A stretch of 64,000 nucleotides of DNA, from positions 539,313-603,312 of the forward strand of contig NZ_FUWS01000001.1 of assembly GCF_900167435.1 (NCBI RefSeq), in the 5' to 3' direction. The stretch is from Marinactinospora thermotolerans DSM 45154. Lineage in GTDB: Bacteria > Actinomycetota > Actinomycetes > Streptosporangiales > Streptosporangiaceae. Made by a program: the position numbers and the translations under genes. The notes under the pieces are model-generated. The model searched no databases. It saw only the letters and a list, made by a program, of their open reading frames with translations, and was not told where the DNA came from. Each line of letters opens with the position of its first letter. Position 1 is the stretch's first letter. Positions 1 through 64,000 of the stretch are shown in pieces.

Positions 1-201
1 ACCACGACGATCATCACGGTCCCGGAAGGAACCACGCTCATCGCGATCCCGGCCATAAGAACCACGACGGTCGCCGTCGCGGCGGCGGGCGTCGAAACTG
101 GAGTCGCCGCGCTCACCGCGCGGGGTGGAACGGTCGCGCTCACCGCGCGGACCTCGGGCGTCCCGCGCGTCGCGGGACCTGTCATTACGTGGTGTATTCA
201 C
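1..201 (-). CDS. Probable RluB-type 23S rRNA pseudouridine synthase, N-terminal fragment
   Basis: Only the first 67 codons are in the window; the gene continues off the left edge. The frame opens with GTG inside the end of scpB (17-base overlap) and reads MNTPRNDRSRDARDARG, then a long arginine/aspartate/glycine-rich tail. Low-complexity basic tails of this kind commonly precede the S4 and catalytic domains of RluB in actinomycetes, and scpA-scpB-rluB is a widespread gene order. No catalytic domain is visible here, so the function rests on position and tail composition. A competing frame from the ATG at 185 gives no recognisable protein. Translation is probably coupled to scpB. Confidence 0.6.
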   Translation of the reverse strand, partial: MNTPRNDRSRDARDARGPRGERDRSTPRGERGDSSFDARRRDGDRRGSYGRDRDERGSFRDRDDRRG

Positions 202-787
202 CGGTGTCGTCGAGACCTTCGATGTCGTCGGGCAGGAATGGGGCGAGATCGGGGAGTTCGTCAAGGCCGCGTAGGCCCAGGCGCTCCAGGAAGTAGGTCG
301 TGGTGCGGTAGAGCAGCGCACCCGATTCCGGGTCGTGTCCGGCTTCTTCGATCAACCCTCTCAGTACGAGGGTACGCATAACACCGTCACAGTTCACACC
401 GCGCACGGCCGAAACACGGCCACGCGACACCGGTTGCCGGTAGGCGACCACGGCCAGCGTCTCGAGCGCCGCCTGGGTGAGCCGGACCTCGTGGCCGTCC
501 CTCAGGAAGTGCTCGACCACGTCGGCGCACTCGGGCCGGGTGTAGAAGCGCCATCCCTCCGCGACCTGCCTCAGGTCGAAACCACGCCCCTGCGCGGTGT
601 ATTCCCTCGACAACTCCTCCAACGTCGCCTCGACCTCCTCGACCGGAAGGTCGAAGGCGCGGGCCAGGTCATAGACGGCGACCGGCTGGTCCACCACCAT
701 CAAGACCGCCTCCAGGTCGCGCCGTAGGCGCGCCCGGCCCTCCTCACCTGCCGGTGGGACCGTGGCCGTGGCCTCCCCCACGTTCAC
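185..787 (-). CDS. scpB: Segregation and condensation protein ScpB
   Basis: 200 residues, normal for ScpB, the winged-helix subunit that joins ScpA (kleisin) and the SMC ATPase in the bacterial condensin that compacts and separates chromosomes. Paired winged-helix features are visible: an N-terminal part with LEAVLMVVDQPV and the family segment around residues 105-150 with LAVVAYRQPVSRGRV and RGLIEEAGHD. The GTG start overlaps the scpA stop by four bases (GTGA), so the two subunits are translationally coupled. The downstream rluB frame starts inside its 3' end. The reading is unambiguous. Confidence 0.95.
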   Translation of the reverse strand: MNVGEATATVPPAGEEGRARLRRDLEAVLMVVDQPVAVYDLARAFDLPVEEVEATLEELSREYTAQGRGFDLRQVAEGWRFYTRPECADVVEHFLRDGHEVRLTQAALETLAVVAYRQPVSRGRVSAVRGVNCDGVMRTLVLRGLIEEAGHDPESGALLYRTTTYFLERLGLRGLDELPDLAPFLPDDIEGLDDTGEYTT

Positions 788-1614
788 TCCTCCTTCTCGT
801 CTCGCTCCGACGGGGCGGTGCGCCCGTATTCGTCGGCGACCGTCACGTCGCCTTCGGCGTCACCGGTCCAGGTGACCCGCAACTCCCCGAGCGGTTCGGG
901 CTGGTCGAAACCGACGTTGGCGGCCCGGTACAGCTCCAGCAGGGCCAGGAAGCGCGCGACGACCTCGAAGGTCCCGACGCAGTCCGCCGTGAGCTCGGCG
1001 AAGGTCAGCGTGCCGGCCGCGCGCAGCGCCTCGACCACCAGCACACCCTGCTCACGGACCGACGTCTTGGTCTGGTGGATGTGGGTGACGGGAACGCTCG
1101 GCGGTTCCTTCGGGGTGAGGGCGCGCGCGGCCAGCGCGGCGAACTCCTGTGGCCCCAGCTTGATGAACACGTCGGGACGCGATTGCGCGAAGCGCGGCTC
1201 CAGGGGGACCGCGCGGGGGAAACGGCGTCCCTGGGTGGTGAGACGGCCGGCGAAGATCGCCGCCACCTCCTTGTAGGCGCGGTACTGGAGCAACCGCGCG
1301 AAGAGCAGGTCACGGGCCTCCAGCAGCGCGAGGTCGCCCTCGTCCTCGATCTCCCCACGGGGCAGCAGCCGCGCCGCCTTGAGGTCCAGCAGCGTGGCCG
1401 CGACCAGCAGGAAGTGGCTCGCCTGGTCGAGGTCCCAGCTGTCCCCGTGGGCCTTGATGTAGGCGATGAACTCGTCGGTGACCTTCGACAACGAGACTTC
1501 GGTGATGTCCAGCTTGTGTTTGGAGATCAACCCCAGGAGCAGGTCGAAGGGGCCTTCGAAGTTGTCGAGGTGGACCTGGAAGCCACCGCCGTTGCTCGCC
1601 TCCTCCGCGGTCAT
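784..1614 (-). CDS. scpA: Segregation and condensation protein ScpA (kleisin)
   Basis: 276 residues. The N-terminal kleisin signature FQVHLDNFEGPFDLLLGLI is at residues 12-30, followed by the helical segment LDITEVSLSKVTDEFIAYI and a C-terminal winged-helix region (LTFAELTADCVGTFEVVARFLALLEL) that contacts SMC heads. ScpA bridges the two SMC ATPase heads. The ATG start follows a hairpin at 1652-1677, so scpA-scpB(-rluB) probably has its own promoter, separate from the parA unit upstream. The acidic C-terminal tail (SERDEKEE) is unremarkable. Confidence 0.96.
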   Translation of the reverse strand: MTAEEASNGGGFQVHLDNFEGPFDLLLGLISKHKLDITEVSLSKVTDEFIAYIKAHGDSWDLDQASHFLLVAATLLDLKAARLLPRGEIEDEGDLALLEARDLLFARLLQYRAYKEVAAIFAGRLTTQGRRFPRAVPLEPRFAQSRPDVFIKLGPQEFAALAARALTPKEPPSVPVTHIHQTKTSVREQGVLVVEALRAAGTLTFAELTADCVGTFEVVARFLALLELYRAANVGFDQPEPLGELRVTWTGDAEGDVTVADEYGRTAPSERDEKEE

Positions 1615-1651
1615 GCGGTACGGGGCGGTCGAGATGCGGTCATGTCTCTAG

Positions 1652-1677
1652 GGTGGCACCGGTGAACCGGTGCCACC
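1652..1677 (-). terminator. Hairpin ending the parA unit, upstream of scpA
   Basis: Perfect inverted repeat with 11-base arms (GGTGGCACCGG / CCGGTGCCACC) around a TGAA loop, just past the stop of the small gene at 1694-2119 and 38 bases before the scpA start. No U-tract follows, as is usual in high-GC actinobacteria. Confidence 0.6.
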
Positions 1678-1693
1678 GCCGTTCCGTCCTCGC

Positions 1694-2119
1694 TCAGTCG
1701 TCGGTCAGTCGCTGGACCAGCCGGCTGGTCTCGCCGTGTTCCTCGAAGTCGGCGAGGAGCACGGCCACCGCCTCGCGGACGATGCGGCCCCGGTCGGCCG
1801 TGATCCCGTAGTTGGCGCGCAGCGTCAGTCTGGTCTGCTCAAGGGCGAGCAGCTCGGGACGGGAGATGTAGACCGTGATCTTCTCGTCGTGGCGCTGACG
1901 TCCGCTGGGCTGTGGAGCGCGGGCCCGTTGGGCCCGGGGCTTGCGGGACCGTTTGGCCGGTGTCTCGGCGCGCGCGTCACCGGCCGGAGCCGGCTCGGGC
2001 ACGGCCGGCGGCGCCTCGGCCGGAGGCTGGGTCCCCGGCCCGGGCTCCACGCTGGTGGGCCGGAAGAACAGTTCGGCCGCACCCGGGAGGTTTACCCTCC
2101 GTGACCGTTGAGAGGCCAT
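1694..2119 (-). CDS. Small DNA-binding-like partner protein of ParA
   Basis: 141 residues, not a named family that I can assign with certainty. The N-terminus (MASQRSRRVNLPGAAELF) is basic, the middle (about residues 20-75) is proline/alanine-rich and disordered, and the last 65 residues (from HDEKITVYISRPELLALEQ onward) look like a ribbon-helix-helix-type or related dimeric DNA-binding fold: a short beta strand KITVYIS, then two helices. The ATG start at 2119 gives a 28-base overlap with the end of parA, typical of a co-translated ParA partner; the open frame extends further upstream but lies inside parA. It probably binds DNA and modulates the ParA ATPase in place of a classical ParB. That role is inference. 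Confidence 0.8.
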   Translation of the reverse strand: MASQRSRRVNLPGAAELFFRPTSVEPGPGTQPPAEAPPAVPEPAPAGDARAETPAKRSRKPRAQRARAPQPSGRQRHDEKITVYISRPELLALEQTRLTLRANYGITADRGRIVREAVAVLLADFEEHGETSRLVQRLTDD

Positions 2120-3135
2120 CTGGCCAGCACCTCCTTGGCCAGTTCCCGATAGGCGTTGGCGCCCGCGGACGAGGAGTCGAAGCGGGTGATCGGCTCGCCC
2201 GCGACACTGGCGTCGGGAAAGCGGATGGTCCGGTTGATGACGGTGCTGTAGACCTTGTCGCCGAATCCGTCGACGATCGTGGACAACACCTCGCGCGCGT
2301 GCAACGTGCGCGGGTCGTACATGGTGCCGAGGAAGCCGTCGATGACCAGCCGGTCGTTGAGCCGTTCCTGGACCTTTTGGATGGTGTCCATGAGCAACGC
2401 CACCCCGCGCAGCGCGAAGAACTCGCACTCCAACGGCACGATGACACCGTGCGCGGCGGTGAGGGCGTTGACCGTGAGCAGGCCGAGCGACGGCTGGCAG
2501 TCGATGAGCACGACGTCGTAGTCGTCCATGACCGGCGCCAGGGCGCGGGCCAGCATCTGTTCGCGGGCCACCTCGCCGACGAGCTGGACCTCGGCCGCCG
2601 ACAGGTCGATGTTGCTCGGGATCAGGTCGAGACCGTCGACGTTGGTCTTCAGCAGCACCTCCTCGACCGTGACGTCACGCTGCATGAGCAGGTTGTAGAC
2701 GGTCAGGTCGAGTTCACGCGGATCGAGTCTGCCAAGGCCGACCGACAGCGCGCCCTGGGGATCGAAGTCGACGAGGAGCACCCGGCGGCCGAACTCCGCC
2801 AGCGCCGCGCCGAGATTGATGGTCGTGGTGGTCTTTCCGACCCCGCCTTTCTGGTTACAGAGTGCGACGACCCTGGCCGGGCCGTGGTCGTCCAACGGTG
2901 CCGGCTCCGGGAACTCCGGTTTCGGTCTGTTGATGGTCAGTGCCGCCCCCGTGGTGCGTGTTTCCCCCCGTGGGTTGCCCACCGGTCCGGCCGTCACGCC
3001 TTCTGCGCCGGAGGCGGTCGCAACCGCTCCCGCGCCGTCGTTTCCTGACCAGCTCACAACCCTTGACCTCCCTACGGACCGACCATGACCGGCCGATTCA
3101 CCCGAACCGGTTGACCGTCCGCCGGAAAAACTCAA
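2092..3135 (-). CDS. ParA/Soj-family ATPase (chromosome partitioning type)
   Basis: 347 residues. A deviant Walker A motif KGGVGKTTTT starts at residue 96, with the A' aspartates VLLVDFDPQGALSVGLG and Walker B VVLIDCQPSLGLLTVNAL. These are hallmarks of dimerising ParA/MinD ATPases that bind DNA non-specifically. The first ~85 residues are a poorly ordered Ser/Gly-rich tail, so the true start may be downstream of 3135. It lies between xerD and scpAB and is followed by an overlapping small partner gene rather than parB, so it is the extra, non-oriC ParA paralogue found in this position in many actinobacteria. Confidence 0.9.
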   Translation of the reverse strand: MSFSGGRSTGSGESAGHGRSVGRSRVVSWSGNDGAGAVATASGAEGVTAGPVGNPRGETRTTGAALTINRPKPEFPEPAPLDDHGPARVVALCNQKGGVGKTTTTINLGAALAEFGRRVLLVDFDPQGALSVGLGRLDPRELDLTVYNLLMQRDVTVEEVLLKTNVDGLDLIPSNIDLSAAEVQLVGEVAREQMLARALAPVMDDYDVVLIDCQPSLGLLTVNALTAAHGVIVPLECEFFALRGVALLMDTIQKVQERLNDRLVIDGFLGTMYDPRTLHAREVLSTIVDGFGDKVYSTVINRTIRFPDASVAGEPITRFDSSSAGANAYRELAKEVLARWPLNGHGG

Positions 3136-3261
3136 TATGTCGACAGCTTCGAACCGTCGTGCGGCGACTCTAGAACGTCGTCATGGCCGAATCAACGTGA
3201 CACTCTCTGTGGTGCCGGACGCCCCGAGCCGACCGTTTCATGCCGTCACGTCCGGATTCGC

Positions 3262-4245
3262 CTATGCCCTGGCGCCGGATCGAGGATGGCTGGACGCATA
3301 GACCTCGCGCAACCGGTCGACGGTGACCAGGGTGTAGACCTGGGTCGTGGTGACCGAAGCGTGGCCGAGGAGCTCCTGGACGACACGGACGTCGGCTCCG
3401 CCGTCGAGCAGATGGGTGGCGAAGGAGTGGCGGAGCGTGTGGGGCGAGACCGCGCCGATCCCCGCGCGTTCCGCGGCGGCCCGCAGCACCGACCACGCCC
3501 CCTGCCGGGTGAGCCGCCCGCCGCGCGCGTTGAGGAACAGGGCGGGCGTGCCGCGGCCCGAGGCGGCCAGTACCGGCCGGGCCCGGACCAGGTAGGTGTC
3601 GATGGCGTGGCGGGCGAACCGGCCGATCGGGACCAGGCGTTCCCTTCCCCCCTTGCCGCGGAAGCGCACCACGTCGACCTCGCCGCCCCCCTCCGCGGGA
3701 TCGCCGGCGGGGACCCGGTCGATGTCGTCGACGTCGAGCCCCACCGCCTCGGAGATGCGCGCCCCGGTGCCGTAGAGCAGCTCCAGCAGGGCGTGATCAC
3801 GCATTCCCCGCGGGTCCTCGGCGGAGTCCACGGCGGCCAGCAGCGTCTCGACCTGGTCCAGCGAGATCGCCTTGGGCAGCCGCCGGGCCGGGGCGGGCGG
3901 CCGTACGGCGCTCGCCGGATCGTCGGGGGTGAGCCCCTCGCGCATCGCGAAACGGTGCAGGCCGCGCACGGCGACCACGGCCCGTCCCGCCGAGGCGACC
4001 CCCAGCGGGGGGCGGGTCCCGTCCCCCTCGCGGAGTTCCCGTAGGAAGGCCGTGACGTCCCCCTCGGTGACCTCGGCGAGGTCGGTGAGACCGCGAGCGT
4101 CCAAGAACGCCAGGTAGCGCCGTAGGTCGCGCCGGTAGGAGGTGAGCGTGTTGGAGGCCAGACCCCGCTCGACCGTGAGGTGGTCGAGGTAACCGCGCAC
4201 GGCCGAGGTCAGCGCGGGCGCCGGCTCCGCACCGTCCTCTTCCAC
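3262..4245 (-). CDS. xerD: Tyrosine recombinase XerD
   Basis: 327 residues from the chosen GTG. It has an N-terminal SAM-like core-binding domain ([19 protein letters not shown]) and a C-terminal catalytic domain with all active residues: Arg in [12 protein letters not shown], Lys in [29 protein letters not shown] in [11 protein letters not shown], and the nucleophilic Tyr in QVYTLV. It acts with XerC at dif to resolve chromosome dimers. The frame stays open far upstream through the NUDIX gene, but similarity to XerD begins at about residue 12 here. No good Shine-Dalgarno precedes the GTG at 4245, so the exact start is uncertain by some codons. The next gene downstream is parA. Confidence 0.92.
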
Positions 4246-4360
4246 ACGCGTGACCGTCGTGGCTGCCCCCTCACCTGGTTTCGGGGAGATGATGCCACAT
4301 AACAGGAAGATCCAACCGCGAACACGGCGATCCAGCCCCGAATCACCGCATTCGACGCCG

Positions 4361-4402
4361 AAGGGGCCGGTGGGGACGGGACCCCGTCCCCACCGGCCCC
4401 TT
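4361..4402 (-). terminator. Terminator after pyrG-NUDIX operon
   Basis: Perfect 20-base inverted repeat (arms 4361-4380 and 4383-4402, two-base spacer; arm core GGGGCCGGTGGGGACGG) starting 9 bases past the NUDIX stop and before xerD on the same strand. It is one of the longest perfect stems in the window. Confidence 0.8.
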
Positions 4403-4411
4403 TCGTCGCTC

Positions 4412-5056
4412 CTAGTCGCGAGCGGGACGCAGTGCCGCGAACCCCTCGCGCGCGGCGGCGTGCGCGGCGAGGATGCCCACCACCGTGGCGGCGTTGTGCA
4501 ACCGGCCCTCCAGCACGGCCCGCACCGCCTCCTCCAGCGGCACCCAGGCCAGCGGCATGTCCGCCTCTTCGTGCACCCGCACGAAATCGATCTCGCTCGG
4601 GGGGACCTCGCTGATCTCCCGGGCCAGGTAGACGACGATCTTCTCGTTGGAGAACCCCGTTGAGGGGAACACCTCGGCCAGCTCGTACCACGCCTCGGCC
4701 CGGTGCCCGGTCTCCTCCAGCAGCTCCCGCTGCGCAGTGCGCAGCGGGGACTCGCCGTCCATGTCGCGCAGGCCCGCGGGAAGCTCCCACAGGTAGTGGC
4801 CGACGGGGTGACGGTACTGACGCAGCAGGAGCACCCGCCCCTTGTCGTCCATCGCCAGCACGACGACGGCGCCGGGGTGGTCCAGGTAGTCGCGGGCGAC
4901 CGTCTCGGAACCGTTCTCACCCGGCATCACCACCCAGTCGGTGCGCATCCCCGCCTTGGCGCCGCGGTACCGCTCGACGCTGTCACGGACCTCCCAGGTC
5001 TGCGGCCTGTCGGCGATCTCCTCCGACCATTCGGCCACCTCCCGATCCCCGCTCAC
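4412..5056 (-). CDS. NUDIX hydrolase, ADP-ribose pyrophosphatase type
   Basis: 214 residues. The NUDIX box reads [12 protein letters not shown] then REDUNDANT-free core RELLEETG, with the actinobacterial ADPRase variant in which an extra residue separates the first Gly from the Glu. It is preceded by the ADPRase-type WELPAG and [21 protein letters not shown] segments. The predicted reaction is hydrolysis of ADP-ribose or a related nucleoside diphosphate sugar to AMP and a phosphosugar, Mg2+-dependent. The start overlaps the pyrG stop by four bases. Pairing with pyrG is common in actinobacteria; a link to nucleotide housekeeping is likely, but the exact substrate cannot be read from sequence. 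Confidence 0.88.
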
Positions 5057-6696
5057 CGCTGGCTACCGGACCGCTCCAGCGCGGCCGAGATCAGCCCGGC
5101 GAACAGCGGGTGCGGGCGGGTGGGCCGGGAGCGGAGTTCGGGGTGGGCCTGGGTGGCGACGAAGAAGGGGTGCTCCTCGCGGGGCAGTTCGACGTACTCC
5201 ACCAGGTGGCCGTCGGGCGACAGCCCCGAGAAGACCAGGCCGGCCTCCTCCAGCCGGGACCGGTAGGCGTTGTTGACCTCGTAGCGGTGCCGGTGGCGCT
5301 CCGACACCTCGGCGGCCTCGTAGAGGTCGCGCACCTGGGACCCCTCAAGGAGCCGGGCCGGGTACATGCCCAGTCGCATGGTGCCGCCCATGTCGCGCTC
5401 GCCCGCGACGACGTCGGTCTGGTCGGCCATCGTCGCGATCACCGCGTGCTTGGCCTTGTCGTCGAACTCGGCGCTGTTGGCGCCCTCCAGGCCCACGACG
5501 TTGCGGGCGTACTCGATGACCATGCACTGCAGCCCCAGGCAGATGCCCAGGAGCGGGAGCTTGTGCTCGCGGGCGTAGCGGATCGCGCCGAGCTTGCCCT
5601 CGATGCCGCGCACGCCGAACCCTCCGGGGATCAGCACGCCGTCGACGTCGGCCAACTCGGCCGCCGCCCCCTCGGGGCTGGCGCAGTTGTCGCTGGCCAC
5701 CCAGCGGATGTTGACCCGGGTGTCCTTCGCGAAGCCGCCGGCGCGCAGCGCCTCGGTGACCGACAGGTAGGCGTCGGGAAGGTCGATGTACTTGCCCACC
5801 AGGGCGATGGTGACCTCGTGCTCGGGCTGGTGGACGCGGCGCAGCAGGTCGTCCCACTCGGTCCAGTCGACGTCCCGGAAGGCCAGCCCCAGCCGCCGCA
5901 CGACGTAGGCGTCCAGGCCCTCGCGGTGCAGCACCTTGGGGATGTCGTAGATGGACGGCGCGTCGGGCGTGGAGACCACACCGCCCTGGTCCACGTCGCA
6001 CATCAGGCTGATCTTGTTCTTCAGGCTCTGCGTGATCGGCCGGTCCGAACGGCACACGATCGCGTCGGGCTGGATACCGATGCTGCGCAGCGCCGCGACG
6101 GAGTGCTGGGTCGGCTTGGTCTTGAGCTCGCCGGAGGGGCCGAGGTAGGGCAGCAGCGACACGTGCAGGAAGAAGCAGTTGTCCCGCCCGATCTCGTGGC
6201 GGATCTGGCGCACCGCCTCCAGGAAGGGCTGCGACTCGATGTCGCCGACCGTTCCGCCGATCTCGGTGATGACCAGGTCGACGTCGGCGTCCTCCATCGC
6301 GTAGATGCGCGCCTTGATCTCGTTGGTGATGTGCGGGATCACCTGGACGGTGTCGCCGAGGTAGGCGCCCTGCCGCTCCTTGGCGATCACGCTGGAGTAG
6401 ACCTGGCCGGTGGTGACGTTGGCCGACCCCGAAAGCTCGGTGTCGAGGAAACGCTCGTAGTGACCGATGTCGAGGTCGGTCTCGGCGCCGTCGTCGGTGA
6501 CGAACACCTCTCCGTGCTGGAACGGGTTCATCGTTCCAGGGTCGACATTGAGGTAGGGGTCCAGCTTCTGCATGGTGACCCGCAGGCCGCGGGACTTCAA
6601 CAGCCGCCCGAGGCTGGAGGCGGTGAGGCCCTTACCGAGACTGGAGGCGACGCCGCCGGTGACGAAGAGGTGTTTGGTGCTCGCGGCGGATGCCAA
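5053..6696 (-). CDS. pyrG: CTP synthase
   Basis: 547 residues, full length. It makes CTP from UTP, ATP and glutamine, the last step of pyrimidine nucleotide synthesis. The N-terminal synthase domain has [18 protein letters not shown] and [15 protein letters not shown]. The C-terminal class I glutaminase domain has the Cys in [18 protein letters not shown] and the His/Glu of [11 protein letters not shown]. The start is a TTG at 6696, supported by CGGGAG seven bases upstream; no ATG or GTG fits the family N-terminus ([13 protein letters not shown]). The following NUDIX gene overlaps its stop. Confidence 0.96.
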
Positions 6697-6959
6697 AGTG
6701 ATGCTCCCGTGGTCGAATGGCTACGGATCGCCCGAATGCGCCAGGCGACCGTGCGGTGTCCTGCGGCGGCGGAGGCTCGGCCTGTGCGGCCACCGCGGAC
6801 CCACGGGCCACCAGGATAACAGCGCCCCACCTGTGTGAGCGCCGCTCACCCCGGGCACGGTCCGACCGAAGGGGCGCGGCCGAGCGCCCCTACCACACGG
6901 TCTCGCCCCTGCCAACACCATAGCCGCCCCGGGAATTCCGCGCCGGCGCGCCCCCGCGG

Positions 6960-7862
6960 TCAGGAGGCGGGGAACCCGCCCGCCCTGCCCAGCAGCGCCG
7001 GGGGCTCCTTGCCCAGCAGCGTCCCCAGCCAGGTCCCGGTCGCGGCGATCTCGCGCTCGTCCACCCCGCTCCGCACTCCGCTGCGGTGCAGCAGGTAGAG
7101 CAGGTCCTCGGTCGCGATGTTGCCGGTCGCGGCCGGAGCGAACGGGCAACCGCCGAACCCCCCGACGCTGGAGTCCAAAACGCTCACCCCCTGCTCGTAG
7201 GCTGCCAGCGCGTTGGCGTAACCGGTGTTGCGGGTGTTGTGGAAGTGGCAGCGCAACCGGGCCCCCTCCGCCACGTCGCGCACCCTGGCGACCAGGTCGG
7301 CGACCTGACGGGGAACGCCCACGCCGATCGTGTCGGCGATGGCGATCTCCACCGCGCCGGCCCGCGCGGCCCGCCGCGCGATCTCGGCCACCCGCTCCGG
7401 CGGGGTCTCGCCGTCGAAGGGACAGCCGAAGGCCGTGGAGATCGTCACGCTGAGCGGCAGGCCGGCCGTTTCCGCGGCCGCGGCGATGTCGTCGCAGACG
7501 GCGAGCATCTCCTCGACCGTGCAGCCCTGGTTGCGCAGGCAGAATCCGTCGGTGGCCGGGACCGCGACGTTGATCTCGTCCACCCCCGACGTCAGGGCGC
7601 GGTCCAGCCCCTTGCGGTTGAGGACCAGGCCGATGTAGGAGACGCCGTTCTCGCGGGGGACCGAGGCCATGACCTCCTCGGCTCCCGCCATCTGCGGAAC
7701 CCTACGGGGGTTGACGAAGCTCACCGCCTCGATGCGGCGGATCCCCGCGGCGACGGCCCGGCCGATCAACTCGACCTTGTCGGCCACCGACAGGACCGCC
7801 TCCTCGTTTTGGAGGCCGTCTCGCGGCCCGACCTCGACGATCTCCACCCGTGCGGTCTCCAT
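6960..7862 (-). CDS. Hydroxymethylglutaryl-CoA lyase family protein
   Basis: 300 residues, DRE-TIM metallolyase fold. The motif VEVGPRDGLQNE at the N-terminus binds the divalent metal and substrate, HFHNTRNTGYAN supplies the metal histidines, and GGFGGCPFAPAATGNIATEDLLYLL is the HMG-CoA lyase signature with its catalytic Cys. The family splits HMG-CoA into acetyl-CoA and acetoacetate in leucine breakdown. No leucine/isovalerate genes adjoin it, so the physiological substrate is less sure than the family. The ATG has a GGAGGG Shine-Dalgarno. It stands alone between pyrG and ggt; the 263 bases before pyrG (6697-6959) hold no gene I can see. Confidence 0.88.
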   Translation of the reverse strand: METARVEIVEVGPRDGLQNEEAVLSVADKVELIGRAVAAGIRRIEAVSFVNPRRVPQMAGAEEVMASVPRENGVSYIGLVLNRKGLDRALTSGVDEINVAVPATDGFCLRNQGCTVEEMLAVCDDIAAAAETAGLPLSVTISTAFGCPFDGETPPERVAEIARRAARAGAVEIAIADTIGVGVPRQVADLVARVRDVAEGARLRCHFHNTRNTGYANALAAYEQGVSVLDSSVGGFGGCPFAPAATGNIATEDLLYLLHRSGVRSGVDEREIAATGTWLGTLLGKEPPALLGRAGGFPAS

Positions 7863-7912
7863 GGCGCCCTCCGTTCGTCTCTACCAGGTCCCATCATCCC
7901 CGGCGCGCCCTC

Positions 7913-7950
7913 GGCCGCGGCCCCCTCCCCTACCGGAGGGGGCCGCGGCC
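7913..7950 (-). terminator. Terminator after gamma-glutamyltransferase
   Basis: Perfect 16-base arms (core GGCCGCGGCCCCCTCC) with a six-base CCTACC loop, four bases beyond the ggt stop and 50 bases ahead of the next gene on the same strand. Confidence 0.8.
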
Positions 7951-7954
7951 CTGG

Positions 7955-9751
7955 TCAGCGCCAGGAGGGGCGCAGGACCTGGGCGTCCCCGCCACCGCGC
8001 CGCTCGGGTTCGGCGACGGCCTGGATCCGCCCGTCGGGCAGGTACTCCAGCGCCGCCACGGCCCCGATCTCCGCGGTCTGGGAGAACAGATGCCCCAGTT
8101 CGCTCAGCGCCTTCTCGTCGGGGGTGCCGAAGAAGGCGGGTTCGGCCTGGACGCGCTCGGCGTTGCGCTGCGACAGCCGGGGCGCGGCCACCGCCTCGGG
8201 AAGCGATCGGCCCGCGTCGACCCGGTCGACGAGCACCTGTAGCACCGTGGTGATGATCGTGGCGCCCCCGGGGCTGCCCAGGGCCAGCCACGGTTCGCCG
8301 TCTCGCAGCACGATGGTGGGCGCCATGCTGGAACGCGGACGTTTGCCGGGACCGGGCAGGTTCGCCGCCCCCGCGCCGCTGGCCGAGACCTGGAAGTCGA
8401 AGTCGGTCAGCTCGTTGTTGAGGATGAAGCCGCGCCCGGGCACCGTGATGGCGCTGCCCCCGGTCTGTTCGATGGTGAGGGTGTAGGAGACGACGTTGCC
8501 CCAACGGTCGGCGGTGACCAGGTGGGTGGTCGAGGGTCCCTCACGGTTCTCCGCCGCGGGCGCGCCCTCCTCGGCGCATCCGGCGCCGGCGTCCAGGTCG
8601 CCGGGGGCGACGGGCGCGGCCAGGACGGAGGCGGTATCGATGTGGCAGGCGCGCTGCGCGGCGTACTCCGGAGACAGCAGCCGCTCCAGGGGGACGTCGA
8701 CGTGGTCGGGGTCGCCGATGTGGACGTTGCGGTCGGCGTAGGCGAGCTTGCTCGCCTCCAGCGTGACGTGCCGGATCTCCTCCTGCGACAGTTCCGCGGG
8801 GTCGAAGGTGGAGAGGATGTTCAGCGCCTCGCCGACCGTGGACCCCCCGGAGGAGGACGGCGGCATCCCGTAGACGTCGAGCCCGCGGTAGTCGACGTGG
8901 GTCGGCGCGCGCTCGACCAGCTCGTAGGCCGCCAGGTCGTCGGTGGTCATGAGTCCCGCTCGCACCTCGCGCGTGGCATCGGGCGCCACCGGCGGGTCGG
9001 TGACGGTGGCGACGATGTCGGCGCCGATGTCGCCCTCCAGGACCGCGGCCCCCTCACGGGCGAACGCCCGGTAGGTGTCGGCGAGGTCGGGATTGCGCAG
9101 CACGGTCCCCACCTCGGGCGGGGCGCCGCCGGGGAGGAACAGCTCCGCCGTCGCGGGGAAGTCCGCGAACCGCTCGGCGTTGTCGCGGGTCTGGGAGCGG
9201 AAGGTCTCGTCGACGACGAACCCCTCCTCGGCGAGTTCGATGGCCGGCCGCAGCACCGTCGCCGGTCTCTTGCGTCCCCACTCGTCCAGGGCGTGCTCCC
9301 AGGTGGCCGGCGTCCCCGGAACACCGACGGACAGCCCGGAGGTGACCGCCTCGGCGAAGGGGATGGGGGCGCCGTCCTCAAGGAAGGCGTCCTCCCCCAT
9401 GGCCGCGGGAGCGGTCTCACGGCCGTCCAGCGTGTGGACGCGCCCGGTGGCGGCCTCGTAGTAGACGAAGTAGCCACCGCCCCCGAATCCGGCGGAGTAG
9501 GGCTCGGTGACCCCCAGCGCGGCGGCGGCGGCGATCGCCGCGTCAACGGCGTTGCCGCCCGAGCGCAGCATCTCCATGCCGGCGCTCGTGGCGTCGGGGT
9601 CGACGGTGACCACGGCGCCGCCCCGTCCCACCGCGACCGGGTCACGGTCGGGAGGGCTGAGGGGACCGGCCGTCGCCGGTGTGGCCATGGTCGTGGTCAC
9701 GAGCGCGAACGCCCCCGCGAGAGCGCCCAATCGGTAGGTCCTGCGTTTCAC
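7955..9751 (-). CDS. ggt: Gamma-glutamyltransferase, exported
   Basis: 598 residues from the GTG at 9751, which has a clear GGAGG eight bases upstream; an in-frame GTG at 9787 lacks one. A Sec signal peptide follows (MKRRTYRLGALAGAFALV to ATPATA). The proenzyme cuts itself before the catalytic Thr in GPSTTHLVTAD to give large and small subunits, and the gly-rich binding loop is GSPGGATIITTVLQ. It transfers or hydrolyses gamma-glutamyl groups of glutathione-like compounds outside the membrane. The usual TTHxS block reads TTHLV, a mild variation. It is a single-gene unit with its own terminator. Actinomycetes mainly use mycothiol, so the natural donor may be another gamma-glutamyl compound. Confidence 0.92.
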   Translation of the reverse strand: MKRRTYRLGALAGAFALVTTTMATPATAGPLSPPDRDPVAVGRGGAVVTVDPDATSAGMEMLRSGGNAVDAAIAAAAALGVTEPYSAGFGGGGYFVYYEAATGRVHTLDGRETAPAAMGEDAFLEDGAPIPFAEAVTSGLSVGVPGTPATWEHALDEWGRKRPATVLRPAIELAEEGFVVDETFRSQTRDNAERFADFPATAELFLPGGAPPEVGTVLRNPDLADTYRAFAREGAAVLEGDIGADIVATVTDPPVAPDATREVRAGLMTTDDLAAYELVERAPTHVDYRGLDVYGMPPSSSGGSTVGEALNILSTFDPAELSQEEIRHVTLEASKLAYADRNVHIGDPDHVDVPLERLLSPEYAAQRACHIDTASVLAAPVAPGDLDAGAGCAEEGAPAAENREGPSTTHLVTADRWGNVVSYTLTIEQTGGSAITVPGRGFILNNELTDFDFQVSASGAGAANLPGPGKRPRSSMAPTIVLRDGEPWLALGSPGGATIITTVLQVLVDRVDAGRSLPEAVAAPRLSQRNAERVQAEPAFFGTPDEKALSELGHLFSQTAEIGAVAALEYLPDGRIQAVAEPERRGGGDAQVLRPSWR

Positions 9752-9992
9752 CTCGGTTACCTCCGTCTCACCCTGACCCCGTGCCACGACGCTCCGGGGC
9801 GGAGCACGCGCCGACGGTAACCCGCGGGTCGGGTCGACCGCCAGAGGGGCCTCGGTGTGGCGGTGATGTCAGGATGAATCGCCGCTGGTCCGCTGTGCGA
9901 GGTTCATGGAATGGTTATCATCCACTCCACTTTTACGGCGTAGATCCGGATTGGGTGCTGTGACGCCCCGCCCGACCGCTCCCGGCCCGCTC

Positions 9993-10988
9993 TCAGCGCA
10001 GCGCGAGCGCTGGACGGACCTCCCAGGTGGTCCACAGCGGGCGGTACCCCATACGGCTCCAGAACGGACCCGACAGGGGGTTCATCACCGCGTAGTTGAG
10101 CAGGGTGGCCCCGACGCCGTGGGTGTCCAACGCCTGGTGCGCCTGGTCCACCAGCGCGGTGCCGATCCCCTGGCCGCGCTCCTCGTCGGCCACCACCCCG
10201 TAGCCGACGTAGGCCGCGGGTCCGGTCGACACCAACGGCGCCACCCAGCGAGCGCGCTCGGGCGGCGACACCCACACCAGCCCGACCGGACGTCCCCGCC
10301 GTTCGGCCAGCCAGATCCACGACGGCGGCCGGCTCAGCGCCCGCGCCACCACGCGGCGGGTCTGCTCCGCGGTCTCCGGCTGGATGAAGACACCGCCGAA
10401 GTGCTCGCCGTAGCGGTGCTCCTCCATGAGCAGGCCGACCACGGCGGCCAGGTCGTGGAAGTCCGCGAGCCGGATCGTCACGTCGCGCGGCGGCAGCGAG
10501 GGCGGCACGCCCCTGCGCCGCTGGCGTACGGCGAGCACCGTGAACGGCTGGAGCCCGTGGCGCTGCAACGGGCGCACCCCGCAGATGTCCCGGGCCGGCC
10601 AGGACAGGAGCGCGGCCGACTCCGACCCCGTCCCGCTGGGAAGCTCCTCCAGCTGATCGCGCCAACTCGTCAGCAGCGAGTCGAGGGCCCCCTCGGGGTC
10701 GGGACCACCCACGACCGGAGTCAGCCAGTGCTGGTCGGGCATGCCCCAGGTGCGCCCCACCTCGCCGGGCTGATACCACGAATAGCGCATCGTCCCGGTG
10801 GCGACCGGGCGCCCTTCCTCGTCGCTGACCGTCAACAGCGGATAGGTCGTCAGCCGTGGCAGGGACGGCCTCGGTAGCAACGGGTCGACTGCCGACCAGC
10901 GCTTGGCGACCGATCCCACCAGCAGATCGAACTCCGCACTGCCGTCGGGCGGATCGTCATGTCGCACGCGCGCGACATAACCACTCAT
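9993..10988 (-). CDS. GNAT-family N-acetyltransferase
   Basis: 331 residues. The C-terminal half is a GNAT domain: beta4 VGYGVVADEERGQGIGTALVD holds the acetyl-CoA pyrophosphate loop (RGQGIG), followed by LLNYAVMNPLSGPFWSRMGYRP, the usual end of the fold. The N-terminal ~150 residues have no motif I recognise, but their length suggests a second, degenerate GNAT half. The substrate is unknown. The ATG is preceded by a strong GGGAGGG. It is transcribed alone; the 241 bases between it and ggt contain only an AT-richer stretch that probably carries the ggt promoter. Confidence 0.85.
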   Translation of the reverse strand: MSGYVARVRHDDPPDGSAEFDLLVGSVAKRWSAVDPLLPRPSLPRLTTYPLLTVSDEEGRPVATGTMRYSWYQPGEVGRTWGMPDQHWLTPVVGGPDPEGALDSLLTSWRDQLEELPSGTGSESAALLSWPARDICGVRPLQRHGLQPFTVLAVRQRRRGVPPSLPPRDVTIRLADFHDLAAVVGLLMEEHRYGEHFGGVFIQPETAEQTRRVVARALSRPPSWIWLAERRGRPVGLVWVSPPERARWVAPLVSTGPAAYVGYGVVADEERGQGIGTALVDQAHQALDTHGVGATLLNYAVMNPLSGPFWSRMGYRPLWTTWEVRPALALR

Positions 10989-11217
10989 CTATCCCTCCCT
11001 GACCGCACACGCGCCCCTGGCGGTCACACGCCGGCGCTACGCTACCGGCACTTCCGTGTCGATCACGGTCCGTCGCTTCTCGGATACGACAGGAGACGCT
11101 ACCGCCTCGGCCCGTCGATCGTAGAGACAAACCTCGAACTTTCCGACTTTGTTTTGAAATTGTCGCCGTGCAATTTCTTCTGCGGGAACCCGGATGGGCC
11201 TCCGGCCTCATGACGAA

Positions 11218-11251
11218 CCGGCGGCCCGGAGGGGCTCCCCCGGGCCGCCGG
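11218..11251 (-). terminator. Terminator after DUF3060 lipoprotein gene
   Basis: Perfect 12-base arms CCGGCGGCCCGG / CCGGGCCGCCGG around a ten-base loop, 20 bases past the stop at 11272. The rest of 10989-11217, upstream of the GNAT gene, is AT-richer and most likely promoter DNA; I see no gene in it. Confidence 0.7.
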
Positions 11252-11271
11252 TCGAACGGACGCCCCCGGAC

Positions 11272-11757
11272 TCAGGGAGTCGCGTCACCCCCCTGAGCGG
11301 CGGTGTTGTTGATTCCCGTGTTCGTCACCTCGGGCTCGCCCGAGGCGTAGTGGACGGTGTTCTCCGCCCCGGTCATGCGCACGGAGTCGGCGGTGCCCAC
11401 GTGGACCTCGTTCTCGTTGCCGGTGACCGACACCGACCCGCACTGGCCGTTGAGCGTGACCACGGCCCCACTGGCCACGACGCTCACGTCGCGTCCCGCG
11501 CAGTCCTCGGTGGTGTTCTGGCCGTCGGAGGCGATCGTCAGGGTCTGGCCGTCGCTCACCGACAGACCACCCTCCTCGCCCACCGACACGCCGCCACCCT
11601 CGTCACCGGAGACCGAGACCCCGTCCTCCCGGAGCGTGACCTCGCCGTTCTCCCCGGAGACCGAGACGCCCTCCTCCGACACCGACACCCCACACCCAGC
11701 CCCGAACAGGGCCAGGAGGGCCGTCGCACCCACCACCGTCGCGATCCGGCGCCGCAT
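11272..11757 (-). CDS. DUF3060-type exported lipoprotein
   Basis: 161 residues. An N-terminal signal (MRRRIATVVGATALLALFGAGC) ends in a lipobox-like FGAGC; the -3 position is Gly, so lipidation is likely but not certain. The mature part is built of short beta-strand repeats: GVSVSEE, GVSVSGE, GVSVSGD, GVSVGEE, GLSVSDG, then the DUF3060 pattern VVTLNGQCGSVSVTGNENEVHVGTADSV in which alternate hydrophobic residues fit a small right-handed beta-solenoid. Two cysteines (DCAG and QCGS) could form a disulfide. The function of DUF3060 is unknown. It has a good GGGGAGAG ribosome site and its own terminator, so it is a monocistronic unit. Confidence 0.85.
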   Translation of the reverse strand: MRRRIATVVGATALLALFGAGCGVSVSEEGVSVSGENGEVTLREDGVSVSGDEGGGVSVGEEGGLSVSDGQTLTIASDGQNTTEDCAGRDVSVVASGAVVTLNGQCGSVSVTGNENEVHVGTADSVRMTGAENTVHYASGEPEVTNTGINNTAAQGGDATP

Positions 11758-11926
11758 GTTGCACTCTCCCCTTCGTCCCCACCGGTGCAGCCACCGGTGC
11801 TCCGCCCTCTAGGACGTGACAGCGGCCCGAAGGGTTCCCCCAGGGCGGCCACAACCCGCTCACCCCGCGGGAACACGCCCCCGCGCCGCCCGCCACACCC
11901 CGGCGGCGCGGCGGCCCTGCCGCGCC

Positions 11927-14020
11927 TCAGGAGACGCCGGCCGCGTCCATCCCGCGCAGCTCGCGCTTGAGCTCCTTGACCTCGTCGCGCAGCCGTGCCG
12001 CCACCTCGAACTGGAGGTCGGCCGCCGCCTGGTGCATCTGGGCGCTGAGCTGGTCGATGAGATCGGCCAGCTCGTTGCGCGGCAGCGCCGAGACGTCCCT
12101 GGTCTGGCCCTCTGCGCCCAGGACGGGCACCGGTGCGCGGCCGGCCCGCTCCTGGCGCCCCCCGATCAGCGACGCGGTGTCGGCGTCCTCGCGCGCCAGC
12201 GAGTCGAGGATGTCGGCGATCTTCTTCCGCAACGGCTGCGGGTCGATCCCGTGCTCGGCGTTGTAGGCGAGCTGCTTGGCCCGGCGCCGGTTGGTCTCAT
12301 CGATCGCCCTGCGCATCGACTCGGTCACCTGGTCGGCGTACATGTGCACCTGACCGGCGACATTGCGCGCGGCCCGGCCGATCGTCTGGATCAGCGAGGT
12401 CTCCGAGCGCAGGAAGCCCTCCTTGTCGGCGTCCAGGATCGCCACCAGCGACACCTCGGGCAGGTCCAGGCCCTCGCGCAACAGGTTGATGCCGACCAGC
12501 ACGTCGTACTCGCCGATGCGCAGCTCGCGCAGCAGCTCCACCCGGCGCAGGGTGTCGACCTCGCTGTGCAGGTAGCGCACCCGGATCCCCAGGTCGGTGA
12601 GGTAGTCGGTGAGATCCTCGGCCATCTTCTTGGTCAGCGTGGTGACCAGCACCCGCTCGTCGCGCTCGGCGCGCTCGCGGATCTCGTGCACCAGGTCGTC
12701 GATCTGCCCCTCGGTGGGCTTGACCTTGACCTCGGGGTCGACCAACCCGGTGGGGCGGATGACCTGTTCGACGACGTCGCCCCCGCTGCGCCCCAGCTCG
12801 TAGGGGCCGGGGGTGGCGGAGAGGTAGACGGTCTGGCCGATGCGCTCGACGAACTCGTCCCATTTCAGCGGCCGGTTGTCCAGCGCGGAGGGCAGCCGGA
12901 AACCGTGGTCGACGAGCGTGCGCTTGCGGGAGGCGTCGCCCTCGTACATGCCGCCGATCTGGGGGACGGTCACGTGCGACTCGTCGACGACGAGGAGGAA
13001 GTCCTCGGGGAAGTAGTCCAGCAGCGTGTTCGGCGGGCTGCCGGGCTCGCGGTCGTCGAAGTGCCGCGAGTAGTTCTCGATCCCCGAGCAGGTGCCGACC
13101 TGGCGCATCATCTCGATGTCGTAGGTGGTGCGCATGCGCAGCCGCTGCGCCTCCAGGAGCTTGCCGTCCCGCTCCAGCTCGGCCAGGCGTCCGGCGAGCT
13201 CGGCCTCGATCGCGGCGATGGCGCGTTCCATCCGCTCGGGGCCGGCGACATAGTGCGAGGCCGGGAAGATGTAGTACTCGTCGTCCTCGCCCAGGACCTC
13301 ACCGGTGAGCGGGTGCAGCGTCATGAGACGCTCGATCTCATCGCCGAACATCTCGATCCGCACCGCGAGCTCCTCGTAGACCGGGATGATCTCGATGGTG
13401 TCGCCCCGGACCCGGAAGGTGCCGCGGGTGAAGGCCACGTCGTTGCGGGCGTACTGCATCTCGACGAGCTTGCGCAGCAACTGGTCGCGGTCGATCTCCA
13501 TGCCGACCTTGAGCGTGGTCATCCGGTCGACGTACTCCTGCGGGGTGCCCAGGCCGTAGATGCACGACACCGAGGCCACCACGATCGTGTCGCGCCGGGT
13601 CAGCAGCGAGTTCGTCGCCGAGTGGCGCAGCCGCTCCACCTCCTCGTTGATCGAGGAGTCCTTCTCGATGTAGGTGTCGGTCTGCGGGACGTAGGCCTCG
13701 GGCTGGTAGTAGTCGTAGTAGGAGACGAAGTACTCGACCGCGTTGTTGGGCAGCATCTCCCGGAGCTCGTTGGCGAACTGGGCGGCCAGCGTCTTGTTCG
13801 GCTGCATCACCAGGGTGGGACGCTGCACCTGTTCCACGAGCCAGGCCACCGTCGCGGTCTTACCGGTACCGGTCGCCCCCAGCAGGACGGTGTCGGTGTC
13901 GCCGGCCTGGACCCTGCGGGACAGCTCGGCGATGGCCGCGGGCTGGTCGCCCGCCGGGGTCATCTCCGAGACCACCTGGAAGGGCGCCACCTTGCGCTGG
14001 ATGTCGCTCACCGGACGCAC
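11927..14020 (-). CDS. uvrB: UvrABC excision repair helicase subunit UvrB
   Basis: 697 residues, full length. Superfamily 2 helicase motifs are in order: GATGTGKT (residues 48-55), the beta-hairpin region [21 protein letters not shown] that clamps damaged DNA, Walker [12 protein letters not shown], and motif [11 protein letters not shown]. The C-terminal UVR domain (about residues 650-690, [18 protein letters not shown]) recruits UvrC. It verifies lesions after UvrA loading in nucleotide excision repair. The start at 14020 gives the usual N-terminus ([17 protein letters not shown]). It is not co-transcribed with uvrA here. Confidence 0.97.
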
Positions 14021-14123
14021 GTCGCCTCAACTCCCCCTGACTCGGATTCCCGGCCTCGTTCCCACCGTATAGCCGGGTGGTGACAACACGGCCCGGCGCG
14101 TACCGATTCCCCGCCGCCCGGGA

Positions 14124-15386
14124 TCAACCGCCCGCCGGCAGCGCGGCCACGGCCGCCCCCGTCGCCACCACCGCGAGCCCCCCGCCCAGGAGCGCGAACC
14201 TCACCGGCGCGATCCGCACCCCGTGCCTGCGGCACGACTCCAGCCACAGCAGGGTCGCCAGCGACGCCCACGGCGTCACCAGGACACCGACGTTGGTGCC
14301 GATCAGCAGCGCCAGCACCAGGCCCGGCTCCCCCGCCGGAAGCACCGCCTCCACGGCGGTGTAGGCCGGCAGGTTGTTGACCAGGTTGCCCAGCGCGGCC
14401 CCCACCGCGGCGACGCGCAGGGCCGACCCGGCCCCCTCGCCCGCGAACGGCGCCAGGAGCGCGGCCAGCCCGAGCTCGTTGAGCGCCGGGACGACGAGGA
14501 AGAGCCCGGTCACAAAGACCAGGAGCCTCCAGGGGATCAGGGTCGAAGTCAGGGCCGCGCGGTCGCGCAGGACGTGCGCCACGACGAGCAACGCCGCTGC
14601 GACCGTCGCGACGAGCTCGACGGGGGCACCCGCCAGCACCCCCACCGCGAACAGCAGGCAGGCCGTCGCCGCGGCCCACAACAGCGGCCGGTCCCCCACC
14701 GGGGTCGGGGATGGAACCTCGTAACGCCGCGCGCCGCGCGCGCCACGTCGCCAGTAGCCGAACCACAGGAACAGCGCCGTCACCGCGATCGCCGCGAGTT
14801 GCGGCGCCCACATCCGCGCCGCGAACTCGTGGGTGGACAGGCCGGCGCGGTCCATGGCGAGCAGGTTGGTCAGATTGGACACCGGAAGCAGCAGGCTCGC
14901 GGTGTTGGCCGTCCACACGGTCGTCATCGCCAACGGCAGCGCGGCGATCCCGGCCCTGGCCGCCAGGGCCAGCAGAACGGGGGTGAGCAGCACCGCGGTG
15001 GTGTCCAGGTTGAACAGGGCGGTGGTCAGCGACGCGAAGGCCAGGCACAGGGCGAACAGCAGCGCGTAGTTCCCCCGGCCGAGGATCGCGACGCGGGTGG
15101 CGATCACGTCGAAGAGCCCGTCGCGTCTCGCCAGTTCCGCCAGGACGATGACGGCCGTCAGGAACAGCAGCAGGGGGGAGACCCGGGCGACGCTGTCGAC
15201 GGCGACGGCGGTCGGCAGCACGCCGGTCAGCACGAACAGCAGCCCCAGGACCAACAGGCCGAGGCGGACCAGGTCGAGCACGCCGAACCGGCGCCACCCC
15301 GACGGCCGGGCGGGGCGCCCCTCCCCCGTTGTGGGGGAGGGATCGGGAAGCGGAGGGGACGGGGGTGAGGAGGACACGGCCGCCAT
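14124..15386 (-). CDS. SLC13/ArsB-NhaD (ion transporter superfamily) permease
   Basis: 420 residues with about ten hydrophobic segments. Family-typical stretches are the re-entrant-loop-like ALFNLDTTAVLLTPVLLALA and NTASLLLPVSNLTNLLAMD in the first half, and LGNLVNNLPAYTAVEAVL with LIGTNVGVLVTPWASLATLLWLE in the second, the inverted-repeat layout of ArsB, NhaD and CitM transporters. Substrate (arsenite, Na+/H+ or carboxylate) cannot be told; no arsR or arsC is nearby. I chose the ATG at 15386; the frame is open to 15551 but that extension looks untranslated. The first 25 residues (SSPPSPPLPDPSPTTGEG) come from a palindromic repeat. Bases 15387-15686 upstream hold no other gene. Confidence 0.82.
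   Translation of the reverse strand: MAAVSSSPPSPPLPDPSPTTGEGRPARPSGWRRFGVLDLVRLGLLVLGLLFVLTGVLPTAVAVDSVARVSPLLLFLTAVIVLAELARRDGLFDVIATRVAILGRGNYALLFALCLAFASLTTALFNLDTTAVLLTPVLLALAARAGIAALPLAMTTVWTANTASLLLPVSNLTNLLAMDRAGLSTHEFAARMWAPQLAAIAVTALFLWFGYWRRGARGARRYEVPSPTPVGDRPLLWAAATACLLFAVGVLAGAPVELVATVAAALLVVAHVLRDRAALTSTLIPWRLLVFVTGLFLVVPALNELGLAALLAPFAGEGAGSALRVAAVGAALGNLVNNLPAYTAVEAVLPAGEPGLVLALLIGTNVGVLVTPWASLATLLWLESCRRHGVRIAPVRFALLGGGLAVVATGAAVAALPAGG
15319..15341. repeat. REP-like palindrome inside the transporter N-terminus
   Basis: Nine-base arms CCCTCCCCC / GGGGGAGGG with a five-base GTTGT loop, flanked by further G-rich sequence. It is read in frame as proline/glycine-rich codons at the start of the permease gene. 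The style matches short palindromic repeats that are scattered through GC-rich genomes; only this copy is obvious in the window. Confidence 0.45.
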
Positions 15387-15686
15387 GATGACATGTCGGA
15401 TTTCCTCCCGTCGGTTCGCCGCGGCTCTCTCGCCCGGCCCCGACGAAGGGCCACGCCCGTCCCCGTCTTCCTCCCGGTGGTCCGGGTCCGGCGCCACCAC
15501 GACCGGCCCCGCTCCCACGCGCGGAACCCGCTGGGGGCGGCCCACGGTCACGCGGCCCGCTGTCCCGCCTCCTGTCCCCGCTGGGCGGTGGCGGCGTTCG
15601 CGTGAACGGCGTGGTGGGCTGTCCGACGGTCGGCGCGGAAGGGCGGAGAGCGCCGGCGGTCCTACGCGAGGGCGCCCCGCGCCCGA

Positions 15687-16286
15687 TCAGGTCTCGGCCC
15701 GGCGCCGCAGCTCCTCCCAGACGCGGGCGACACGCTCCTCCAGCTCGGCGACGCCGCCGGAGTTGTCAATCACCAGGTCGGCGACTGCCAGACGCTGCTC
15801 GCGAGAGGCCTGGGCCCGTACCCGGGCGCGCGCCTGTTCCTCGGGCATGCCGCGGTTGGTGACGACCCGCTCGATCCGGGTCTCCACCGGGGCATCCACG
15901 ACGACCACCACGTCGTAGAGGTCGGCCAGCCCGTTCTCCACCAGGAGGGGCACGTCGTAGACGACGACCGCGTCCCGTGGAGCGGCCGCCATGAGCTCCT
16001 CGGTGCGCGCGGCGACCCTGGGGTGCACGATCGCGTTGAGGCGGGCGAGCCTGTCCTCGTCGGCGAAGACGATCTCGCCGAGACGGGGCCGGTCCAGGCG
16101 GCCCTCGGGGGTGAGCACCCCCTCCCCGAACTCGGCCACGACCTCGGCCAGCCCGTCGGTACCGGGTTCGACGACCTCCCGGGCGATCCGGTCCGCGTCG
16201 ATGACGACGGCACCACGCTCGGCGAGGCGTCGCGCCACCTCGCTCTTACCCGAGCCGATTCCCCCGGTGAGTCCCACGCGCAGCAT
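15687..16286 (-). CDS. coaE: Dephospho-CoA kinase
   Basis: 199 residues, the single-domain length. The P-loop GGIGSGKS is at residues 8-15, followed by the substrate segment [16 protein letters not shown] and the lid region [20 protein letters not shown]. It phosphorylates the 3' hydroxyl of dephospho-CoA with ATP, the last step of coenzyme A synthesis. Some actinobacterial CoaE proteins carry a C-terminal GrpB/UPF0157 domain; this one does not. It lies just downstream of a GNAT gene (9 bases) and rpsA, the usual rpsA-coaE neighbourhood. Confidence 0.95.
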
Positions 16287-16295
16287 GGGCCGAGC

Positions 16296-16823
16296 CTACG
16301 GGGTGCCGGCGATGGGAACCCGCCCGGGGACCTCCTTGCGGAGATGCACCATCGTCAGGTGCCCGGCGATGCGCTCACGCGTCGTCTCCTGGTATCCCAG
16401 CCCGCGGTACAGGCGCAGCCCCGCGTCACCGGTGTGGGTCGTGGTCAGGGCGAAGGCCGACAGGCCGGGGTGGCGCTCCAGCGCGTACCGCTCGATGGCG
16501 CCGGCCAGGGTCCGCCCCAGCCCGCGGCGGCGTTGGTCGGGGGCCACCGCGAGCCTGCCGATGAGGAAGGTGCGGCCGGCGGACCTGCCGCGCGCGGCGC
16601 CGACGATCCGGCCGCCCCGGGTCGCCTTGAGCAGCAGCGCCCCCTGGTCCATGGCGGAGCGGATCTGGGGGACGGTCTCGGTGAGCGGGGGGATACAGGG
16701 ATCGCCGCACGCCTGCGCCTCGAAGACGTAGGCGGCGAGCTGGAGCGTCCAGATCTCCCCCACGTCCTCGGCTTCGGCCGGGCCGATGGTGATATCGGGG
16801 GCGATGTCGGTCGGGAGGCTCAT
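16296..16823 (-). CDS. GNAT-family N-acetyltransferase
   Basis: 175 residues from the ATG at 16823 (MSLPTDIAPDITIGPAEAED). It has a compact single GNAT domain: IGRLAVAPDQRRRGLGRTLAGAI is the acetyl-CoA motif A (RRRGLG), and GLRLYRGLGYQETTRERI is the C-terminal strand. Substrate is unknown. The frame is open further upstream across a strong terminator, which makes those codons unlikely to be used. It may be co-transcribed with coaE, which begins 9 bases after its stop. Confidence 0.87.
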   Translation of the reverse strand: MSLPTDIAPDITIGPAEAEDVGEIWTLQLAAYVFEAQACGDPCIPPLTETVPQIRSAMDQGALLLKATRGGRIVGAARGRSAGRTFLIGRLAVAPDQRRRGLGRTLAGAIERYALERHPGLSAFALTTTHTGDAGLRLYRGLGYQETTRERIAGHLTMVHLRKEVPGRVPIAGTP

Positions 16824-16880
16824 GCCGGCTCCTCGAAGGGGCGGGCGGTCCGCACCGCCCGATCGGTCCCGACCATAGCG

Positions 16881-16912
16881 GAGGGCCGCTCCCCGTACGG
16901 GGAGCGGCCCTC
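16881..16912 (-). terminator. rpsA terminator
   Basis: A perfect 32-base palindrome (16-base arms, GAGGGCCGCTCCCCGT and its complement) 33 bases past the rpsA stop. It separates rpsA from the GNAT-coaE pair on the same strand. Confidence 0.8.
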
Positions 16913-16945
16913 GGTGATTCGCGATCCCGGAGTCCGGGAACGTGA

Positions 16946-18427
16946 TCAGCTGTCGCTGCCGCCGGCCAGCTTCTCGCGCAGCGCGGCCAGCGCCTCGTCG
17001 GAGGCGAGGGCGCCACCGGAGGAGGAGCTGGTGGAGGAGCCGGAGGTGTCCGCCTCGCTCTCGTACTGCGACGGGACGCCGGCCTCGGCCTCGGCCTCGG
17101 CCGCGCGGGCCTCCTCGACCTGCTTGCGGTGCGCCTCGAAGCGGGCCTGCGCCTGGGCGTACTGGCGCTCCCACTCGTCGCGCTGGGCCTCGAAGCCCTC
17201 CATCCAGTCGCCGGTCTCGGGGTCGAAGCCCTCGGGGTACTTGTAGTTCCCCTGCTCGTCGTACTCGGCGGCCATGCCGTACAGCGTCGGGTCGAACTCG
17301 GTCTGGTCCGGGGCGACGCTCTCGTTGGCCTGCTTGAGGGACAGGCTGATCCGGCGACGGTCGAGGTCGATGTCGATGATCTTGACGAAGATCTCGGTGC
17401 CGACCTGGACGACCTGCTCGGGGATCTCGACGTGGCGCTCGGCCAGCTCGGAGATGTGGACCAGGCCCTCGATGCCCTCCTCGACGCGGACGAACGCACC
17501 GAACGGCACCAGCTTGGTGACCTTACCCGGGACGACCTGTCCGATCTGGTGGGTGCGGGCGAACTGCTGCCACGGGTCTTCCTGGGTCGCCTTGAGCGAC
17601 AGGGAGACGCGCTCGCGCTCCATGTCGACGTCGAGGACCTCGACCGTGACCTCCTGGCCGACCTCGACGACCTCGCTCGGGTGGTCGATGTGCTTCCAGG
17701 ACAGCTCGGAGACGTGCACCAGACCGTCGACGCCGCCGAGGTCGACGAACGCGCCGAAGTTGACGATCGAAGAGACGACGCCCTTGCGGATCTGACCCTT
17801 CTGAAGGGTGTTGAGGAAGGTCTGGCGGACCTCGGACTGGGTCTGCTCCAGCCAGGCGCGACGGGACAGGACCACGTTGTTGCGGTTCTTGTCCAGCTCG
17901 ATGATCTTGGCCTCGAGCTCGCGGCCCACGTAGGGCTGGAGGTCACGCACGCGACGCATCTCGACCAGGGAAGCCGGCAGGAAGCCGCGCAGGCCGATGT
18001 CGAGGATGAGACCACCCTTGACGACCTCGATGACGGTGCCGGTGACGACGCCGTCCTCTTCCTTGATCTTCTCGATCGTGCCCCAGGCGCGCTCGTACTG
18101 GGCGCGCTTCTTGGAGAGGATCAGGCGGCCTTCCTTGTCCTCCTTCTGGAGGACAAGGGCCTCGACGTGGTCGCCGACGGCCACGACCTCGCTGGGGTCG
18201 ACGTCGTGCTTGATCGACAGCTCACGCGAGGGGATGACGCCCTCGGTCTTGTAACCGATGTCGAGCAAGACCTCGTCTCGATCGACCTTCACGATGGTGC
18301 CTTCGACAATGTCACCGTCGTTGAAGTACTTGATGGTCTCGTCGATCGCCGCGAGGAAGGCTTCCTCGGACCCGATGTCGTTGACCGCTACCTTCGGTGT
18401 CGAGGTGGCCTCGGTGCTGCTCGTCAT
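16946..18427 (-). CDS. rpsA: 30S ribosomal protein S1
   Basis: 493 residues, four S1 RNA-binding (OB-fold) domains at about residues 35-105, 120-190, 205-275 and 290-360, e.g. GVIPSRELSIKHDVDPSEV, GLRGFLPASLVE, VNFGAFVDLGGVDGLVHVSEL and VPFGAFVRVEEGIEGLVHIS. It binds mRNA to the 30S subunit for initiation. The C-terminal ~100 residues are an acidic/Ser-rich low-complexity tail ending LASDEALAALREKLAGGSDS, as in mycobacterial RpsA. The ATG at 18427 matches the family N-terminus (VAVNDIGSEEAFLAAID); an in-frame ATG 27 bases upstream is less likely. GGAG lies at a rather long 11-base spacing. The leader is long, see the promoter entry. Confidence 0.96.
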   Translation of the reverse strand: MTSSTEATSTPKVAVNDIGSEEAFLAAIDETIKYFNDGDIVEGTIVKVDRDEVLLDIGYKTEGVIPSRELSIKHDVDPSEVVAVGDHVEALVLQKEDKEGRLILSKKRAQYERAWGTIEKIKEEDGVVTGTVIEVVKGGLILDIGLRGFLPASLVEMRRVRDLQPYVGRELEAKIIELDKNRNNVVLSRRAWLEQTQSEVRQTFLNTLQKGQIRKGVVSSIVNFGAFVDLGGVDGLVHVSELSWKHIDHPSEVVEVGQEVTVEVLDVDMERERVSLSLKATQEDPWQQFARTHQIGQVVPGKVTKLVPFGAFVRVEEGIEGLVHISELAERHVEIPEQVVQVGTEIFVKIIDIDLDRRRISLSLKQANESVAPDQTEFDPTLYGMAAEYDEQGNYKYPEGFDPETGDWMEGFEAQRDEWERQYAQAQARFEAHRKQVEEARAAEAEAEAGVPSQYESEADTSGSSTSSSSGGALASDEALAALREKLAGGSDS

Positions 18428-18672
18428 GTGTGGGTGGACTCCGGATACGGACATGGATTGAAAGTTCGTTGACGTCCTGGATCCGCAACGGCTCGGCTCG
18501 GCACCACGACCGAACGGCGGGTCAACGGCGCCTGGGCGCCCTATCTCCATCGGCCTCGACCACCGACCGACCGCCGCGCCACCGTTTCCGGGAGCCGTAC
18601 CGGAGGGGCGAGCAAGCCAGCCCATCCGGAGCGTCCCCCGGGGACGAGTAGCGCATGCGAATCCACAACGCT
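18428..18672 (-). promoter_or_regulatory. Long rpsA 5' leader
   Basis: About 245 bases lie between the predicted rpsA transcription start (near 18672) and the ATG. They contain no plausible gene. Short self-complementary stretches are visible, including GGCGCC-CA-GGCGCC at 18531-18544 and CCCCGGGG near 18640. S1 is known to autoregulate its own mRNA in E. coli, so a structured leader is plausible; the structure itself is inferred. Confidence 0.4.
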
Positions 18673-18678
18673 CCGGCC

Positions 18679-18707
18679 AGAATATGAGACGAGAGCGCCC
18701 TGGTCAA
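18679..18707 (-). promoter_or_regulatory. rpsA promoter
   Basis: Minus-strand -35 TTGACC (18707-18702), exactly 17 bases, then -10 TATTCT (18684-18679). It is the best sigma70-type (HrdB/SigA) promoter I can see in the window and fits a strongly expressed ribosomal protein gene. The bases upstream, to the arfB stop at 18809, are unusually AT-rich for this genome, which resembles an UP-element-like region. Confidence 0.65.
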
Positions 18708-18808
18708 TCGGAAGCGCGTCCCCTAAACAGGTCTATGTCTTTATCGTCACATTTTACGGTTCTCCCAGCCTCACTCTTTATCACAGGAAGCTGGACAGGG
18801 CAGACGAT

Positions 18809-19225
18809 TCAGTCGTCGAATCGCCGCGAACGGGACCGTTTCACCTGAGAACGACGGCGTTTGGCGTCGAGCCGACGCTCCTTGGCGGCACGCGAGGGGC
18901 GGGTGCCGCGTCGCGGACGCGCGGGCGGAGCGGCCGCCTCGCCCAACAGCTCCGCCAGGCGCGCGACCGCGAGCTCGCGATTGCGCGCCTGTGAGCGGGA
19001 GTCCTGCACCGTGACCGTCACCACCCCGTCCACGAGCCGGCCGGCCAACCGCTCCAGCGCGCGTTCACGCTGGGTCGGGGAGAGCGCGGTCGTCGAGGTG
19101 AGGTCCAGGGAGAGCGAGACCCGGGTGGCCGAGGTGTTGACGTGCTGTCCTCCCGGCCCGCTGGACCGGGAGAAACGCCAGTTCAGCTCCTCCTCGGGCA
19201 CGACCACGCGGACACGGGCCGCCAT
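18809..19225 (-). CDS. arfB: Alternative ribosome-rescue factor ArfB (peptidyl-tRNA hydrolase)
   Basis: 138 residues. The release-factor GGQ motif sits in RSSGPGGQHVNTSATRVSL (about residues 20-38), and the C-terminus is a basic tail (KRRRSQVKRSRSRRF) that in ArfB enters the empty mRNA channel. It frees peptides from ribosomes stalled without a stop codon. There is no codon-recognition domain, so it is not RF1/RF2. It follows polA by 38 bases on the same strand and is probably co-transcribed with it. Confidence 0.93.
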   Translation of the reverse strand: MAARVRVVVPEEELNWRFSRSSGPGGQHVNTSATRVSLSLDLTSTTALSPTQRERALERLAGRLVDGVVTVTVQDSRSQARNRELAVARLAELLGEAAAPPARPRRGTRPSRAAKERRLDAKRRRSQVKRSRSRRFDD

Positions 19226-19263
19226 CGTCCTCGCCTCCCCGTCGCATCGGCCGGGCCGCCGGG

Positions 19264-21969
19264 TCAGTGCGCGGCGTCGTGCCAGTTGGGCCCGACACCG
19301 ACGGAGACCGCCAGCGGCACCCGCAGATCATAGGCGTTCGCCATGTTCTCCGACACCAATTTACGCACCGCGTCGAGTTCGTCCGCGACCACCTCGAGGA
19401 CGAGTTCGTCGTGGACCTGCAGCAGCAGCCGGGAGGAGAACCCCCCCTCGCGCAGCGCCGCGTCGACGTCGAGCATCGCGACCTTGATGATGTCGGCGGC
19501 CGACCCCTGGATCGGGGCGTTGAGCGCCATCCGCTCGGCCATCTCCCGGCGCTGGCGGTTGTCGCTGGTGAGGTCGGGCAGGTAGCGGCGCCGGCCCAGC
19601 ATGGTCTCGGTGTAGCCCGCGCGGCGGGCCTGCTCCACCACCTCGTGCAGGTAGTCGCGGACCCGGCCGAACTGGGCGAAGTAGTCGTCCATGAGGCGGC
19701 GGGCCTCCTCGGGGGTGGTCCCCAGCTGCTGGGACAGCCCGAAGGCGCTCAGCCCGTAGGCCAGACCGTAGTTCATGGCCTTGATCCGGGCGCGCTCCTC
19801 GCCTCCGACCTGACCGGCCGGGACCCCGAAGACCCGGGCGGCGATCTCGCTGTGGAAGTCGTGGCCGGTCTCGAACGCCTCGATCAGCGACTCGTCGCCC
19901 GACAGGTGCGCCATGATGCGCAGCTCGATCTGGCTGTAGTCGGCGGTGAGCAGGTGCTCATAGCCCTCGCCCACGACGAAGGCCCGGCGGATCCGCCGCC
20001 CGGCGTCGGTGCGCACCGGGATGTTCTGGAGGTTGGGATCGGTCGAGCTGAGCCGGCCCGTGGCGGCGATCATCTGGTTGAAGGTGGTGTGGATGCGCCC
20101 GTCGTCGGCGATCGTCTTGATCAGGCCCTCGACCGTGGTGCGCAGCTTGGTCTGGTCGCGGTGGCGCAGCAGGATGACCGGCAGCTCGTTGTCGGTGCGG
20201 GTGGCCAGCCAGGCCAGCGCGTCGGCGTCGGTGGTGTAGCCGGTCTTGATCCGCTTGGTCTTGGGCAGGTCGAGCTCGGTGAACAGGATCTGCTGGAGCT
20301 GCTTGGGCGACCCCAGGTTGAACTCGCGGCCCACCACGCGGTGGGCCTCCTGGACCGCCTGGCGCACCGCCGCAGCGAACTCGGCCTCGAGTTCGTCGAG
20401 ATAGGCGCGGTCGGCCGCGATCCCGGTGCGCTCCATGGCCGCCAGCACGCGCACCAACGGCAGTTCCACCTCGCGCAGCAGACGGGTGGCGCCACGCCGC
20501 TCCAGGTCGGCGTCGAGGGCGTCGGCGAGCTCCAGCGTGGCCCGGGCGCGCAACGCGAGGTCCCGGCGCAGGGCCTCGGCCGCGTCCCCCCCGCCGTCGA
20601 TGTCCAGCGCGAGCTGCCGCCCGCCCTCCTCCTGGGGGGACAGTTCACGGTTGAGGTAGCGCAGGCACAGGTCGCCCAGGCCGACGTTGCGCTGGCCGGG
20701 CAGCGCGAGGTAGGCGGCCAGGGCGGTGTCGGCGGTGAGACCGGCGAGGTCCCAGCCGTGCGCGGCCAGGGCCAACATGGGGCCCTTGGCGTCGTGCACG
20801 GCCTTGGTCCGGTCGGGGTCGGCCAGCCACGCGGCGAGCGCGGACTCGTCGGCCGCGTCCAGGCCGGCGGGATCGACGTGGACGGCGGTCCCCGCGGGCG
20901 TGGCGATGGCCAGACCGGTGATCTCGCCGGTGCCGCGCCCCCAGGACCCCGTGACGGCCAGGCCGCATCGCCCGTCGGGGCCGGCGTGGCGCTCCAGCCA
21001 GGCCCCCAGCTCCCCCGCGACCGGAGAGACCAACTCGACCTCGAAGCCCTCGTCGGAGGCCGGGGAGCCCTCCCCGGAGCCGGCCGCGTCCTCCTCGCCG
21101 AGGACGGAGAAGAGACGTTCGCGCAGCGTGCCGGCGAACTCCAGGGTGTCGAACAGCGTGTTGATGCCCGGACGGTCCCAGGCGCCCATCGTCAGCTCCT
21201 CGACGGGCACGCCGATCTCGACGTCGGTGGACAGGGCGTTGAGCCGCTGGTTGCGCAGAACGTCGTCGAGATGGTCCCGGAAGCTCTGCCCGGCCTTGCC
21301 GGTGATCTCGTCGGCGCGGGCGATGAGGTCGTCGAGCGAACCGTACTTGGCGATCCACTTGGCCGCGGTCTTGGGGCCCACCCCGGGCACCCCCGGCAGG
21401 TTGTCGGACTTCTCACCGACCAGCGCCGCGAGGTCGCGGTAGCGCTGCGGGGAGACGCCGTACTTGGTCTCGACCGCCGAGGGCGTCATGCGGGTCAGGT
21501 CCGACAGGCTCTTGCCCGGGTACAGCACCGTGCAGGTGTCGGTGACGAGCTGGAAGGCGTCGCGGTCGCCGGAGGCGATCAGGACCTCCATCCCCTTGGC
21601 GCCCCCCTCGACCGCCAGCGTGGCGATGAGGTCGTCGGCCTCGAACCCGGCGACCGAGAGACTGGCCACCCCCATCAGCCCGAGCAGTTCCTGGAGCAGC
21701 GCCACCTGGCCCGGGAACTCCGGCGGGGTCTCGGCGCGGCCCGCCTTGTAGGCGTCGTAGACCTCGTGCCGGAAGGTCGGCTCGGAACGGTCCCAGGCCA
21801 CCGCGACGTGGGTGGGCCGCTCGTCACGCAACAGCTTGATCAGCATCGAGGTGAAGCCGTAGACGGCGTTGGTGGACTGCCCCGTGCTGGTGGCGAACTT
21901 GTCCACCGGCAGCGCGAAGAAGGCGCGGAAGGCCATGGAGTGGCCGTCGAGCAACAACAACCGTGGCAC
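19264..21969 (-). CDS. polA: DNA polymerase I
   Basis: 901 residues from the GTG at 21969, which has AAGGAGG eight bases upstream and gives MPRLLLLDGHSMAFRAFFALP; the frame is open for another 59 codons without a ribosome site. Domains: 5'-3' flap exonuclease (residues 1-290, with FEADDLIATLA and GVGPKTAAKWIAKYG), a 3'-5' exonuclease fold lacking the DEDD residues, so no proofreading, as is usual in actinobacteria, and the polymerase: motif A DYSQIELRIMAHLSGD (about 677), motif B ARIKAMNYGLAYG, motif C QVHDELVLE. It works in Okazaki fragment maturation and repair gap filling. Confidence 0.97.
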   Translation of the reverse strand: MPRLLLLDGHSMAFRAFFALPVDKFATSTGQSTNAVYGFTSMLIKLLRDERPTHVAVAWDRSEPTFRHEVYDAYKAGRAETPPEFPGQVALLQELLGLMGVASLSVAGFEADDLIATLAVEGGAKGMEVLIASGDRDAFQLVTDTCTVLYPGKSLSDLTRMTPSAVETKYGVSPQRYRDLAALVGEKSDNLPGVPGVGPKTAAKWIAKYGSLDDLIARADEITGKAGQSFRDHLDDVLRNQRLNALSTDVEIGVPVEELTMGAWDRPGINTLFDTLEFAGTLRERLFSVLGEEDAAGSGEGSPASDEGFEVELVSPVAGELGAWLERHAGPDGRCGLAVTGSWGRGTGEITGLAIATPAGTAVHVDPAGLDAADESALAAWLADPDRTKAVHDAKGPMLALAAHGWDLAGLTADTALAAYLALPGQRNVGLGDLCLRYLNRELSPQEEGGRQLALDIDGGGDAAEALRRDLALRARATLELADALDADLERRGATRLLREVELPLVRVLAAMERTGIAADRAYLDELEAEFAAAVRQAVQEAHRVVGREFNLGSPKQLQQILFTELDLPKTKRIKTGYTTDADALAWLATRTDNELPVILLRHRDQTKLRTTVEGLIKTIADDGRIHTTFNQMIAATGRLSSTDPNLQNIPVRTDAGRRIRRAFVVGEGYEHLLTADYSQIELRIMAHLSGDESLIEAFETGHDFHSEIAARVFGVPAGQVGGEERARIKAMNYGLAYGLSAFGLSQQLGTTPEEARRLMDDYFAQFGRVRDYLHEVVEQARRAGYTETMLGRRRYLPDLTSDNRQRREMAERMALNAPIQGSAADIIKVAMLDVDAALREGGFSSRLLLQVHDELVLEVVADELDAVRKLVSENMANAYDLRVPLAVSVGVGPNWHDAAH

Positions 21970-22188
21970 ACCGCTCCCCTCCTTCCGCGCCGAGGGGGAA
22001 CCGGACTGCTCGGGGGTCGCCTGTGTCTTCACCACAGGAGGAATCCTAGGATGCGGTGCGGACTTTTTCGCTGCACTCCGCCACCCCGCGGCCCCGTCCC
22101 CGTACGGGCGACCACCACCGCCGCGCGTGGGCGGCGCCGCGCCCACCGCGCGACGGCGAGCACACAGGACCCGAGGGGAAGGTGCACA

Positions 22189-22614
22189 ATGACGCTGGAC
22201 GCCGCACGCCTGGCCGAGCTCACGGGGAGCAGCCAGGTCGGGGGTGACCTGGGAACACGCATGGGACTGGAGATCTCACAGGCCTCGGCCCAGCGCGTGG
22301 TCGGGCGCATGCCGGTCAAGGGCAACACCCAGCCCTACGGGCTGCTGCACGGAGGCGCCTCCTGCGTCCTGGCCGAGACACTGGGGTCGCTCGGATCGGC
22401 GATCCACGCGGGCGAGGGCCGCATCGCCGTGGGAATCGAGATCAACGCCACCCACCACCGCAGCGCGACCGAGGGGCACATCACCGGCGTGGCCACCCCG
22501 GTCCACCTGGGCCGCACCCTGGCCACCTGGGACATCGAGATCACCGACGACGACGGCAGGCGCGTGTGCACCTCGCGGTTGACCTGCATGCTGCGCGACG
22601 CCCCGGGCGCCTGA
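22189..22614 (+). CDS. PaaI-family hotdog thioesterase
   Basis: 141 residues from the ATG at 22189 (preceded by GGGGAAGG). The hotdog-fold signature YGLLHGGASCVLAETLGSLGS (HGG with a downstream Glu) marks the PaaI/YbdB/EntH-type acyl-CoA thioesterases, also seen in 1,4-dihydroxy-2-naphthoyl-CoA hydrolases. It hydrolyses an acyl- or aryl-CoA; the substrate cannot be assigned. It is divergent from polA, with 219 bases between them that hold the promoters. A DUF554 gene follows 69 bases later on the same strand. Confidence 0.88.
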   Translation: MTLDAARLAELTGSSQVGGDLGTRMGLEISQASAQRVVGRMPVKGNTQPYGLLHGGASCVLAETLGSLGSAIHAGEGRIAVGIEINATHHRSATEGHITGVATPVHLGRTLATWDIEITDDDGRRVCTSRLTCMLRDAPGA

Positions 22615-22683
22615 CCCGCGCGTGGGCGGCCACCGCGCGCACAGCCGCCCACACCGACCACCGACCACCGAGGGGGACCACCG

Positions 22684-23490
22684 ATGCCGGGCCTGGGCAC
22701 ACTCATCAACGTCGCGGCGATCGTCGTCGGCGCCGCGCTGGGCATGGCCCTGGGAGGTCGGCTGCCCCAGCGCACCCGCGACGTCGTCACCGACGCGCTG
22801 GGCCTGGTGGTCCTGCTCATCGCGGCGCTGAACGCCGCGAGCGTGCTGGACGGGGAGTTCGTCGCCGCGGTGGGCTCCTCCGCCCCCACGCTCATCGTCC
22901 TGGGCTCCCTGCTCGTGGGCGGGTTCGTGGGGTCGCTGCTGCGGCTGGAGGCGCGCCTGGAACGGCTGGGCGAATTCCTCCGCCGCCGGCTGAGCCGCCG
23001 TCCCGTGCCCGCCGCGGCCGTGGCGGGCCACAGCGGCGGTCCCGACGCGACGCAGGAGACCACCCCTCCTGTGGCCACGGGCCAGGACCGCTTCGTCGAG
23101 GGCTTCGTCAGCTCCTCCCTCGTCTTCCTCATCGGACCGTTGGCGATCCTGGGAGCCATCAGCGACGGTCTGGGCAACGGCATCGACCAGCTCGTGTTGA
23201 AGGCGGCGCTGGACGGGTTCGCCGCGGTCGCCTTCGCCGCCGCGCTGGGAGTGGGGGTCATGGCGTCGGCCGGACCGGTCCTGCTCTACCAGGGGGCGTT
23301 CACCCTGTTGGGGGTGTTCCTCGGGGGTTTCCTGCCCGACTCCCACATCAGCGCGCTCACCGCGACCGGGGGGTTGCTCCTGGTCGGGGTGGCGCTGCGG
23401 CTGTTGCGCGTCCGGTCGCTGCCGGTGGCCGACATGCTGCCCGCGCTGTTCGTCGCGCCGCTCCTCACCGCCGTCGTCGCCGCCTTCTGA
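22684..23490 (+). CDS. DUF554 integral membrane protein
   Basis: 268 residues, seven or so hydrophobic helices, starting MPGLGTLINVAAIVVGAALGMALGGRLP, the classic DUF554 opening. Further conserved pieces are IVLGSLLVGGFVGSLLRLEARLERLGE, FVEGFVSSSLVFLIGPLAILGAI and ASAGPVLLYQGAFTLLG. A hydrophilic loop of about 30 residues (near 105-135) separates the two halves. DUF554 proteins are of unknown function, possibly transporters. GAGGGGG precedes the ATG. It may be co-transcribed with the thioesterase. Confidence 0.87.
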   Translation: MPGLGTLINVAAIVVGAALGMALGGRLPQRTRDVVTDALGLVVLLIAALNAASVLDGEFVAAVGSSAPTLIVLGSLLVGGFVGSLLRLEARLERLGEFLRRRLSRRPVPAAAVAGHSGGPDATQETTPPVATGQDRFVEGFVSSSLVFLIGPLAILGAISDGLGNGIDQLVLKAALDGFAAVAFAAALGVGVMASAGPVLLYQGAFTLLGVFLGGFLPDSHISALTATGGLLLVGVALRLLRVRSLPVADMLPALFVAPLLTAVVAAF

Positions 23491-23534
23491 GCCGCGCCGG
23501 AACCCTCACCCGGTTCTGTAGTCCGCCTTAACAT

Positions 23535-23566
23535 CACCGCCCGCCACATCGATTCGACGGGCGGTG
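23535..23566 (+). terminator. Hairpin after DUF554 gene
   Basis: Nine-base arms CACCGCCCG / CGGGCGGTG with a 14-base loop, 45 bases past the stop. The remaining DNA to 23841 (about 275 bases) has no gene. It is AT-richer, carries a GCTTAAGC palindrome near 23734 and another TTAAGC near 23756, and must hold the promoter of the binding-protein gene. Confidence 0.55.
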
Positions 23567-23841
23567 GAGTTATGCCCACGTTTCACCACTTCACGTGATT
23601 TCCCAACCACAGAACGTGCGAATAAGCCGCTATTTCCTTTTCCAGCACCTCGAATGACTACGGGGACATAACAGCATGAATCAAAATTGGCACCGAGCCG
23701 ACGGAGCATCTTCCCGAAGTAGGACAACTCTGCTTAAGCTCCGCTAATGCTCCGGGTTAAGCGGGACCGACCCCCGATCTTCCGCTCCGGAGCGCGTGCT
23801 GACCAAGCGCGTGGAACGCCGGTTGAAACGGAGAGACCTGA

Positions 23842-25083
23842 ATGCCAAGCAAGAAGGCCCTCGGCCTCACGGCTGCGGTCGCGGCCCTGGCCCTCGGACT
23901 GAGTGCGTGTGGCGGCGGCGGAGAGAGCGGCGGCGGCGAAGGCGGAGAAGCCGACGCGCTACGGTTCGGGTACATCTTCCCCGAGACGGGCGACCTCTCC
24001 CACCTCGGCCCGCCCCAGATCAGCGCCGCCAAGTACGCGCTGCACGAGATCAACGAGGCCGGCGGCGTGCTCGGTCAGGAGGTCCCCGAGATCCTGACCG
24101 GCGACGAGGCCAACGACGCCGCCCAGGCCAACGACGCCGCGGACCGCCTGCTCGGCCAGGACGTCGACGCCGTCCTCGGCGCGGCGGCCTCGGGCATGAC
24201 GATGGCGGTCATCGACCGGATCACCGGCGCCGAGGTCGTCCAGTGCTCCGGTTCCAACACCTCCCCCGACCTCAGCACCTACGAGGACGGCGGCTACTAC
24301 TTCCGCACCGCCCCCAGCGACCTGCTCCAGGGCCCCATCCTCGGCCAGAAGGTCGTCGACGACGGCCACCAGAGCGTCGCCGTCGTCTACCGCGCCGACG
24401 ACTACGGCCAGGGCCTCGCCGAGGCCACCGCCACCGCGCTGGAGGAGAACGGCGCCGAGGTCGTCCTCAACGAGGGCTACGACCCCAACTCGACCAACTT
24501 CACCTCGGTGGTGCAGCAGGTCGCCGGTTCCGGCGCCGACGCGGCCGTCCTGGTCTCCTTCGAGGAGGGCGTCCAGATCATCACCGGCCTCATCGAAGAG
24601 GGCTTCAGCCCCGAGCAGATGTACAGCGCCGACGGCCTCAACAACGAGGGCCTGGGCGAACTGGTCAACGCCGACGACCCCGGGGCGATCGCCGGATTCC
24701 AGGGCACCGCCCCCGGCGTCGACAACGAGCAGTTCACCACCGCCCTGACCGAGTTCGACTCCGAGCTCGAGGTGTTCCAGTACGCGCCGCAGGTCTACGA
24801 CTGCGCCATCGTGATCGCCCTGGCCGCCGAGGCGGCCGAGAGCACCGACCCGACGGTGTTCGTCGAGCAGATGACCGCCGTCACGCAGGGCGACACGCAG
24901 TGCTCGGGCTTCGCCGAGTGCCGCGACCTGCTCGCCGAGGGCCAGAGCATCGACTACCAGGGTGCCAGCGGCCCCCTGGACTTCGACGAGAACGGTGACG
25001 TCACCGTCGCCTCGTTCATGATCTACGGCTTCGACGAAGAGGGCACCCACCAGGCCCTCGAATACGTCGAGTCCAAGCCGTAA
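23842..25083 (+). CDS. ABC transporter substrate-binding lipoprotein, Leu/Ile/Val-binding type
   Basis: 413 residues. A lipoprotein signal ends LGLSACGGGG (lipobox LSAC, Cys at about 23), followed by a Gly/Glu linker and a type I periplasmic-binding fold (LRFGYIFPETGDLSHLGPPQISAAKYALHEIN; VVYRADDYGQGLAEATATALEENG; GADAAVLVSFEEG). The family binds branched-chain amino acids, other amides or aromatic acids; ligand is not deducible, but it clearly serves the convergent livHMGF genes. It is monocistronic and ends in several hairpins. Four Cys in the mature C-terminal half (YDCAIV, TQCSGFAECRD) may form disulfides. Confidence 0.92.
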   Translation: MPSKKALGLTAAVAALALGLSACGGGGESGGGEGGEADALRFGYIFPETGDLSHLGPPQISAAKYALHEINEAGGVLGQEVPEILTGDEANDAAQANDAADRLLGQDVDAVLGAAASGMTMAVIDRITGAEVVQCSGSNTSPDLSTYEDGGYYFRTAPSDLLQGPILGQKVVDDGHQSVAVVYRADDYGQGLAEATATALEENGAEVVLNEGYDPNSTNFTSVVQQVAGSGADAAVLVSFEEGVQIITGLIEEGFSPEQMYSADGLNNEGLGELVNADDPGAIAGFQGTAPGVDNEQFTTALTEFDSELEVFQYAPQVYDCAIVIALAAEAAESTDPTVFVEQMTAVTQGDTQCSGFAECRDLLAEGQSIDYQGASGPLDFDENGDVTVASFMIYGFDEEGTHQALEYVESKP

Positions 25084-25110
25084 CGTCCCACCCCGCACCA
25101 TCCCCCACCT

Positions 25111-25137
25111 GCGCCCCGGGCCCCCGGCCCGGGGCGC
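25111..25137 (+). terminator. Terminator of the binding-protein gene
   Basis: Eleven-base perfect arms GCGCCCCGGGC / GCCCGGGGCGC around a five-base CCCCG loop, 27 bases past the stop. Confidence 0.75.
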
Positions 25138-25267
25138 ACGTCGTCTCCGGCCGCCCCCCGAAGCCCCCGCCTCCCCGAGCGCCCGCGCCCGGCCCGCGGG
25201 GCCGCACCGCCGCCCGGCACCACCGCCGCCCCCTCCCTAGGGCGGCGGCATCCCCTCTGACGCCGCC

Positions 25268-25331
25268 GCCCTTCGTGTCGGGACCGGTCCCGACACGAAG
25301 GGCGCCCGGCCGGATCCCCGGCCGGGCGCCC
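25268..25331. terminator. Two overlapping palindromes between convergent liv genes
   Basis: A perfect 36-base palindrome at 25268-25303 (arm GCCCTTCGTGTCGGGACC) shares four bases with a second hairpin at 25300-25331 (14-base arms GGGCGCCCGGCCGG / CCGGCCGGGCGCCC, ATCC loop). They lie 59 bases beyond the livF stop on the minus strand and 184 bases past the binding-protein stop on the plus strand, so a bidirectional terminator is likely. Bases 25138-25267 and 25332-25390 show no gene. Confidence 0.65.
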
Positions 25332-25390
25332 TCCTGCGTCAACAGCCGCCCCGCGCCCCCGCGAACCGCGAGACCGGACGGCCGCCTCCA

Positions 25391-26230
25391 TCAGGCCGAC
25401 TTCGCCAACGTCCCCAGGTACAGCTCCACCACGTTGGGGTCCTCCAGCAGCTCCCGCCCCGTCCCGGTGTAGGCGTTGCGGCCCTGGTCCAGCACGTAGC
25501 CGCGGTCGCAGATCTGCAGGCACCGGCGCGCGTTCTGCTCGACCATGATCACCGAGACACCGGTGGCGTTGATCTGCTTGACCCGCTGGAACACCTCCTC
25601 CTGGTAGATCGGCGACAGCCCGGCCGTCGGCTCGTCCAACAGCAGCACCGACGGCTCCATCATCAGCGCCCGTCCCATCGCCACCATCTGGCGCTCACCG
25701 CCCGACAGCGCGCCCGCCTTCTGCCGCCGCCGCTGCGCCAGCAGCGGGAACAGCTCGGCCACCGCGTCGAAACGCGCGGCGAACGACTTGGGACGCAGGT
25801 AGGCCCCCATCTGGAGGTTCTCCTCGACGGTCAACGTCGGGAACACGTTCTGCGTCTGCGGAACGTAGCCCACCCCACGCGACACCAGTTCGTGCGCCGC
25901 GAGGTTGGCGATGCTCTCCCCCCTCAGCGACAGCCCGCCCGAGCGCACCGGGATCAGCCCGAAGATCGTCTTGATCAACGTCGACTTGCCCGCGCCGTTG
26001 GGGCCGATGATCCCCACGACCTCCCCCTCGTCCAGGGTCAGGGTGCAGCCGTTGAGGATGTTCACCTCGGGCACGTACCCGGCCACCAGCTCGTCGGCGA
26101 AGACCAGGTGGTCGCGCGGGTCCCCCGCCGGCGCCGTCCCGGCCCGCTCCAGCACCTCCTCGCGGACGTGCTGGGCCTCCACGGCGGCCTCGACACCCGA
26201 GGGGCGTTCCTGCTCCGGGTTCCCGCTCAT
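25391..26230 (-). CDS. livF: Branched-chain amino acid-type ABC transporter ATPase LivF
   Basis: 279 residues from the ATG that overlaps the livG stop (ATGA). Walker A GPNGAGKST, Q-loop VPQTQNVFPTLTVEENL, signature LSGGERQ, Walker B VLLLDEPTAGLSP and switch His-region VIMVEQNARRCLQ are all present; the short LivF form ends VELYLGTLAKSA. About 45 extra residues precede the core (MSGNPEQERPSGVEAAVEA), charged and probably flexible. With LivG it forms the nucleotide-binding pair driving the LivHM permease. Confidence 0.93.
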   Translation of the reverse strand: MSGNPEQERPSGVEAAVEAQHVREEVLERAGTAPAGDPRDHLVFADELVAGYVPEVNILNGCTLTLDEGEVVGIIGPNGAGKSTLIKTIFGLIPVRSGGLSLRGESIANLAAHELVSRGVGYVPQTQNVFPTLTVEENLQMGAYLRPKSFAARFDAVAELFPLLAQRRRQKAGALSGGERQMVAMGRALMMEPSVLLLDEPTAGLSPIYQEEVFQRVKQINATGVSVIMVEQNARRCLQICDRGYVLDQGRNAYTGTGRELLEDPNVVELYLGTLAKSA

Positions 26231-27108
26231 CGGTCCTCCTCCGGCTCTGCCGCCGCGGGCACCGCCGTGTCCGACGGCTCCTCGTGGTGGGTGCCCAGGT
26301 AGGCGTCCACCACCTCCTTGTTGGCCCGGATGTCGGCCGGTCGGCCCTCGGCGATCACCCTGCCCTGGGCCAGCACCACGATCCAGTCGCTGATGCCCAT
26401 GATCACGTCCATGTCGTGCTCGACGAACAGCACCGTCATGCCCTCGTCGCGCAACGCCGTGATGTGGCCGAGCAACGACTGGACCAGCGCGGGGTTGACC
26501 CCCGCCATCGGCTCGTCCAGCATCACCATCGACGGGTTCACCATCAGGGAACGCGCCATCTCCAACAGCTTGCGCTGACCGCCCGAGAGACTGCCCGCCA
26601 TCTCGTCCTTCTTGGCCAGCAGCTTGAAGCGCTCCAGCAGCGCCTCGGCGCGCTCGGCGTTGGCGCGTTCCTGACGGCCCCACAGACCGCGCGCGAACGC
26701 CCCCCACATGCGCTCACCCGTCTGGCCGGGCGCCGCCAGCAGCATGTTGTCCATCACCGTCAACCGGGTCAGGGCCTTGGTCAGCTGGAAGGTGCGCACC
26801 ATCCCGGTCCGGGCCACCTGGTGGCCGCCCAGCCGGTTGAGGCGACGCCCCTCGAACGACCACTCCCCCGCGTCCACCCGGTCGAACCCGGTCAGCAGGT
26901 TGAACAGCGTCGACTTGCCGGCACCGTTGGGGCCGATCAGCGCGGTGATCGTGCCGCGCTGGACCTCCAGGTGCTCCACGTCCACCGCGGTGAGCCCGCC
27001 GAAGGAACGGCGCACGCCGTCCACCGTGAGGATGGGGTCGGGCTTGGTCACCCCCGGCTCCGGGGCGACGCCCGCCATCCGGTCCACCGGGGTCGGGTCA
27101 CTTGACAT
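26227..27108 (-). CDS. livG: Branched-chain amino acid-type ABC transporter ATPase LivG
   Basis: 293 residues. Walker A GPNGAGKST, LivG-type insert region FQLTKALTRLTVMDNMLLAA, signature LSGGQRK, Walker B MVMLDEPMAGVNP, H-loop VLFVEHDMDVIMGISD and the C-terminal LivG element VVDAYLG followed by a tail of ~20 residues rich in Glu/Ala. The ATG start overlaps the livM stop by 11 bases. It is cytoplasmic, attached to the permease, and the ATP partner of LivF. Confidence 0.94.
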   Translation of the reverse strand: MSSDPTPVDRMAGVAPEPGVTKPDPILTVDGVRRSFGGLTAVDVEHLEVQRGTITALIGPNGAGKSTLFNLLTGFDRVDAGEWSFEGRRLNRLGGHQVARTGMVRTFQLTKALTRLTVMDNMLLAAPGQTGERMWGAFARGLWGRQERANAERAEALLERFKLLAKKDEMAGSLSGGQRKLLEMARSLMVNPSMVMLDEPMAGVNPALVQSLLGHITALRDEGMTVLFVEHDMDVIMGISDWIVVLAQGRVIAEGRPADIRANKEVVDAYLGTHHEEPSDTAVPAAAEPEEDR

Positions 27109-28084
27109 TGACCAGCATCTCCTTGCGGTTACCGATGATTCCCTGCGGCCGGTAGACGATCAGCAGCAACAACGTCAGGCCCACCATCGCGTGGCGCAGC
27201 GCGCCGACGTCGGAGCCCTGCAGGAACGGCAGGATCCCGGTGGAGGACAGCGAACGCAGCAGCTCGTCGAAGACGGTGAGCAGGAACCACATGACGACCG
27301 CGCCCAGAACCGGACCGAGCGTGCGGCCCGCGCCGCCCAGCAGCAGCATCGCCCACAGGTAGAACGTCACCTGCGGCATGAACTGGTCGGGGGTGATCGT
27401 CTGCTGGTTGATCGCGATCATCGCGCCGGCCAACGCCCCGAACACGCCGCCCAGCACCAGGCTCTGCATCTTGTAGACGAAGACGTTCTTGCCGAGGCTG
27501 CGCACCGCCTCCTCGTCCTCGCGGATGCCCTTGATGACCCGGCCCCACGGACTGTGGATCAGCAGCCACATGACCAGGCAGGCCAGGGCGACCAGGCCCC
27601 ACAGCACCGTCATCAGCCAAAGGTCGCGGGCCGAGAAGGAGATGTCGCCCACCCCGTAGTCGCCCGGCGGGAACGGGTTCGCGTCGTAGAAGTCGCCGGC
27701 GAAGCGCTGGAGACCGTAGACACCGCCGGTGACCTCCTGGGCGAAACTCGCCCGGTAGAGCAGCCGCGCCACCTCGGCCACCGCGATCGTGCAGATCGAC
27801 AGGTAGTCGGCGCGCAGGCGCAGCGTCGGGATGCCCAGCAGCAACGCCAGCACCACGGCGCAGGCCACGCTGACGGCGAACCCCGCCCACAGGGGCAGCC
27901 CGAAGGTCGTCACGCTGACCGCGACACCGTAGGCGCCGACCAGCATGAACCCGACCTGACCGAAGTTGAGCAGACCGGTGTAGCCGAAGTGCAGGTTCAG
28001 CCCGATCGCGGCGAGCGCGTAGATCGCGGCGATCGGACCGATCGCCGTTTCGAATGCGCTGGAGAGGATGTACATGAAGTCCAC
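27098..28084 (-). CDS. livM: Branched-chain amino acid-type ABC permease LivM
   Basis: 328 residues, about ten transmembrane helices. Family stretches: LNLHFGYTGLLNFGQVGFMLVGAYG, RLRADYLSICTIAVAEVARLL, the EAA-like ATPase-contact loop SPWGRVIKGIREDEEAVRSLGKNVF, and GGAGRTLGPVLGAVVMWFL. It ends IVYRPQGIIGNRKEMLVNVK. GTG start with GGAG at good spacing. The livH stop is 9 bases upstream, so H-M-G-F is one transcript. Confidence 0.94.
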   Translation of the reverse strand: MDFMYILSSAFETAIGPIAAIYALAAIGLNLHFGYTGLLNFGQVGFMLVGAYGVAVSVTTFGLPLWAGFAVSVACAVVLALLLGIPTLRLRADYLSICTIAVAEVARLLYRASFAQEVTGGVYGLQRFAGDFYDANPFPPGDYGVGDISFSARDLWLMTVLWGLVALACLVMWLLIHSPWGRVIKGIREDEEAVRSLGKNVFVYKMQSLVLGGVFGALAGAMIAINQQTITPDQFMPQVTFYLWAMLLLGGAGRTLGPVLGAVVMWFLLTVFDELLRSLSSTGILPFLQGSDVGALRHAMVGLTLLLLIVYRPQGIIGNRKEMLVNVK

Positions 28085-28093
28085 GTGCGTCTC

Positions 28094-29479
28094 CTAGCCC
28101 ACCCGCTCGCGACGGCCCAGGATGCCCTGCGGCCGGACCAACAACACGACGATCATGATCGCCAGCGCCCAGGCGTTCATGAGTTCCGAGGGGAACCACA
28201 GCGTCGACAACTGCGCGACCAGGCCGATGACCAGACCACCCACCATGGCCCCGTAGGCGGTGCCCAGTCCGCCCAGGATCACCGCGGCGAACATCAGCAG
28301 GAGCAGGTGGAAACCCATCTGCCAGTACACCGACTGGCTCAGGCCGTAGAAGACGCCGCCCAGCGCGGACAGCCCGCCGCCCAGACCCCACACGTAGAGG
28401 GTGACCCGGTCCACGTCGATCCCCGACGACTCCGCCAGGTCCCGGTTGTCGGCCACCGCCCGCATGGCCTTGCCGATACGGGTGAACTGCAACATCGCCG
28501 CGACCGCCACGAGAACCAGGACCGACAGGCAGATGATCGTCAGCTCGCGGGGCGTGACCCCCACCGGACCCAGCCGGATCATCTCCTGAAGCTGGTACTC
28601 GTCATAGCGTTCGCGGTTGCCCCCGAAGCCGACCAGCAGCAGGTGGCGCAGGATCAGCGCGACGCCGATCGAGACGATGAACATCTGGATCAGGGCCACG
28701 TTGCGCCGGCGCAGCGGACGCCACAGGAACCGTTCCAGGCCGATGCCCAACAGCGCGCCCAGCACGACCGCGATGAGCGCCGCCACCACGAGGGGGACGT
28801 CGTTGAAGGTGGCACCCGTGCTGAACAGCAGCGCCATCATCGCGCCGAAGGTGACCATGTCACCGTGGGCGAAGTTGATCATGCGGGTGGTGCCGAAGAT
28901 CAGGGACAGGCCGATCGCCGAGATCGCGATGACCAGGCCGAAGCTGATGCCCGCGACCGTCAGCTGCACGACCTTCGTCCCGAACGGGGTGGCGGAGCTC
29001 ACCCCGGGGGCGGTGGTGACCCCCTCGGGTGTCCCCTCCCCCTGCGCCGGTTCCTCCTCGGCGGCCTCCTGGGCGGGCTCGCTGGGGGAGGCGGAGGAGC
29101 CCCCCTCCTCCTCGCCCGGCCGCGCGAGGTTGAAGATCACGGTCCGTTGCTGTCCTTCGCGGACTTGGACCTCATCGTGTTCGGGACCCGGCCTTTCCGA
29201 GACGACGTACTCGTCGGGTACGGACTCTTGGTCCAGGACGACGCGGTAGGCGCCCGGTCCGGGCACCTCCACTTCCCACTCTCCGTCGGGGCCGGTCGTC
29301 GCCGTTCCGATCTCCTCCGAGCCCTGGTAGACCGTGATGTCGATTCCCTCGACGGTCTCGGGCTTGCGGATCTGACCGTTCAGCGTCTCCCCGCCCTGGT
29401 CGTCTGCCACCGCTCCGGCCGGGATCACCAGGATGGCGGTGATCACGGCGAGCAGCACAGTCACGAGGCGTCTGCGCAC
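28094..29479 (-). CDS. livH: LivH-type ABC permease with an exported N-terminal domain
   Basis: 461 residues against about 290-310 for ordinary LivH. Residues 170-461 are a complete permease (SLIFGTTRMINFAHGDMVTFGA, RIGKAMRAVADNRDLAESSGIDVDRV, ILGGLGTAYGAMVGGLVIG). In front are a signal peptide (MRRRLVTVLLAVITAILVIPAGAVA), a beta-rich domain at about residues 30-120 (GIDITVYQGSEEIGTATTGPDGEWEVEVPGPGAYRVVL) that fits a carboxypeptidase-regulatory-like/prealbumin fold, and an acidic Ser/Pro/Glu linker (120-165). The frame is continuous and the GTG has AAGGAG upstream, so it is a genuine fusion. The extra domain would lie outside the membrane next to the binding protein. Confidence 0.9.
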   Translation of the reverse strand: MRRRLVTVLLAVITAILVIPAGAVADDQGGETLNGQIRKPETVEGIDITVYQGSEEIGTATTGPDGEWEVEVPGPGAYRVVLDQESVPDEYVVSERPGPEHDEVQVREGQQRTVIFNLARPGEEEGGSSASPSEPAQEAAEEEPAQGEGTPEGVTTAPGVSSATPFGTKVVQLTVAGISFGLVIAISAIGLSLIFGTTRMINFAHGDMVTFGAMMALLFSTGATFNDVPLVVAALIAVVLGALLGIGLERFLWRPLRRRNVALIQMFIVSIGVALILRHLLLVGFGGNRERYDEYQLQEMIRLGPVGVTPRELTIICLSVLVLVAVAAMLQFTRIGKAMRAVADNRDLAESSGIDVDRVTLYVWGLGGGLSALGGVFYGLSQSVYWQMGFHLLLLMFAAVILGGLGTAYGAMVGGLVIGLVAQLSTLWFPSELMNAWALAIMIVVLLVRPQGILGRRERVG

Positions 29480-29615
29480 GCGCGCTCCTTAGCGCATTTC
29501 AGTCATGTACAACTCCGAGACGAAATATCCGGAGCTGGTCGATTGCCATGGGTGGCGCGAGTTTAGCCCGATTTAGCCTATTTATTCAGCACTGCTTAAG
29601 GTGCGTGATCCAAAC

Positions 29616-29641
29616 GTCACGGCTTCGTTCACAACCGTGAC
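29616..29641 (-). promoter_or_regulatory. Inverted repeat upstream of the liv operon
   Basis: GTCACGG - 12 bases - CCGTGAC, 7-base perfect arms, about 140 bases upstream of the livH start. Between it and livH lies AT-rich DNA with TAAACT and TAAAT elements. It is a candidate operator or activator site for the permease operon; the regulator is unknown. Confidence 0.35.
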
Positions 29642-29682
29642 CGGAGCGAGATCCGCGGTGATCGTCGGGGCGAGAGACGACG

Positions 29683-29713
29683 AAGGGCCCGCCGCACACG
29701 CGACGGGCCCCTT
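29683..29713 (-). terminator. Terminator of the ANTAR regulator gene
   Basis: Imperfect hairpin, arms around AAGGGCCCG and CGGGCCCCTT with a short CACACG loop, 20 bases past the stop at 29734 and before the liv promoter region. Confidence 0.6.
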
Positions 29714-29733
29714 GACGAAGACGGGTGACGGCG

Positions 29734-30330
29734 TTACCCCTGCCGACCCTCCAACGTCTCGATGACGGTCTCGGCGACCTTGCGCATGGTCAGCCGGCGG
29801 TCCATGGAGTTCTTCTGAATCCAGCGGAACGCCTCCGGCTCGCTCAACCCGTGCCGGCTCTGCAGGAGCCCCTTGGCGCGTTCGACGAGCTTGCGCGTCT
29901 CCAGGCGCTCGGTCAGCCCGCTCACCTCGGCCTCCAGGGCGGTGAGCTCGGCGTAGCGGCTGACCGCCATCTCGATGGCCGGAACGAGATCAGCCTTGCT
30001 GAACGGTTTGACCAGGTAGGCCATTGCCCCGGCGTCGCGCGCCCGCTCGACGAGCTCGCGCTGGGAGAAGGCCGTCAGGATGACGACGGGCGCGATGCGC
30101 TCCGCCGCGATCCGCTCGGCCGCCGAGATCCCGTCGAGCACCGGCATCTTGATGTCGAGGATGACGAGATCGGGTTTGAGCTCGGTGGCCAGCCGGATGG
30201 CGGTCTCCCCGTCCCCCGCCTCACCCACGACGGCATAGCCGTCCTCCTCAAGCATCTCCTTGAGGTCCAGTCGGATCAGGGCCTCGTCTTCCGCGATCAC
30301 CACGCGGCTCTGCGTCTGCGTCACGCGCAT
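29734..30330 (-). CDS. ANTAR-domain response regulator, PdtaR-like
   Basis: 198 residues from the ATG at 30330. The N-terminal receiver domain has the acidic pair EDE (14-16), phospho-acceptor Asp59 in LVILDIKMP, and Lys in YLVKPF. The C-terminal ANTAR RNA-binding domain (about 145-195) reads RKLVERAKGLLQSRHGLSEPEAFRWIQKNSMDRRLTMRKVAE. This is the actinobacterial PdtaR (Rv1626) layout: the phosphorylated dimer binds paired hairpins in nascent RNA and prevents termination. No partner histidine kinase lies nearby. It is transcribed alone, upstream of and in the same direction as the liv operon. Confidence 0.92.
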   Translation of the reverse strand: MRVTQTQSRVVIAEDEALIRLDLKEMLEEDGYAVVGEAGDGETAIRLATELKPDLVILDIKMPVLDGISAAERIAAERIAPVVILTAFSQRELVERARDAGAMAYLVKPFSKADLVPAIEMAVSRYAELTALEAEVSGLTERLETRKLVERAKGLLQSRHGLSEPEAFRWIQKNSMDRRLTMRKVAETVIETLEGRQG

Positions 30331-30450
30331 GAGCCTACCGAGAACGTGTAGACTTGCGGACGTCGGATCGCCTCCCCCGTCCAGGCGCGACAGGCGACTT
30401 CGATCAAGTGAAGCGGACATACCACTCATACATGTCCTCTTGCACAAAAG

Positions 30451-30534
30451 GCCGGAATGGTGGAATAGGCAGACACGGAGGTCTCAAACACCTCTGCCTG
30501 AAAGGGCTTGTGGGTTCGAGTCCCACTTCCGGCA
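30451..30534 (+). tRNA. tRNA-Leu (anticodon CAA)
   Basis: 84 bases with acceptor stem GCCGGAA / TTCCGGC, discriminator A at 30534, anticodon stem GAGGT / ACCTC (30478-30482 / 30490-30494), anticodon CAA at 30485-30487, long variable arm (TGCCTGAAAGGGCTTG region) typical of a class II tRNA, and T-arm GTGGGTTCGAGTCCCAC. It reads UUG codons, which are rare in such a GC-rich genome. The CCA tail is not encoded. Confidence 0.97.
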
Positions 30535-30547
30535 CGCATCACGGGAC

Positions 30548-30576
30548 AAGAAGAGCACCCTCAGGGTGCTCTTCTT
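30548..30576 (+). terminator. Terminator after tRNA-Leu
   Basis: Fourteen-base perfect arms AAGAAGAGCACCCT / AGGGTGCTCTTCTT with a one-base centre, ending in CTTCTT, 14 bases beyond the tRNA. Confidence 0.85.
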
Positions 30577-30643
30577 CACTTCTGTACCCACACCGTCGCG
30601 GAAAGTCCCCTCCTCCGGCTTCTGCACCCTCGATGCTGGTCCC

Positions 30644-31423
30644 ATGCACCCGCGTGAACTGGTCGACGAGACCCGCCGTCTCACCCGCCAGGGGTTCTCC
30701 GATCAGGTCGTCTCGACGCTCCTGGGAGTCCCCAGAAGCACCATCGGGAACTGGCGCCGTGGCACCAGCAGGGCCGCCCCCCTCCGCAGGGACCCGACCG
30801 GGGACGCCTACTGTCCACGTTGCCACGGCAGACCCCTTTCCTCCGCCTATCCCTATCTCCTGGGGCTCTACCTGGGGGACGGTCACATCACCCCGGTCCG
30901 AAGCGTCTATGGCCTGTCGATCACCTGTTGCGACGACTGGCCGGGGCTCATAGGGCTCTGCGCCGAGGCCATGGGCGCGGTGCTTCCCGTATCGGTCTTT
31001 CGGGTCCGGCGGAGCGGATGCACCGAGGTCAAGTCCACGTCCAGCCACTGGCCCTGCCTGTTCCCCCAGCACGGCCCGGGCCCCAAGCACCGCCGCCCGA
31101 TCCGGCTGGCCCCGTGGCAGCGCGAGGCCGTCGACCGGCGTCTGGACCAGTTCGTCCGGGGCCTGTTCCACTCGGACGGGTGTCGCGCGACCAACTCCAC
31201 GAAGAGGCGGGTCCAGGGGTCGGTCAGACGGTACGAATATCCTCGCTACCTCTTCTCCAACGCCTCCCAGGACATCCTCGGTCTCCTGGGACGCAGTCTC
31301 GACTCCCTGGGAGTCGACTGGCGCCAGAGCCGCCCCGTCACCGAGGGGAGCGTCGGCATGATCTCCGTCGCCAAGCGGGCCTCGGTGGCTCGCCTGGACG
31401 AGTTCGTGGGGCCGAAACACTGA
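30644..31423 (+). CDS. HTH plus LAGLIDADG-type protein (homing-endonuclease-like)
   Basis: 259 residues from the ATG at 30644, 110 bases after tRNA-Leu. Residues 1-42 form a helix-turn-helix (TRQGFSDQVVSTLLGVPRSTIGNWRRG); a CPRC pair (57-60) suggests a zinc knuckle; two LAGLIDADG motifs follow, YLLGLYLGDG (71-80) and FVRGLFHSDG (170-179), each with the catalytic-position Asp. Two motifs make a single-chain LAGLIDADG fold. Free-standing HTH/LAGLIDADG proteins occur in many actinobacteria, often annotated only as transcriptional regulators. It interrupts no gene and no intron or intein is visible. No strong Shine-Dalgarno is seen. It could be an endonuclease or a domesticated DNA-binding regulator. 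Confidence 0.82.
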   Translation: MHPRELVDETRRLTRQGFSDQVVSTLLGVPRSTIGNWRRGTSRAAPLRRDPTGDAYCPRCHGRPLSSAYPYLLGLYLGDGHITPVRSVYGLSITCCDDWPGLIGLCAEAMGAVLPVSVFRVRRSGCTEVKSTSSHWPCLFPQHGPGPKHRRPIRLAPWQREAVDRRLDQFVRGLFHSDGCRATNSTKRRVQGSVRRYEYPRYLFSNASQDILGLLGRSLDSLGVDWRQSRPVTEGSVGMISVAKRASVARLDEFVGPKH

Positions 31424-31641
31424 GCCGCCACCACCTTTTCCGGCCCTAATACGCCTTTTGTGGCGTTCTGTAAATGACGCGCGGCCGGATGCGGTCACAT
31501 CCCGGCTACAACCTGAGCACAACACGCAGGTTCGGTCGCCAGGGGAGGTCGTGGTCCCCGATCCTGGAAAGCGGGAGTCGTCAAGGGGTCTGCGGCGCGA
31601 CTCTTCCCGTCCGCCGCCCACCCGTTCGAAGGGAGTGGCTG

Positions 31642-32586
31642 GTGTTCACCGCGGTGACCGGCGTCCTGGGTGGTTTGGTCATCATCGCCTGGGTCGTGGT
31701 CGCGTGGGCCTCCCGACGCCGCCAACCCTGGTATCTCGCGCCGGTGGCCCTCCTCATCGTCGCTCTCGTCGCCTTCGACCTCCCCGTTTGGGCCCTGCTC
31801 CCGATCGTGGCCCTGGGGGCGGGCACCTTCACCGAACTGGTGGTGGGCACGCGCGAGGCCCCCACGCTGCGCACCAAGGACCCCGACGCCCCCCTGAGCA
31901 CGGAACGGTGGGCCGCCGCGGTCGCCGCACCGTTTCGGGTCGCGTTGGCCGAGCCCTGGGACGTCGTGGTCCGTCCCCAGCTGCGGCGCCGCTACCGCAA
32001 GATCTTCGAGCTGGAATGGGGCGTGGTCGACCGGGAGTCGCTGTTGGCGGCGGTGGAACGGTTGTGGGAGGAGCTGCACACCGGGCACAGCCCGGACCTG
32101 ATCGTGGACTTCCGCGCCGCGACGGCGCGCAGCCGCGACCCCGAGGGCCGGCGTCCGGAGCGCACGATCTCGCTGACCCCCGAGCAGGTGGAGCGGATGC
32201 GCGAGGTCACCGGCGCCGACGACTCCACGCAGACCGTGGTCATCAGCGCCTACCAGTGGTGGAAGTCGGTCCACCTGGTCAGGCTGGCCTGTGGCGGTGC
32301 CACGCTCGACTGGTTGAGTCCGGTCGAGACCCAGAGCCTGCTGCGTCGGGTCGCCTCGGACCTGCAGCGTCGCTACGCGAGCTGGCGGCAACTGGCCGAG
32401 GCGTTCCACGGCGGCTACCTGCTGTGGCAGGGGGGCGGTTTTGAGGAGGCGGACTGCGACCGGGTCTGGACGGCGCTGGGCCTGTTGACCACCGATCCGG
32501 CGAGCCCGTGGAACATGCTGCCCTGGGACATGCCGCTGGAGCGGGTGCCCAACGACCACAACGTCCCCAACGCCCAGCCGCAGTGA
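31642..32586 (+). CDS. DUF1266 membrane-anchored protein
   Basis: 314 residues from the GTG at 31642, chosen for AAGGGAG eight bases upstream; the open frame extends to 31474. Two N-terminal hydrophobic segments (FTAVTGVLGGLVIIAWVVVAW and WYLAPVALLIVALVAFDLP) anchor the protein. A C-terminal DUF1266 domain (about residues 205-300) contains YQWWKSVHLVRLACGGATLDWLS, then RRYASWRQLAEAFHGGYLLWQGG. DUF1266 has no established function. It is monocistronic and faces pyk. The 218 bases between the LAGLIDADG gene and this one are AT-richer and probably contain the promoter. Confidence 0.8.
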   Translation: MFTAVTGVLGGLVIIAWVVVAWASRRRQPWYLAPVALLIVALVAFDLPVWALLPIVALGAGTFTELVVGTREAPTLRTKDPDAPLSTERWAAAVAAPFRVALAEPWDVVVRPQLRRRYRKIFELEWGVVDRESLLAAVERLWEELHTGHSPDLIVDFRAATARSRDPEGRRPERTISLTPEQVERMREVTGADDSTQTVVISAYQWWKSVHLVRLACGGATLDWLSPVETQSLLRRVASDLQRRYASWRQLAEAFHGGYLLWQGGGFEEADCDRVWTALGLLTTDPASPWNMLPWDMPLERVPNDHNVPNAQPQ

Positions 32587-32614
32587 ACCGGCGCGGCGCC
32601 TCCGCCACAACGGG

Positions 32615-32660
32615 GACGGCTCCCCGTTCCGGTGCCGAGGCGCCGGTACGGGGAGCCGTC
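32615..32660. terminator. Bidirectional terminator between DUF1266 gene and pyk
   Basis: Thirteen-base perfect arms GACGGCTCCCCGT / ACGGGGAGCCGTC around a loop that itself contains a CCGG/CCGG stem. It sits between two convergent stops (32586 and 32674). Confidence 0.8.
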
Positions 32661-32673
32661 AAGGGCCGGGAGC

Positions 32674-34104
32674 CTACTTGCCGTGGGCGATCGCGTCGCC
32701 GATGCGGTGGACTCGCAGCGAGTTGGTGGACCCCGGGGTGCCGGGCGGGCTCCCCGAGACGATGACGACCTTGTCGCCCTTCTGGTACCGGCCCATGTCG
32801 AGGAGCTCGCTCTCGACCTGGCGGACCATCTCGTCGGTGTGGTCGACCCAGGGCACGCAGTAGGTCTCGACGCCCCAGGTCAGCGAGAGCTGGGCCCGGG
32901 TGGAGGCCTCGGTGGTGAAGGCCATGAGCGGAATGGGCGAGCGGTAACGCGCCAGCCGGCGCGCGGTCTCGCCGCTCATGGTGAAGGCGATGAGCGCCTT
33001 GGCGCCCACGGTCGCCCCGACCTCGGCGGCGGCGCGGGCGATGGCGCCGCCGGTGGTCTCGGGCACCCGGTTGAGGATGTGCGAGGCCCGCAGCGACTCC
33101 TGCTCGGCCGCGGCGACGATGCGGCTCATCGTCTGGACGGTCTCGATCGGGTAGCGGCCGACACTGGTCTCGCCGGAGAGCATGACGGCGTCGGCGCCGT
33201 CGAGGACGGCGTTGGCGACATCGGAGGCCTCGGCCCGGGTGGGACGGGGCGCGCTGATCATGGACTCGAGCATCTGCGTGGCGACGATGACCGGCTTGGC
33301 CTTGTCGCGGCAGCGCTCGACAGCGCGTTTCTGAACCATCGGGACGTTTTCGAGGGGGAGTTCGACGCCGAGGTCGCCGCGGGCGACCATGACCCCGTCG
33401 AAGACCTCGATGATGTCCTGGAGCCGTTCGACGGCCTGGGGCTTTTCGATCTTGGCGATGAGGGGGACGCGCAGCCCCACCTCGTCCATGATCTTGTGGA
33501 CGTCCTCGGCGTCGGCCGGGCTGCGGACGAAGGAGAGGGCGACCATGTCCACGCCCTGCTCCAGCGCCCAGCGCAGGTCGGCCTCGTCCTTCTCGGTGAG
33601 CGCGGGAACGCTGACCGAGACGCCGGGGAGGTTGAGCCCCTTGTTGTTGGAGACGGTTCCGCCGATGAGGACGCGCGTGTGGACGTCGGTGGTCGAGGTC
33701 TTGACGCATTCCAGCACGACGCGGCCGTCGTCGACGAGGACGCGGTCGCCGGGACGGACGTCCCCCGGCAGGCCCTTATAGGTGGTGGACACCCGGTGCC
33801 TGTCGCCGGGGACGTCGTCGATGGTGACGGTGAACTCGTCGCCTGGCTTCAGTTCGACGGGTCCGTCGGCGAACCTGCCCAACCGGATCTTGGGACCCTG
33901 CAGGTCGGCGAGGATGCCCACGCTGCGGCCGGTGGCTTCGGCTGCTGCGCGTACGTTCTCGTAGTTCGCGCGGTGGTCATCGTGCGTACCGTGGCTGAGG
34001 TTGAGTCGCGCTACGTCCAGCCCGGCTTCGACAAGCGCGCGGATGCTCTCCGGGCTCGATGTGGCTGGGCCGAGGGTCGCGACGATTTTTGCTCGACGTG
34101 TCAC
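32674..34104 (-). CDS. pyk: Pyruvate kinase
   Basis: 476 residues from the GTG at 34104, giving MTRRAKIVATLGPATSSPE, the usual opening; a GTG three codons upstream (34113) is also possible. The active-site blocks are intact: RLNLSHGTHDDH, LADLQGPKIRLG, the signature LIAKIEKPQAVERL with its catalytic Lys, MVARGDLGVELP and VATQMLESMI, then a C-terminal regulatory domain (KALIAFTMSGETARRLARYR). It converts PEP and ADP to pyruvate and ATP at the end of glycolysis. TAGAGT seven bases before the GTG suggests a leaderless transcript. Confidence 0.95.
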   Translation of the reverse strand: MTRRAKIVATLGPATSSPESIRALVEAGLDVARLNLSHGTHDDHRANYENVRAAAEATGRSVGILADLQGPKIRLGRFADGPVELKPGDEFTVTIDDVPGDRHRVSTTYKGLPGDVRPGDRVLVDDGRVVLECVKTSTTDVHTRVLIGGTVSNNKGLNLPGVSVSVPALTEKDEADLRWALEQGVDMVALSFVRSPADAEDVHKIMDEVGLRVPLIAKIEKPQAVERLQDIIEVFDGVMVARGDLGVELPLENVPMVQKRAVERCRDKAKPVIVATQMLESMISAPRPTRAEASDVANAVLDGADAVMLSGETSVGRYPIETVQTMSRIVAAAEQESLRASHILNRVPETTGGAIARAAAEVGATVGAKALIAFTMSGETARRLARYRSPIPLMAFTTEASTRAQLSLTWGVETYCVPWVDHTDEMVRQVESELLDMGRYQKGDKVVIVSGSPPGTPGSTNSLRVHRIGDAIAHGK

Positions 34105-34175
34105 ATTACACACTCTAGGGCTTCTCAGCCGTGCAGTGGTCTAAACCAGGTTGCGAACAGGCGTCATCAGCGGGG

Positions 34176-34730
34176 CTAGCGGGCGAACGCCTCAACCGCC
34201 GCGGAGCAGAAAGCGGGCAGGTCATCGGGCTTGCGGCTGGTGACGAGACGGTTGGGACCGCCGTCGCAGACGACAACCTCCTTGTCTTCCCAGGTTCCAC
34301 CGGCGTTAACGATGTCGGTGCGCAGGCTGGGCCAGGAGGTGAGGGCGCGGCCGCGCAGGACGTCGGCCTCCACGAGGGTCCATGGCGCGTGGCAGATGGC
34401 GGCCACGGGCAGGCCCGCGTCGAAGAACCCCTTGACAAAGGCGACGGCTCGCTCGTCGGTGCGCAGGAAGTCGGGATTGGCGACACCGCCGGGCAGGACG
34501 AGGCCGGCGAAGTCGGTGGCGGAGACGTCGGCGACGGTGGCGTCGACGGGGAAGGTGTCGGCCTTGTCGAGGTGGTCGAAGCCCTGGATCTCCCCGCTGT
34601 CGGTGGAGATGAGCCTGGGTGTGCCGCCGGCCCGGCGGACGGCCTCCCAGGGCTCGGTGAGCTCGACCTGTTCGGTCCCCTCGGGTGCGGCGAGGAAGGC
34701 GATGGTCTTACCGGTGAGTTCGTCGGCCAT
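34176..34730 (-). CDS. DJ-1/PfpI-family protein
   Basis: 184 residues. The nucleophile elbow AAICHAPWTLVEADVLRGR has Cys113-His114, with the Glu near residue 17-24 in PEGTEQVELTEPWEAV; LVLPGGVANPDFLR precedes it. The family covers stress-linked glyoxalase/deglycase-like enzymes and intracellular proteases of PfpI/YhbO type. The precise activity is disputed for the whole family and cannot be set from sequence. GAGAGGAA precedes the ATG. It lies 72 bases upstream of pyk; co-transcription is possible. Bases 34731-35032 upstream contain no gene or clear signal. Confidence 0.88.
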   Translation of the reverse strand: MADELTGKTIAFLAAPEGTEQVELTEPWEAVRRAGGTPRLISTDSGEIQGFDHLDKADTFPVDATVADVSATDFAGLVLPGGVANPDFLRTDERAVAFVKGFFDAGLPVAAICHAPWTLVEADVLRGRALTSWPSLRTDIVNAGGTWEDKEVVVCDGGPNRLVTSRKPDDLPAFCSAAVEAFAR

Positions 34731-35032
34731 GGTGGTGTTCCTCTCGGTTGCGTCCTACGGTGCGCGCCGGGCGCGTCCTTCTCCTCCCCTGCCCGCCGCG
34801 GACCGTCGATACGCCCCCGGGTGGTGACGCCGGAACATGACGGTTCTCACGTTGGCGGATGCGGGTGTCCGGTCGCGGCGGGCAGGGATGCCGGCCTGTC
34901 GGGGTCCTGAACGGGTTCGAGGGGCGGGAGCTCAACGGCGGGGCGCGTTGCGCCGTGGCGTCACGGCCGTGGGGCGTGGCCGCCGGAGGCGCGGTGAGGG
35001 GCGGGACTCGGCTCGGGCACCCACCGGGGCGT

Positions 35033-35935
35033 TCAGCGGCCGGAGCGCGGGGCGGGCGCGTGTTCCCCGAGGCGTCCGTAGGCGCGCAGGGTGAGCAGGC
35101 GCTGGACGGTGATGGCGCCGCGTGCCTCTTCGGTGGCGGCCGCGCACCAGTGCTCGCCCGGGAAGTCCCAGCCGCCGTCCGCGTGCTGGGCGCCCGCCAG
35201 GCGGTCGAGGTGGGCGTTGATCTGGTCGTCGTCGAAGAGGGAGCGGGCGATGTGGTTCGGGTGGGGGGCCAGGTCCAGTGGGGTGTGGACCTCGCCTTGG
35301 GCGTGGGCGTCGAGGACGATGGTGGCGCGGATCATGGGGGCGAGGCGGGCGAGTTCGGCCCGGGCCCGCTGCTGGTCGGGGGCGTGTTCCAGGAAGGTGC
35401 ACACCGCGACGGCCTCTTCGGGTTCGGTCCAGTGCAGGGCGGCGATGCGACTCCAGCAGAAGGCGGTGGCGCGGTCCCGCCAGGGGTGGGTGATGTGGTG
35501 CCGGTGCAGGAGGCCGGCGATGGCGGCCGTGGGGGCGAGGGCGCCGGCGAAGTCGGTCCGCGCGCGCCAGCGGGGGGCCGTCTCGGTGTGGCGGACGGAG
35601 GGCAGGACGGGGGGAACGCCGCCGTTGCGGGCGGTCGCGTAGGTGAGGAAGGAGCAGACGCGGACCACGTCGGCGCGGGGGAGCGGCCCCAGTTCGTCGA
35701 GGACGCGCAGGGCGGTCTCGACGGCGCGGGGTTGGCTGCCGTGGCCGCGTAAGTCCGGTTCCAGGGCGTTGCCGTAGCCTCCGTCGACGTTACGGTAGCC
35801 GTCGAGGACGGTGCGGACGGGGGCGTCGGGGCCGCTGTGGAAGTGGAAGGCGAAACGGTGCCGGTCGAGGAGCCGGGCGTTGCGCATGATGAAGTGTTCC
35901 GCGGCGTGCAGGGTGTCCGTCGTCATCATGGTCAT
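35033..35935 (-). CDS. Uncharacterised protein with alpha-helical toroid-like repeats
   Basis: About 300 residues; the ATG at 35935 is one of several close candidates (ATGs also at 35929 and 35926, and a longer frame to 35968), none with a good ribosome site. I recognise it as a conserved actinobacterial hypothetical. Two segments (YRNVDGGYGNALEPDLRGHGSQPRAV and LAGAQHADGGWDFPGEHW) resemble the QW/DGG repeats of prenyltransferase and terpene-cyclase alpha/alpha barrels, and GALAPTAAIAGLLHRHHITHPWRDRAT lies between. There is no DDxD or DxDD catalytic motif, so enzymatic cyclase activity is unlikely. Function unknown; it stands alone between two minus-strand units. Confidence 0.75.
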   Translation of the reverse strand: MTMMTTDTLHAAEHFIMRNARLLDRHRFAFHFHSGPDAPVRTVLDGYRNVDGGYGNALEPDLRGHGSQPRAVETALRVLDELGPLPRADVVRVCSFLTYATARNGGVPPVLPSVRHTETAPRWRARTDFAGALAPTAAIAGLLHRHHITHPWRDRATAFCWSRIAALHWTEPEEAVAVCTFLEHAPDQQRARAELARLAPMIRATIVLDAHAQGEVHTPLDLAPHPNHIARSLFDDDQINAHLDRLAGAQHADGGWDFPGEHWCAAATEEARGAITVQRLLTLRAYGRLGEHAPAPRSGR

Positions 35936-36062
35936 ATGGAGAAGGTGCGCCCGCGCCGACATCCCCAAACATGGCCATTCGACCTATTTCACCGCCTTTT
36001 AACCGGTTCAACGTCCCCTTTCGGACATCTGGAACAGGCGTGCCTCCTCAGCGCCTCCCACG

Positions 36063-36100
36063 CCCGGGACCCCGGCCGCGGACACGGCCGGGGTCCCGGG
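36063..36100 (-). terminator. Terminator of gltB-gltD
   Basis: Sixteen-base perfect arms CCCGGGACCCCGGCCG / CGGCCGGGGTCCCGGG with a six-base loop, 9 bases past the gltD stop. Confidence 0.85.
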
Positions 36101-36109
36101 ACGCGCGGG

Positions 36110-37564
36110 TCAGGTCAGGGGCCGCGCCGTCGGCTCGATCGGCTCGGGCAGAAGCCCCTCACCGCCGAGGTAACGGTCGATGCCGGCGGCCGCGGACCGG
36201 CCCTCGGCGATCGCCCAGACGATCAGCGACTGGCCACGCCCCATGTCCCCGGCGCAGAACACGCCCTCGACCGAGGTGGCGTAGTCCCGGTCGCGCACCA
36301 CGTTGCCGCGCCCGTCCAGATCGACCCCCAGCTCCTCGATCAGCCCGGCCTTCTGCGGACCGACGAACCCCATGGCCAGGGTGACCAGCTGAGCGGGGAT
36401 CTCGCGCTCACTGCCCTCGATCGGCGTGAAACCGGCGTCGGTGCGCTCGACGTCGACGAGCCGGAGCGCGCGGACCCGCCCCTGCTCGTCGCCGAGGAAC
36501 TCCAGCGTGTTGACCGAGTACAGGCGCTTGCCGCCCTCCTCGTGGGCGCTGGTCACCTTGTAGAGCATGGGGTGGGTCGGCCAGGGCTGGCCGGCCGGGC
36601 GGGAGGCGGGCGGCTTGGGCATGATCTCCAGCTGGGTGACCGAGGCGGCCCCCTGCCGGTGCGCGGTGCCGACACAGTCGGCACCGGTGTCGCCGCCGCC
36701 GATGACGATGACGTGCTTGCCCTTGGCGGTGATGGGCGGCTCGGCGTAGTCGCCCTCCTGGACCCGGTTGGCCAACGGCAGGTACTCCATCGCCTGGTGG
36801 ACGCCTTCGAGCTCGCGTCCGGGCACCGGAAGGTCGCGCCAGGCGGTGGCGCCACCGGCCAGCAGCACGGCGTCGTGGTCGGCGCGCAGCTGTTCCACCG
36901 TGATGTCGACCCCGACGTTCACGCCGGCGCGGAACACCGTTCCCTCGGCCCGCATCTGGCCGAGCCGGCGGTCGATGTGCCGCTTCTCCATCTTGAACTC
37001 GGGGATGCCGTAGCGCAGCAGCCCACCGATCCGATCGGCCCGTTCGTAGACGGTCACCTCGTGGCCGGCCCGGGTGAGCTGCTGGGCGGCGGCCAGGCCG
37101 GCCGGGCCGGAGCCGACCACGGCGACCTTCTTGCCGGTGCGCACGCGCGGCGGCTGCGGGCGGACCCACCCCTCCTCCCAGGCTCGGTCGATGATGGAGA
37201 CCTCGACGTTCTTGATCGTCACGGCGGGCTGGTTGATGCCGAGCACGCACGCCGACTCACACGGCGCAGGGCACAGCCGGCCGGTGAACTCCGGGAAGTT
37301 GTTGGTGGCGTGCAGGCGCTCGATCGCCTCGCCCCAGTCGTGACGGTGGACGAGGTCGTTCCACTCGGGGATGAGGTTGCCCAGGGGGCAGCCGTTGTGA
37401 CAGAACGGGATGCCGCAGTCCATACAACGGGACGCCTGCTTGGCGACCTTGCCCCGCTCGAAGTCCGCATAGACCTCGCGCCAGTCCTGGATCCGGACGT
37501 CGACGGGACGGTGCTTGGGGAGCTCCCGCTCGGTGATGGTGAGGAAACCCTTGGGGTCGGCCAT
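36110..37564 (-). CDS. gltD: Glutamate synthase, NADPH-dependent small subunit
   Basis: 484 residues from the ATG at 37564 (AAAGGAGG upstream). The N-terminal domain has the Fe-S cysteines CMDCGIPFCHNGCPLGN and CPAPCESACVLG; then the FAD site VAVVGSGPAGLAAAQQL, the NADPH site VIVIGGGDTGADCVG, and the C-terminal FAD block GVFCAGDMGRGQSLIVWAIAEGRSAA. It passes NADPH electrons through FAD and [4Fe-4S] clusters to GltB for reduction of the imine from 2-oxoglutarate. It follows gltB by 31 bases in one operon. Confidence 0.96.
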   Translation of the reverse strand: MADPKGFLTITERELPKHRPVDVRIQDWREVYADFERGKVAKQASRCMDCGIPFCHNGCPLGNLIPEWNDLVHRHDWGEAIERLHATNNFPEFTGRLCPAPCESACVLGINQPAVTIKNVEVSIIDRAWEEGWVRPQPPRVRTGKKVAVVGSGPAGLAAAQQLTRAGHEVTVYERADRIGGLLRYGIPEFKMEKRHIDRRLGQMRAEGTVFRAGVNVGVDITVEQLRADHDAVLLAGGATAWRDLPVPGRELEGVHQAMEYLPLANRVQEGDYAEPPITAKGKHVIVIGGGDTGADCVGTAHRQGAASVTQLEIMPKPPASRPAGQPWPTHPMLYKVTSAHEEGGKRLYSVNTLEFLGDEQGRVRALRLVDVERTDAGFTPIEGSEREIPAQLVTLAMGFVGPQKAGLIEELGVDLDGRGNVVRDRDYATSVEGVFCAGDMGRGQSLIVWAIAEGRSAAAGIDRYLGGEGLLPEPIEPTARPLT

Positions 37565-37595
37565 CGTGTTCTTCCCTCCTTTCCGAAAGGGCCTG

Positions 37596-40500
37596 TCAGG
37601 ACTGGGCGGAGGCCATGATGGCCTCGTCGATGTCGCGGCCTTCGCGCTCGGCCGTGGCCCGGGCGGCCAGGACCCGCTTGTAGTCACGGGGCATGACCTT
37701 GGCGAACCGGTCGGCCTCGACGTCGAAGTCGGCGAGGAGGCGCTGGGCCACGGTCGACCCGGTCTCGGCGTGGTGGCGGCGCAACACGTCCTCCAGGAAC
37801 GCGCGGTCCTCGTCGTCGAGCGGGTCGATGTCGACCATCTCGCCGTTGACGCGGGCGGTGTCCAGGTCGAGCACGTAGGCGATCCCGCCCGACATGCCGG
37901 CGGCGAAGTTACGGCCGGTGGGGCCCAGGACGACGGCCCGGCCACCGGTCATGTACTCGCAGCCGTGGTCGCCGACGCCCTCGACGACGGCGAGCGCCCC
38001 GGAGTTGCGCACGCAGAAGCGCTCGCCGACGACACCGCGCAGGAAGACCTCGCCCGAGGTGGCCCCGTAGGCGATGACGTTGCCGGCGATGATCTGCTCC
38101 TCGGCGTTGAACTGGACGTGCTCGGGGGGCCGCACGGTGATGCGTCCGCCCGACAGGCCCTTGGCCACGTAGTCGTTGGCGTCGCCGACCAGGCGCAACG
38201 TGACGCCCTTGGGCAGGAACGCCCCGAAGGACTGCCCGGCCGACCCGGTGAAGGTCACGTCGATGGTGTCGTCGGGCAACCCGGCCGCCCCGTAGCGCTT
38301 GGTCACCTCGTGGCCGAGCATGGTGCCGACGGTGCGGTTGACGTTGCGCACGGGAAGGTCCAGGCGCAGCGGCCGACCGAACTCCAGCGCCCCCTCGGAG
38401 AGCTGGATCAACGTGTTGTCCAGGGCCTTTTCCAGCCCGTGGTCTTGGACGCGGACGCGCCGGCGGTGGTCGCTGGCCCAGGGCTGGACCTCGTGCAGGA
38501 TCGGCGAGAGGTCCAGGCCCGACGCCTTCCAGTGGTCCACGGCGTCGGCCACGTCGAGCAGTTCCACGGCGCCCACGGCCTCGTCGAGGCTGCGGAAGCC
38601 GAGCGCGGCCAGATGCTCGCGGACCTCCTCGGCGATGAACTCGAAGAAGTTGACCACGAACTCCGGCTTGCCCGAGAAGCGCTTGCGCAGTTCGGGGTTT
38701 TGGGTGGCCACGCCGACCGGGCAGGTGTCGAGATGGCAGACACGCATCATGACGCAACCGGAGACGACGAGGGGGGCGGTGGCGAAACCGAACTCCTCGG
38801 CGCCCAGCAGCGCGGCGATGATGACGTCACGGCCGGTCTTCAGCTGCCCGTCGGCCTGCACGACGATGCGGTCGCGCAGCCCGTTGCGCAGGAGGGTCTG
38901 CTGGGTCTCGGCCAGGCCCAGCTCCCAGGGGGTGCCCGCGTGCTTGAGCGAGGTCAGCGGCGACGCTCCGGTGCCACCATCGTGGCCGGAGATGAGCACC
39001 ACGTCGGCGTGGGCCTTGGAGACGCCCGCGGCGACGGTCCCCACTCCGGCCTCGGAGACCAGCTTGACGTGGACCCGGGCCGAGGGGTTGGCGTTCTTGA
39101 GGTCGTGGATGAGCTGGGCGAGGTCCTCGATGGAGTAGATGTCGTGGTGGGGCGGCGGCGAGATGAGGCCGACGCCGGGCGTGGAGTGGCGGGTCTGGGC
39201 GACCCACGGGTAGACCTTGTGGCCGGGCAGCTGGCCGCCCTCCCCCGGCTTGGCGCCCTGGGCCATCTTGATCTGGATGTCGTCGGCGTTGGTGAGGTAG
39301 TGCGAGGTGACGCCGAAGCGGCCGGAGGCGACCTGCTTGATCGCGCTGCGGCGCAGGTTCCCGTCGGCGTCGGGGGTGAACCGATCGGGGTCCTCCCCTC
39401 CCTCACCGGTGTTGGACTTGCCGCCGAGGCGGTTCATCGCGATGGCGAGGGTCTCGTGGGCCTCGGCCGAGATCGACCCGTAGGACATGGCGCCGGTGGA
39501 GAAACGCTTGACGATCTGCGAGACCGGCTCGACCTCCTCCAGCGGGACCGGCTCGCGCACCCCCTCCTTCAGCTTGAACAGGCCGCGCAGCGTCATGAGC
39601 TTTCCGGCCTGCTCGTCGACCTTGGAGGTGTACTCCTTGAAGATCTCGTAGCGGCGCGTCCGGGTGGAGTGCTGCAGCTTGAAGACGGTCTCGGGGTTGA
39701 ACAGGTGCGGTTCGCCCTCGCGCCGCCACTGGTACTCGCCGCCCACGGCGAGGCGGCGGTGCCCGGCGGGGTTGCCGGCGTGGGCCGCCGCGTGGCGCAG
39801 CCGGACCTCTTCGGCGAGGACGTCGAACCCGACACCGCCCAGGCGCGAGGTGGTCCCGGTGAAGCAGCGCTCGATCACCTCGGCGCCCAGCCCCAGCGCC
39901 TCGAAGATCTGCGCACCGGTGTAGGAGCTGACCGTGGAAACGCCCATCTTGGACATGATCTTCAAGACGCCCTTGCCGAACGCCTTGATCGTGTTGCGGA
40001 CGGCGGTGTCGGCGTCGATGCCGCCGATGACACCCCGCTCGACCAGGTCGCGCACCCCGGCCAGGGCCAGGTAGGGGTTGACGGCCGAGGCCCCGTAGCC
40101 GACGAGCAGCGCGACGTGGTGGCATTCGCGGACGTCGCCCGCCTCGACCACCAGGCCCACCTCGGTCCGGGTCTTCTCCCGGACCAGGTGGTGGTGGACC
40201 GCCCCGGTGAGGAGCAGGGAGGGGATGGGCGCGCGTTCGGCGTCGGCGCCGCGGTCGCTGAGCACGATGACGTGGGCGCCATCGGCGATGGCCCGCGACA
40301 CCTCGGCGCAGATCTCGTCGAGGCGGGCCGCCAGCGCCGTCCCGCCTCCGGCCACGGGGTAGGTGCCGTTGGCGACGTGGACGCGCAACGCCGGGTCGCC
40401 TTCGGGCCCGCCCGCGGCGACGATCGCCGCGAGTTCGGCGTCGTCGATCACCGGGGTGGACAGCACGATGCGCCGGCAGTCCTCCGGGTCGGGGGACAAG

Positions 40501-42158
40501 ACGTTCTCCTCGGCGCCCAGCGTGGTGCGCAGGCTGGTGACGAGCTCCTCGCGGATGGCGTCCAGCGGCGGGTTGGTGACCTGCGCGAAGCCCTGGGAGA
40601 AGTAGTCGAAGAGCTGCCGGGAACGGTCCGACAGCGCGGCGACGGGCGTGTCGGTGCCCATGGACCCGATCGGCTCGGCACCGGTGCGCGCCATGGGGGT
40701 GAGGATGAGCCGCAGCTCCTCCTCGGTGTAGCCGAAGACCTGCTGTTCCCGCAGGAGGTCGGCGACGGGGGCCGGCTCGGCCGCCGGCAGGTCCTCCAGG
40801 CGGACCACACCGCGCGCCAGCCATTCGGCGTAGGGGTGCTCGGCGGCGAGTTCGGCCTTGATCTCCTCGTCCTCGATGATGCGGCCCTGGGCCGTGTCGA
40901 CGACGAAGATCCGTCCCGGCTGGAGGCGCCCCTTGCGGACGACGCGGGCGGGGTCGATGTCGAGGACGCCGACCTCGCTGGCGAGCACGACGAGCCCCTC
41001 GTCGGTCACCCAGTAGCGTCCCGGGCGCAGGCCGTTGCGGTCCAGGACCGCGCCGATCAGGGAGCCGTCGGTGAAGGTGACGGAGGCCGGGCCGTCCCAG
41101 GGTTCCATCAGCATGGAGTGGAACTCGTAGAAGGCCCGCACCGCCGGGTCCATCTCGGCGTGGTTCTCCCACGGCTCGGGGATCATCATCAGCACCGCGT
41201 GCGGCAGGGAGCGCCCGCCCAGGTGGAGCAGTTCCAGCGCGGCGTCGAAGGAGGCGGTGTCGGAGTCCTCGGCGTCGACGATGGGGAAGAGCCGGGAGAT
41301 GTCCCCGGGGAGGAGGTCGCTGGCCAGCGTCGCCTCACGGGCCCGCATCCAGTTGCGGTTGCCCTTGACCGTGTTGATCTCGCCGTTGTGGGCGACGTAG
41401 CGGAAGGGGTGCGCCAGCGGCCAGGACGGGAAGGTGTTGGTGGAGAAACGGGAGTGCACCAGCGCCAGGCCGGAGGCGTAGCGGTGGTCGGACAGGTCGG
41501 GGAAGAAGGGCTCCAGCTGCGGCGTGGTGAGCATGCCCTTGTAGGTGATGGTGCGCGGGGACAGGCTCGGGAAGTAGACGCCGGCCTCGTGCTCGGCGCG
41601 CTTGCGCACGCAGTAGGCGTAGCGTTCCAGCTCGATGCCGCTGATCCCCTCCGTGGCGGTGCCGGGCCGGCCCGCGACGAAGAGCTGGGCGAAGAACGGC
41701 ATGACCTCGCGGGCGGCCGGTCCGCAGTAGCGGGGCTCGAAGGGCAGGTCACGCCATCCGAGCAGGGTCAGCCCCTCCTCCTCGACGATGCGCTCGACGG
41801 CGGCGGTGACGCTGGCCCGCTCGGCGGCGTCGGTGGGCAGGAAGCCGATCCCCACCGCGTAGGCGCCCGCCTCGGGGAGCTCGAACCCGCAGGTGGCGCG
41901 GTACAGCTCGTCGGGGATCTGGGTGAGGATGCCCGCGCCGTCGCCGTCGTCGGGGTCGGCGCCGGACGCGCCGCGGTGGTCGAGGTTGCGCAGAACGGTC
42001 AGCGCCTTTTCGACGATGTCGTGGCTACGACGGCCGGAGAGGTCGGCGACGAACCCGACACCGCAGGCGTCGTGTTCGTAGGAGCTGTCGTACAGGCCCT
42101 CGGAAGTGGTCTTGGCGTCCGTTGGGACGGACGGACGCTGCACCTGGCCAGCAGGCAT
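37596..42158 (-). CDS. gltB: Glutamate synthase large subunit
   Basis: 1,520 residues, normal length. A short propeptide precedes Cys32 ([16 protein letters not shown]), which becomes the N-terminal nucleophile of the class II glutaminase domain. Next come the central domain, the FMN-binding synthase domain ([51 protein letters not shown]) with the 3Fe-4S cysteines in [14 protein letters not shown], and the beta-helical C-terminal GXGXG domain ([25 protein letters not shown]). It makes two glutamates from glutamine and 2-oxoglutarate. The ATG has ACAGGAGG upstream. First gene of gltBD. Confidence 0.97.
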
Positions 42159-42341
42159 CTACCCTCCTGTCGTCTTTCGTCTGGGCTTTCGAGAAAGCGC
42201 ATTCGGGACGACATTGGCCCTGCTGCGTCAGCGTGCGATCGTTGCGTGCGCCTCCACCCATTCCGCGGGCCCCGGACGGGGAAACCCACGGTCACTTCCT
42301 CGTGCCAAACGGTGTATCGGCTGTTCAACGCAACACGTGCA

Positions 42342-42380
42342 GGTAACTCACGTTACCCGGGGGTCCACCTCCGATGTCAA
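42342..42380 (-). promoter_or_regulatory. Predicted gltB promoter with operator-like inverted repeat
   Basis: On the minus strand a perfect -35 TTGACA (42380-42375) is followed, 17 bases on, by GGTAACGTGAGTTACC (42357-42342), a 6-base inverted repeat around GTGA. The -10 must fall on this repeat (GTAACG or TAACGT, 18-19 bases from the -35), so a protein bound there would block RNA polymerase. The transcript would start about 185 bases before the gltB ATG. GTnAC half-sites recall GlnR boxes but the arrangement differs. Confidence 0.45.
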
Positions 42381-42876
42381 TCGTGAGGTCTAGACCAACC
42401 GCCGCCACATCGCGGCGGTTCTCGACGGGGGTCCCCCGGCCCGCACAGGATACGACGGCGCCGGCCCACGATCTCCGCGGGCCTTGCCAACTCGTATCCC
42501 ACGAGCGGGCACCGCAAACCTCCCAGGGGAGCTCCACGGCCGGGACAGCTTACAGACGCCCCTCCCGCCCCACGACACCCACCCCCGCAGACCCCTCTCC
42601 CCCTCATCCGACGTGCACGCCGGCCGGTCCTGCCGCGCCGCGCGCGCCCGGCGGCATGTCGCGACCGCGTCCTTGGCAGACGCGGGAACAGGTGACGGCT
42701 CACCGTGACGAAGAGCACACCCTTTCCCTTTAGTCACCAACTTCGCTCTTTGTCCTTTATGGACGTTATGTAGCTCTTTGTGGATCCGGTGCCACGTGTC
42801 GCTCCCCCGCCCCCTCGTTCTCCCGTCTCCCCCGCCCCGGTCCGACCCCGGCCCGCCTGGCCCTACGATTTCACCG
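42381..42876. other. Intergenic region between gltB and the BpsA-like gene
   Basis: The divergent intergenic region is 718 bases in all (42159-42876). Apart from the gltB promoter, the part from 42400 to 42720 shows no convincing gene. Bases 42720-42790 are AT-rich and contain a 9-base direct repeat GCTCTTTGT at 42745 and 42773 (28 bases apart), probably within the promoter of the rightward gene. Confidence 0.4.
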
Positions 42877-44490
42877 ATGACCGACCTTCCCCCGCAGCTG
42901 TCCGCCCTGCTTGAGGAGCAGGGCGTCGACGCCAGCCGTAGCCACCGCGTCCTCGCCGCCCTGGCCGACGGTGGCTGGTGGAGCGCCCGCGACCTCGTGC
43001 GCTCCACCGCCGTCGCCCACCGCCTCGTCGAACGGATCCTCGACGCCCTGGGCCCGGATCTCGAACACGACGGGCAGCGCGTGCGGTTGCGCGACGCCGC
43101 GGGCTACACCGTCTTCGACCGCCCCCTGCCCGCCGACCCCGTCGCCCACCTCGCCGGCCGGCACCCACGGGCCGCCGCCGAACTGCGCCGCCTCGTCGCC
43201 CAGGCCCCGGAGTCGCGAATCGACCTCGACCACGTCGCGGCCACCGCCGACACCGCGCTGCGCCGCGGCCTGTTCCTGGCCACCCGCTTCCACCTACCGG
43301 GAGCACGCCTCCTGTGCGTGGGCGACCACGACCTGACCTCCCTGGCCGCCACCCTGGTCGAACCCCGTCTGGAGGCCGTGGTCGTCGACGTCGACGAACG
43401 GATGCTCGACTACATCGACTCCGCCGCGGCCCGGCTGGACCTGCGGGTACGCTGCTACTTCGCCGACCTGAGACTGGGCCTGCCCGCCGCCGTGCGGGGA
43501 CGGGCCGATCTGGTCTTCACCGACCCGCCCTACACCCCCGAGGGTGTTGAACTCTTCCTCCGCCGCGGTCTGGAGGGGCTCGCCTCCCCCGGCGACGGCC
43601 GGACCCTGCTCGCCTACGGCGCCAGCGAGACCACACCGGCCCTGGTCGCCCGCACCCAGGCCAGGCTGACCAGGCTCAACCTGGCGACCGAGGCGATCTG
43701 GCCGGACTTCAACCGCTACCTGGGGGCCGAGGGGATCGGCGCGGCCAGCGACCTGTACGTCCTGCGCGCCACCTCGCGCACCCCCGTCGGCACCGACGAA
43801 CGCGAGGCCGCGCGGATCTACAGCCAGGGCTCCAACGCCAAGGAGGCGCGTGGCGGCCTCGCCCCGGACGCGGCCGGGGATCTGCTGGAACGTGTGGACG
43901 CCGACCTCGTGGTCGGCGCCTGGCCCAGCGCGGACCGTGACCTGCCGAGAGCACGGCTGTCCACCTGGTTCGCCTCCCCCGTCTCCGCGCACCGTGCCCT
44001 GGTCGACCTCACCGGCGGCTGGGAGCACCTGGCCGGCCGCGCGATCCTCGCCGGTCGCGCCCCCGAACTCCACGTGGCGGTCCCCTCCGCCTCGGCGGAC
44101 GTGCGCGACCAGGCCGGCCAAGAGGCGCTGCGCCGCCTCGTCGCCCCCCTGTACGACCTACGTTTCCTGCGCGGTGTGCCCGACCCGCGGCACACCGTGA
44201 TCCTGGCCCGCCGCCGTTCCGACAGGCCCGACGACACCCCCGGGCAACGCCTGCTGCGCCACTGCCAGGAGCGCGCGCACGGCTCCGTCGCGAGCGCCCT
44301 GCGCGAGGGCCTGATCCGCGTCGCCGCGGACCTGGGCCGGTCGATCAACAAGAAGACCGCGCGCACGTCCGTGGCCGCCGCCGCGCCGTGGCTGTCCGGG
44401 CACACCCTGCTGGATCTCCCCCTTCACCGGCTGGAACGGCTCGGTGAGGTGACCGACCTGCTCACCGCGGATCTGTGCACGCCCGGGTGA
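42877..44490 (+). CDS. BpsA-like branched-chain polyamine synthase family protein
   Basis: 537 residues from the ATG at 42877. An N-terminal winged-helix-like part (about 1-75) is followed by a Rossmann aminopropyltransferase core: LLCVGDHDLTSLAATL (about 146-160), VVVDVDERMLDYID (168-181), LVFTDPPYTPEGVELFLRRGLE (212-233), matching the BpsA/DUF43 family (N4-bis(aminopropyl)spermidine synthase of thermophiles). The catalytic GDDD of studied BpsA reads GDHD here. Residues 300-537 are an additional region with no motif I can name (INKKTARTSVAAAAPWLSG near the end). It probably transfers aminopropyl groups or a relative reaction; substrate unproven. The gene is monocistronic. Confidence 0.82.
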   Translation: MTDLPPQLSALLEEQGVDASRSHRVLAALADGGWWSARDLVRSTAVAHRLVERILDALGPDLEHDGQRVRLRDAAGYTVFDRPLPADPVAHLAGRHPRAAAELRRLVAQAPESRIDLDHVAATADTALRRGLFLATRFHLPGARLLCVGDHDLTSLAATLVEPRLEAVVVDVDERMLDYIDSAAARLDLRVRCYFADLRLGLPAAVRGRADLVFTDPPYTPEGVELFLRRGLEGLASPGDGRTLLAYGASETTPALVARTQARLTRLNLATEAIWPDFNRYLGAEGIGAASDLYVLRATSRTPVGTDEREAARIYSQGSNAKEARGGLAPDAAGDLLERVDADLVVGAWPSADRDLPRARLSTWFASPVSAHRALVDLTGGWEHLAGRAILAGRAPELHVAVPSASADVRDQAGQEALRRLVAPLYDLRFLRGVPDPRHTVILARRRSDRPDDTPGQRLLRHCQERAHGSVASALREGLIRVAADLGRSINKKTARTSVAAAAPWLSGHTLLDLPLHRLERLGEVTDLLTADLCTPG

Positions 44491-44503
44491 GTCGCCGAAG
44501 ACG

Positions 44504-44540
44504 GCGATGGTCCTCGCGCCAAGGGCACGAGGACCATCGC
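44504..44540. terminator. Bidirectional terminator
   Basis: Thirteen-base perfect arms GCGATGGTCCTCG / CGAGGACCATCGC with an 11-base loop, lying between the convergent stops at 44490 and 44560. Confidence 0.8.
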
Positions 44541-44559
44541 GGAGGTCGTCACGGCGAGA

Positions 44560-45543
44560 TCAGCCGACCGGGACCTCCGTACCCGTGCCGTCGAGAGTGC
44601 CGCCCTCGGTCCCCGGTGCCGCGTCGGTGCCCGTCGTGCCGGCCTCCGCGCCTGAGGACTCCGCCGCGCCTCCTTCGACGCCGAGCACGCTCTCGCGCTC
44701 CAGCACCCGGCGGTACAGCGGGAAGTCGAAGTTGCCCAGCGCGATCAGCGGCGAGGTCAGGTCCTCCCGCTCCTCCGGCGAGGTCGAGGCGAGCGGCTGG
44801 ACCCAGGTCACGACGAGGTAGTGGCCGTTGACCGTGGCCTCGGCGGCGCTGTACCCGGAGCCGAGCTTGTCGAAGGGCTCATCGGTGCTCGGCGGGACGA
44901 GGAAACCGCTGGGCTCGGCCTCCTCCCCCTCGGGGAGCTCCATCGCCGCGGCGACCGCCTGGGCGGCCTCGGTGTCGCGCAGCTTGAACATCGCGGCGAC
45001 GCCGACATGGTCGGCCGAGGTGTAGCCGCCCCGGGCGACCTGCGTACAGTCGGCCTCTTCCAGGGCCGCGACGAGGGCGTCACCCCACACCGCGTTCGCG
45101 CAGGTGTCGTCGAGCGCCTTGGCCGTCAGGGTGAACTCCAGCCCCTGGCTGTCGATCTTCTCGTTGCCCCGCTCGAACACCTCCGACTCCGCGAGGGGTC
45201 GGGGGTCATCCTCGCGGGAGGCCAGCATCTCGGTGGATTCCCCCGAGGAGTAGACCTGGTAGGCGGCGGGCACGGCCTGACGCGCCCCGCCCCCTCCGGT
45301 GAACTCCATCACCAGCACCACGGCGAGGGCGGCGACGGCCACGCCCAGCGCCACGAACAGCACCGGGAGGAGCCGTCCCCCGCGGCGCCCCTTACGGCCT
45401 GCGGGGGCCTCCTCGTCGCGGCGTCGGCGCGTGCCGCTCTTGCGTCGCGACGACGCCGCCGAACCGGGTTCGGCCCGGCCGGAACCGGCGGGCTTCCTCC
45501 GCCGGCCGGGGGAACCAGACGCGGACGAATCGACTGAAGACAC
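44560..45543 (-). CDS. One-TM membrane protein, paralogue of the next gene
   Basis: 327 residues from the GTG at 45543 (GAGAGG upstream). A basic, disordered cytoplasmic N-terminus (RRRKPAGSGRAEPG, GTRRRRDEEAPAGRKGRRGG) leads to a single helix (about 58-79) and an extracytoplasmic domain with two Cys (DDTCANAVWGDALVAAL and EADCTQVARGGY) likely disulfide-bonded. The tail is Gly/Thr/Glu-rich. About 120 residues of this domain align with the protein at 45664-46797 (TC.NAVWGD, C..ARG.Y, F.L.DTE.A..VA, GHYL.V.WV). I know no function for the family. Confidence 0.8.
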   Translation of the reverse strand: MSSVDSSASGSPGRRRKPAGSGRAEPGSAASSRRKSGTRRRRDEEAPAGRKGRRGGRLLPVLFVALGVAVAALAVVLVMEFTGGGGARQAVPAAYQVYSSGESTEMLASREDDPRPLAESEVFERGNEKIDSQGLEFTLTAKALDDTCANAVWGDALVAALEEADCTQVARGGYTSADHVGVAAMFKLRDTEAAQAVAAAMELPEGEEAEPSGFLVPPSTDEPFDKLGSGYSAAEATVNGHYLVVTWVQPLASTSPEEREDLTSPLIALGNFDFPLYRRVLERESVLGVEGGAAESSGAEAGTTGTDAAPGTEGGTLDGTGTEVPVG

Positions 45544-45663
45544 CGGGACCTCTCGAAGGGTGGGGAACAGGGCGGGCGACCACACGGGTCAGGACGGGTG
45601 CGCTGGGGTCCGATCGGGGACATGCCCCATCGGTCCGGAATCCTAGCCGCATCCGCGCACGGG

Positions 45664-46797
45664 TCAGCCCTCGCCGCCGCCCTTCTCGGCGTCGCGGACC
45701 TCCTCGTAGACCGAGACCGCGGCGTCCATGGCGACGACGTTCACGGTGGCCATGGAGTCGTCATCGCGCGGCTCGCCGCCGTCGGCGCGGGCGACCCAGA
45801 ACACCGCGAGGTAGTGGCCCATGACCTGGGCCGTGGCCTGGCTGTAGCCCTCGTTCAACCCCTTCATGTCGGTGTTGAGCGGGAGGACGAACCCCGGAGC
45901 CGAGGCCGGGTCGAGCTCATCTGCGACCTTGGCGGCGGACTCGGTGTCGGCGAGGTTGAACAGGGTGAACTGGGCCACGTAGGTGTCGTCCTGGTCCTGG
46001 TAGACCCCGCGGGCCGCGGAGTTGCAGGAACCGTCGGCGAGCGCCTGGGCTAGTTCGTCACCCCACACCGCGGCGGTGCAGGTGTCGGTCACCTCGGAGT
46101 CGCGCAGGGTGAGCTCGAACCCGTCGAGCTGGAGCTTCTCGCTGCCGGGACCGAACACCCTGTCCTGCTCCAGCGGCCCCGCGTCCTCGGTGCGCGTCGC
46201 GATGGGGGCGAAGATGTCCTGCTGTCCTTGGGCGTGGAACAGGTCGGGTTGCAGGGTGGAGTGCCCCTCGGGCGGCTCGACGATACGTGTCGTGGCCTGA
46301 TCGGCCCGGCCCTCGGCCGGAACGAAGAGCTGGTAGCTCAACAGGCCCAGAAGAGCGATCAGGGCGACGCCGAACAGCCCCAGCAGGCCCCCCAGCAGGT
46401 AGGTGCCCCGCTTGCGCCGGCTCTGCTCGGCGAGGGAGTAGACGACCTGGCTGGGACGGTCGCCGAGCACGGTGACCTTGCGCAACGCCGAGGCGGAGAA
46501 CTTCGAGACCTGTTCGATCGGCCCGCTGTTGGTGGTGGCCCGACGGCCGCGGCGGGCCCCCGAGGACACGGGGATGGGACCGGTCTTCGCCCGACGGCTG
46601 CCACGCCGCGTCGAACGGCCCGGACGGTCGGAGGGGGCGTCACCCGCGAGGTCGATGCCCTCGGGATCGGTACGCGCGAGCTCCTCGTCGTCGTAACGGT
46701 CGTCGTAACGGTCCTCGGCCTCGAAGGAGCCGTCGGAACGCCCCCGGCGCGGACCGGTCTGCTCTGCGTGGTCGGTTCTGCTCACGTGGGTACTCAT
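45664..46797 (-). CDS. One-TM membrane protein, paralogue of the previous gene
   Basis: 377 residues from the ATG at 46797. A long charged cytoplasmic part (about 1-130, including RYDDRYDD coded by a perfect 12-base tandem repeat at 46689-46712) is followed by one helix (133-158) and an outside domain with paired Cys (TDTCTAAVWGDELAQAL, GSCNSAARGVY), NLADTESAAKVADEL and MGHYLAVFWVARADGG. Gene order and sequence similarity show a tandem duplication with the gene downstream (120 bases apart). The lgt stop lies 55 bases upstream, so these genes may extend the lgt transcript. Confidence 0.8.
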   Translation of the reverse strand: MSTHVSRTDHAEQTGPRRGRSDGSFEAEDRYDDRYDDEELARTDPEGIDLAGDAPSDRPGRSTRRGSRRAKTGPIPVSSGARRGRRATTNSGPIEQVSKFSASALRKVTVLGDRPSQVVYSLAEQSRRKRGTYLLGGLLGLFGVALIALLGLLSYQLFVPAEGRADQATTRIVEPPEGHSTLQPDLFHAQGQQDIFAPIATRTEDAGPLEQDRVFGPGSEKLQLDGFELTLRDSEVTDTCTAAVWGDELAQALADGSCNSAARGVYQDQDDTYVAQFTLFNLADTESAAKVADELDPASAPGFVLPLNTDMKGLNEGYSQATAQVMGHYLAVFWVARADGGEPRDDDSMATVNVVAMDAAVSVYEEVRDAEKGGGEG

Positions 46798-46852
46798 CCG
46801 TCCCGCGAGGCCCCCGGCGCCGCGCTCGGCGCGGCGCTCGGGGACGGTCGCG

Positions 46853-47833
46853 TCATTCCTTCCGGTCGGCTCCCTCAGCGCGCTTGTCACCGTCGCGCTG
46901 TCGCGCCGTGGCCGGGTTGGTGGTGTCGGTCACTTCACTATCGGCGTCGACGCCGATGGGGACGACCCGGGTGGAGAAGCGGTCAAGCCGGCGTCCGGCC
47001 CACAGGAAGTAGGCCAGGGCGCCGAGGAACACCAGAATCGAGGTCCAGTTGTTCAGCCTCAGTCCCAGGATGTCGTGCGCCGGGTCGACTCGAAGATATT
47101 CGATCCAGAACCGCCCCACGCAATATCCCATGACGTAGAGGGCGAAGAGCCGCCCACCACGCATGTCGAACCGCCGTCCCGCCCAGGCGAGGAACACGGC
47201 CAGAACAAGGCACCACAGCGACTCGTACAGGAAGGTGGGGTGGTAGGTGGTCACCCCCGCCTCCATGCCGTCCCGCAGCATGCCGCTGGGGTAGGGGGAG
47301 ACCTCCAGGGCCCACGGCAGGTCCGTGGGCGCGCCGAACAGCTCCTGGTTGAAGTAGTTCCCCCAACGCCCGAACGCCTGGGCGAGCGGGATCGTCGGCG
47401 CGATGGCGAACGACAACTGTGACATCGACAACCCGCGGCGGCGTGCCACGAGCCAGACGCCCAGCGCGCCCATGGGAATCGCGCCCCAGATCCCTAGGCC
47501 GCCCTCCCATATGAACAATGCCCGGATCGGTTCTTTTCCCGGACCGAAGTAAAGCTGGTAATCGGTGATGACGTGGTAGAGCCGGCCACCGACGAGACCG
47601 AGCAGGACCGCGGGGACCGCGAGGTCCATGATCGTGCCGGCCTGGCCTCCCATGGCCTGCCAGCGGCGCTCGCTCCAGTACACGGCGGCGATGACCCCCG
47701 CGAGAATGCACAGCGCGTAGAAGTGGATCGTCAGCGGCCCCAACTGGAAGGCGCTGACATCGGGGCTGGGAATGGCGGCGAGGGCGCGGCCGGTACCGGC
47801 CGCGCCCACGTCGATGGTCGACGGAATCGTCAT
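46853..47833 (-). CDS. lgt: Prolipoprotein diacylglyceryl transferase
   Basis: 326 residues, seven transmembrane helices. The Lgt signature GRWGNYFNQELFG (about 155-167) holds the essential Arg, and the start of the core reads FQLGPLTIHFYALCILAGVIAAV. It moves diacylglycerol from phosphatidylglycerol to the lipobox Cys of prolipoproteins, including the binding protein and DUF3060 protein in this window. The C-terminal 40 residues are a charged tail. Its ATG overlaps the stop of the DsbA-like gene (ATGA), giving a coupled pair. In many actinobacteria lgt directly follows trpA; here two genes intervene. Confidence 0.95.
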   Translation of the reverse strand: MTIPSTIDVGAAGTGRALAAIPSPDVSAFQLGPLTIHFYALCILAGVIAAVYWSERRWQAMGGQAGTIMDLAVPAVLLGLVGGRLYHVITDYQLYFGPGKEPIRALFIWEGGLGIWGAIPMGALGVWLVARRRGLSMSQLSFAIAPTIPLAQAFGRWGNYFNQELFGAPTDLPWALEVSPYPSGMLRDGMEAGVTTYHPTFLYESLWCLVLAVFLAWAGRRFDMRGGRLFALYVMGYCVGRFWIEYLRVDPAHDILGLRLNNWTSILVFLGALAYFLWAGRRLDRFSTRVVPIGVDADSEVTDTTNPATARQRDGDKRAEGADRKE

Positions 47834-48846
47834 TCGTCCGTTGTTTCCTTGGCGGTGGGAGGATCGCTGGGGTTGGTGGTGGGTGAGTCCCCATCGGCGA
47901 GCGGCTCGGTGTCGACCTGACCGGGGGACGCCGCCTCGACGGCATCGGTCAGGCCGTCGACGGTGTAGATGTCGTTGCCTTGGAGCTGACCGTTGATGTA
48001 GACCGACGGGGTGCCCTGGAAGGCATTCTCCCCGCTGCTGTAGCGGTCGTTGACCGCGGCGGTGGCGTCGAGCACCTCACCGACGTAGGTTCCGTCGAGG
48101 AAGGAGTCGTCCACCCCGTTGCCACGACCCCACTCCATCAGCTCGTGCAGGCGCATGCCCGAGATCTCCTCGTCGGACATCTCGGCCTGGGCCTTCTCCA
48201 CCAGGGCCGGATAGTAGTCGTTGACCCACTGGTCGACGATCGCGCTCTCGCTGTCGATGCGCTCGGCAAAGGCCGGGTCGGTGATGCCGGCCTCCTCGCC
48301 CCACTCCTTGAGCTCGTCGACGGAGAAGCCCTCGCGGCCCTCGGTCGGCTGGTTCTCGAACAGCAGGTCGTTGTACTCGACGAAGGCGCCGTGGTCGGCC
48401 GCTGCGCGGGCCGCCGCCGCGCCGCGCAGCGAATTGGTGCTGATGGGATCGGGGCGCTGCGAGAAGATCGACACCGGCCGGTAGTGGACGATGGCCTTCC
48501 CCTCGGCCGCGAGCTGCTTGAGGTTGTCGCCGTTGACGGCCTCGAACTGCCGGCAGGCCGGGCACTGGTAGTCGGCGTAGACCTCGACGACCGGGGCCTG
48601 CGCCCCCTCGGTGGCCATGACCACGCTGCCGTCCTGCTGGAGCGTGCGGGGGGCGAGGGCCCCGTCCCACTCGGAGGACTGTCCACGGGAGGACATGACC
48701 AGGTAGCCGACGCCCACGACCAGGGCGACGACGACGACCGCCGCGCCGATGATGGCCAGGAGCTTGTTGCGTTTGGCCCTTTGCTGCTGCTTCAGCCGCT
48801 CCTGCCTGAGTCGCTCGCGGGACTCGCGTCGCGACGCCTTGCTCAT
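47830..48846 (-). CDS. DsbA-family thiol oxidoreductase, membrane anchored
   Basis: 338 residues from the ATG at 48846. A basic coiled N-terminus (SRRESRERLRQERLKQQQRAKR) is followed by one helix (about 29-51) and an extracytoplasmic thioredoxin fold with C95-P-A-C98 in YADYQCPACRQFEAVNGDNL and the cis-Pro loop AFQGTPSVYINGQL. The inserted helical domain is of DsbA type. It should oxidise or isomerise disulfides in exported proteins. The neighbours on either side, MauE/DoxX and lgt, also act at the membrane, and the MauE-like protein may supply or receive electrons. Confidence 0.9.
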   Translation of the reverse strand: MSKASRRESRERLRQERLKQQQRAKRNKLLAIIGAAVVVVALVVGVGYLVMSSRGQSSEWDGALAPRTLQQDGSVVMATEGAQAPVVEVYADYQCPACRQFEAVNGDNLKQLAAEGKAIVHYRPVSIFSQRPDPISTNSLRGAAAARAAADHGAFVEYNDLLFENQPTEGREGFSVDELKEWGEEAGITDPAFAERIDSESAIVDQWVNDYYPALVEKAQAEMSDEEISGMRLHELMEWGRGNGVDDSFLDGTYVGEVLDATAAVNDRYSSGENAFQGTPSVYINGQLQGNDIYTVDGLTDAVEAASPGQVDTEPLADGDSPTTNPSDPPTAKETTDE

Positions 48847-48976
48847 CAGCCGATCACCATTCCTCGTTAGGATCGTCCTCCGGCACGGCCGCCTTAGCCG
48901 CGCGGTGCCCTGGTCAGGGCGGGTCAACTAAAGTGGGCGGCGCGGTACCACGATGTGGGCCGCGGTACCGGCGCGC

Positions 48977-49537
48977 CTAGTCCTTGGACCGCTCGTCGCT
49001 CGAATACAGGCCGAGGGCGCTGTCGAGCGAGAACGGGGAGCGCGGCCAGAGCATGACGATACCGGCCAGCGCGGCGAATCCGATGTCGCGCAGGATGTCG
49101 ACACCGTAGCGGGTCTCCCCCGGGGCCACCTGCCCTCCGGTGCCGAAGCAGCCGCAGTCGATGGTGAGCCCGCGCGCCCAGGCCGAGATGATCCCGGCGA
49201 TGAACACGACCATCAGCAGGGCGGCGACGGCGGCCGTGTAGCGGCTGGCCAGCCCCACGAGGAGCAGCAGGGCCAGGGCGACCTCGAAGAAGGGCAGGGT
49301 GTAGCCGATGAACTGGTTCACCCCGTCGGGGAACAGCTCGTAGGCCTCGACCGCCTGCACCGACAGTGCCGGGGCCCCCATCTTGGAGATGCCGGCGTAG
49401 CCGAGCACGCCCACCAGGGCGAGACGGGCGACCAGGGTGATCCATGGTTGGACGGTCTGCCAACGGGACCGGCCCGCCCCGTCCTGGGGACGGGGCTCGG
49501 GCTCGGCCGGCGGATGTGGTTCGATCTCGGTGGACAT
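48977..49537 (-). CDS. MauE/DoxX-family redox membrane protein
   Basis: 186 residues, four transmembrane helices after a Pro/Glu-rich cytoplasmic leader of ~28 residues. Conserved DoxX/MauE pieces are LVGVLGYAGISKMGAPA and VNQFIGYTLPFFEVALALLLLVGL. A Cys pair in TIDCGCFGTGG (Cys128, Cys130) is typical of MauE-like proteins that hand electrons to thioredoxin-fold partners. Its stop is 130 bases before the DsbA-like start, same strand. The pairing supports a membrane disulfide relay, which is inference. Confidence 0.87.
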   Translation of the reverse strand: MSTEIEPHPPAEPEPRPQDGAGRSRWQTVQPWITLVARLALVGVLGYAGISKMGAPALSVQAVEAYELFPDGVNQFIGYTLPFFEVALALLLLVGLASRYTAAVAALLMVVFIAGIISAWARGLTIDCGCFGTGGQVAPGETRYGVDILRDIGFAALAGIVMLWPRSPFSLDSALGLYSSDERSKD

Positions 49538-49744
49538 GCCTTCCCCGGGGGACTCGTGGACGACGTGGGCCGCGCGCAGGGCGCCGCCATCTGCCCTCAG
49601 AGCCTACTGTGCGTCATGGATCGGTGACGAGGGGTTGACGGGATCGGTCCTCCCGCCGTCTCCGGTCGCCGATTGCAACACTAATGACCCCGTCTTCCTT
49701 CCGGTCATCGGGTCCCTGAGGGGGAGTGCCCCGACCGGCGGACC

Positions 49745-50560
49745 TCAGGCGCGCCCGCGTACCCCTTCGGCCAGCTCCTGGGCGAAGGAACGCACCGCGG
49801 TGAGCGCCGTCTCCAGGTCGGGGGCGTCCAGGACCCGTTGGCAGAAGCCCGCCCCGACGATGACCCCGTCGGCGTAACCGGCCACCTCTGCGGCCTGGGC
49901 CCCGTTCGAGATGCCCAGGCCGACGCAGATGGGCAGCCCGCTGCGTTGGGTCACCGCCCGGGTGCGGGTGACGAGCTCCTTGGCGGTCCCCGCGACCTGG
50001 GCCCGGGTGCCGGTGACCCCCATGAGCGAGGCGGCGTAGACGAAGCCGCGGCAGGCGTCGGTGGTCAGGGCCAGGCGCTCGTCGGTGGAGGAGGGGGCGA
50101 CCAGGAAGACGCGGTCCAGGCCGGCGGCGTCGGTGGCCTCGATCCAGGGGCCGGCCTCCTCGGGCAGCAGGTCGGGGGTGATCACCCCCGATCCCCCCGC
50201 CGCGGCCATGTCGGCGGCGAAGCGGGTGACGCCGTAGCGGTCGATCGGATTCCAGTAGGACATGACGAGCGCGGCCGCGCCGGTGCGGGCGGTGGCCTCG
50301 ACCACGCGCAGGACGTCCTTGGGGGTGGTCCCGGCGGCCAGCGCGCGATCGGCGGCCTTCTGGATGGTGGGGCCGTCCATGGTGGGGTCGGAGTAGGGCA
50401 GGCCGACCTCGATGACGTCACACCCTCCCTCGACCATGGCCTCGATGACCTTGATGGAGGACTCGACGTCGGGGAAGCCCGCCGGCAGGTAGCCGATCAG
50501 GGCGGCGCGGCCGGCCTCGCGCGCCTCGCCCAGCCTGCGCTGCAGTGTGGTGGCGCTCAC
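49745..50560 (-). CDS. trpA: Tryptophan synthase alpha chain
   Basis: 271 residues. The catalytic Glu and Asp lie in [23 protein letters not shown], the phosphate-binding loop in [26 protein letters not shown], and [12 protein letters not shown] is the family loop. It cleaves indole-3-glycerol phosphate to indole, which is tunnelled to TrpB. The GTG start overlaps the trpB stop (GTGA). It is the last gene of the trp run; the 207 bases to the MauE-like gene carry no gene. Confidence 0.96.
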
Positions 50561-51786
50561 GCCTGCTCCTCCTTGTCGGCCACGAGCCCGAAGTAGGCCG
50601 CGGCGGTGTTGACGTCCTTGTCACCGCGTCCGGAGAGGTTGACCAGGATGGTCGCCTCCGGTCCGAGCTCGGCGCCGATCCGGCGGGCGCCGGCCAGCGC
50701 GTGCGCGCTCTCGATGGCGGGGATGATGCCCTCGGTGCGGCACAGCAGCCGGAACGCCTCCATGGCCTCGGCGTCGGTGACGGGGGCGTAGGTGGCCCGT
50801 CCGCTGTCGGCGAGCCAGGCGTGTTCGGGACCGACGGCCGGATAGTCCAGGCCGGCGGAGATCGAGTGGCTGGGCACGGTCTGGCCGTACTCGTCCTGGA
50901 GCACGTAGGTGCGGGCTCCCTGGAAGACGCCCGGGGAACCGCCGGTGATGGAGGCGGCGTGGCGACCGCTGTCCACCCCGTCGCCCCCCGCCTCGAAGCC
51001 GTAGAGGCGGACCTGCTCGTCGGGGATGAAGGCGGCGAAGATGCCGATCGCGTTGGAGCCTCCGCCCACGCACGCGGCGACGGCGTCGGGAAGCCGCCCG
51101 GTCAGGTCGAGGACCTGCTCGCGGGCCTCCGCCCCGATGACGTAGTGCAGGTCGCGGACCATCGCCGGGAAGGGGTGCGGACCGGCGACCGTCCCCAGGA
51201 GGTAGTGGGTGTGGTCCACGTTGGCGACCCAGTCACGGAACGCCTCGTTGACGGCGTCCTTGAGGGTGCGGCTGCCGACCGTGACCGGGACGACCTCGGC
51301 GCCGAGCATGTGCATGCGGGCGACGTTGAGCGCCTGGCGGCGGGTGTCCTCCTCGCCCATGTAGATCACGCAGTCCAGGCCGAGCAGGGCGCAGGCGGTC
51401 GCGGTGGCCACGCCGTGCTGTCCGGCGCCGGTCTCGGCGATGACGCGGGTCTTGCCCATCCGCTTGGTCAGCAGGGCCTGTCCCAGCACGTTGTTGATCT
51501 TGTGGGACCCCGTGTGGTTGAGGTCCTCGCGCTTGAGCAGGATCCGGGCCCCGCCACAGTGGCGGCTGAAGTTGCGGGCCTCGGTCAGCGGGCTGGGCCG
51601 TCCGGTGTAGCTCGCCAGGAGTTCCTTCAGTTCCGCCTGGAACTGGGGATCCTGCTTGGCCTTCTCCCAGGCCGCGGCGACCTCGTCAAGGGCCGCCACG
51701 AGGGCTTCGGGGCTGAAACGGCCGCCGTAGACGCCGTAGTGTCCGCCGGCGTCGGGAAACGCGGCGGACGGTTCGGTGGTGCTCAT
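50557..51786 (-). CDS. trpB: Tryptophan synthase beta chain
   Basis: 409 residues from the ATG at 51786 (GGAGAG upstream); a longer frame to 51855 is open but adds a non-family tail. The PLP lysine is in [10 protein letters not shown], the phosphate-binding glycines in [11 protein letters not shown], and the substrate loop in [15 protein letters not shown]. It condenses indole with serine. It pairs with TrpA in an alpha2-beta2 complex. The 212-base gap back to trpC contains a strong hairpin and a mini-ORF. Confidence 0.97.
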
Positions 51787-51902
51787 CTTGGCTCTCCAGG
51801 ACCGCGCGGGTCCGTCGGGGACGCTGCGCGGGATATCGACGGGAAGGCGCGGCACGCGGGCGACACGGAGCGCGGACGTGCCGGCCGGATCGGCACGGCG
51901 AC

Positions 51903-51940
51903 GGGAGCCCGCGGCGGCAGGTGCCGGACCGCGGGCTCCC
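51903..51940 (-). terminator. Hairpin in the trpC-trpB gap
   Basis: Twelve-base perfect arms GGGAGCCCGCGG / CCGCGGGCTCCC with a 14-base loop, followed on the minus strand by a second, shorter inverted repeat (CGTGCCG / CGGCACG, 51876-51896). It would act as a partial terminator or attenuator inside the trp transcript. Confidence 0.6.
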
Positions 51941-51990
51941 TAGAGCCATCGACGCTCGTGGCGCCGGGAGGCGGCGGGGCGCGAGGACAT
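51940..51990 (-). CDS. Possible 16-codon leader peptide between trpC and trpB
   Basis: Starting 9 bases after trpC, the ATG at 51990 (or an in-frame GTG at 51996) opens a tiny frame MSSRPAASRRHERRWL ending exactly where the strong hairpin begins. It has a single Trp one codon before the last. A short peptide-coding frame abutting a hairpin in a trp operon is the layout of an attenuator, but one Trp is weak evidence, and Streptomyces carry a different small gene (trpM) here. Expression is unproven. Confidence 0.25.
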   Translation of the reverse strand: MSSRPAASRRHERRWL

Positions 51991-51998
51991 CGGCACGG

Positions 51999-52805
51999 TC
52001 AGTGCCGATCCCTCAGCGCGGGGTGCGCGCCGGCGGTGACGAGGTCGGCGACGGCGTCGCGCGGGTTGCGCCCGATCACCAGGCTCTCGCCGACCAGGAC
52101 CGCGTCGGCGCCCGAACTGGCGTAGGCCAGCAGGTCGTGGGGCCCCCGGACACCCGACTCGGCGATCTTGATGCGGTCGTCGGGGATCAGCGGCGCGAGC
52201 CGGGCGAAGGTGGAGCGGTCGACCTTGAGGGACTTGAGGTCGCGCGCGTTGACGCCGATGACGGTGGCCCCGGCGTCGAGGGCGCGCTCGACCTCCTCTT
52301 CGGAGTGGACCTCGACGAGCGGGGTCAGCCCCAACGACTCGGCCCGCTCGACCAGGGAGACCAGCGCCTCCTGGGGCAGGGCCGCGACGATCAGCAGCAC
52401 CGCGTCGGCACCGTGGACCCGCGCCTCCCACAACTGGTAGGAGCTGACCACGAAGTCCTTGCGCAGCAGCGGGGTCTCGACCGCGGCCCGCACGGCCGCG
52501 AGGTCGTCGAGGCTCCCCCCGAAGCGCCGCTGTTCGGTCAGGACGCTGATCATGCAGGCGCCCCCGGCCGCGTAGTCGCGGGCGAGCGCGGCGGGGTCGG
52601 CGATGGCGGCCAAGGCCCCCTTGGACGGGCTGGAGCGCTTGACCTCGGCGATGACCTGGACGCCCGGGCTGCGCAGCGCGGCGACGACGTCCTTGGGCCA
52701 CGGCACGGAGGCTGCCTTCTCCTTGAGCCGCTCCAGAGGTGTGGCGGCCTGCCGATCCGCGAGATCGGCGCGTACTCCGTCGAGGATCTCGTCGAGCACG
52801 CTCAC
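51999..52805 (-). CDS. trpC: Indole-3-glycerol phosphate synthase
   Basis: 268 residues from the GTG at 52805, giving [19 protein letters not shown] as in actinobacterial TrpC. Catalytic lysines are in [11 protein letters not shown] and [22 protein letters not shown]; phosphate-binding ends in [30 protein letters not shown]. It closes the indole ring from CdRP. It is not fused to TrpF. GGAGGG lies slightly far upstream. A 266-base gene-free gap precedes it. Confidence 0.95.
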
Positions 52806-53071
52806 GTGAGACTGCCCCCTCCATGTTGCCTGTCGGTTGTGGCTGTGACCGTCGGCATCCACGGGCGCGGACGGGCCCGGCGGGCGGCGTCACGGACGTC
52901 GGTCGCGGATACGCGAAGGACACGGACCCGGCGTCGTCGTGAAATCGTCACGCGCCGTGCCCGTGTCCCGATCGTATCGAGCCCGCCCGGGATGTGGGTC
53001 ACCGACTCCGGAAACGGCCGCCAAAGGCCCGCATCGACGGGTCACCTGGTATCCCGGCCGGGGGCGCCAGG

Positions 53072-53503
53072 TCACCCGGGGGCGAGGAAGGCCGCGAAGG
53101 GAAGGTTGCGCAGGATCCAGAAGCCGACGATCGCCACGAGCAGGACCCACAGCCAGAAGGGGTGCAGGACCCGGGCGGGGCGTTGCGACGGCCGGAAGGA
53201 ACGGTACAGCCAGCGGACGTAGCCGACCGCGAGGAAGGGGAGCAACGCCACGGTCAGGACGTTCATCTGGAGCGCGCCGACCAGATCGAGCTCGGTCAGC
53301 GCGTGCACGCAGCGCATGGTGCCGCATCCGGGACAGAACGTCCCGGTCACCATCAGCCAGGGACACGTCGGATAGTGACCGGGCTCGTTGGGGTCGACGA
53401 AGTGGACCATGGTGGCGGCGGCCAGGCCGGCCACCCCTACGAGCAGCGGCGCCGCCGCGGGATGCGAACGGCGCCGAAGACGCTCAAATGCCCGAAGGAA
53501 CAT
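53072..53503 (-). CDS. DUF2752 membrane protein
   Basis: 143 residues with three or four helices. The DUF2752 signature CPWLMVTGTFCPGCGTMRCVHALTELD has the paired cysteines FCPGCG. Function is unknown; it is common beside CD225-type proteins in actinobacteria. The ATG shares one base with the stop of the CD225 gene (TGATG), so the two are translated together. Confidence 0.88.
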   Translation of the reverse strand: MFLRAFERLRRRSHPAAAPLLVGVAGLAAATMVHFVDPNEPGHYPTCPWLMVTGTFCPGCGTMRCVHALTELDLVGALQMNVLTVALLPFLAVGYVRWLYRSFRPSQRPARVLHPFWLWVLLVAIVGFWILRNLPFAAFLAPG

Positions 53504-53883
53504 CAGTAGTAGGTCGGCGTCGCGGCGAACAGGGCGCCGAAGAAGAGGATGTAGCAGATCCAGAAGACCACGTGCAGCGCGGAGCCGACCAGGCCGATGA
53601 TGCCGAACAGCTTCGCCTTGTCCGAGGCCTCCTGCGCCCCCTGGAAGTCACCGATCCTCCAGCGGCTGCTGACCTGAAGGGAGAAGATCAGGCTGATGAT
53701 GCCGAAGAGGGTGCAGCACAGGAGGGAGACGATCGCCGCCCACATCCAGTTGTTCGGCGGGTCGCCGGCCGGCTGTCCGCCCGGGTATCCCCCGCCGGGG
53801 TAACCACCGGAGGGGTAGCCGCCGGAGGGCGGAGGTCCGTAGCCACCGGGGTTCTGCGGACCGGAAGGGGGGCCATAGCTCAT
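53503..53883 (-). CDS. CD225/dispanin-family membrane protein
   Basis: 126 residues from the ATG at 53883. A Gly/Pro/Tyr-rich N-terminus (GGYPSGGYPGGGYPGGQP) is followed by NNWMWAAIVSLLCCTLFGIISLIFSLQVSSRWRIGDFQGAQEASDKAK and a second helix: the CD225 (IFITM-like) layout with two hydrophobic segments and the conserved Cys pair and GD.xGA..S..A pattern. Bacterial members are common next to DUF2752 but have no assigned role. The 233 bases upstream are gene-free. Confidence 0.85.
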   Translation of the reverse strand: MSYGPPSGPQNPGGYGPPPSGGYPSGGYPGGGYPGGQPAGDPPNNWMWAAIVSLLCCTLFGIISLIFSLQVSSRWRIGDFQGAQEASDKAKLFGIIGLVGSALHVVFWICYILFFGALFAATPTYY

Positions 53884-54116
53884 GGTCGGTGTTTCTTTCC
53901 TGAGACGGTTTCGGAGTTGATGCGCCGCGTATCCGAGGAACACCGCCAACAGGGGGCAAGGTTGGGGACACGGAGCAGCACGCGTCGCGAGCAGACCGAA
54001 TCATGCCAGACTTCAGGGGAAAAACCGACATGGTTCTTGAGTCGATATGATCTCACTCTGCTCGCGACGTACGCTCCCACCAGAGGAGACGTGACCCGCC
54101 GCCTAGGCGCCGTGGG

Positions 54117-54497
54117 TCACTTGCTCGTCGCGGCGACCGGGGCGTCGTCCTTGCCGGTCTCCTTGCCCTCACCGGATCCGGTGACGGCCTCGGCGGCCTT
54201 CTCGACGACCTTCTCGGCCTTCTCGACGACCTTCTCGGCCGGGGTCTGCAGGCGCTCCCACTCCTCGCGGGTCATCGGAACCGGACGCGGGGTCTTGCGG
54301 CCCAGGCCCGCCTTCTTCATGCCGCCGGCGATCACCGCGCACACGATGCTGCCGACCAGGGCGATGGCGGTCCAGGTGATCAGGCTGCTGCCGAGGACGA
54401 TGAACACGGCGGCCACCGACCACAGCACGATCCAGGAGAGGGTCAGGAACCAGGCGGAGAGGGTGTTGCCGTGGTCGTCGTGGTGTTCGTCGGCCAT
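54117..54497 (-). CDS. HGxxPAAW-type small membrane protein of the trp cluster
   Basis: 126 residues from the ATG at 54497 (GGAG upstream). Two hydrophobic helices follow HHDDHGNTLSAW, a variant of the family motif HGxxPAAW. A cytoplasmic helix carries a perfect duplication (EKVVEKA EKVVEKA). It lies between TIGR02234 and trpC as expected for the family; role unknown. Confidence 0.82.
   Translation of the reverse strand: MADEHHDDHGNTLSAWFLTLSWIVLWSVAAVFIVLGSSLITWTAIALVGSIVCAVIAGGMKKAGLGRKTPRPVPMTREEWERLQTPAEKVVEKAEKVVEKAAEAVTGSGEGKETGKDDAPVAATSK
54196..54237. repeat. 21-base tandem repeat in the HGxxPAAW-type gene
   Basis: Two perfect head-to-tail copies of a 21-base unit (54196-54216, 54217-54237; begins GCCTTCTCGACG). 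In frame it codes the doubled heptad EKVVEKA, likely an amphipathic helix. Confidence 0.9.
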
Positions 54498-55174
54498 CAA
54501 CGCTCCTTCGAGTCGGCGTTATCGTCGGATGCCGTCGTCCCGGAGGCGCCCGTCGCACCGTCTGGGCAGGCGTCCGGGTCCCGGGAGGGATCGGCGGTGG
54601 GATCGGCCCCGCTGTCGAACGACTTCCACAGATCGGCGGGGTCACCGGTGGAGGCCGCGCGCGGGGCACTGTGGCGATCGTACCTGCTGCTCATGGCGGG
54701 CCACGCAGCACCCCGGACCGCGGTGAGCAGGCCCACCGCGACCAGGAGCAGGGCCGCCACCGCACCGATCCAGGGCCACAGCGGCTCGGTGACGGGGGTG
54801 GTGACATCGCCTTCGGCGGTCGCGACCCCGGCCGCCACCTCGACGATGTGGCCGGGGCGGGTGCCGCGCCACAGGTCGACCAGCGCGACCACGCCGAACA
54901 GGGCGATCAGCACGCCGACCAGCCGGCGGGCCACCCCGCGCGTGGCCACGACCGCGGCGAGCGCGGCGAGGCAGGCCCAGCCCAGCGCCGCGGCGGTGGG
55001 ACTGAGCAGGTCGGCCTGGACCACAATGGGGGCGGGGGCGAGTGGTCCGGGCACCTCGACCGCGGCCCGCGCCCAGGGCCGGCCCGTGGCGGCGAGCAGG
55101 CCCGCGGCGCCCACGGTGATCAGGGCGAGGACGAGGGTGTACTCGCGGCGCCGCCGCGCGGGAACCGCGTTCAC
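54497..55174 (-). CDS. TIGR02234 tryptophan-associated membrane protein
   Basis: 225 residues, four helices, opening [30 protein letters not shown], the typical start of the family (often 'TIGR02234: trp region conserved hypothetical membrane protein'). It ends in a hydrophilic tail of about 60 residues rich in Asp/Ser. The GTG overlaps the hisI stop (GTGA) and its own stop shares a base with the next ATG. In relatives trpE lies between hisI and this gene; here it is missing. Confidence 0.87.
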
Positions 55175-55563
55175 GGGCGGGCGGCGTCGGCCAACGGCAG
55201 GACGCCGGCGTCGAAGCAGGTACGGTCACCCGTGTGGCAGGCGACGCCGACCTGGTCGACGCGGACCAGCAACGTGTCGCCGTCGCAGTCCAGCGCCACC
55301 GAGACGACGTGCTGAGGGTTGCCCGAGGTCTCCCCCTTGACCCAGTACTCGCCACGGCTGCGCGACCAGTAGGTGGCCCGCCGGGTGGCGAGGGTGCGCG
55401 CCAGCGCCTCGTCGTCCATCCAGGCCAGCATGAGCACCTCTCCGGTGTCGTGCTGCTGGACGACGGCGGGCACCAGGCCGTCGGGGGTTCGCTTCAGCCG
55501 GGCCGCGATGGCGGGGTCGAGGTCCCGCTCGTAGGACCCGTTCCCGGAGGGACGTGCGCTCAT
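55171..55563 (-). CDS. hisI: Phosphoribosyl-AMP cyclohydrolase
   Basis: 130 residues from the ATG at 55563. Metal and active-site features are [11 protein letters not shown] and [10 protein letters not shown], with [34 protein letters not shown] as the conserved N-terminal block. It opens the purine ring of PR-AMP in step 3 of histidine synthesis; the HisE pyrophosphatase is not fused. Translationally coupled to the following membrane gene. Upstream it is divergent from a SIS-domain gene. Confidence 0.95.
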
Positions 55564-55700
55564 GGAGTCCACCCTATGACCGTGTCCGGGGAGGTCGTCG
55601 CGGGGGCGTGGGTCCGTCCGGCGGGGACCACGGGTGACAATGGCCATAGGCGCCGTGCCCCACCGTGTCGCCGTCCCCGTTCCCGACCCACAGGAGACCC

Positions 55701-56696
55701 GTGACCGCCCAGCAACTCGCCGCCGACCTGGCCGGCAAACCGGACGCGTTGACCGGCCTGGCCGACCGTCTGGCCCGCCACGACCCCTACGCCGCGTTGC
55801 CGTCGCTGCTGGAGGACGAGCCGGCCACCGTCCTGTTGCTGGGAACCGGCGCCGCGCGGCACGCCTGCGCGGCGGCCGCCGCGCGGATGCGTCTGGTGGG
55901 ACTGGGCGCGGTCGCCGAACACGCCTCGGCCGCCGAGTCCGTTCCGGCCGGCCCCGACACGTTGGTGGTCGCGGTCTCGCTGGGCAGCGGACAGCTCGAA
56001 CTGTGCGGCGCCCTGGAACGCTACGTCGAACGCTCGCCGATCGTCGTGCTGGCGAACGATCCCCACGCCCCCGTGGCGCGCTACGCCGACGTGCTGGTGC
56101 CGCTGTTGGCCGGGCAGGAGAAGAGCGGCCTGGCCTGTCGGGCCTACCAGCACGCGCTGGCCCTGCTGCTCCTGCTCGGTCACCGGCTCGGCGCACCCCA
56201 GCTGGGGGCCGGCAACGACCTCTCGGTGACCTTGCGCCGGGTCGCCAACGCCAGTTCCGACCTGCTGGGACGGGCCCGGTCCTGGTTGCCGGAGGTGGCG
56301 TCGGTCCTGGCGGGGGCGGGCGGGCCAGGGCCGGTGCACCTGGTCGCCCCCGCCGACCGGCTCGCCTCGGCCTGGCAGGCGGCGCTGGCCATGCGGCACG
56401 GGCCGGTCGTCGCCGCGTACGCCTGCGAGAGCGGCGAGTGGTCGCACACCGACCGCTTCCTCGCCGCGATCGAGGACTACCGCGCGCTGCTCTTCACCGG
56501 TTCGGCCTACGACGACCGGGTGGCCGAACAGCTTCTCCAGCTTCGCGGCACCTTCGTCGCGGTGGGAGGCGAGGTGACGGGGGCCGCCGCGCAGGTGCGC
56601 TATCTCGGCGACACCGACCCCGACGTGCGCCTGCTGACCGAGCCGATCGTCGGCGAGCTGCTCGCGGCGCACTGGTGGGCGGGCCGACCGGTGTGA
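55701..56696 (+). CDS. SIS-domain (sugar isomerase-like) protein
   Basis: 331 residues from the GTG at 55701 (CAGGAG upstream). Two SIS-type Rossmann halves can be seen: [21 protein letters not shown] and [20 protein letters not shown] in the first, and [40 protein letters not shown] in the second. This is the arrangement of GlmS/AgaS-like phosphosugar binders, here without a glutaminase domain. It could be an isomerase, deaminase or sugar-sensing protein. It ends 24 bases before the convergent ABC gene, with only a 6-base hairpin between. Confidence 0.8.
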
Positions 56697-56720
56697 GACC
56701 GGTGGCCCGCCACGGCGGGT

Positions 56721-58562
56721 TCACGCCGAGCTGCGCACCCACGAAGCGTGCAGGTCGGCGTAGACACCGGGACGTCCGACCAATTCGGCGTGGGAGCCGC
56801 GCTGCGCGACACGTCCGGCGTCGAAGACGAACACCTCGTCGGCCGCCTCGGCCGTGGACAGCCGGTGGGCGATGGTGACGGAGGTGCGACCGGCGGTGAG
56901 GCGGTCCAGGGCGCGTTGGATGCGCACCTCGGTCGCCGGATCCACCGCCGAGGTCGCCTCGTCCAGGACCAGCAGGTCGGGGTCGGCGATGTAGGCCCGT
57001 ACCAGGGCGACGAGCTGGCGTTCACCCGCCGACAGCGACTCGCCGCGCTGGCCAACGGGCGTGTCCAGTCCGTGGGCGAGGCCGGCGAGCCAGTCGGACA
57101 GCCCGAGGTCGGTGATCGCGGCCTCCAGTTCGGCGTCGCCGGCGTCGGGCCGGGCGAAGCGGATGTTGTCGCCGAGCGAGCTGTCGAAGAGGAACCCCTC
57201 CTGGGGGACCATGACCACACGCCGGCGCAGCGAGGAGAAGGCGACGCGGCGCAGGTCGACCCCGTCGAGGTGGACGGTCCCCTCGGTGGGGTCCATGAGG
57301 CGGGTGAGGAGCTTGACGAAGGTCGTCTTGCCGGAGCCGGTCTCGCCGACCACGGCGACGCGGGTACCGGGCCGGATCTCCTCGTCCACCTCGTCGAGCA
57401 CGGTGGGACCGCCGGGATAGGCGTAGGAGACCCGTTCGAAACGCACCCCCACGGGGCCCCGCGGGAGCTGGACGCCGTCCTCTCCCGGGTCGGCGACGTC
57501 GGGAACGGTGTCGAGCACACCGAGGACCCGCCGCCAGCCGGCGATCGCGTTCTGCGCCTCGTTGAAGATCTCGGTGGCCATGACCATCGGCGACACGAAG
57601 AGCGTCACCAGGAACAGGAACGCCACGAGCTCGCCCGCCGTGAGGTCGCCGGCCACCCCCAGGAGCACGCCGACGACGATCACCGCGGCGTTGGCGACGG
57701 CGGCGACGAACTCGGCGAACGGCGAGATCGCCATGGACAGGCGCTGGGCCTTGACCTGGGCCCGGCGGGTGGCCAGCACGGTCTGGTCGATGCGCCGGCC
57801 GGTACGCTCCTCGGTCGCGTGCGCGCGGATGACGGCGGCGCCCACGACGGTCTCGGAGATCGCGCCGAGCATGTCGCCGGTGCGCTCGCGCACCTTCAGG
57901 TAGGCCTTGGAGAGCTTGACCTGCAACCAGCGCGCGCCGAAGAGCAGCGGCAGGAAGCACACCCACACCAGGATCGTCAGCTGCCAGGAGTAGACCGCCA
58001 TCAGCACGGTGGCGATGAGCAGCTGACCACTGCTGACGATCAGCAGGATGCCGCCCCACTGCATGAACGTGCTGATCTGGTCGACGTCGGAGGTGACCCG
58101 CGAGACCAGCGCCCCGCGCCGCTCGCTGTTTTGGGTCAGCACCGACAGGTCGTGCACGTGGCGGAACGCCTTGCGGCGCAGTGTCGCCAGACCGGACTCG
58201 GTGGCCCGGTACAACCGCACGTTCATCAGGTAGGAGCAGAAGCCGGTGACCACGATCAGCGCCGAGCAGACGGCCACCGCCGCGGCGACGAAACCGAGGT
58301 CGGGGTCGCCTCCGGGCTGGAGTCCCCGATCGATGATCTGCTGGATCGCCAGGGGGACGACGACCTTGCCCACCGTCGCGATCACCGCGAACAGCAACGT
58401 CAGGCCGATCCCCCGGGTGAACTCCGGCGACAGCCGCAGGCCCCTGCGGAGGGTGGCGAGCGCGGAGTCGGAGGAGCGGCCCAGCATCGCCGTCCCCTCC
58501 CGGACCGCGGGACGCTCGGGGGCGTCGTCGGGCTCGACTCGGGTGCGCGCCGGGGCGCTCAT
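56721..58562 (-). CDS. ABC exporter half-transporter with intact catalytic site
   Basis: 613 residues: six transmembrane helices (about 50-340) and a nucleotide-binding domain with Walker A VGETGSGKTT, Q-loop VPQEGFLFDSS, signature LSAGERQ, Walker B LLVLDEATSAVD with catalytic Glu, and H-loop TIAHRLST. Its signature motif is a variant (LSAGE for LSGGQ). Its ATG overlaps the stop of the partner gene at 58559-60457, so the two form a heterodimeric exporter of drugs, lipids or peptides. Substrate unknown. Confidence 0.9.
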   Translation of the reverse strand: MSAPARTRVEPDDAPERPAVREGTAMLGRSSDSALATLRRGLRLSPEFTRGIGLTLLFAVIATVGKVVVPLAIQQIIDRGLQPGGDPDLGFVAAAVAVCSALIVVTGFCSYLMNVRLYRATESGLATLRRKAFRHVHDLSVLTQNSERRGALVSRVTSDVDQISTFMQWGGILLIVSSGQLLIATVLMAVYSWQLTILVWVCFLPLLFGARWLQVKLSKAYLKVRERTGDMLGAISETVVGAAVIRAHATEERTGRRIDQTVLATRRAQVKAQRLSMAISPFAEFVAAVANAAVIVVGVLLGVAGDLTAGELVAFLFLVTLFVSPMVMATEIFNEAQNAIAGWRRVLGVLDTVPDVADPGEDGVQLPRGPVGVRFERVSYAYPGGPTVLDEVDEEIRPGTRVAVVGETGSGKTTFVKLLTRLMDPTEGTVHLDGVDLRRVAFSSLRRRVVMVPQEGFLFDSSLGDNIRFARPDAGDAELEAAITDLGLSDWLAGLAHGLDTPVGQRGESLSAGERQLVALVRAYIADPDLLVLDEATSAVDPATEVRIQRALDRLTAGRTSVTIAHRLSTAEAADEVFVFDAGRVAQRGSHAELVGRPGVYADLHASWVRSSA

Positions 58563-60457
58563 CGCACGACCTCCTCGGTGTCGTCGCCGGCGGCCTGGGC
58601 GGCGCGCTGTTCGGCGGCTCGTTCGTAGGCGGTGACCAGCCGCCGGTAACCAGGCGAGCGGTCGAGCAGTTCGGCGTGGGTGCCACGGTCGCGGACCGTG
58701 CCCTGCTCCAGGTAGACGACCTCGTCGGCGAGTTCGATGGTGGCCCTGCGATAGGCGACGACCACGACCGTTGCGGCCAGGTCGGTGTCACGCAGGCCGG
58801 CGAGGATCCGCGCCTCGATCTGCGGGTCGACGGCGGAGGTCGCGTCGTCGAGGATGAGCAGCCGTGGGGAGCGCACGATCGCCCGCGCCAGGGCGAGGCG
58901 CTGGCGCTGTCCGCCCGACAGGGAGGCCCCCCGCTCCCCCAGACGGGTGTCGAGCGCTTCGGGCAGCGCGGCGACGAAGGAGTCGGCGTGGGCCAGACGC
59001 AGGGCGGCCCACACCCGTTCGTCGTCGATGTCGGCGCCGAGCGTGACGTTGTCGCGCACGCTGTCCTCGAAGACGAACGTGCTCTGGGGGACGAGCGCCG
59101 CCACGCGGGCGATCTCTCCCCTGGCGAGGTCGCGGACGTCGACGCCGTTGAAGGCGACGGTGCCGGAGTCGGGGTCGACCAGGCGCATGAGCAGGGAGGT
59201 CAGCGTGGATTTGCCGGCACCGGTGGAGCCGACCAGGGCGATCGTGCGCCCGGGGCTGAGTTCGAAGCTGACGTCGCGCAGCACCGTGGTGCGGGGGTGG
59301 GCGTGCTCCTCCGTCGAGGCGGTGTCGGTGAGGTCGCGTCCGGGCTCGGCGTACCCGTCCTCGTAGGAGAAGCCGACCCCGTTGACCTCGACGCGCAAGC
59401 CGCCCTCGCCGTCCAGGCGCGTCGTCCCGTGCTCCATGCTCCCCCGGGCCGACAGGACGGCCTGGACCCGGTTCCAGCCGACGACGCTGCGCGGCAGGTC
59501 GCCGAGCAGCCAGCCCAGGGAGCGGATCGGCAGGGTCAGCAGGGTGAACAGGTAGGAGATCTCGACGAGGTCGCCGGCCGCGATCTCGCCCTGGGACAGC
59601 CGCCAGGTACCGACGAGCAGGACGGCGAGCACCCCGATGTTGGGCAGCGACTCGATGATCGGGTCGAAGGCTCCGCGCATCCGGCCGACCTGGATCTGGG
59701 CGTCGCGCAGCCGGTGCGCCGCGCCGGTGAACCGTTCGGTCTCGGTGTCCTCGCGGCCGAGCGTCTTGACCACGAGGGCGCCGTCGAAGGATTCGTGGGC
59801 GACCTCGCTGACCTGGGCGCGCAGCGCCTGCGCCCGGGTGGCCAGTGGGGAGACCCGGCGCTGGAAGAGGTAGTTGAGCAGGGCCAGCACGGGGAAGACG
59901 ACGAACCCGACGACGGCGATCACCGGATCGGTGAGGAGCATCGAGACCGCGGCGATGACGAGCATGAACAGGCTGCCGATGACCATCGGCAGCGGGGCGA
60001 GGGGCTGCCAGGCCGCCTCGACGTCGGCGTTGGCGTTGGACAGCAGTTGGCCGGTGGGGTGGCGGTGGTGCCAGGCCAGGGGAAGGTCCAGGTACCTGCG
60101 CGCGACGGAGCGCCGGTAGCGGGCCTGCATGCGGAACTGCATGAGACCGGCGTACAGGCGCCGTGCCGCCAGTCCGAGCGCCTTGCCCACCCCGACCCCG
60201 AGGGTCAGCGCGGCGGCGACGGCCAGTGCCGCCGCTGTCGTGCGTCCCTCTTCGAAGGCCGGCAGGATGACGGAGTCGGTGATGTGCCCGAGGACGCTCG
60301 CGGAGGCCACGCTGAGCCCGGCGTGCAGCGCGCTGCCGATGACGGCGATCGCGAACACCCACGGTTCGGTGCGGATGGAGACCCCGAGCACGTACAGTCC
60401 CCGCCGCAACACCCGGGAGTCCACTGCGGGCGGTTGTCTGTTTACTCCCGGTGACAT
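58559..60457 (-). CDS. ABC exporter half-transporter with degenerate catalytic site
   Basis: 632 residues from the ATG at 60457 (GGGGGAA upstream); the frame is open to 60532. Six helices (about 25-320), then Walker A VGSTGAGKST, Q-loop VPQSTFVFEDS, a perfect signature LSGGQRQ, Walker B LLILDDATSAVD, where the catalytic Glu is Asp, and no His at the H-loop (VVVVAYRRATIELAD). The combination, complementary to its partner, is that of asymmetric heterodimeric exporters such as TM287/288. It is the first gene of the pair. Confidence 0.9.
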   Translation of the reverse strand: MSPGVNRQPPAVDSRVLRRGLYVLGVSIRTEPWVFAIAVIGSALHAGLSVASASVLGHITDSVILPAFEEGRTTAAALAVAAALTLGVGVGKALGLAARRLYAGLMQFRMQARYRRSVARRYLDLPLAWHHRHPTGQLLSNANADVEAAWQPLAPLPMVIGSLFMLVIAAVSMLLTDPVIAVVGFVVFPVLALLNYLFQRRVSPLATRAQALRAQVSEVAHESFDGALVVKTLGREDTETERFTGAAHRLRDAQIQVGRMRGAFDPIIESLPNIGVLAVLLVGTWRLSQGEIAAGDLVEISYLFTLLTLPIRSLGWLLGDLPRSVVGWNRVQAVLSARGSMEHGTTRLDGEGGLRVEVNGVGFSYEDGYAEPGRDLTDTASTEEHAHPRTTVLRDVSFELSPGRTIALVGSTGAGKSTLTSLLMRLVDPDSGTVAFNGVDVRDLARGEIARVAALVPQSTFVFEDSVRDNVTLGADIDDERVWAALRLAHADSFVAALPEALDTRLGERGASLSGGQRQRLALARAIVRSPRLLILDDATSAVDPQIEARILAGLRDTDLAATVVVVAYRRATIELADEVVYLEQGTVRDRGTHAELLDRSPGYRRLVTAYERAAEQRAAQAAGDDTEEVVR

Positions 60458-60667
60458 GCGTTCCCCCAGTTTCGTTGTCGGCGGTCCGGACAAGCCGGAT
60501 GCCGCCAGTTCGGACGTGGCGGCATCGATCACACGCTACTCCGGCGGCCGGATATGGCACACCGATTTGTTCAGCACCGTCCCATGAAGACCTATTCCGC
60601 ACTGTGGCCGGCCGCCCCGTCAGGGGCGACCGGCCACGGGACCGCAGGGTCCGGTCGGGGGTGCGGC

Positions 60668-61225
60668 TCACGCTCCGCCGCTGACCAGCGCCCTCCAGGT
60701 GATGGGGCCGACGATGCCGTCGGCGGCGACCCCGGCGCTCTTCTGGAACTCCCGGACGGCGTCGCGCAGCGCCTCGTCGTAGGTGCCGGTCACCGACACC
60801 TCGGCGCCGTGGAGGTGGGCGAGCAGGTACTGGATCGCCTTGACGTGCTCGCCGCTCATCCCCAGGCTCACCTCGCCGAAGGCGCCACCGCTGAGCCGCC
60901 CCCAGGTCTCCTGCCCGAGGACACCGTCCTCGGGCAGGTGGCGGTCGGCCTGGAAGGCCTTGACGGCCGCGGTGAGCTCCTTGGTGAACTTCTCGTCGGC
61001 CTTCTCCTTGTAGTGGCCGGTCCACCTCAGCAGGTGGGAGGCCGCGGCGATCTGGGGAGCGGAGTCGCCCTCCTTGTACTCCGGCCAGGGCAGCGCCCGG
61101 AGCTCGGCGCTGCTCCCCATAGGCGCGGGGGCCTCCTCGGCGAGCGCCGCGGGCGCGCCGGTGAGACCGAGCGCGAACGCGATCGCGCCGCTGGCCAAAA
61201 CGGTGGTGGTCCTGGAATGCGTCAT
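60668..61225 (-). CDS. Exported peptidoglycan-binding protein
   Basis: 185 residues from the ATG at 61225 (GGGAG upstream). A Sec signal peptide (MTHSRTTTVLASGAIAFALGLTGAPAALA) precedes two PG_binding_1 repeats: KFTKELTAAVKAFQADRHLPEDGVLGQETWGRL and YDEALRDAVREFQKSAGVAADGIVGPITWRALV. There is no catalytic domain. It is probably a cell-wall binding or sensor protein. It is transcribed divergently from a glycosyltransferase gene, with a 12-base palindrome between them. Confidence 0.87.
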   Translation of the reverse strand: MTHSRTTTVLASGAIAFALGLTGAPAALAEEAPAPMGSSAELRALPWPEYKEGDSAPQIAAASHLLRWTGHYKEKADEKFTKELTAAVKAFQADRHLPEDGVLGQETWGRLSGGAFGEVSLGMSGEHVKAIQYLLAHLHGAEVSVTGTYDEALRDAVREFQKSAGVAADGIVGPITWRALVSGGA

Positions 61226-61323
61226 CTGTTGTTCTCCCTGTAGGCAGCGCCGTGCGGTCATATCGTCGGGGCGCTCCGCTCCCCGTCCGGGCCCGCCCCT
61301 CAACACCGACTTCCCCTCTTTGC

Positions 61324-61335
61324 GATCATATGATC
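61324..61335. promoter_or_regulatory. Palindromic operator candidate GATCATATGATC
   Basis: A perfect 12-base AT-rich palindrome in the 246-base divergent region between the peptidoglycan-binding gene (start 61225) and the glycosyltransferase gene (start 61472). It stands out from the surrounding GC-rich DNA and is placed to regulate either gene. Confidence 0.3.
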
Positions 61336-61471
61336 ACATAGAGTCACCGAATCGGAGGGCTTCGCACGCCCGCGCGTCACAGGTGAACGTCCAGGGACCC
61401 CTCGGGGAACAACCGGGAAGGATCCGCCCATCCCCCTGGTCTTCCACCGCCGGGCACGCTCACACTGGAGC

Positions 61472-63256
61472 GTGCCGGAACGACCCTCCCCCACCGACCC
61501 CACCGGTCCGCGCGCGCTGCTGGGCGCCGCCCACGACGCGCTGGTGCGCCGCTGCGTCCTGCTCTCCCGGGCGCTGCCCACCGGCGTGCGCGCCTCCGCG
61601 GCCGGCCTCGCGGGCTCTCCCTTGTCCTCCCGCCTGCTGCCCACCACCGCCCTGGCCCTGTTGGCCAGCGGCGGAAGGGTCGACGACGCTCGGGAGCTCC
61701 TGCCCGACCTGGCGCAGCGGGCTCATCGGCGGACTCTTCTGGCCCGCCTGCTCAACCGGCGCCTGGTCACGGCCATCACCGCATTGGAACAGCCGCGGCT
61801 GACCGAGGTCGCGCTCCAGCACCTGCGCGTGCCCCCGCGGCACGCCGCGAAGCTCGAAGGTTCCGTCGCGGTACGCCGGGCCAGGGTCCTGTTCGACCAG
61901 GGAGATCTCGACGGGGCCGGCAAGACCGTCGCCCCGCACGCCGACGCCCATCCCGTGGCCGGCCTGCTGGCCCGCCGTTACGCGGGAGAACGCGCCGGGC
62001 TGGGCCCCCTGCCCGCCCTGCCCGAACGCGCCCCGGACGCGCCGGAGCCCCTACCGGGACGGGTGCTGCACCTGGTCTCCAACGCGCTACCGCACACCCA
62101 GGCCGGATACACCGTCCGCACCCATCGCATCGTCTGCGCGCAACAGGCCGCCGGGCTGGACCCCCACGTGGCGACCTTCGTGGGCTGGCCCCCCGAGGGA
62201 GGCGAATCCGAGCAGCAGGTCGACGGCATCACCTACCACCGGCTCCGCCCCGGCGGGCGGCTCCCCGAAGGACTCGGGCCCCGGGTTGAGGCGGGCGTGG
62301 CCGCCGCCACCGAACTGGCCCTCCGGCTGCGCCCATCGGTGCTGCACGCGGCCACCGACCACCGCAACGGCTCGGTCGCGCTGGCCGTCGGGGCCAGGCT
62401 CGGCATCCCCGTGGTCTACGAGGTGCGCGGTTTTCTGGAGGAGACCTGGCTGGCCAAGGCCGGACCGCGGGCCGAGGGCAGCGAACGGCACCGGCTGATC
62501 GTGGAACGTGAGACCGCCGTGATGCGGGCCGCGGACGCGGTCGTGACCCTGGCCGCCACGATGCGGGAGGAGATCGTGGCCCGCGGGATCGACCCGGACA
62601 AGGTCGTCTTGGCCCCCAACGCGGTGGACCCGGCCCTGCTGGAGGCCAGGCCGGACGGCGCGGCCTTCCGGCGGGCGCACGGGATCGGCGAGGAGGAGTT
62701 CGTCGTCGGCTCGGTGTCGAGCCTCGTCGCCTACGAGGGCTTCGACACGCTCATCTCGGCCGCGGCCCGGCTCCGTGACGCCGGTGTGGCCGTGCGCGTC
62801 CTGCTCGTCGGCGACGGCGAGGCCCGGGCCGGCCTGCGCGAACAGGCCGACCGGCTGGGGCTGGGGAGCGCCTGCCTGCTTCCCGGCCGGGTCCCCCCCG
62901 ACGAGGCGCTGCGCGCCCAGGCCGCGTTGGACGTGTTCGTCGCCCCACGCGCGGACCAGCGGGTCTGCCGGCTGGTCACGCCGTTGAAACCGGTCGAGGC
63001 GATGGCCCTGGGCACGCCCGTCGTCGCCAGCGACATTCCCGCGCTGCGGGAGGTCCTGGCCGAGGGGCGGGCCGCCGTGCTGGTTCCCCCGGGCGACGCG
63101 GGCGGGCTGGCCGAGGCGCTGCTGCGGCTGCGCGGGGACCCGGGGCTACGCGCCCGCCTGGTCTCGGCGGGACGCGCCGAGGTGACCGGGCGACGCACGT
63201 GGCCGCGCGTCGCCCGGACCTACCGCGAGCTGTACGAGCGTCTGGGCGCCCGGTGA
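61472..63256 (+). CDS. GT4-family glycosyltransferase with helical N-terminal region
   Basis: 594 residues from the GTG at 61472. Residues about 190-590 form a GT-B glycosyltransferase: VLHLVSNALPHTQAGYTVRTHRI, IPVVYEVRGFLEETW, VVLAPNAVDPALLEA, VVGSVSSLVAYEGFDTLI, and the acceptor/donor block LVTPLKPVEAMALGTPVVASDIPALREVL with its conserved Glu. The first ~180 residues are Ala/Leu/Arg-rich helices resembling tetratricopeptide-like repeats. It is related to actinomycete GT4 enzymes of cell-surface glycans, which fits its divergent peptidoglycan-binding neighbour. No signal peptide. Sugar and acceptor are unknown. Confidence 0.85.
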   Translation: MPERPSPTDPTGPRALLGAAHDALVRRCVLLSRALPTGVRASAAGLAGSPLSSRLLPTTALALLASGGRVDDARELLPDLAQRAHRRTLLARLLNRRLVTAITALEQPRLTEVALQHLRVPPRHAAKLEGSVAVRRARVLFDQGDLDGAGKTVAPHADAHPVAGLLARRYAGERAGLGPLPALPERAPDAPEPLPGRVLHLVSNALPHTQAGYTVRTHRIVCAQQAAGLDPHVATFVGWPPEGGESEQQVDGITYHRLRPGGRLPEGLGPRVEAGVAAATELALRLRPSVLHAATDHRNGSVALAVGARLGIPVVYEVRGFLEETWLAKAGPRAEGSERHRLIVERETAVMRAADAVVTLAATMREEIVARGIDPDKVVLAPNAVDPALLEARPDGAAFRRAHGIGEEEFVVGSVSSLVAYEGFDTLISAAARLRDAGVAVRVLLVGDGEARAGLREQADRLGLGSACLLPGRVPPDEALRAQAALDVFVAPRADQRVCRLVTPLKPVEAMALGTPVVASDIPALREVLAEGRAAVLVPPGDAGGLAEALLRLRGDPGLRARLVSAGRAEVTGRRTWPRVARTYRELYERLGAR

Positions 63257-63301
63257 GCCGACACCGCCGTCCCGCGCACCGGCGCGCAACGGCGGCCGGG
63301 G

Positions 63302-64000
63302 TCAGCGGACGGGGTGGCCGTGGGCGCGCAGCTCTGCCTTGACATCGCCGATCGTGAAGTCGCCGAAGTGGAACACCGAGGCCGCCAGGACCGCGTCGGC
63401 CCCCGCGTCGATCGCCGGCGGGAAGTGCTCGACCTTGCCGGCGCCGCCGCTGGCGATCAACGGGATGTCGACGACCTCGCGCACCGCCCGGATCAGCTCC
63501 AGGTCGAAGCCCTCGCGGGTTCCGTCGGCGTCCATCGAGTTGAGCAGGATCTCGCCCGCTCCCAGCTCGGCGGCCTGCCGGGTCCACTCCACCGCGTCGA
63601 TGCCGGTGCCGCGCCGCCCCCCGTGCGTGGTCACCTCGAACCCGCTGGGGGTCGAGGTCTCCGGGCCGACCCGCCGCACGTCCGCGCTGAGGACCAGCAC
63701 CTGGTTGCCGAACCGCAGGGCGATCTCGCGGATCAGCTCCGGACGGGCGATCGCCGCGGTGTTGACACCGACCTTGTCGGCACCGGCGCGCAGCAACCGG
63801 TCGACGTCGTCGGGGGTGCGCACGCCCCCGCCGACGGTCAGCGGAATGAACACCTGGGAGGCGGTGCGGCGCACCACGTCATAGGTGGTCTCCCGGTCGC
63901 TGCTGGAGGCCGTGACGTCGAGGAAGGTCAGTTCGTCGGCGCCCGCGCCGTCGTAGCGCCCGGCCAGTTCCACCGGATCGCCGGCGTCGCGCAGGTTCTG
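63302..64000 (-). CDS. hisF: Imidazole glycerol phosphate synthase cyclase subunit HisF, partial
   Basis: 233 codons are in the window; the first ~24 codons, including the first catalytic Asp, lie off the right edge. The fragment begins [20 protein letters not shown] and continues [38 protein letters not shown] with the second catalytic Asp, and ends [16 protein letters not shown] and [18 protein letters not shown]. It builds the imidazole ring with HisH. In most relatives hisI follows directly; here about 7.7 kb separates them. Confidence 0.96.

Follow-up and report, generated by a model that had tools for sequence, protein, structure and literature searches.

A free-standing HTH-LAGLIDADG gene beside tRNA-Leu in actinobacteria: a putative homing endonuclease co-inherited with tRNA shape in Streptomyces

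INTRODUCTION

Homing endonucleases are typically encountered in introns, inteins and phages. The free-standing homing gene is a known kind, and we know of no recorded chromosome-to-chromosome homing of such a kind in bacteria. Unusual tRNAs have reportedly been the subject of earlier work.

The published accounts, in the portions that we consulted, describe SegB of the T-even phages (T4/T6) as a free-standing homing endonuclease that lies among tRNA genes, cuts within tRNA genes and has the motif RAWTSGAAC (PMC2988022, PMC13096335). Co-conversion is described for free-standing homing enzymes in the same portions (PMC2988022, PMC13096335). HNH homing endonuclease genes are present in the tRNA clusters of mycobacteria, according to the accessible part of PMC6582537. 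Class II tRNAs such as tRNA-Leu are expected to carry a long variable arm (PMC7609411, in excerpt). A search of the literature, with most subscription papers outside it, returned no HTH-LAGLIDADG gene beside tRNA-Leu in actinobacteria, nor joint inheritance of such a gene with tRNA shape.

We analysed a 64,000-nucleotide stretch of the genome of Marinactinospora thermotolerans DSM 45154, hereafter the window. The initial annotation of the window had drawn attention to a gene for a protein with a helix-turn-helix (HTH) and LAGLIDADG motifs next to a tRNA-Leu(CAA) gene, and had proposed either a free-standing homing endonuclease of the tRNA locus or a domesticated DNA-binding regulator. Here, we describe this gene, its relatives and their association with tRNA-Leu.

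RESULTS

The tRNA-Leu(CAA) locus of the window

The features of the locus are given in Table 1. The tRNA-Leu(CAA) gene is the sole tRNA gene that ARAGORN found in the 64-kb window, and is the anchor of the homing gene and its presumed target locus; UUG we take to be a rare codon in this genome. The homing gene lies downstream of it at a distance of 108 bp (the initial annotation had put this at 110 bases), and is present as a single copy in its own genome (E 0.01). As had been claimed, the tRNA gene is intact and no intron, intein or interrupted gene harbours the homing gene: ARAGORN called the tRNA intact, the flanks are in order and the insert is 3' of the tRNA. The inverted repeat between the two genes is perhaps the end of the tRNA transcript; a terminator scan that required a T tract found no terminator-like site. 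There are no direct repeats of at least 14 nt within 30440-31700, and the 3' 20 bases of the tRNA occur only once in the window. We also observed from the list of open reading frames that a gene set resembling a branched-chain amino-acid ABC transporter (23842-29479) adjoins the ANTAR regulator.

Table 1. Coordinates of the features in and around the homing gene (positions of the window)
Feature	Position	Strand	Basis or remark
ANTAR response regulator (label: pdtaR-like), left flank, conserved	29734..30447	-	Pfam Response_reg + ANTAR; synteny
tRNA-Leu(CAA), 85 nt, long variable arm	30451..30535	+	ARAGORN; Rfam tRNA 53.6 bits in genome search
Inverted repeat, perfect, 14-nt arms, 1 nt spacer	30548..30576	+	Repeat search
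HTH-LAGLIDADG homing-endonuclease gene (putative), free-standing, 259 aa, ATG 30644, stop 31423	30644..31423	+	
Helix-turn-helix, aa 12-43	30677..30772	+	Pfam HTH_23; model helices H4-15, H20-27, H31-38
CPRC, aa 57-60	30812..30823	+	C57 in 123/125, C60 in 120/125 proteins
First LAGLIDADG motif YLLGLYLGDG, presumed catalytic D79	30854..30883	+	
Second LAGLIDADG motif FVRGLFHSDG, presumed catalytic D178	31151..31180	+	
DUF1266 protein (label: X370), right flank, window-like relatives only	31474..32586	+	Pfam DUF1266; synteny
Pyruvate kinase (pyk), right flank, conserved	32674..34113	-	Pfam PK + PK_C; synteny

The protein keeps the residues and the fold of a LAGLIDADG nuclease

The HTH, the CPRC pair (residues 57-60) and the two intact LAGLIDADG motifs (with D79 and D178), all of which had been read from the sequence, were confirmed. 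In Pfam, the window protein matched HTH_23 (E 1.7e-4) and LAGLIDADG_3 (E 1.4e-3), both just below the gathering scores; among the 59 aligned homologues, matches at E 0.01 were found to HTH_23 in 45/59 and to LAGLIDADG_3 in 49/59. Both D79 and D178 are retained in all the 125 distinct proteins, the window protein included. No GIY-YIG model was found in the window protein by Pfam, nor in the families listed for the 59 homologues. In PHROGs, the window protein gave one match, in the HTH region, and the 59 homologues matched mostly DNA-binding families, with an 'endonuclease' family matched by nine of the 59 (best E 0.0012). The window protein had no match in PADLOC, in NCBIfam or in the collections of phages and plasmids; for some of its homologues NCBIfam gave matches, all to transposase- or regulator-type models.

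The AlphaFold2 model of the protein (mean pLDDT 92.4, pTM 0.79, values below 50 only at residues 44-51) matched LAGLIDADG proteins in a Foldseek search with E down to 3.3e-8. The VIA Z scores of the core were 17.0 for the TliVMA intein nuclease, 16.4 for I-Tsp061I and up to 16.3 for I-DmoI, and those of 16-17 span 160-175 residues of the LAGLIDADG nuclease fold. The score for the regulator WhiA (8dy7) was 15.9, which, the intein aside, is no more than 1 below the best nucleases. As most of these Z scores are ties, the fold by itself does not separate a nuclease from a regulator. Sequence comparison with solved structures gave weak matches only, among them I-AniI, a maturase and I-Tsp061I. Intact copies show signs of purifying selection, with a median dN/dS of 0.16 (range 0.10-0.22) in 27 similar and non-independent pairs.

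The constant neighbour of the homing gene is tRNA-Leu

Homologues were collected by protein similarity alone, with position ignored, and duplicates were removed so that no place was counted twice. Among the resulting 218 distinct loci (genes or fragments, 21 of them shorter than 200 aa), the homing gene is neighboured by tRNA-Leu in 215, and the other three are contig ends without any tRNA. Recurrence of homologues beside tRNA genes, which had been suggested as a check on the homing interpretation, is therefore seen at 215/218 loci. The anticodon is CAA in 207 of these loci, UAG in five and UAA in three. The nearest tRNA is at most 350 bp from the best match in 207/215 loci; in the remaining eight the match is partial or is the second copy of a double. 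In the best 80 database loci, tRNA-Leu(CAA) adjoins the gene in 79, the one miss being a contig end, and in 77 of those 79 it is on the same strand, 34-340 bp before the gene. The search of the relatives, own genome included, gave 28 matching genomes; tRNA-Leu was in the stretch read for 25 of them (24 CAA, 1 UAG), and the match was at a contig end in the other three. At one locus (L047), a tRNA-Tyr gene is nearer on the other side, and tRNA-Leu(CAA) is 120 bp from the gene.

In most loci the gene is 3' of the tRNA. Divergent genes on the 5' side of tRNA-Leu(CAA) were found in family f21 (L368-L372) and in Actinomycetospora (L057, L063), and others, again divergent, on the 5' side of tRNA-Leu(UAG) in family f6 (L021, L364-L367). 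In three closely alike viral contigs, tRNA-Leu(UAA) is followed at 3-15 bp by a relative with 32-33% identity. The constant element is thus tRNA-Leu, while side, strand and isoacceptor vary. Chance neighbourhood was considered and rejected on these counts.

A few unusual arrangements were also noted. In a viral contig stretch (L358), ARAGORN called a tRNA-Leu(CAA) gene (4893-4966) that lies in frame within the homing-gene reading frame (4698-5501), after the HTH and before the first LAGLIDADG motif, in the linker that joins them; one tRNA-Pro gene and four more tRNA-Leu genes are present on this stretch. Some loci have the tRNA turned round with respect to the ANTAR regulator, on its own in L183, along with the homing gene or its remnant in L026 and L077, and with the homing gene keeping its orientation in L057 and L063.

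We also read all the 57 Rfam tRNA hits of the own genome. The only tRNA-Leu(UAA) gene (G000:C25:128300-128373; L159) and the only tRNA-Leu(UAG) gene (G000:C24:319088-319160; L160) have a short variable loop, that is, a class I shape, and the CAG, GAG and CAA genes have the long arm. A weak second tRNA-Tyr(GTA)-like gene of 39 bits, possibly a pseudogene, is present at L147 186-270 (C13:150685-150767).

The gene is patchy, with empty sites and decayed copies at one syntenic place

The homing gene or a piece of it is present in 27 of the 99 relatives (28/100 with the own genome), in 147 of the 199 Streptomyces genomes and in 64 of the 296 genomes of the class (own genome included), which belong to 22 of the 114 genera. 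The syntenic order is ANTAR regulator, tRNA-Leu(CAA), homing gene where present, and pyruvate kinase. In window-like relatives without the gene, the next protein match begins 264-346 bp past the tRNA (L163, L165, L170, L175, L189), or at 570 bp in L182; in relatives with the gene it begins at ∼1.0-1.2 kb, except for L044 (2.0 kb). Empty sites, which the initial annotation had proposed to seek in related genomes, are therefore present, and so are decayed copies. The empty Streptomyces locus L246 and the locus L264, with a decayed copy, have identical tRNAs; they align to ∼56 bp past the tRNA and again from 65 and 865 bp past it, respectively, which gives an insert of ∼800 bp. No direct repeat was found at the tRNA in L264.

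We picked 100 Streptomyces loci from the searches, 32 of them as empty and 68 with a match. On reading, 58 had an intact gene, 13 a remnant and 29 none; a C-terminal tail was kept in three of the 32 'empty' picks (L247, L252, L257). Intact here means one match of at least 236 aa with no stop, and L268, in which the distance to pyk is unusually short, is counted in this class. Double copies were found in G134 and G146 (Streptomyces) and in G419 and G436 (class sample). In two Streptomyces loci without the homing gene (L234, L245), the ∼0.9-1.0 kb gap between tRNA and pyk holds a Sua5/YciO-like ORF on the pyk strand, as read from the sequence.

Patchy presence, empty sites and truncated and double copies at one syntenic place therefore indicate a free-standing homing-type gene and not a fixed regulator.

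The tRNA shape is inherited with the N-terminal half of the protein in Streptomyces

The tRNA-Leu(CAA) gene occurs in two shapes, one having a long variable arm and the other a short loop (class I shape), and both are found in Streptomyces, where the 100 loci have 41 different anticodon-to-T-arm sequences. We followed the tRNA shape on trees of the homing protein and of both the flanking genes. The doubles L274 and L275 were omitted, which left 56 of the 58 intact loci; 47 (trees) and 49 (identities) of these had enough of pyk. For the 47 loci, the shape changes only twice on the homing-protein tree (shuffled mean 15.7), compared to 17 changes on the pyk tree (shuffled mean 15.7) and 18 on that of the ANTAR regulator (shuffled mean 16.0). 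The shapes are thus scattered as by chance on both flanking-gene trees. Along the protein, for 56 loci and shuffled means of ∼18, the shape needs 3 changes on aa 1-125, 7 on aa 126-257 and 13 when only aa 191-257 are used.

Pairwise identities gave a consistent picture. In 1176 pairs from 49 Streptomyces loci, the identity within and between tRNA shapes was 62% and 26% for aa 1-60, 62% and 50% for aa 61-125, 76% and 72% for aa 126-190, and 73% and 72% for aa 191 to the end. The corresponding values were 86.3% and 86.4% for pyk, and 87.7% in both cases for the ANTAR regulator. The rank correlation was 0.49 between pyk and the ANTAR regulator, and 0.04 and 0.12 between the flanking genes and the homing protein. 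Hence, in Streptomyces the shape of tRNA-Leu(CAA) goes with the N-terminal HTH module in inheritance, and not with the C-terminal part or either flanking gene.

Near-sister loci show where the blocks are exchanged. Between L233 and L305, identity is 96% in pyk, 97% in the regulator and 57% in the tRNA; only L305 has the gene. In four other pairs (L297/L327, L277/L315, L276/L278, L296/L300), with 94-96% identity in pyk, the tRNA shapes and the N-terminal halves differ; here identity drops 100-150 bp before the tRNA and rises again either within the gene's second half or at pyk. From these swapped tRNA and HTH blocks, together with the linkage, we infer that a tRNA/endonuclease cassette has probably been co-converted, although the same observations do not demonstrate the enzyme as the cause.

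Extent of the linkage, and tRNA shape in genera with and without the gene

Outside Streptomyces the linkage is weak: for 70 proteins, 19 changes were counted against a shuffled mean of 23.5, and 10 of 300 shuffles were as low. In the named Streptomyces set of 34 loci, which has few long tRNAs, there is no shape signal (3 changes, shuffled mean 3.9). Mismatches also occur in Streptomyces, L295 having a short tRNA with a long-type protein, and L078, L092, L098, L311 and L322 having short tRNAs with proteins that group among the long-type. The linkage declines along the gene, as plain physical linkage or co-transfer would also give. However, no linkage is seen for the regulator, whose match begins ∼180 bp left of the tRNA, against strong linkage for the HTH at ∼110-290 bp on the right, and this asymmetry counts against plain co-transfer alone.

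As a control, tRNA shapes were compared between genera with at least two genomes read, using the class sample and, for four of the nine gene-bearing genera, loci from the synteny and homologue readings instead. Both shapes were found in 6/9 genera with the gene, compared to 1/21 genera without it; these counts hold among the matches listed, with relatedness, genus age and sampling uncontrolled. The one mixed genus without a gene match is g106. In family f19, which has no match, 25 of the 26 genomes (four of the five genera) share one tRNA-Leu(CAA) fragment, and the 26th, from the fifth genus, has the long arm. Genus g87 has two tRNA variants in 16 genomes. The 29 Streptomyces loci without the gene have 18 tRNA forms; under the homing explanation, such variety at gene-free loci requires past elements.

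DISCUSSION

In the homing gene and its relatives, the nuclease fold and the active-site residues are conserved, the neighbour is constant, and both mobility and decay are seen. Absence, decay and doubling at one syntenic place are the picture of a homing cycle and not of a vertical regulator. The free-standing homing endonuclease of the tRNA locus that the initial annotation had put forward thus finds support, at the level of sequence, in the recurrence beside tRNA-Leu, the empty sites and the decayed copies. We consider it probable that the homing gene encodes a LAGLIDADG homing endonuclease, putative as to cleavage, that lives off tRNA-Leu loci through a homing cycle with co-conversion of the tRNA. 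In such a cycle, the protein would recognise a tRNA-Leu(CAA) locus that lacks the element, or has another allele, and introduce a double-strand break, with the HTH giving part of the target specificity. Repair would then copy the promoter-tRNA-endonuclease block of the donor and co-convert the tRNA allele with it. The resistant allele would be the one that the donor itself carries, which would give immunity. Later, the gene would decay and be lost, leaving the site open again.

A more tentative idea, which we regard as possible and somewhat less likely to hold than to fail, is that the HTH module and the tRNA-Leu allele are matched to each other, as a nuclease is to its immune target: each type would cut the tRNA-Leu(CAA) gene of the other shape, and carry its own resistant tRNA. 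This would explain why tRNA-Leu(CAA) shows variety in the presence of the enzyme and hardly any in its absence. If so, a selfish enzyme would be repeatedly rewriting a tRNA gene across Streptomyces, even between class II (long arm) and class I (short loop).

The linkage data have to be weighed against another explanation, which we hold to be unlikely: that tRNA-Leu(CAA) is replaced for a different cause (tRNA-cutting toxins, phage-defence nucleases or ordinary homologous recombination), and that the endonuclease gene hitch-hikes or exploits the recombination. The decay of linkage with distance along the gene would fit this, and so would the varied tRNAs at gene-free loci and the two shapes in genus g106, which is without a match. 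Moreover, some anti-phage systems act by cutting the variable loop of a tRNA, and a phage tRNA whose variable loop is distinctive is resistant to one such system (PMC13096335). Replacement for such a cause, however, leaves unexplained why each of the 215 readable loci has tRNA-Leu as neighbour, whichever side the gene is on and whichever of three isoacceptors it accompanies. It also leaves unexplained the near-constant shape of tRNA-Leu(CAA) in the absence of the gene (1/21 genera mixed, among the matches listed) and a linkage that is nil ∼180 bp to the left of the tRNA and strong ∼110-290 bp to its right.

The observations on the protein itself bear on a domesticated, WhiA-like DNA-binding regulator, for example of the adjacent tRNA gene. 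An HTH combined with a LAGLIDADG core is found in WhiA too, with a VIA Z of 15.9, and purifying selection and a constant neighbour would suit a regulator; but the HTH is N-terminal here and C-terminal in WhiA, and many relatives lack the gene or have a decayed copy. The pattern that would have spoken for vertical descent, a fixed gene without its catalytic Asp residues, was not seen, as the gene is patchy and both Asp residues are present in 125/125 proteins, whereas WhiA has lost key residues according to the part of PMC3781837 that was available. The regulator, the second proposal of the initial annotation, is therefore not supported, and we judge it improbable. The insert is only ∼800 bp, which likewise speaks against a passenger gene carried along by an integrative element or a prophage remnant for which the tRNA serves as attachment site. 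The 3' ends of tRNAs are common attachment sites, and relatives of the gene occur in four viral contigs; yet the tRNA 3' end is not repeated within the window, the gene is also found on the 5' side of the tRNA, and the phage and plasmid collections have no match to the window protein. Such a passenger we regard as very improbable indeed, the least credible of these alternatives.

Returning to the homing endonuclease, a chromosomal family that spans actinobacteria, keeps to one tRNA isotype and is co-inherited with particular tRNA alleles would be a natural example of selfish DNA that drives how a component of translation evolves. The family would also offer a ready system in which to study changes of meganuclease specificity by way of a separate HTH module. 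The finding further draws attention to short-loop tRNA-Leu genes as the sole decoders of some leucine codons.

Among the known systems, SegB is by analogy the nearest worked-out parallel, being a free-standing gene beside tRNA genes, as is the gene described here. It differs in being a GIY-YIG enzyme of phages that did not favour particular tRNA isotypes, as far as the consulted portions of the SegB accounts tell, whereas the present gene is of the HTH-LAGLIDADG type, occurs mostly in bacterial chromosomes and has tRNA-Leu at every readable locus. As SegB is a GIY-YIG enzyme, the homing gene here would do similar work by means of another family. By our own comparison, the SegB motif, read on the other strand, resembles the T-loop common to tRNA genes. 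I-DmoI and I-Tsp061I share with the window protein the fold of about residues 63-259 (Z ∼16) and the two motifs with acidic residues, at 13-24% identity in two structural alignments; unlike them, it is not intron-encoded, and it has an added N-terminal HTH and CPRC pair. WhiA and the DUF199 proteins are actinobacterial and likewise combine a LAGLIDADG core with an HTH, but the homing protein keeps the catalytic residues, has its HTH at the opposite end, and is patchy and mobile. The mycobacterial HNH genes, in the accessible part of PMC6582537, are also homing genes among horizontally acquired tRNA genes, which include a short-loop tRNA-Leu(TAG); those lie in multi-tRNA clusters of proposed phage origin, whereas the gene described here accompanies a single chromosomal tRNA-Leu.
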